This document shows, in pieces, positions 1 through 22,280 of a DNA stretch of 22,280 nucleotides (its first letter is position 1; every line of letters begins with the position of its first letter). A program made the position numbers and the translations under genes. This DNA is from a virus. Under the pieces are notes generated by a model. It was given only the letters and a program-made list of their open reading frames with translations, ran no database searches and was not told where the DNA came from. Where the stretch lies: positions 1 through 22,280 of the IMG/VR virus record IMGVR_UViG_3300034375_002222; one strand, written 5' to 3'.

Positions 1-561
1 ACCACAGTATCTGTATATGAAAACAATCCTACTAAACCTGTTACTTTAGATATATCCCTGGACTTAATTGATAACATGTTGATTGTTAATCCACCACAAG
101 AAGTAGAACAACAGATAGAAGAAACACAATCTAATACAACAGTAGATTACTTAGAGTTTGATGATCTTGATATAGATTATCTTGCTGAAGATTTTTTAGA
201 TGCAGAAGCAGAACTAGAATTTACAGAACTAGATATAAATTATTTAGATGTAAACTTTTTAGAAGACTTGCTTAACGTACTAGATGCACTAGCACTATCT
301 AAAGAAGAAGATGCTCTTAAACAAGGTGGTGTTGGTATTCGTATAGCTGGTACAGAAATAGGACAAGATAAAGACACACAGATAACAACTATAATATCTG
401 GTCAAAACATAAGCTTTACTAGAACAGTCAATCAAAGTGCAAAATTAAATCTTAATGGTTCTGGTAGTTATACAGTAATACTTATACAAGATGGAGTATC
501 TAATACTGTTAAAGTTAATGGCGGTTCTTCAACAACAATAAAAATAACTCAAGGATCGTGA
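1..561 (+). CDS. FecR-like periplasmic protein, 5'-truncated by window edge
   Basis: The reading frame is open from base 1, so 186 residues of a longer protein are visible. An ATG at 76 exists, but it has no good ribosome binding site and the codons before it read as protein, so I treat the gene as partial. The first visible residues (TVSVYENN...KPVTLDISLD) resemble the end of a FecR-type beta-rich domain. Next comes an acidic stretch made of two 21-residue repeats (bases 151-276), then a Gly/Asn/Thr-rich beta-like tail with no membrane segment. FecR-domain proteins often sit beside CHASE2 cyclases in bacterial genomes, and here the stop codon overlaps the GTG start of such a cyclase by four bases, which implies translational coupling. 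The likely location is the periplasm, but the N-terminus is not in the window. The FecR identity is inferred from this short match and the neighbour. Confidence 0.55.
   Translation, partial: TTVSVYENNPTKPVTLDISLDLIDNMLIVNPPQEVEQQIEETQSNTTVDYLEFDDLDIDYLAEDFLDAEAELEFTELDINYLDVNFLEDLLNVLDALALSKEEDALKQGGVGIRIAGTEIGQDKDTQITTIISGQNISFTRTVNQSAKLNLNGSGSYTVILIQDGVSNTVKVNGGSSTTIKITQGS
151..276 (+). repeat. Two-copy 63-bp in-frame acidic repeat
   Basis: Two adjacent 21-residue units begin at base 151 (LEFDDLDIDYLAEDFLD) and base 214 (LEFTELDINYLDVNFLE). The hydrophobic and acidic positions match throughout and the spacing is exactly 63 bases. The DNA copies have drifted, so the repeat is kept at protein level rather than being a fresh duplication. 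It links the putative FecR-like part to the C-terminal beta-like tail. Confidence 0.7.
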
Positions 562-2324
562 AAAAAGTATTATTAGTTTTAGTTATAGTTCTATCACTTC
601 CATTTGTTATGCAAGTTAATATTTTAGAAATATTAAAATTAAAAACATTTGATGCTTTAGTTCCTGAACAAGAACCTTCTGGATATTTTACAATACTTAA
701 TATTACAGAAGATGATATAAGTAAAGAAGGCGGTTATCCATTACCAAGACAAAGGCTTGCAGAGGTGCAATCGCAGTTGATACAAAAGGGAGCTTTAGGT
801 GTTGGCTGGGTAATCGCTTTTCCACAACCTGATAGATTTGGTGGGGATAAAGAGTTTGCAGAATCTTTATCTTATGCTCCTAGTGTTTTGGCAATGTTTG
901 AAAATAACAATCAATCATTTCCTCCTACAACAGGAACAGTAATATTAGGTGATGAACCACAGGGTATATCTGCACAGGGTGTTGTACAGAATATAGATAT
1001 ACTAAAACAAAACGCTAATCAAGGTATAGCAGTAGCTAGAACTGATGTAGATAGTTTAGTAAGACGTTTACCATTACTTTTAAAAACAAATGATGGATGG
1101 GTATCTGCATATGGAACAGAAGTATTAAAAATTTTAGTTGGTGCAGATACATATGTTATTAAATCTAATCCTAATGGAATAGAAGAAATAAGGGTTAGAG
1201 GTTTGCCTCCAGTAAAAACAGATAGTCTTGGTAGAAAGTGGTTAAGTTTTGTAGATACACCACAAACTAATTTACAAGATATGGATGTTGAAGGAAAGTT
1301 TGTATTTGTAGGTTTTACTGCTAAAGGAATAATGCCTCAAATAGCAGTACCAAATAACAAGTTACTTGAGCCTCACAAAATACAAGCTGCTTTAGCAGAG
1401 TCAATCTTAATACAAGATAGTCCATATATACCTGATTATGCACTAGCCTTAGAAATAGTTATATTGATATCGCTGATAATGCTTACCTGGCTATTAATAA
1501 ATATTTTTGGAATTACAACAGGAATTATAACAACCAGTTTTTTATTTTTATCTGTAAGTTTTTTTGGATACTATTTAATACAACAAGGACTTTTAATTGA
1601 CGTTACTTGGGCATTAATATCACAATTTATTACAGGCTCAACAGCATTTTATTTAAGATTTAGGGAACAATATAAACTTAGACAACAAATTAAAGGACAG
1701 TTTGGTAAATACCTTGATCCTAGAATGGTCAAAAAGCTACAAGATAATCCAGAACTTTGTCAGGTAAATGGTAAGCGTGTTGATTGTTCTATTATATTTA
1801 CAGACCTTAGAGGTTTTACTAGCCTATCAGAGTCAGTAGAACCTGAAATGGTAACGTACATAATGAATTCTGTATTAGATGTACAAGTACAAGCAGCTAA
1901 TAAATATTTTGGTTGTACTGATAAGTTTATTGGAGATGCTGGTATGTTTCATTGGAATACAATTATTCCACAAGATAATCATCATAATCTTGCTTTACAG
2001 GCTGCAAAAGAAATAGAAAAGAATATTGACCAGTTAAACATTAAATTTGCAAAAGAAGACATACCTAAAGTTGCTATAGGAATAGGTGTAAATTCAGGAG
2101 TTTGCATAGCTGGTAACTTTGGTGCAACAGATAGGTTTGCTTTTAGTCTTATTGGTGATCCTTGTAATGTAGCTGCTAGATTAGAATCAAGCACTAAGGT
2201 TGCTGGAGTAGGAGTTTTGATAGGCGAAGAAACTGCCAAATATAGTGATTTTAAGCTACAATTATTAGAACCTATAGAAGTTAAAGGTAAAGCTAAACCA
2301 CTACAGGTTTATACATGGGCATAA
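558..2324 (+). CDS. CHASE2-domain class III adenylate cyclase, membrane bound
   Basis: This 588-aa protein should make cAMP from ATP at the inner membrane under control of an extracytoplasmic sensor. Residues 1-20 form an N-terminal membrane anchor. Residues about 25-290 read as CHASE2, including FDALVPEQ near the start, YPLPRQRLAEV, an RTDVDSLVRRLPLL segment and GKFVFVGFTAKG. Three membrane helices follow at about 296-316, 319-340 and 346-367, then a cytoplasmic class III cyclase domain. All key residues are visible: metal-binding D416 (FTDLRGFT) and D460 (KFIGDA), adenine-type K456 and D534 (LIGDPCN), and transition-state N537 and R541 (NVAAR). K and D at the base-selecting positions favour ATP over GTP. 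The GTG start overlaps the upstream stop (GTGA), and the i-spanin gene starts three bases after the stop. The length and order match bacterial CHASE2 cyclases; the unusual point is its place in a phage lysis region. Confidence 0.9.
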   Translation: MKKVLLVLVIVLSLPFVMQVNILEILKLKTFDALVPEQEPSGYFTILNITEDDISKEGGYPLPRQRLAEVQSQLIQKGALGVGWVIAFPQPDRFGGDKEFAESLSYAPSVLAMFENNNQSFPPTTGTVILGDEPQGISAQGVVQNIDILKQNANQGIAVARTDVDSLVRRLPLLLKTNDGWVSAYGTEVLKILVGADTYVIKSNPNGIEEIRVRGLPPVKTDSLGRKWLSFVDTPQTNLQDMDVEGKFVFVGFTAKGIMPQIAVPNNKLLEPHKIQAALAESILIQDSPYIPDYALALEIVILISLIMLTWLLINIFGITTGIITTSFLFLSVSFFGYYLIQQGLLIDVTWALISQFITGSTAFYLRFREQYKLRQQIKGQFGKYLDPRMVKKLQDNPELCQVNGKRVDCSIIFTDLRGFTSLSESVEPEMVTYIMNSVLDVQVQAANKYFGCTDKFIGDAGMFHWNTIIPQDNHHNLALQAAKEIEKNIDQLNIKFAKEDIPKVAIGIGVNSGVCIAGNFGATDRFAFSLIGDPCNVAARLESSTKVAGVGVLIGEETAKYSDFKLQLLEPIEVKGKAKPLQVYTWA

Positions 2325-2327
2325 GAT

Positions 2328-2723
2328 ATGAGTAAAGTTTTAATAGGTATCATTGCAGTTATGACAATAATTGGATATTTTCTTTGGAATGAAAATTCAA
2401 GATTATCTGCTTTAAATCAAGCATTTGAATTAAGAGATCAAGAACAGAAAGCTGCTATTGAATCTTTGCAAAGTGATTTTAAATTGCAAACAGAAGGCTT
2501 ATTAGAAATACAAAGCAAAAATCAATCTATACAGTTAGAAATGTCTAGATACTTAGATATATTTAAAAGACATGATTTAACAAAACTTGCAGCAGCTAAA
2601 CCATCTTTGCTAGAACCAAGGGTAAATAAAGGAACAAAGAATGTATTTGATAGTATTGAAGAAGACAGTCGCAGCATTGATGATCTTGATGATGGTCTAC
2701 AGTTGCAGTCTGTTTCCAAGTAA
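2328..2723 (+). CDS. Inner-membrane spanin subunit (Rz-like)
   Basis: The 131-aa product has a single N-terminal membrane helix (about residues 3-20, KVLIGIIAVMTIIGYFLW) followed by a charged, heptad-like periplasmic stretch at about 23-100 that should form a coiled coil. This is the layout of an i-spanin, which joins an outer-membrane lipoprotein across the periplasm and fuses the two membranes at the last step of lysis. There is no signal cleavage site. The call rests mainly on the next gene: an o-spanin-like lipoprotein starts inside this gene in another frame, the hallmark of Rz/Rz1 pairs. The C-terminus is acidic (SIEEDSRSIDDLDDG), partly because the DNA there also encodes the lipoprotein signal peptide. 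Sequence similarity to known Rz proteins cannot be judged by eye. Confidence 0.7.
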   Translation: MSKVLIGIIAVMTIIGYFLWNENSRLSALNQAFELRDQEQKAAIESLQSDFKLQTEGLLEIQSKNQSIQLEMSRYLDIFKRHDLTKLAAAKPSLLEPRVNKGTKNVFDSIEEDSRSIDDLDDGLQLQSVSK

Positions 2724-3021
2724 ACAAAACGTACAAATAACTACTAAGCCTTTAGAAAGGCAAATAGTACAACCTGTTATGCCAAGGCAGATTGATTTAA
2801 AAGAGCCATATTGGTATGTAGTTTCTGATAAAAATGTAGATGAGTTTCTATCAAGAGTAGAAAAGGAACATGGACAAATAGTTTTTTTTGCTATGTCTGT
2901 ACCTGATTATGAAATCATGTCATACAATATGCAGGAGTTAAAAAGATATATAAATGAACTTAAACAAGTTGTTGTCTATTATAAAAAGGTTACTACAAAT
3001 AAACCTGATACAGGGGAGTAA
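2641..3021 (+). CDS. Outer-membrane spanin lipoprotein (Rz1-like)
   Basis: This 126-aa protein has a clear lipoprotein signal peptide. Lysines 7-8 are followed by the hydrophobic run VAALMILMMVYS and the lipobox cysteine C22, so the mature protein should be lipidated and held in the outer membrane. The mature part starts with a Pro/Gln/Lys-rich segment (residues 23-50) and ends with a mixed helical region. The ATG at 2641 is preceded by AAAGGA at a suitable distance. The first 83 bases overlap the end of the i-spanin gene in the +1 frame. At 126 aa it is longer than the classic lambda Rz1 (60 aa) and not especially proline rich, so an unrelated lipoprotein is possible. The overlap and the lysozyme gene one base downstream support the spanin call. 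Confidence 0.7.
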   Translation: MYLIVLKKTVAALMILMMVYSCSLFPSKQNVQITTKPLERQIVQPVMPRQIDLKEPYWYVVSDKNVDEFLSRVEKEHGQIVFFAMSVPDYEIMSYNMQELKRYINELKQVVVYYKKVTTNKPDTGE

Positions 3022-3022
3022 T

Positions 3023-3466
3023 ATGAATATATCACAAGAAGGAATAGCTTTAATAAAGAAGTTTGAAGGTTGTGAACTAGAAGCATATAGAGACTCAGTA
3101 AATGTTTTGACAATTGGCTACGGGCATACAAAAAATGTTAAGGAAGGCGATAAGATAAACCAAGACGAAGCAGAACATCTATTACAAGAAGAAATGCCTG
3201 AATATGAAGGCTATATCAATGATATGGTTAAAGTGCCCTTAAAACAGAACCAATTCGATGCTTTAGTTTGTTGGGTTTATAACTTAGGACCAACTAATCT
3301 TGGTGAGTCAACATTACTAAAATTACTTAACGCAGGTGATTATCATACAACACCATCACAAATTAAAAGATGGAACAAAGCTGGAGGAGAAACATTGCAA
3401 GGATTAATTAGACGAAGAGAAGCGGAAGCATTGCTTTTTGAAGGCAAGGAATGGATTGAGGTCTAG
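3023..3466 (+). CDS. Endolysin, T4-type lysozyme (GH24)
   Basis: The 147-aa protein is a peptidoglycan-cleaving muramidase of the GH24 family. The N-terminal signature is complete: KKFEGCELEAYRDS followed by LTIGYGHT, giving the expected E15, D24 and T30 catalytic residues. A later NQFDALVCWVYNLG segment and the C-terminal RRREAEALLFE are also typical. The frame is open back to 2954, but the ATG at 3023 has a strong GGGGAG ribosome binding site and gives the usual GH24 N-terminus. It starts one base after the o-spanin stop. There is no signal peptide or signal-anchor, so release to the periplasm should need a holin, and none is recognisable in the window. The next virion gene starts one base after the stop. 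Confidence 0.93.
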   Translation: MNISQEGIALIKKFEGCELEAYRDSVNVLTIGYGHTKNVKEGDKINQDEAEHLLQEEMPEYEGYINDMVKVPLKQNQFDALVCWVYNLGPTNLGESTLLKLLNAGDYHTTPSQIKRWNKAGGETLQGLIRRREAEALLFEGKEWIEV

Positions 3467-3467
3467 A

Positions 3468-5333
3468 ATGCCATTAGCAAAATTTGTTTTTAAACCAGGA
3501 ATAAATAAAGAAGGAACTAACTACTCTAATGAGGGTGGTTGGTTTGACTCTGATAAAGTAAGATTTCGCAAAGGGCGACCAGAAAAGATAGCAGGATGGG
3601 AAAAAAATACTTTAAATAATTTTCAAGGCACTTGTAGAAGCTTGCATTCTTATAGAGACCAAGGACAAACAGATTATGTTGGAGTAGGTACACATTTAAA
3701 ATATTATCTTAAACAGGGTAATAATTTTAATGATATAACTCCTATAAGAAAAACAAGCACAAATTCAATAACTTTTGCAGCAACAAATGGTTCTTCTACT
3801 ATAACTGTAACTGATTCAAGTCATGGTGCAGAAACAGGAGATTTTGTTACATTTGCACAAGCAGTAAGTTTAGGTGGATTAATAACAGCAGATGTTTTAA
3901 ATCAAGAATATGAAATATTAAAAACTTTAACTACTAATACATACACTATAACAGCTAAAGATACAGACGGAAATACAGTTACAGCAAACTCAGATGATAT
4001 CAATAATGGTGGTTCAGCAGTAGATGGTTCTTATCAAATAAGTATAGGTTTAGATGTTTTTGTTAAAGGAACAGGTTGGGGTGCAGGTACTTGGGGTGCA
4101 GGCACATTTGGTTCAGTAAGTCCTATATCAGCTTCTAGTCAGTTAAGATTATGGTCACAAGATAATTTTGGAGATGATCTTATATCTTGTATTAGGGGTG
4201 GTGGCATATTTCTTTGGGATGAAAGTGCAGGTGCTACACAAAGAGCGGTAGCTTTTTCAGATTTATCAGGTGCAAGCAATCCACCTATTATTGCTTTACA
4301 AATAATGATGTCAGACGTAGACAAACATATTATTTGTTTCGGAGCTAATACTATAGGTGCATCAACAGCAGACCCTTTGTTAGTAAGGTGGTCAGATAAA
4401 GAAAGTTCTATTGATTGGACACCTACATCAACTAATCAAGCAGGTGGTGTACAGCTATCACAAGGCTCTACAATTATTGGTGCATTACGCACGAGACAAG
4501 AAATACTTATATGGACTGATGTAGGTATAGTATCTATGCGTTTTGTAGGTGAACCATTTATATTTTCTTTTTCAGAAGTAGCACAAGGTCCTTCACTTAT
4601 AGCACCTAATGCAGCAGTTAATGCCAATAACAGAGTTTATTTTATGGATAGGGGTGGATTTTATTCTTACTCAGGAAATGCACAAAGACTGGCTTGTACT
4701 GTATTAGATCATATATATTCAGATATAAATCTAGGTCAACAATTTAAAATATTTGGAACATCAAATGAAAACAATAATGAAGTCATTTGGTTTTATCCTT
4801 CAGCTAATAGTTTAGAAATAGATAAATATGTTATTTATAATTATTTAGAAAATACATGGTCTATAGGAACTACATCTGATGGCTTTACAAGAACTGCATG
4901 GATAGAAGCACCTTCATTAGATTTTCCATTAGCTGCTGCTAAAACAACAGGCACTAATACTAACTATCTCTACAATCAAGAAGTAGGACATAGTAATGAT
5001 GGTGAAGCATTTACTGCTTACATAGAGTCTAGTGATTTTGATTTAGCTCCAGACGGAGAAAGATTTACATTTATATCTAAATTAATACCTGATATTGAAT
5101 TTAGGGATCAACAATCAACAAGTGATAGTGTTACTTTTACTATTAAAGGTAGAGATTATCCTTTACAAGATTTATCTACTTTACAAACTATAAACGTAAC
5201 ACCAGCCTCTACATTTGAAAATACAAGAGCTAGAACTAGACAAGCAGCTATGCGTATATCTAATTCATCTAGTGATTATGGATGGAGATTAGGAGATTTA
5301 AGATTAGAAATTAGACCAGACGGAAAAAGATAA
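3468..5333 (+). CDS. Virion stabilisation/tail protein, P22 gp10-like
   Basis: The 621-aa product opens with LAKFVFKPGINKEGTNYSNE and GGWFDSDKVRFRKGRPEKI, a start I recognise from many uncultured marine phage structural proteins. The rest is beta-rich with repeated short strands and aromatic/Gly turns (for example WSQDNFGDDLISCIRGGG, VIWFYPSANS, YNYLENTWSIGT). That fits a propeller-like head-tail connector plug of the P22 gp10 (packaged DNA stabilisation) type. The frame extends to 3438, but the ATG at 3468 has GAGG upstream and gives the family N-terminus. Threonine-rich strands at about residues 100-185 look like an inserted immunoglobulin-like or tail-spike-type module. It lies directly after the lysis genes and overlaps the next gene by one base (TAATG). 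The virion role is well supported; the exact position in the particle is inferred. Confidence 0.7.
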   Translation: MPLAKFVFKPGINKEGTNYSNEGGWFDSDKVRFRKGRPEKIAGWEKNTLNNFQGTCRSLHSYRDQGQTDYVGVGTHLKYYLKQGNNFNDITPIRKTSTNSITFAATNGSSTITVTDSSHGAETGDFVTFAQAVSLGGLITADVLNQEYEILKTLTTNTYTITAKDTDGNTVTANSDDINNGGSAVDGSYQISIGLDVFVKGTGWGAGTWGAGTFGSVSPISASSQLRLWSQDNFGDDLISCIRGGGIFLWDESAGATQRAVAFSDLSGASNPPIIALQIMMSDVDKHIICFGANTIGASTADPLLVRWSDKESSIDWTPTSTNQAGGVQLSQGSTIIGALRTRQEILIWTDVGIVSMRFVGEPFIFSFSEVAQGPSLIAPNAAVNANNRVYFMDRGGFYSYSGNAQRLACTVLDHIYSDINLGQQFKIFGTSNENNNEVIWFYPSANSLEIDKYVIYNYLENTWSIGTTSDGFTRTAWIEAPSLDFPLAAAKTTGTNTNYLYNQEVGHSNDGEAFTAYIESSDFDLAPDGERFTFISKLIPDIEFRDQQSTSDSVTFTIKGRDYPLQDLSTLQTINVTPASTFENTRARTRQAAMRISNSSSDYGWRLGDLRLEIRPDGKR

Positions 5334-5536
5334 TGGCTCAAATAAAAACAGTACCATTACCAGCACCAGATATAGAATATGATTCTAATAATGAAGCAGT
5401 TACAAGAAGAACAATAGAACAAGCAATAGAAAGTATAAATACAAAAATTACTAATATACAAAAATTACAAGATTCAGTTACTAGTAAGTCTGTTATACGC
5501 AAACAATTTTTATTAATGGGAATAAAACATGGCTGA
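5333..5536 (+). CDS. Small conserved phage protein, unknown function
   Basis: The 67-aa protein starts in a TAATG overlap with the preceding virion gene and overlaps the next gene by eight bases. It has an extended N-terminus (KTVPLPAPDIEYDSNNEAVTRR) and then a helical stretch (about residues 22-50) with heptad-like Ile/Leu spacing that could form a short coiled coil. No enzyme motif or membrane segment is seen. Similar short proteins sit at the same place in marine phage virion operons, so a small structural or assembly role is likely, but I cannot name a function. Confidence 0.65.
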   Translation: MAQIKTVPLPAPDIEYDSNNEAVTRRTIEQAIESINTKITNIQKLQDSVTSKSVIRKQFLLMGIKHG

Positions 5537-5867
5537 TATATTAAAAGTATTAGGTCAATTAGACCCAGCAGCTACAACAACAACAGTTTTATATACTGTG
5601 CCTGATATGACACAGACTACAATTAGTTCTATTGTGGCAGCTAATCGCACAGGATCAGCTATAACTTTTAGACTAAGCGTTCATGTAGCTGGTGCAGGTG
5701 CAGATGATAAACAGTTTTTATATTATGACAAATCAGTTGCAGCTAATGACTCATTAGCTATAGTTATAGGTATAACCCTTAATCAAACAGATGTATTAAA
5801 GGTTTATACGAGTGCAGTTAATATGAGTTTTAATGTGTTCGGATGTGAAACCTTAGAGGAAAGGTAA
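5529..5867 (+). CDS. Small beta-rich virion protein, likely surface or neck component
   Basis: The 112-aa protein reads as a compact beta-sandwich: alternating hydrophobic strands such as TTVLYTVP, TISSIVAAN, AITFRLSVHV, QFLYYDKSV, SLAIVIGITL and FNVFGCE, with small turns between them. Comparable phage proteins of this size (LGQL.P..TT...LYTVP, then CN or AN, then FGCE at the end) are common in virion operons, usually unnamed. No signal peptide, membrane helix or catalytic motif is present. It overlaps the previous gene by eight bases and the next by one (TAATG), so it is made together with the structural genes. A head decoration, neck or fibre-attachment role is possible; I cannot choose between them. 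Confidence 0.65.
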   Translation: MADILKVLGQLDPAATTTTVLYTVPDMTQTTISSIVAANRTGSAITFRLSVHVAGAGADDKQFLYYDKSVAANDSLAIVIGITLNQTDVLKVYTSAVNMSFNVFGCETLEER

Positions 5868-8800
5868 TGAAATATAAAATTAAATCTGGTGATACATTAA
5901 GTCAAATAGCTAAAGATAATAATATTTCTGTAAAAAAATTAGCTGAACTAAATAATATTAAAGATGTTAATAAAATATTTGCAGGTAAAACTTTAGATAT
6001 TCCTAGTCGTGAAAAACCTAAAACAAAAAAATCTTCTAGTGTAGAAAAAGTAAATCAATCTGATCCATTTTTTATACAAGAAGAAAGTGGTGCATTCAAA
6101 AGTACAAGACCTAAATCTACAACACCTAAACCTACAACTGTAGTTACACCTGCAGTACAAGAAAAAAAAACTATAGAAAAAGAATCTTTTTTGCCTATAA
6201 ATATAAGACAAATTTTTAATCCTGGACAAAACAGAACAGAAAAAGATTTATCAAAAGAAGAAAGAGATGTTTTAAAAAAAGTTATAGCTAGAAGTCAAAC
6301 ACCAGAAAGAATAGCCGAAAAAGAAGAATCAGGTTTAAATCCTTATGCTATTGAGTATAAAGATTATGAAAGTACACAAGAAGGTGCTCAATATGCCGAT
6401 GTTGGTGGAGACATGGGTCTATTAGGATTATTAAATAAATTACAAAATCCTGCATACAATTTAAAAACTTTTTTAGGTCAAGCTTCAGCTATACCACAAG
6501 AAGATGGTGGTTATAGAATACAAGATGTTTACGATTTTAAACCTAAAACAAGAAGGCAAGGATTAGGTAAATTTGAAGATTATTTATCTAGTGTAGGTGA
6601 AGCTGGATTTAATCCTTACAGTCAAGTAAGAAATTTTATGGGTTATTATGGACCTCAAGAAGGAACAGGTGAGGGTGGTAGAAGTGATATTAGAATAATG
6701 CAACAAGGTGGAGATACTATGGATATACAACAACAAACTAAAAACGTAGCAGCACAAGGTCGTTATGGCGATTCTATGTTACTGCACGTTAATCCAGCAG
6801 AGGTTAAAGGTTTAGCATCAGCTATGCCTATAACAGTTAATCCTCAAACTGGACAACCAGAAGCTTTCTTACCATTTCTAGCACCTATATTTGGTTCAAT
6901 GCTAGGTGGCAGTCTTTTAGCTGGTAGTACACTAGGAGGGTTAGCAACAGCAGGATTAAGTAAAGCAGCAGCAGCAGGTATTGGTGCAGGTCTAGCACAA
7001 ACAGCAGTTACAGGTGATATTAAAGAAGGATTAAAAGCAGGTCTTACAGCAGGTATGGGAGCAAGAATATTTGGTGGAGGAGCAGAAGCATCAAAATTTG
7101 CTGAAGGAGCTCAAGGGGCTACTGATGCTGCAACAAAAATAAATACTAATGTTCTTTTACAAGACCCTACTTTAGCACAAGCAGGACAAGCTTCTTCAAC
7201 ACTTGTAGGTCCTGTTCCTCCAGTTTTAAACCAAGCAGGACAAATGCAATTATCAAATATGATGCCTGATGCTTCTGAGTTTATTGCACAAGGAGGCAAA
7301 GATGCAGTTGCAACATATTCTGGCAATATTGCAGGACCAGGTGCAGCTACGTTTGGAGAAGATTTTACGACTATGTTTGGAAAAGGAGATAATTTTAATT
7401 TAGGACAAGGACTTTCTAATATTGGTTCAGCAGCCATGAATGATCCATTAGCATTAGCCACACTAGGAACTACTGGAACTATGTATGGTATGGATATGAT
7501 GCAAGCAGACTACGAAGAACAGATGGCTAGAATGCAAGCTGAAAGAGAAGAAAAAAAGAGACAGAATGAATTAATGAATCCTGAACCTATTCTTTACTCA
7601 GCAGAAGGTGGAAGAACAGGATATTTTATGGGTGGCGATATGAGAGCTGCTATTGATAGCGTAGGTGGTCAAAATATAACTGGTGGCGAATTACCACAAA
7701 TATTTGCACCTGCAAGACAAGCTTATGATGTAAATCCAAATTTTATGGCTGGTTTTAATCCAGAAACTATGTATTTTAATCCATCTACAATATCAGCTCC
7801 AGCATCAGGTTTAGAAGCAGGAGGTCCTCCAATCGTTTTAGATACATATACAGGCACTAAAGGAGGATATGGCGGTGATCCATTAGTAATATCACCTGAA
7901 GGGCGACAAGCATCTATTGATCCATTTAGTGCATATACAGGAGAAGCACCAGCAGGATTAGTTCCATACAGCACTACACAACCTGCACCTTATATAGATA
8001 TAACTGGTGAAGATTTAGGAATTACTGATGGAACTGAAGGAGTTTATGACCCAACAGTTGACGGCATAACAAAAGAAGAACCGATTATTGATGAATCATT
8101 TGATCCCAATAATTATACAATTCCTGACAATATACAAGATTTAATTGATTCTTTAGATTTATCTAATATAAATTTTATGGGTTCAAACATTGATCTTACT
8201 GGATTTAATCCATTAGATTATACAGTTGATCCAAAATTTGAAGTTAATGATCCTACCAATATGGATGATTTAATAAATCTTGATAATAATTTAATGACAG
8301 ATAGTTTAGATACGAATATAAATAATAATTTAAATGATACTTTTGATATAGATGCTTTGTCTAATCTAGATAATATAAATGCAGGAATAGATTCTTTTAC
8401 AACAACAGATAATACACTTAACAATACATTAGATTTATCTGCTTTTGACCCTTACAATCAACTTGATACAACTACTAATTTAGGTGTAACAGATACTTTA
8501 AGTGCAAATACTTTAGCTGGTTTTAATCCTCTTAATACATTTGGTTTAACAGAAGATCAACTAAATAGATCAAAAATGGATTCATTGACTATGGCTGAAG
8601 GCGGTCAATTACCTAATAAAGGATTAGAAGCTTTAAATAAAGTAGCACCTGATGTTGTAGATAAAATGGGATATCAAGAAGGTGGCATGACTATGATGAA
8701 TGATCCTCTTACTCAAGAAGTAACTGCATTTTTATTAGGTGAATCAAATAATGAAGAAGCACTAAATATGTTTTTAACTAAATATGGTAATGAAGCATTT

Positions 8801-9109
8801 ATGCAACTTAGAGAAGCTGTGTTGCAATCTGTAGTACCAGGAGCACAAACACAAGGACAAATAAAAGGTAATGGTGAAGGAGGAATGGATGACGATCTAA
8901 GAGGTATGATAGGCGATAAAGAAAGAATAGCTGTATCACAAGATGAGTTTATTGTTCCTGCTGATGTAGTATCAATGTTAGGAGATGGCAGTTCAGATGC
9001 TGGTTCTAAAGAACTTTATGACATGATGGATAGAGTTAGACAAGAAAAAACTGGTACTACAAAACAAGCACCAAGATTAGCTAATGCTGGAGGAATGTTG
9101 CCAGCATGA
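5867..9109 (+). CDS. Large virion protein with N-terminal LysM domain, putative ejection protein
   Basis: This 1080-aa protein begins with a full LysM peptidoglycan-binding domain (residues 1-47: YKIKSGDTLSQIAKDNNISV ... IFAGKTLDIP). A Lys/Thr/Pro linker follows to about 100, then a globular part (about 105-290) ending in a YDFKP...GYYGP region. A Gly/Ala-rich hydrophobic stretch at about 330-405 could insert in a membrane. An Asp/Asn/Leu low-complexity segment spans about 738-905. The C-terminal block at about 1005-1060 (DKERIAVSQDEFIVPADVV, MLGDGSSDAG) is one I recognise in marine phage virion proteins. A glycine motif, AEGGRTGYFMGG, lies at 579-590. The gene starts in a TAATG overlap after AGAGGAAAGG and ends in an ATGA overlap. 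An internal virion protein that contacts the cell wall during DNA entry is the best guess. Confidence 0.65.
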   Translation: MKYKIKSGDTLSQIAKDNNISVKKLAELNNIKDVNKIFAGKTLDIPSREKPKTKKSSSVEKVNQSDPFFIQEESGAFKSTRPKSTTPKPTTVVTPAVQEKKTIEKESFLPINIRQIFNPGQNRTEKDLSKEERDVLKKVIARSQTPERIAEKEESGLNPYAIEYKDYESTQEGAQYADVGGDMGLLGLLNKLQNPAYNLKTFLGQASAIPQEDGGYRIQDVYDFKPKTRRQGLGKFEDYLSSVGEAGFNPYSQVRNFMGYYGPQEGTGEGGRSDIRIMQQGGDTMDIQQQTKNVAAQGRYGDSMLLHVNPAEVKGLASAMPITVNPQTGQPEAFLPFLAPIFGSMLGGSLLAGSTLGGLATAGLSKAAAAGIGAGLAQTAVTGDIKEGLKAGLTAGMGARIFGGGAEASKFAEGAQGATDAATKINTNVLLQDPTLAQAGQASSTLVGPVPPVLNQAGQMQLSNMMPDASEFIAQGGKDAVATYSGNIAGPGAATFGEDFTTMFGKGDNFNLGQGLSNIGSAAMNDPLALATLGTTGTMYGMDMMQADYEEQMARMQAEREEKKRQNELMNPEPILYSAEGGRTGYFMGGDMRAAIDSVGGQNITGGELPQIFAPARQAYDVNPNFMAGFNPETMYFNPSTISAPASGLEAGGPPIVLDTYTGTKGGYGGDPLVISPEGRQASIDPFSAYTGEAPAGLVPYSTTQPAPYIDITGEDLGITDGTEGVYDPTVDGITKEEPIIDESFDPNNYTIPDNIQDLIDSLDLSNINFMGSNIDLTGFNPLDYTVDPKFEVNDPTNMDDLINLDNNLMTDSLDTNINNNLNDTFDIDALSNLDNINAGIDSFTTTDNTLNNTLDLSAFDPYNQLDTTTNLGVTDTLSANTLAGFNPLNTFGLTEDQLNRSKMDSLTMAEGGQLPNKGLEALNKVAPDVVDKMGYQEGGMTMMNDPLTQEVTAFLLGESNNEEALNMFLTKYGNEAFMQLREAVLQSVVPGAQTQGQIKGNGEGGMDDDLRGMIGDKERIAVSQDEFIVPADVVSMLGDGSSDAGSKELYDMMDRVRQEKTGTTKQAPRLANAGGMLPA
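8080..8580 (+). repeat. Asp/Asn/Leu low-complexity segment
   Basis: About 165 codons inside the 1080-aa virion gene encode mostly Asp, Asn, Leu, Thr and Ile, with irregular NLN/LDN/DLSN-type units (for example DSLDTNINNNLNDTFDID). The GFNPL motif recurs at both ends (near 8206 and 8517). The frame stays open. This is a protein-level low-complexity linker rather than a DNA tandem repeat. Confidence 0.55.
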
Positions 9110-9585
9110 ATGAACCAGCAAAAAAATTAGAAAATAATATAGAAATATCTGCTGTATTACCCTCAGATATTTATTTAGTTTGGAAGTATGTTGATAAATT
9201 TTTAGAGCGTGCTTGTAAAAGATCAAACGGAAGACATACTATTGATACTATTTATAAACAATTAATAGATAGTCATGCAAATTTATGGGTGGTTTATAAT
9301 ACAAATGAAGACATTGTTAAAGGATGTGTTGTAACAAATTTTGTTTTATATCCAACTGGATTAAAAATGTTAAATATATTGCAATTATCTGGTAAAAATA
9401 TGGAAGACTGGATGGAAATAGGTAAACCAATTTTATTAGATTGGGCAGTAAGAAATAATTGTCATGGTATAGAAGCTGTAGGAAGAGAAGGAATGGGTAA
9501 TTGGCTTACAGATAAAGATACAAAATGGAAAAAAAATAATTTACTTTTTGAAATGCAATTTGATCAACAGGAAAAAACCAAATGA
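9106..9585 (+). CDS. GNAT-fold-like virion-operon protein (first of two)
   Basis: The 159-aa protein has the strand and helix order of a divergent GNAT-type fold seen in tailed-phage structural operons. An N-terminal helix (VWKYVDKFLERACKRSNGR) is followed by LWVVYN, VKGCVVTNFVLYP, MLNILQLSG, a helix carrying WAVRNNCHGIEAVGREGMGNWL, and a final strand. I see no classic acetyl-CoA loop ([QR]xxGx[GA]), so acetyltransferase activity is doubtful. Related proteins in T7-like and marine podoviruses lie beside the internal virion proteins. Both ends overlap neighbours by four bases (ATGA), so it is made in step with the flanking virion genes. A virion-assembly or host-modifying role is inferred. Confidence 0.55.
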   Translation: MNEPAKKLENNIEISAVLPSDIYLVWKYVDKFLERACKRSNGRHTIDTIYKQLIDSHANLWVVYNTNEDIVKGCVVTNFVLYPTGLKMLNILQLSGKNMEDWMEIGKPILLDWAVRNNCHGIEAVGREGMGNWLTDKDTKWKKNNLLFEMQFDQQEKTK

Positions 9586-10040
9586 TTATTAGAGCTTACG
9601 AAAATAAAGACCTTGATCAGTGTGAGGCAATTGCAAGAGGTTTTCAAGAAAGCAGTCTATTTAATGTATCAGGCTGGGATAAAGAAAAATTTAATTATCT
9701 TGCAAGCCAAGCAGCTATACCAGGATCAGATGTTTTTGCTTGGGTAGCGGATTTAGATGGCATAATTATCGGTGCTTTTGTAGGATACATAACTGAGTAT
9801 TATTTTTCAAAAGAAAAATTAGCAGAAGATTTAATAGTTATATTTTTACCAGAGTATAGAAAGCATGCCTATGAAGGAATAGAAAAAATGTTATCGGAAT
9901 TTGAAGACTGGGCAAAAGTAAAAAATGCAGTGGAGCTTTGTATTGGTGCTAGCACAGGTTTAAAGACAGACAATTATAAAGATTTTTTGATTAAGAATGG
10001 TTATCAAGATGTGGGTTTTTTAACTAAAAAGAGGATTTAA
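9582..10040 (+). CDS. GNAT acetyltransferase-like protein (second of two), CoA loop degenerate
   Basis: The 152-aa protein follows the GNAT plan. It starts IIRAYENKDLDQCEAIARG, has a central FAWVADLDGIIIGAFVGYI strand pair, then the core strand and helix LIVIFLPEYRKHAYEGIEKM (about 84-103), a helix ending WAKVKNAVELCIGASTG and a C-terminal NGYQDVGFL. In active GNATs the loop after this core strand reads [QR]xxGx[GA]. Here R93 is followed by KHAYEG, so the pyrophosphate-binding glycine is displaced or missing. The enzyme may be inactive, or it may bind CoA in another way. The ATG overlaps the previous stop (ATGA), and the next virion gene starts two bases after its stop. Confidence 0.7.
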   Translation: MIIRAYENKDLDQCEAIARGFQESSLFNVSGWDKEKFNYLASQAAIPGSDVFAWVADLDGIIIGAFVGYITEYYFSKEKLAEDLIVIFLPEYRKHAYEGIEKMLSEFEDWAKVKNAVELCIGASTGLKTDNYKDFLIKNGYQDVGFLTKKRI

Positions 10041-10042
10041 TT

Positions 10043-11479
10043 ATGTGTGGAGGCGGAGGAGGCGGAAGCCAACCAACAGAAACTACTGTAACAAATACTG
10101 ATTTACCTGAATACGTTGAGCCGTATTTTAAACGGCTATTACAACGTGGTGAAGCAGAAAGTTTACAAGGATATACTCCCTATGGCGGAGCAAGATTAGC
10201 TTATTTTTCTCCTGATGAATTAACAGGACAAGCTATGACTAGAGGCTATGCAGCTTCTGGTACTCCTCAACAATATACAGATGCAGGTACAGCCTTAACA
10301 GGTCTTGCAGCATATGGGGATCAAGGTTATACACCAGGAACTTTTAGTTCTTCTTATACAGCAGGAAATGTTGGACCAACTTATGCTGCTGGAAATTTAG
10401 GTCCTTCTAGTTATGCAGGTCAACAAATAACATCAGGATACAGACCTGAAACAAGAGGTTCAGCATATACCGCAAGGACTGCTGGTGAAGCTTTTAATCC
10501 TCTTGAGTATGAAAAAAATCTACAAAGATTTATGTCTCCTTATCAACAAAATGTTACTGATATAGAAAAAAGAGAAGCTATACGACAATCACAAATGATG
10601 GCTTCAAGAAATCAAGATGCAGCAGCAGCATCAGGTGGACTAGGCGGATATCGTGAAGCTATTATGCAATCTGAACGTCAAAGAAACTTAGGTACACAGT
10701 TAGGAGATATTCAAACTAGAGGATCACAACAAGCTTTTCAAAATGCACAAGCACAACTAGAAAGAGAAAGAGCTTCGCAATTAGGTGCTGCGAAATTTGG
10801 TCTACAACAATATACTTCTGAAGAACAATCTAGACAGCAACAAGAAAGATTTGCTCAAGGTGCATATCAAGCAAGCCAACAAGCAAAACAACAAGCTGCT
10901 GCATTAGGTTTAAATGCACAACAACAAACAGAAGCTTCAAGACAAGCTGCTGAAAAATATAGACAATCAGCTTTTCAAACACAAGCACAAGCAAGCCAAC
11001 AAGCAGGAGCACAAAGATTGCAAGCTTATCAAGCTGGAGAAAGAGCAAGAGCAGAAGCAGCCAAACTTGGATTAAATGCACAGCAACAACAAGAAGCAGC
11101 AAATCAAGCAAAAGAAAAATTTGCACAGAGTGCTTATGACATGTCTTCTCGTACTGCTTTAGCTAAAGCCAAAGGACTTATTGGATTAGGCACAGAAAAT
11201 GAAAGAGCTGCACTTTCTAGAATACAAGCACTTCTAGGAATAGGATCGCAAGAAAGAGCATTACAGCAAGCTAGCCTAGATATGGGTTATGATGATTTCT
11301 TGAGACAGCAAGGATATTCTAAAGATCAACTAGGATTTTTTAGTAATCTTTTAAGGGGTGTACCAGTAGCACCTCAAGCAAGTACAAGTACATTTACACA
11401 ACAACCTGGATTATTCCAACAAGCTTTAGGTGCTGGTTTATCAGGTTTAGGTCTATATAAAGGATATGGAGGAGGATAA
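10043..11479 (+). CDS. Gln/Ala-rich helical internal virion protein with glycine N-terminus
   Basis: The 478-aa protein opens with MCGGGGGGSQP, a type of start common in phage internal proteins. A conserved-looking LPEYVEPYFKRLLQRGEAES segment follows, then Gly/Tyr/Ala/Pro-rich sequence to about residue 145 and a long helical region rich in Gln, Ala, Arg and Glu (about 150-400). Within this lie three related helical units beginning with GL(Q/N) at residues 253, 289 and 343. The C-terminus is Gly/Leu-rich and hydrophobic. C2 is not a lipoprotein site because no hydrophobic signal precedes it. It follows AAAAAGAGGA and overlaps the next gene by one base. The composition resembles podovirus ejection proteins that form helical tubes; that is inference, and I do not recognise a named family. 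Confidence 0.65.
   Translation: MCGGGGGGSQPTETTVTNTDLPEYVEPYFKRLLQRGEAESLQGYTPYGGARLAYFSPDELTGQAMTRGYAASGTPQQYTDAGTALTGLAAYGDQGYTPGTFSSSYTAGNVGPTYAAGNLGPSSYAGQQITSGYRPETRGSAYTARTAGEAFNPLEYEKNLQRFMSPYQQNVTDIEKREAIRQSQMMASRNQDAAAASGGLGGYREAIMQSERQRNLGTQLGDIQTRGSQQAFQNAQAQLERERASQLGAAKFGLQQYTSEEQSRQQQERFAQGAYQASQQAKQQAAALGLNAQQQTEASRQAAEKYRQSAFQTQAQASQQAGAQRLQAYQAGERARAEAAKLGLNAQQQQEAANQAKEKFAQSAYDMSSRTALAKAKGLIGLGTENERAALSRIQALLGIGSQERALQQASLDMGYDDFLRQQGYSKDQLGFFSNLLRGVPVAPQASTSTFTQQPGLFQQALGAGLSGLGLYKGYGGG
10784..11136 (+). repeat. Helical repeat region in the 478-aa virion protein
   Basis: Three related protein units start with FGLQQYTSEEQSRQQQERF (G253), LGLNAQQQTEASRQAAEKY (G289) and LGLNAQQQQEAANQAKEKF (G343). 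The steps are 36 and 54 residues, both multiples of 18, which is five turns of alpha-helix. An 18-base string, caagcaagccaacaagca, also occurs exactly at 10868 and 10988, 120 bases apart. Confidence 0.7.
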
Positions 11480-12795
11480 TGCCAAATTTAGTACAACTTT
11501 CTAATGAACTAGAGTATGTGCCTAAAGAACAATTAGCACAAATGTCACAAGACCCAAGTAGTAGGTTTCCTCAGTATTTAGTTTTATCAGAAATACAGAG
11601 AAGAACTGCTAATGAAAAGGCTTATGCAGCAGCACAACCACAACCTACTACTACAGTAGCAGAAGAAGTTGTTGGTGAGTTTATGCAGCCTAAAGGTTTG
11701 CAAGCAGGTATGCCGTCTGAATCAGCTCCAACTGATAGTTTCTCTTCAGAGCCTATGGGTATGCCTGCCTCTGCTCCTATGCAACAACCAATGCAACAGC
11801 CTATGATGATGGCTAGTGGTGGTATAACTGGTTATGCAGTAGGTGGTCCAGCAATGAGTCCTTTAGATAGATCATTTATATCTGGTTTAGGTGATTCTAT
11901 ATATGACAGATATACAGATGAAGATGGCTTAGATTACAGTCAAGCATTATTAGATGCTTCTATGTTAATTCCTGGAACTTTATTGGCTAGAGGAGCTGGA
12001 TTAGGATTAAAAGGATTATATCAATCAGGTCGTTTAGGAGATGCTGGAAGATTTTTAGGTAGACAAGGACAAAAACTTTATACTAAAAAAGGTCCAGATA
12101 CTGTTACTAGTAAGTCAGGTCAAAAATTTTTAGCTGATAGTACACAAGGTAAAACAATTTTATCTGGTAAAAAACCTCCTCCAATTATTGGATCAAGAGA
12201 ATTTTCTCCTACAAGAGCAGGTCTACTAGGACTTTCAGCTTCACCTATTTTTGATTATGCTTTAAGCGATAGTGAACAAATGCCTGAACAAGAAGAACGT
12301 GAACTTACTCAAGCAGAAAAAGATTATCAAAAGTTAATGCAAGATATACAATTAGCAAATCTTAAAGCTTCACAAAAAGATACCAAAAAAGGTTTAGGTG
12401 GTGGATTTAGTCCGACTGATCTAATTCAATTAGGTGGCACTATTATGAGTGCTAAAAACATTAGTGAATTAGGTCAAGGTATAGCTGGTGTAGCTGGTGC
12501 TTCTGCTGAAAGAAAAACTGCTGCTGAACGTGCAGGTTTAGAAGCTAGATTTTTAAGAGCACAAACAGGAAAACTAGAAGAAGAAACTAGATTATTACCT
12601 GAAACAGCATTAACTAAAAAAATAGATAGTATAAATGATGCTATAAAATTAGCTGTAGAAAATGGTGATGATCAACAAGTTGTACAATTACAACAATTTT
12701 TACAATATTTAGTAGCACAACAAGCACAAACAGCAGGCTATAACCCACAAGCAATGTCTGGTACAAATAAAAATCTTATAGCTTCATATACTTAA
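11479..12795 (+). CDS. Putative internal virion protein, 438 aa
   Basis: The N-terminus (LVQLSNELEYVPKEQLAQMS then RFPQYLVLSEIQRRT) matches a conserved block I associate with marine phage core proteins. A Met/Gln/Pro-rich linker follows (about residues 55-110), then the motif ASGGITGYAVGG (112-123), a short hydrophobic Ala/Gly/Leu stretch (about 155-180), a Gly/Lys-rich loop region and a helical C-terminal half with long charged helices. No catalytic residues are recognisable. The ATG overlaps the previous stop by one base, with GGAGGA upstream, and the giant gene starts one base after its stop. It shares the glycine motif with the 1080-aa virion protein, which suggests a related assembly or packing function. 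The specific role is unknown. Confidence 0.6.
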   Translation: MPNLVQLSNELEYVPKEQLAQMSQDPSSRFPQYLVLSEIQRRTANEKAYAAAQPQPTTTVAEEVVGEFMQPKGLQAGMPSESAPTDSFSSEPMGMPASAPMQQPMQQPMMMASGGITGYAVGGPAMSPLDRSFISGLGDSIYDRYTDEDGLDYSQALLDASMLIPGTLLARGAGLGLKGLYQSGRLGDAGRFLGRQGQKLYTKKGPDTVTSKSGQKFLADSTQGKTILSGKKPPPIIGSREFSPTRAGLLGLSASPIFDYALSDSEQMPEQEERELTQAEKDYQKLMQDIQLANLKASQKDTKKGLGGGFSPTDLIQLGGTIMSAKNISELGQGIAGVAGASAERKTAAERAGLEARFLRAQTGKLEEETRLLPETALTKKIDSINDAIKLAVENGDDQQVVQLQQFLQYLVAQQAQTAGYNPQAMSGTNKNLIASYT

Positions 12796-12796
12796 T

Positions 12797-15700
12797 ATGC
12801 AAAAAGTTAATTTGCCTGATGGAAGAACATTAAAAATTCCTAATGATTTAGCCCCTGATAAAAGGGATGAGTTGGCTAATGCTGTTAAGGCAGAATATAA
12901 CATTGATATTAATGAAGGTTCTCTAGGTGAATGGTTAATAGATAAACCTGTATCTACAGTTAGAGGATTATCACAAATGATACCTACAGCAGCCAAAGGT
13001 TTAGCTGGTTTAGCATTAGGTAGTGATAGCGATATAGTTAAAGGTATATCTGACTATCAAAGATATGTAGCTACAGAATCACCATTAGCATCCGATCCTA
13101 AATACAGAGATACCTTTGGAACTAAGCTAGCTGAAGGAGCTGGTTCATTAATTGGTTTTGGTGGTGCTGCATTTGCAGGTAGAAAGCTTGCTGCACAAGG
13201 CATAGTAAGTGACAAGGTAGGTCGTTTTGGTGTTCCTGGTGCAATAGCTGTACCTATGGGTATGGGTGAACAAGTAGACCGACTAGAAGAGTCTAGAGCA
13301 TTAGGCGAAACACCAGGTAGAGTTGCAGAAAAAGTAGCCATACTTACTGGTGGTGCTATAGGTATGAGTGAATTAGCACCTATAGAAAGATTGTTTAGAA
13401 GCATACCTAAAAGTGCTTTAAAAAATCCTACAGTACAAGAACTTATTTCTACAAGATTAAAATCAGCAGCAGCTACAGGTACTGCTGAAGCATTCCAAGA
13501 AGCAGGTGCAGGTATAGCACAAAATTTAACAGCTAGAGGTTTATATAGTGAAGAAATTCCTATATTTGATAGTGCATTAGAAGAGTTTACTATTGGTGGT
13601 ATTCTTGGTGCGAGTGCTGATTTGTTTGTAAATAGTTTAGCAAATAGAAGAAGTGTTAGTAGCCAACAATTAAAAGATGCAGAAGAAAGAGCTAGAGATA
13701 ATAGAACAAATTTAGAATCAGAAGACAAATTCAATAAAGCTCAAGAACAAGGAACAGTAGAAGAGTTTCAACAACCTATAATAAAAGAAAAACCTGAGAT
13801 ACCAGTTCCTGCTGTTGTTGATGTATTACCACCAGACTTAGGTGTTATAGAGAATCCTGATGGGCAATTTGCAGTAGTTGATTACACAAATTTAGAAAGC
13901 CCTGTAATTAGTACACACGCTGATGAAGTCACAGCTTTGAGGGCAAAGAATAAAGAACAAACTAATTACGAAAGAAAGAAACTACAAGTAGAAGTAGATA
14001 ATGACGTTTACATTATGGGTATGCCTGATAGTGGATCAGCTAAAACTTTAGGAAGAACTATACTTGACCCTAACCTTACACAAATAAATTTATCTACATT
14101 AATAGGATTTGATTCTTCTTTATCAGAAGATTTAAAAAAAGAATTAAATAAAGAAAAAACATCAGCATATGCAGCTAATACAGTTAGTGAAATGCTTGAG
14201 AATAAAGTAGAAAAACTACAAAAGACTTCCAAGTATTTAGAAAGTAAAGGCTTAGAGTTAAAGAGTAGTTTCTCTATGCCAGATATTAAAAAGGTTTTAA
14301 AACCTAAAGATTACAATGCCTTGTTAGAAAGTTTTGCTAATCATGCTTTTACTAAATCCGAAGAAGCAGGTGAAACTTCTATAAGAGAAGACAAAGATAA
14401 GGTAGATGTTTCTGTAAAAAACATTAAAGCTATTGCTGAAGCTAAAAATATAGAACTAGATTTCAACGACCCAGCAGTTCGTTATGCAGCCAAGCAATGG
14501 ACAGGCTTTGAAGATATACCTAAAACTAGAAACAGAGGAGCAAAAGAACTTTTCTTAGCTAGAATACATTCTCTGCCTGCATTCAATACAAAAAACAAAT
14601 TTCCAGACTTTAGACCTAGAGCTTATACAGGTTTAGATATGGCAAACTTTACAGCAGCAGCACAAAATATAGAGTTTAATAAAGATGATTTATTAGCTGC
14701 TGGACCTGAAGGTATAAGAAATAATAAAGAAGCGGTAGATCAATTTGTTAATGACTTAGTAGGTAGTGGTAGAGCAAGAAAAGTAGAAGGCAAAAACAAA
14801 TACGAAATTACTGATGACTTTGAATATACAGTTGCTAGAAGACAAGAAGGATTTAATGAAACTCCAGATGAGTTTCGTGGCAGACTAGAAAGAGATAGGT
14901 CTTTAGGTAAAAATAAATTATCTGATGAAGCTATAACTAATTTAGTTACATCAGAAGAAGTAAGACAAGAAAAAGTATTACCACCTAAAGAACTAGAACC
15001 TAAGTTATTTAACTTTGCTGAAACAATACAAGAAGGTCGTACAAATAAATTTGCAAAAGAACTACAGAAAAAATTACAAGCAGCAGGATTAGGTGATACA
15101 GGTCTTGTAGTTAGTAATGATATTTTATCTACAACTACATTAGCAAAAACAGATGCTGGCGACATTATATTTGATCCAAGGGTAACTAGACCAACCGCCA
15201 AAGAAGGTGCAGTAGAGGGCGAATATGACAGGAATACAGACATTATTTTCTTATCGCTCAATGCAGTTAATCCTGATGGCACTAGAACAGACGAACAAAT
15301 ACTACAAAACTTAGATAGAGTTCTTGACCATGAAATGATTCATGCGTTTAGAGAAAAAGATTTAATAAGTGAAAAGGAATATCAATATTTAAGAGCAGAA
15401 GTTAAGCGTAAGAAAGTACCTACTGAATATGATTCTTCTAGCAAAAACGAAACTTTTTATACAAGAGCCAAAAGAATTAACTCAGGTACTGCGAATAATG
15501 CAATATCAAGAGGAGCTAGCAAAGAAAGAGTAGAAGAACTTTATATAGAAGAAGCCATAGCAGAAATGTTTAGAGCTAGAGAGTTCAAACCTGTGACACC
15601 TAAAACTCAAAGTATTTTAGATAAGATTATTGAGTTCTTTAAATCTATGGGTCAATCCATGCGTATATCAGGCTACAAAGACTCGTCTGAAATATTTGCT

Positions 15701-18700
15701 GATATTGAATCAGGCAAGATAGGAGCTAGAGAAAGAGGACAAGTAAGAACCTTGCGAGAGCTAGATAGAATATCTATGGCTAGAGAACAAGGTATTGTAG
15801 GCGGACTAGGTATAACACCTACTACTGTTCCTGAAGATATAGAAGAAACACCTGGAACAGAAACTAAAATAGATACTTCTGATATACAAGCTGTAGAAAA
15901 TGAATTTGGCAAAGGAGTTTTAATTACACCAACCACAGCTTTTAATGATGTAGAAGCTGATACAGACCCCATAACAGGTGTTGTTTTACCTTTAGGTGCT
16001 GCACAAAGAGGAGACTCATATAACAAATGGAAATTAACTCCTGAAGAATATCTATCAGATAGAAAATTAATTTTAGATAAATTTTATAAACTTACTGGTC
16101 GTGGTAAAGAAGTTGAAAATATTAAAAGTATAGATGTATTAGAGTGGTTAGTTAAAAATGGACCAACAGAAGACTATAGAGTTATTGCTAATAGACTATT
16201 AGTTCAACAAAAAAAATTAAAAAGAATAAATGGTATTGATGGGTATTTTGCAATTGTAAAACAAGGTGCACAAAGATTTATAGGTAAAGGTAGTGCATTT
16301 GATTGGGTTGGTGTTTCATATCCTCCTTTTAGACCAGGCGGAAAGTATAGAGATGAAAATACTAGTAAACCTTATGGTGATAATGAATTAGTACAACAAG
16401 TATATTTACGAGATACTCCAGGTACTCAGTCTGAACCAGGAAGCAATGGTGTAAATTTTGATACCATGCTTCACGAATTAGTACATCAAACTACACAAGC
16501 TGCTACTAATTTTTATGAAGGAGGCAGAGCAACAAAAGAGTCACAACAACTTGTTAAAGATTTAGAAGAAGTTAGAAGATTATTAATAAAAGAAATAGAA
16601 GAAAAAACAGGAATTACTGGTAGTCAAAATTATTATGGTTATATAAATGATGGAGCTGCTAGAAAATTATCAGAAAAATATGGTTCAGATGGTGCACAAA
16701 AAATAGTTTATGCAGCAGCACAGATACAAGAAACTTTAGCTGTTGGATTTACTAATAGATATACACAAGATTTTATGGATAGTATTCCATACAAAGGAAC
16801 ACAAAAAACTTTGTGGGATAAATTTACTGAATCAATAAGAAAGTTATTAAGTTTACCAGCTAAAAAAGATAGTTTATTTTCTGAGTTTTTAAGAATAAGT
16901 GGAAAACTTACAAATTTATCTAATAAACAATTAGAAGAAATAAAAAGAAATGACATATTTTTTGATACTGGTCCGCCATTAATATCACCAACTTTTTCAC
17001 GGCAAAGCTTACAACAAGAACTGAGCAGTCTACAGACAGAACTATATAACGCAGAAAGTATAGAGTCTGCGGACAGCAGATATGTAAGTTCAGAAGTAGG
17101 TAATCGTAATGCTAAAAGAGTACAAGATATAAGAGATAAAATTGCACAAGTTAAAGAACAATTAACACAACCAGTTGCACCAGAACAGTTACCTTTATTT
17201 TCTAGGCAAAGTTTAGAGTCAGATGAACCATCAGGCATAACTCCTTTTCCTGAATTACCATTAGGTTATAAAAGCAATGACAATACATTAACCATACAAT
17301 TTTTAAAACAATTTGGTTATAGAGATAGCTCTTTAGAAAAAGGCATGGGTGCAGCTTATCCATCAGAAAGAGATAATAAAAATCTAACTTATATTGAACA
17401 AGATGATAAAGTCATAGCTTACTTTGACCAGACAGGAACAGGAAAAGTATCACAAAAAACTTTTAAAAATCCTAGTTATTATGATTTATTACTTTATGAA
17501 CAAGTACCAGATGTTTTTGATGATAAAGATATACCTTTATTTTCTAGAGGTAGAAGATTTACAGGTGAAGCTAATACACAAGAAAAAATAGAATTACAAA
17601 AGGCTACAGAATTAGTTGAAGAGTTTACTAAAAAAACACCAAGGGGTGAGATACCTGTATATAACTTAAATGCTTCTGACGTAGCTTTAAAGGCTGCTTA
17701 TGATTATATAAATGATCCTAGTGCTCCAACTATTAATGAGCTACCTAATTACTCTAGGGTAGAAAGAGAAATACCTGAAGAACTACAAGGTGTAGTTAAT
17801 AGAGGTGGATATGTTCAACCTAGAGCACCTTGGTATGACAGATTAATAGATTCAGTTGCTGATCCTAGAACTAATATTAAAAAGTTTTTTAAAGATACAA
17901 GACAAAACTATGTAGATAAATTAGATAAAGTAGAAAAAAAATTACTACAAGGAAGTGAAGAATTTGAAGAAGTAAGACTAATAAATAACATTGCTGATAC
18001 TTCTGCTATAGCTGCTTTAAGATTTGCTGATAAATCTAGAGGTGTATTTCAAGGATTACTTACAAAAGGTTTTGCTACAGATACAGTTGACGGAGTTGAT
18101 TCATTAACTAATGTACAAGATTTACAAATAGATACAGTATATAACCCATATATTGATGGCAATACAGGAACTGGTGGACTACTACAAATAACAGCACCTT
18201 TATTCTCTGACCCATTAGTTGATCTTGAAGGCATATTTGGTACGTATGCCAAACTTAAAAGGGTTCAACAATTTCAAAAAGAAGGTCGTGATGTAGAGAT
18301 GTCTTTTACTCAACAAGACTTAGAATTTATTAATAATATTGAAGTTAATTATCCTGTTGTTGTAGAGGTTTATAACAACTATCAAAAATGGAACAATAAA
18401 TTAGTAGACTTTGCTGAAGCTAAAGGTTTATTAAATTCAGAACAAGCTGCTGAATGGAAAGCAAAATCAACTTACTATCCTTTCTATAGAGATATGGTTG
18501 AAGAAGAAGGTATTACTGCACCAAGAATAGGTGGTGGTTCTTTACCTAATAATCCATTAAATATTCAACTTAAAGGTTCAGATAAACCTATAGATGTAAA
18601 TCCATTAGAGGCTATAGCTAGAAATTCTCTATCTATACTAACTGCTTCTATGAAAAATGATGGAGCTTTAAAATTAGTAGAAAGTTTACGAGCTATGGGT

Positions 18701-20545
18701 GAAGCAGAAGTATTAAACCCAAACCAAACTCAAGGTGCTAACACAATATTTGTTTTTGAAAACGGATTTAAAAAATATTATGACATTGCAGACCCTGAAC
18801 TATTTCATGGCATAAGAGCATTAGGCGGTGCAGAAGTAGGCTTTATTACAAAAATGTTAGCATTTCCTTCTACTATACTAAGAGACACAGTTACTCGTGA
18901 TCCTGGGTTTATAGCAGTAAACTTACTAAGAGATACACTATCTGCAACTGTAACATCAGGTGTAAATTTATCTGCTGGAGAAGACGGCTTTACTCCAATG
19001 ATAGATACCATGAAGAATATGTTTGCTGATATGTCAGACTTAGAAAGGTTTGGTGTTATTGGCGGTTATGATTTTGCCAATGATGAAGGTGATGTAGTTG
19101 ATTACATGGCAAGAATAAGAAGACAGCAAGGTCTTACTTCTGATAATGGTATATCAGCTCAAAATGCTTTCTATAAACTTTGGGATGGTCTTGGTGGACT
19201 AACAACAAAATCAGATGGAGCTACTCGTAAAGGGGTATTTGATGCAGTTTATAAACGCATGAAAGATACTATAGACGAAAGAACAGGTGAAGTTTATACA
19301 GATGCAGCAGCCTTATCTGAAGCAGCCTATCAATCTTTAGAAGTAATTAACTTTGGTCGTAGAGGACTATCACCAATGTTCAGAGTTGTAACGTCTGCTA
19401 TACCTTTTTTAAACGCTAGAATTCAAGGTCTTGATCTCATATACAGATCGTTTAGAGGTACTTACTCTGCACAAGATAAGTTACAAGAAGGTGAAACTTT
19501 AGATGAACTAAAGAACAGAATATTTAGAAGGACTGCTTTAAGGGGTGGAACTATTATGGCTTCTACTCTAATTTACTATCTATTAGTTAGTGACACAGAA
19601 GAATATAAAGAAGCCAAGAGAGAACTTAGAGATGACAATTGGTTGATACCAACTCCTTTTGATTACACATTAAAAATACCCATACCTTTTGAGATTGGTA
19701 TGATGTTTAAAGCTATCCCTGAGAGGTTCATAGACCTCGTTTTAGGGGAGAAAGTGTTAGGAGTTAAGGAATCAGTAGAGAAAGACCCTTTTGAGTCTAT
19801 AAGAAGACAACTAGGAACTTCTGCAAACATACCTTTCTTATCAGGTGACATTAGCATACAAGCAATAAAGCCTCTGTTTGAAGCGGTAACTAATAGAAGT
19901 GCGTTTACTAATACAGAAATTGTACCCTACTACAAACTAAAGAGAGAGCCAGGATATCAATCCTCACCACAAACCAATGAGTTAGCTAGACTTATCGGTG
20001 AAGCTTTAAATATCTCGCCTACAAAGATTGAGTATGTATTGAACGGATATTCAGGAACACTCGGAAGTTATGTGTTGGATATTGTAGATTCACTTACAAG
20101 AACTGCGACAGGTTCTCCATACATCCCAAATAATATTTTTAGTAATCCAACTAACTTCGCACAGTATCCACTAATTAAAAGACTAGTTGTAGATAATAAA
20201 AAAATGGGAGGGTTGCAACAACAGTTTTATGAACTGAGAGGTGAAGTAGATTCAGCCGTACAAACACTCAATAGTTTAAGAAAACAAAGACGTTTTGATG
20301 AACTCGGTGCTTACAAGTCTGACGTTAAAGGATTGATGAATGTGAAAGGCAGAGTTAGAGCAATGGAAAGATACTTGGCTAATTGGAGAAATAAAAGAGA
20401 CAGGCTTATGCGTAGGACTGATATATCGGTTATAGTTAAAGCAGAAATGCTTCAAGAACTAGAAGCAGAAAGAGACAGAAGACTAGCCTTCATTCCTGAG
20501 TTGAGGAAGAAAGCTAACGTGCCTATCCTCCAAGGAGGACTCTAA
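12797..20545 (+). CDS. Giant 2582-aa polyvalent virion protein with two zincin domains
   Basis: This is by far the largest gene here. Residues about 100-290 are Gly/Ala-rich helices with weakly membrane-like segments and an EAFQEAGAGIAQNL stretch. A zincin motif, DHEMIHAFR, puts H845, E846 and H849 in place, with E918/E919 or E923 as a possible third ligand. A second zincin, LHELVHQ, has H1226, E1227 and H1230, with E1312 (QETLAVGF) downstream. Three PxFSR motifs at about 1402, 1470 and 1584 separate modules. The C-terminal 900 residues are helical, with an IPIPFEIGMMFKAIPERF block at about 2294-2311 resembling the large polyvalent protein domain LPD38, and end in basic helices. Polyvalent proteins (Iyer, Burroughs and Aravind) travel with phage DNA into the host. 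I infer an ejected protein that opens the envelope or attacks host proteins. It is the last gene of the + operon. Confidence 0.75.
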   Translation: MQKVNLPDGRTLKIPNDLAPDKRDELANAVKAEYNIDINEGSLGEWLIDKPVSTVRGLSQMIPTAAKGLAGLALGSDSDIVKGISDYQRYVATESPLASDPKYRDTFGTKLAEGAGSLIGFGGAAFAGRKLAAQGIVSDKVGRFGVPGAIAVPMGMGEQVDRLEESRALGETPGRVAEKVAILTGGAIGMSELAPIERLFRSIPKSALKNPTVQELISTRLKSAAATGTAEAFQEAGAGIAQNLTARGLYSEEIPIFDSALEEFTIGGILGASADLFVNSLANRRSVSSQQLKDAEERARDNRTNLESEDKFNKAQEQGTVEEFQQPIIKEKPEIPVPAVVDVLPPDLGVIENPDGQFAVVDYTNLESPVISTHADEVTALRAKNKEQTNYERKKLQVEVDNDVYIMGMPDSGSAKTLGRTILDPNLTQINLSTLIGFDSSLSEDLKKELNKEKTSAYAANTVSEMLENKVEKLQKTSKYLESKGLELKSSFSMPDIKKVLKPKDYNALLESFANHAFTKSEEAGETSIREDKDKVDVSVKNIKAIAEAKNIELDFNDPAVRYAAKQWTGFEDIPKTRNRGAKELFLARIHSLPAFNTKNKFPDFRPRAYTGLDMANFTAAAQNIEFNKDDLLAAGPEGIRNNKEAVDQFVNDLVGSGRARKVEGKNKYEITDDFEYTVARRQEGFNETPDEFRGRLERDRSLGKNKLSDEAITNLVTSEEVRQEKVLPPKELEPKLFNFAETIQEGRTNKFAKELQKKLQAAGLGDTGLVVSNDILSTTTLAKTDAGDIIFDPRVTRPTAKEGAVEGEYDRNTDIIFLSLNAVNPDGTRTDEQILQNLDRVLDHEMIHAFREKDLISEKEYQYLRAEVKRKKVPTEYDSSSKNETFYTRAKRINSGTANNAISRGASKERVEELYIEEAIAEMFRAREFKPVTPKTQSILDKIIEFFKSMGQSMRISGYKDSSEIFADIESGKIGARERGQVRTLRELDRISMAREQGIVGGLGITPTTVPEDIEETPGTETKIDTSDIQAVENEFGKGVLITPTTAFNDVEADTDPITGVVLPLGAAQRGDSYNKWKLTPEEYLSDRKLILDKFYKLTGRGKEVENIKSIDVLEWLVKNGPTEDYRVIANRLLVQQKKLKRINGIDGYFAIVKQGAQRFIGKGSAFDWVGVSYPPFRPGGKYRDENTSKPYGDNELVQQVYLRDTPGTQSEPGSNGVNFDTMLHELVHQTTQAATNFYEGGRATKESQQLVKDLEEVRRLLIKEIEEKTGITGSQNYYGYINDGAARKLSEKYGSDGAQKIVYAAAQIQETLAVGFTNRYTQDFMDSIPYKGTQKTLWDKFTESIRKLLSLPAKKDSLFSEFLRISGKLTNLSNKQLEEIKRNDIFFDTGPPLISPTFSRQSLQQELSSLQTELYNAESIESADSRYVSSEVGNRNAKRVQDIRDKIAQVKEQLTQPVAPEQLPLFSRQSLESDEPSGITPFPELPLGYKSNDNTLTIQFLKQFGYRDSSLEKGMGAAYPSERDNKNLTYIEQDDKVIAYFDQTGTGKVSQKTFKNPSYYDLLLYEQVPDVFDDKDIPLFSRGRRFTGEANTQEKIELQKATELVEEFTKKTPRGEIPVYNLNASDVALKAAYDYINDPSAPTINELPNYSRVEREIPEELQGVVNRGGYVQPRAPWYDRLIDSVADPRTNIKKFFKDTRQNYVDKLDKVEKKLLQGSEEFEEVRLINNIADTSAIAALRFADKSRGVFQGLLTKGFATDTVDGVDSLTNVQDLQIDTVYNPYIDGNTGTGGLLQITAPLFSDPLVDLEGIFGTYAKLKRVQQFQKEGRDVEMSFTQQDLEFINNIEVNYPVVVEVYNNYQKWNNKLVDFAEAKGLLNSEQAAEWKAKSTYYPFYRDMVEEEGITAPRIGGGSLPNNPLNIQLKGSDKPIDVNPLEAIARNSLSILTASMKNDGALKLVESLRAMGEAEVLNPNQTQGANTIFVFENGFKKYYDIADPELFHGIRALGGAEVGFITKMLAFPSTILRDTVTRDPGFIAVNLLRDTLSATVTSGVNLSAGEDGFTPMIDTMKNMFADMSDLERFGVIGGYDFANDEGDVVDYMARIRRQQGLTSDNGISAQNAFYKLWDGLGGLTTKSDGATRKGVFDAVYKRMKDTIDERTGEVYTDAAALSEAAYQSLEVINFGRRGLSPMFRVVTSAIPFLNARIQGLDLIYRSFRGTYSAQDKLQEGETLDELKNRIFRRTALRGGTIMASTLIYYLLVSDTEEYKEAKRELRDDNWLIPTPFDYTLKIPIPFEIGMMFKAIPERFIDLVLGEKVLGVKESVEKDPFESIRRQLGTSANIPFLSGDISIQAIKPLFEAVTNRSAFTNTEIVPYYKLKREPGYQSSPQTNELARLIGEALNISPTKIEYVLNGYSGTLGSYVLDIVDSLTRTATGSPYIPNNIFSNPTNFAQYPLIKRLVVDNKKMGGLQQQFYELRGEVDSAVQTLNSLRKQRRFDELGAYKSDVKGLMNVKGRVRAMERYLANWRNKRDRLMRRTDISVIVKAEMLQELEAERDRRLAFIPELRKKANVPILQGGL

Positions 20546-20866
20546 TTCTTTTATAAGCTTTTCTTCCTTTAACTGTTTAAGTTTAAAGAAGTCTTTGTGT
20601 TGCGGATTGTAAGCAATAAATGTACGAGCATAGAAGCAGATGTAATCGTTGCTTATCTTAAACTCCTCTCCGTTAGTCTCTATCTCTTTGTTCCACCTGA
20701 TGCGATTAATGATCGCCCAATGAGAGTAATGCTTCCTACCTGTAGCGATAGCTTCTAAAGTATACTCTTCAAACTTCTCATAGACTTGTGGGTTAGCGTT
20801 GTGCCAATCCCAAAAGGCTCTCTTTCTTTTCTGCAAATCATCTTTCAATTGTTCAACTAACATCAT
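20483..20866 (-). CDS. Conserved phage protein, unknown function
   Basis: The 127-aa protein is helical and rich in aromatic and basic residues (FWDWHNANPQVYEKFEEYTL, AIATGRKHYSHWAIINRIRW, ISNDYICFYARTF). I recognise the pattern from unnamed proteins in phages and prophages, often in replication or recombination regions. No catalytic motif is certain. The frame is open to 20899, but the ATG at 20866 (or the adjacent one at 20863) has a strong GAGGAG seven bases upstream, so I start it there. This makes it overlap the zinc-ribbon gene by 14 bases. Its last 63 bases lie antisense to the end of the giant virion gene, so late and early transcripts converge here. The basic, aromatic make-up would allow nucleic-acid binding, but this is a guess. 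Confidence 0.7.
   Translation of the reverse strand: MMLVEQLKDDLQKRKRAFWDWHNANPQVYEKFEEYTLEAIATGRKHYSHWAIINRIRWNKEIETNGEEFKISNDYICFYARTFIAYNPQHKDFFKLKQLKEEKLIKELESSLEDRHVSFLPQLRNEG
20526..20552 (+). terminator. Weak terminator-like palindrome at end of late operon
   Basis: A perfect inverted repeat, TCCTCC-AA-GGAGGA (20526-20539), lies just before the stop codon of the giant gene and is followed by CTCTAATTCTTTTAT. The short stem and interrupted T stretch make it a weak candidate at best. It also lies inside two overlapping coding regions. Confidence 0.25.
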
Positions 20867-21005
20867 TATCAGACTCCTCACATTTTTTACATAACTCATC
20901 AGAAAATGCTACTGTTAAATTTTCAAATATTGTCGGCATAGCCATAGTAATACTCTTTGGTTTTTCCATATTACACCCACAAACATCACATATATATCTA
21001 GTCAT
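20853..21005 (-). CDS. Small zinc-ribbon protein, 50 aa
   Basis: Read directly from the minus strand, this frame encodes MTRYICDVCGCNMEKPKS and ends EESDNDVS. Two cysteine pairs, C6xxC9 (plus C11) and C39xxC42, are spaced as in a small zinc ribbon. The ATG overlaps the stop of the RusA-like gene by eight bases (ATGACTAG), and the end overlaps the next gene's start by 14 bases. The placement fits the gapless style of this operon and supports a real gene despite its size. Short CxxC proteins of this kind are frequent in phage early operons, where they may bind DNA or host regulators. No specific function can be given. Confidence 0.7.
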   Translation of the reverse strand: MTRYICDVCGCNMEKPKSITMAMPTIFENLTVAFSDELCKKCEESDNDVS

Positions 21006-21399
21006 CCCATACCTCTTTTATTGTTAATCTACAACGAGGAAACTCTTTATCCACTCCCCCATAAACATAATAAATTTCTTTAATCTGTTTGGAACTATCA
21101 TCCTCCAGGATTTCAGCTTTGACCAAAGCATCACAAGTAAACTTATCTATAATAGAACAGGGGTTACTTACATCTACTCTTCTATTACTTTTTGCATAGT
21201 AAACGTACTCTAACGTAACAGGATTCTTAAACTTAGGTTTTAAAGACCACTCATTCAATTCTGCTACCAAATTTTCAGAGTAAATTCTTTTGGCACTAGA
21301 TAAAATTCTGTAGTGTGCGTTTCTATAATTGTTAAGATTAAGAATAAACTTCTTATTTTTAGAATAATAAACTTCCAAAGGAAGGATCATAGTTACCAT
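20998..21399 (-). CDS. RusA-like Holliday junction resolvase
   Basis: The 133-aa protein has the layout of RusA-family endonucleases, which cut four-way DNA junctions to resolve recombination and replication intermediates before packaging. The core block reads RRVDVSNPCSIIDKF then CDALVKAEILEDDSSKQI, giving the acidic and basic residues D76, N79, D85, K86, D90, D100 and D101. The second Asp of the E. coli RusA DxDN motif is Ser here (DVSN), a variant I recall from other phage RusA-like proteins. N-terminal basic helices (NNYRNAHYRILSSAKR) fit DNA binding. The ATG at 21399 has AGG upstream in CAGGTCTGGG. It follows a 66-base gap containing a hairpin, and its stop overlaps the zinc-ribbon gene. 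Confidence 0.8.
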   Translation of the reverse strand: MVTMILPLEVYYSKNKKFILNLNNYRNAHYRILSSAKRIYSENLVAELNEWSLKPKFKNPVTLEYVYYAKSNRRVDVSNPCSIIDKFTCDALVKAEILEDDSSKQIKEIYYVYGGVDKEFPRCRLTIKEVWDD

Positions 21400-21465
21400 C
21401 CCAGACCTGCCCTAAAAAAAATATTCCTAGTCGCCAGAAAATACTGGAAGTAACTTCCACTAGTT
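21400..21465 (-). terminator. Hairpin plus T-tract in the only gap of the minus operon
   Basis: Read on the minus strand, this 66-base gap holds CTAGT and ACTAG (21463-21459 and 21431-21427) bracketing an inner perfect inverted repeat TGGAAGT-T-ACTTCCA (21459-21445). GAATA and eight Ts follow (21421-21414). This order fits a rho-independent terminator or attenuator between the 56-aa gene and the RusA-like gene. The ribosome binding site for the RusA-like gene lies right after the T-tract. The inner palindrome could instead be an operator. Confidence 0.4.
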
Positions 21466-21636
21466 TTACTTTTCAATAAATACCAAAAATCTTTCATCAT
21501 CTATCTTCACTATTGCTACAACTTCTTTACCCTTAAACTTTCTTTCCGCACCTGTAAAAGATTTAGCCTTCACTTCTGTAGTCTCAATTACAAACTGTTC
21601 ATCTGTGCTATCAAACGTAATTGATTTAAGCTTCAT
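21466..21636 (-). CDS. Small protein, 56 aa, unknown function
   Basis: Read directly from the minus strand, the frame encodes MKLKSITFDSTDEQF and ends FLVFIEK. The alternating pattern (QFVIETTEV, KEVVAIVKI, RFLVFIE) suggests a small beta-rich fold of about five strands, with many charged residues. The ATG overlaps the end of the Ref-like nuclease gene by 11 bases and has AAAGGA about eight bases upstream, so a real gene is likely. No motif points to a function. It is followed by the hairpin region, so it may be the last gene of the upstream transcript. Confidence 0.65.
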   Translation of the reverse strand: MKLKSITFDSTDEQFVIETTEVKAKSFTGAERKFKGKEVVAIVKIDDERFLVFIEK

Positions 21637-21928
21637 CTATTATTCCTTTAACTTGATCTAATAATTCTTGTTCTGTTCCGTATCTCTTCTCAAACTCTTT
21701 CTTCCAAGGATGCCTACTCACCCACAAGCCATTCATTGTTCCTTCTCGGTGATGCTGAAAGCACAAAGGCAAAACCAGGAAATGTGCGTTTACCTTAGTC
21801 TTGCCTTGAGTATGGTGAATCTCACTCGGTACAAAGTCGTTACCCTGATTCTTACAGACAATACATCCTATCTGACTGACTCTATTCATGTGTCTCTTTT
21901 CATCTGCTGTAGGGTTTCTACCTTTCAC
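21626..21928 (-). CDS. Ref-like HNH nuclease (RecA-dependent nuclease family)
   Basis: The 100-aa protein carries the zinc/HNH pattern C22xxC25, H38-H39, C56 and H59-H60 (GCIVCKN, SEIHHTQG, LPLCFQHHREG). The opening GRNPTADEKRHMNRV and the ending YGTEQELLDQV match the Ref/HNH proteins of phages that I know from the phage P1 Ref nuclease family. P1 Ref cuts DNA only when RecA filament is present and boosts recombination. Whether this short form also needs RecA cannot be told from sequence. It is about 100 residues, so it is essentially the nuclease domain without the long P1 N-terminal region. It overlaps the upstream gene by four bases (ATGA) and belongs with the RusA-like gene to a recombination or DNA-repair set. 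Confidence 0.8.
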   Translation of the reverse strand: MKGRNPTADEKRHMNRVSQIGCIVCKNQGNDFVPSEIHHTQGKTKVNAHFLVLPLCFQHHREGTMNGLWVSRHPWKKEFEKRYGTEQELLDQVKGIIDEA

Positions 21929-22260
21929 GCACCATACCTAGATTGTTCTTTCCTAGCAGAGACTTGCTTAGTCCTCCACTCTTCAAACCCTATCTCTAAT
22001 CCTTTCAAGTTTACTTTGAGAGCAGACAATCCACCTTTAGCCACTCCAACTCTAAGCCTAGCTTCATACAACTCGTCTGAAGCTTCTGCGTAAGTTTCTT
22101 GTGCTGATGTTGTTTTGATTCCCTCTGCCAAAGCTTTTAACTTTAACTGTGCTTGTAGTTTTTTTACTTGTGCTTCACGCTTGTAAACTTCGTACTCGGT
22201 TTTTTCTATTGGAGAAGCAAGTTCTCTGATTTGATGCATCCAACTTTCTTGTTGTTCCAT
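21925..22260 (-). CDS. Conserved phage coiled-coil protein of the recombination region
   Basis: The 111-aa protein is almost wholly helical and charged. Heptad spacing is clear from about residue 15 to 85 (YEVYKREAQVKKLQAQLKLK, then EASDELYEARLRVGVAKG), ending in GFEEWRTKQVSARKEQSRYG. I recognise similar proteins beside phage recombination genes, but none with an assigned function. There is no membrane segment or catalytic motif. The ATG at 22260 has GGGAG about nine bases upstream, within the last 20 bases of the window. Its stop overlaps the start of the Ref-like nuclease gene (ATGA), so the two are likely made together. A scaffold or partner for a recombinase encoded beyond the edge is possible. 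Confidence 0.7.
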   Translation of the reverse strand: MEQQESWMHQIRELASPIEKTEYEVYKREAQVKKLQAQLKLKALAEGIKTTSAQETYAEASDELYEARLRVGVAKGGLSALKVNLKGLEIGFEEWRTKQVSARKEQSRYGA

Positions 22261-22280
22261 AAATTTTTCTCCCGTTTTCC

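Follow-up and report, generated by a model that had tools for sequence, protein, structure and literature searches.

A FecR-domain gene and a CHASE2 adenylate cyclase gene beside phage lysis genes, almost certainly the tail of a phage curli cassette

Why should the gene for a membrane-bound, sensor-equipped adenylate cyclase lie between a FecR-like gene and the lysis genes of a phage? The question is raised by one end of a linear virus record of 22,280 bases, the whole of which was analysed and is called the window here (all of its features given below lie on the plus strand). The window opens inside a gene encoding the C-terminal 186 residues of a FecR-domain protein (1-561; phrog_37870, E 2.7e-19), followed by a complete CHASE2 adenylate cyclase gene with a GTG start (558-2324; Pfam CHASE2 and Guanylate_cyc; phrog_35576, E 3.3e-109). 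The cyclase start overlaps the FecR stop in a GTGA at 558-561, and the cyclase stop ends at 2324, leaving a gap of three bases before an Rz-like inner-membrane spanin gene (2328-2723; phrog_739, E 6.1e-12). Nested in the latter, and extending past its end, is an Rz1-like outer-membrane spanin gene (2641-3021; phrog_812, E 2.3e-12), and a phage lysozyme (endolysin) gene (3023-3466; PF00959, E 3.8e-49) and virion genes follow. The initial annotation, made from the letters of the window, had this layout right, both in the complete cyclase placed three bases before a spanin gene and in its GTGA coupling to the FecR-like gene. One virion structural protein (3468-5333; phrog_3287, E 1.9e-72), which served as the anchor for comparing this region across related phages, shares 32-40% identity with those of HTVC023P, HTVC027P and DSL-LC04; the podophage of the window is distant from its named relatives. 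Amid the virion genes, at 9106-10040, stand two successive small genes that look acetyltransferase-like by eye and gave no significant match in Pfam.

The initial annotation took the FecR-CHASE2 pair for a stand-alone signalling unit set in a lysis operon, but the pair proved to be the end of a curli (type VIII secretion) module. A scan of IMG/VR with the cyclase returned 267 relatives, and the nearest 80 were fetched. In all 26 of the cyclase loci that extend 4 kb or more upstream, csgF, csgG, curlin and FecR lie 5' of the cyclase, a count of non-independent events, as the fetched loci are nearest relatives and some come from overlapping contigs. The order is small membrane protein(s)-csgF-csgG-curlin-FecR-(curlin)-cyclase, the second curlin being optional. 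In locus L003, whose cyclase is 99% identical to that of the window, csgF, csgG and curlin are present; in the window they fall beyond the contig edge. We are almost certain that the two genes of the window are the tail of a phage curli cassette whose earlier genes lie past that edge. The module can also be followed from csgG, of which IMG/VR holds at least 595 relatives: curlin and FecR occur in all 54 csgG-anchored loci that reach 2.5 kb or more downstream, and a recognisable csgF in 56 of the 59 that reach 1.2 kb or more upstream. The cyclase is present in 38 of the 42 csgG loci with enough sequence past FecR and absent from L179, L196, L197 and L225; because it is missing from these four of 42 modules, it is dispensable to the module.

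The core of this finding is already known: the cassette is real, conserved and published, and only its last two genes are seen in the window. Wittmers et al. (2022; PMC9599517) reported the module, including FecR and cyclase, in HTVC023P-type podophages and pelagimyophages, and its csgF and csgG were described by Zaragoza-Solas et al. (2020; PMC7029224) and, in Melnitz, by Buchholz et al. (2022; PMC9004378). HTVC008M and Melnitz carry the same gene set. The relatives of the window share the gene content and order of the pelagiphage module, including the short membrane protein genes that precede csgF, whereas the window itself holds the last two genes only. A doubt raised at the outset, that no other phage might carry the pair, is thus dispelled both by the 267 IMG/VR relatives and by the publication of 2022.

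In one respect our loci depart from the published description. In the account of Wittmers et al. (PMC9599517), csgF is preceded by short histidine kinases, one or two in number. In each of the 59 csgG loci that extend 1.2 kb or more upstream, we find one or two short proteins with a transmembrane segment and a coiled coil before csgG. Those that precede csgF are about 84-116 amino acids long, with one membrane segment plus a coiled coil, belong to phrog_18771 (for example, L009:3079-3429 and L049:5674-6218) and give weak holin-like matches. Neither a HisKA nor a HATPase domain was found in the scanned examples, so the genes in the 'histidine kinase' slot differ here from the published module in having no kinase domain. 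The published label is probably a misannotation of a small coiled-coil membrane protein of the same module.

The cyclase is a single open frame with Pfam matches to CHASE2 over residues 10-306 (E 1.5e-24) and to Guanylate_cyc over residues 409-581 (E 4.6e-15). Its sensor region (585-1475; PF05226) is predicted to be periplasmic except for the flanking membrane segments, and hydrophobic stretches span residues 1-28 and 289-341. The catalytic domain (1782-2300; PF00211) is class IIIb-like, judged by residue conservation and by alignment to its best solved relative, the class IIIb cyclase CyaB of Pseudomonas aeruginosa (PDB 3r5g; E 5.8e-24). The initial annotation had listed D416, K456, D460, D534, N537 and R541 as intact. 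Among 106 distinct phage cyclases, D416, K456, D460 and R541 are invariant and N537 is conserved in 105, but D534 does not belong in a catalytic list, being present in 99 of 106 and aligning to an R in CyaB. The base-selecting position S530 is S in 84 of the 106, T in 21 and D in one; CyaB, with a T, resembles the phage enzymes, which have S or T there. All the class IIIb features are found, namely the metal aspartates D416/D460, K456 with S530, the transition-state N537 and R541, and the K456/S530 pair reads as the pattern of a class IIIb adenylate cyclase. Unlike CyaB, the phage catalytic domain is fused to a CHASE2 sensor and sits within a phage module. The Melnitz cyclase (L082:9923-11974) is the sole one of the 106 with S at N537 and has D at position 530, and its activity may differ.

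Comparing the window with those relatives that show enough synonymous change, we obtained dN/dS values that for the catalytic domain mostly fall at about 0.03-0.08, with 0.12 against L008, and that for the CHASE2 part are about 0.16-0.22; the cyclase is under purifying selection. The conserved catalytic residues and the low dN/dS support an active enzyme, and the protein is very probably a functional adenylate cyclase. In a tree, the phage cyclases (17 rows, with those of pelagimyophages among them) form one clade against 32 bacterial rows, with support of 100/99, which answers the comparison with bacterial CHASE2 cyclases proposed in the initial annotation. The annotation also held that the base composition resembled that of the virion genes and did not suggest a recent insertion; the codon use of the cyclase agrees, and the pair has long been resident in phage. 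A recent host gene is ruled out by the phage clade, the phage neighbours and the phage codon use.

That the first gene is FecR-like, as first annotated, holds true by way of its full-length homologue. Pfam found no match in the 186 residues present in the window, the FecR domain itself lying in the missing N-terminal half, beyond the contig edge. L003 has 98.7% identical DNA over the shared stretch and encodes the whole protein (L003:2276-3388), with a PF04773 match (E 3.5e-13). It is 370 amino acids long, with an N-terminal hydrophobic helix and the FecR domain at residues 60-151. In the AlphaFold model the FecR domain is visible; an acidic linker modelled at low confidence comes next, and the chain closes with a short beta segment, the C-terminus being uncertain. 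That end (466-558 in the window, SYTVILIQDGVSNTVKVNGGSSTTIKITQGS) may be curlin-like. The pattern [VILF]x[VILF]xQx0-3 ends all 92 distinct phage FecR C-termini, which are related sequences, as against 1 of 381 other ORFs, and it recurs in the FecR proteins of HTVC008M and Melnitz at about 35% identity. The strict pattern also ends 17 of 98 curlins, while others carry a short tail beyond it, and a one-against-one profile comparison of the FecR end with curlin C-termini gave a probability of 86%; Pfam Curlin_rpt did not match the FecR C-terminus. On this likeness, which consists of a short motif and one profile comparison, the FecR C-terminus can be read as a curlin-repeat-like end, a feature new to the published picture.

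Relatives of these domains in bacteria suggest what such a protein might do. Phage-like FecR domains occur in 117 of 385 alphaproteobacterial genomes, the best of them mostly N-terminal in large proteins, and the five proteins examined first have Calx-beta, VWA, LapA-like, cadherin or RTX matches. Since it is on large adhesins that the nearest relatives of the phage FecR domain in alphaproteobacteria are found, 'iron regulator' describes the phage protein poorly and a surface-linked role fits better. A cyclase-profile match was found in five of 20 fetched alphaproteobacterial FecR regions, as CHASE2 with a cyclase (L162), CHASE2 with SpoIIE (L152), CHASE2 with PAS and HD (L156) and GAF-PAS cyclases (L149, L154), and by hand count FecR and cyclase matches lie within 4 kb of each other on 21 contigs. 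In L152 (3969-9984; genome G303, of a probe-marked family, see below), the CHASE2-SpoIIE protein, with a phosphatase output, is near an 898 amino acid FecR-domain protein. The pairing of FecR with CHASE2, on which the initial annotation drew, is a genuine bacterial association, known from a Burkholderia biofilm operon (PMC5192318) and a Campylobacterota cAMP cluster (PMC9239204). In bacteria as in phages, the exported FecR protein is encoded close to a membrane-bound CHASE2 protein, and some of the bacterial pairs also share the cyclase output. Bacterial FecR domains, in contrast, are joined to LysM or large adhesin repeats, whereas the strand at the end of the phage FecR may be curlin-like and its gene goes together with csgG, a linkage absent in the five bacterial curli loci checked. 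Alphaproteobacterial curli operons share CsgF, CsgG and curlin-repeat proteins with the phage module, and the five loci have no FecR or cyclase within about 9 kb. These five loci thus yielded no bacterial donor that combines curli, FecR and cyclase, and a scan of genome contigs returned only a Maricaulis-labelled phage contig and a Rickettsiales locus without curli. The contig L084 (NZMJ01000081.1), binned as Maricaulis sp., is over its whole length a phage fragment with a curli module.

If the cyclase makes cAMP, something should read it. A phage-encoded cAMP receptor with a PF00027 domain was looked for in seven phage records, namely HTVC008M, Melnitz and five from IMG/VR that are possibly fragments, and none of them has one. 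On the host side, genomes G213 and G303 were marked by what we take to be a SAR11 16S probe sequence. Among 60 genomes of the family of G213, many of them possibly incomplete, PF00027 occurs in two, and PF00211 and csgG in two each; the latter both turn up in one and the same pair of genomes, on contigs bearing the phage module. The contigs L334 (G398:C1) and L335 (G434:C11), in the probe-marked family, carry the curli module, with clear phage genes in L334, and may be infecting phages or binning errors. If the family of G213 is the host, it has no class III cyclase of its own, and 58 of the 60 genomes are without a CRP-type receptor.

The position beside lysis genes is less general than the module itself. 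The gene 3' of the cyclase in 78 loci is Rz in 52, a three-TM holin-like gene in 19, a convergent ribonucleotide reductase in six and another gene in one, so lysis genes are there in 71 loci and absent in seven. Nor is the module beside lysis genes in HTVC008M and Melnitz, where the nearest later genes are small unknown genes and tail genes. Lysis neighbours are thus not constant, a point that the initial annotation had proposed to check. Six contigs (L055, L061, L063, L064, L065 and L067) have the convergent ribonucleotide reductase and other replication-type genes 3' of the cyclase, so the curli module also occurs in another genome context. The lysis adjacency reflects the insertion slot of one podophage group. 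Compared from the structural gene at 3468, the slot before the lysis genes is occupied by curli-module genes in 30 loci and by another cassette in 12; no locus has both or neither, a further 32 being too short to tell. The alternative cassette of these sister phages (L277:3439-7863; also L305, L307, L311, L292, L294, L303 and L315) encodes a small coiled-coil membrane protein and two proteins whose N-termini resemble signal sequences, one of them rich in Asn/Thr and the other acidic and 750-790 amino acids long. The acidic protein matched no Pfam or PHROGs family and no named phage, and the AlphaFold model of this large secreted protein has a mean pLDDT of 33. Within this one phage group, the slot seems to act as a swap site for cassettes whose products are exported.

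These observations bear on several explanations of why the cyclase is where it is. The initial annotation had proposed that it may time lysis or interfere with defence, and we found no evidence that the enzyme itself does either. In a broader form, the module as a whole, with its CsgG pore, small membrane proteins and envelope-sensing cyclase, would time or trigger lysis, hence its position in the lysis region. An Rz or holin-like gene does follow the cyclase in most loci, the small proteins before csgF have their weak holin matches, and Buchholz et al. (PMC9004378) suggested a pinholin-like or secretin-like CsgG in Melnitz. Yet seven of the 78 loci, as well as HTVC008M and Melnitz, have the module apart from lysis genes; a different secreted cassette is found there in sister phages whose lysis genes are the same; and complete Rz/Rz1/lysozyme sets persist without the module, so that we consider a lysis role unlikely. 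We are more sceptical still of the regulation that Wittmers et al. (PMC9599517) argued for from what the genes are called and from the part that cAMP plays in controlling curli in E. coli, in which FecR senses iron and cAMP from the cyclase switches on curli gene transcription. Neither a FecI-type sigma factor nor a TonB-dependent receptor, the partners by which the iron system is defined, adjoins FecR in the annotation of HTVC008M or Melnitz; in the IMG/VR loci the genes around FecR are those for csg proteins, cyclase and lysis, again with no FecI or FecA partner among them. In addition, the nearest bacterial FecR domains are in large surface proteins, and PF00027 occurs in only two of the 60 genomes of the presumed host family and in none of the phage records checked.

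A role in counter-defence, the cyclic nucleotide disturbing host cyclic-nucleotide immunity such as Pycsar, seems to us highly improbable. The domain does match Pycsar cyclase models (PDLC00734, E 1.2e-26), as class III cyclases generally may, and no receptor is known for the cyclic nucleotide. However, the base-selecting residues follow the pattern of adenylate cyclases, whereas Pycsar has a uridylate or cytidylate cyclase; the cyclase comes with FecR and curli genes wherever the sequence permits a view; no Pycsar effector was recognised adjoining it, its neighbours being curli and lysis genes; and a decoy would need neither a CHASE2 sensor nor a FecR partner. We give virtually no credence to an assembly chimera, or to a stand-alone bacterial FecR-cyclase pair newly inserted in a phage. 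The window does start within the FecR gene, which makes the upstream side unreadable there, but the same junctions recur across many independent contigs, the codon use is of phage type and the phage cyclases stand in one clade apart from the 32 bacterial ones. In particular, L002-L006, at 96-99% protein identity, share the junction, which excludes the chimera of different molecules that the initial annotation had named as a concern.

The reading that we prefer is that the cassette serves the cell surface. The exported FecR protein, with its curlin-like end, would probably join the fibre or the export machinery and would report the state of fibre or export to the periplasmic CHASE2 sensor, which would set cAMP synthesis by the class IIIb cyclase; the whole cassette would remodel the surface of the infected cell late in infection, for adhesion, aggregation or the exclusion of other phages. 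This model draws support from the linkage of the module, the catalytic residues, dN/dS, the curlin-like FecR ends, the adhesin-borne FecR domains, the swap in the slot and the single clade of phage cyclases. Against it count the dispensable cyclase, the few CRP-type receptors, the shortness of the curlin motif and the behaviour of infected OM43 cells, which Buchholz et al. (PMC9004378) saw without clumping. Taken whole, from cassette through FecR/CHASE2 fibre sensing and cAMP to surface remodelling, it is our best explanation, and we hold the chances for and against it to be evenly balanced. The sensing route from FecR through CHASE2 to cAMP, taken separately, is the best model available but somewhat doubtful. 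Bacterial FecR and CHASE2-cyclase matches are often close together and CHASE2 outputs vary, which also speaks for the whole explanation. The contact between FecR and CHASE2, the fibre sensing and the surface function are what we infer from these patterns. A bolder version, which we regard as rather unlikely, is that the phage equips a host that has neither cyclase nor known receptor with a full surface-sensing circuit: FecR would be a curlin-capped fibre part, CHASE2 would read the assembly of the fibre, an unrecognised host or phage receptor would respond, and the slot would be a swap site for late surface-export cassettes.

Phages with curli are common in marine viral data. Our results raise the sharp question of what reads cAMP in hosts that seemingly have no CRP-type proteins, and they weaken two published labels, that of iron regulator and that of histidine kinase. 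What they add to the published module is that its FecR protein may be tied to curlin through its C-terminus, and that another secreted cassette can replace the module in its slot.
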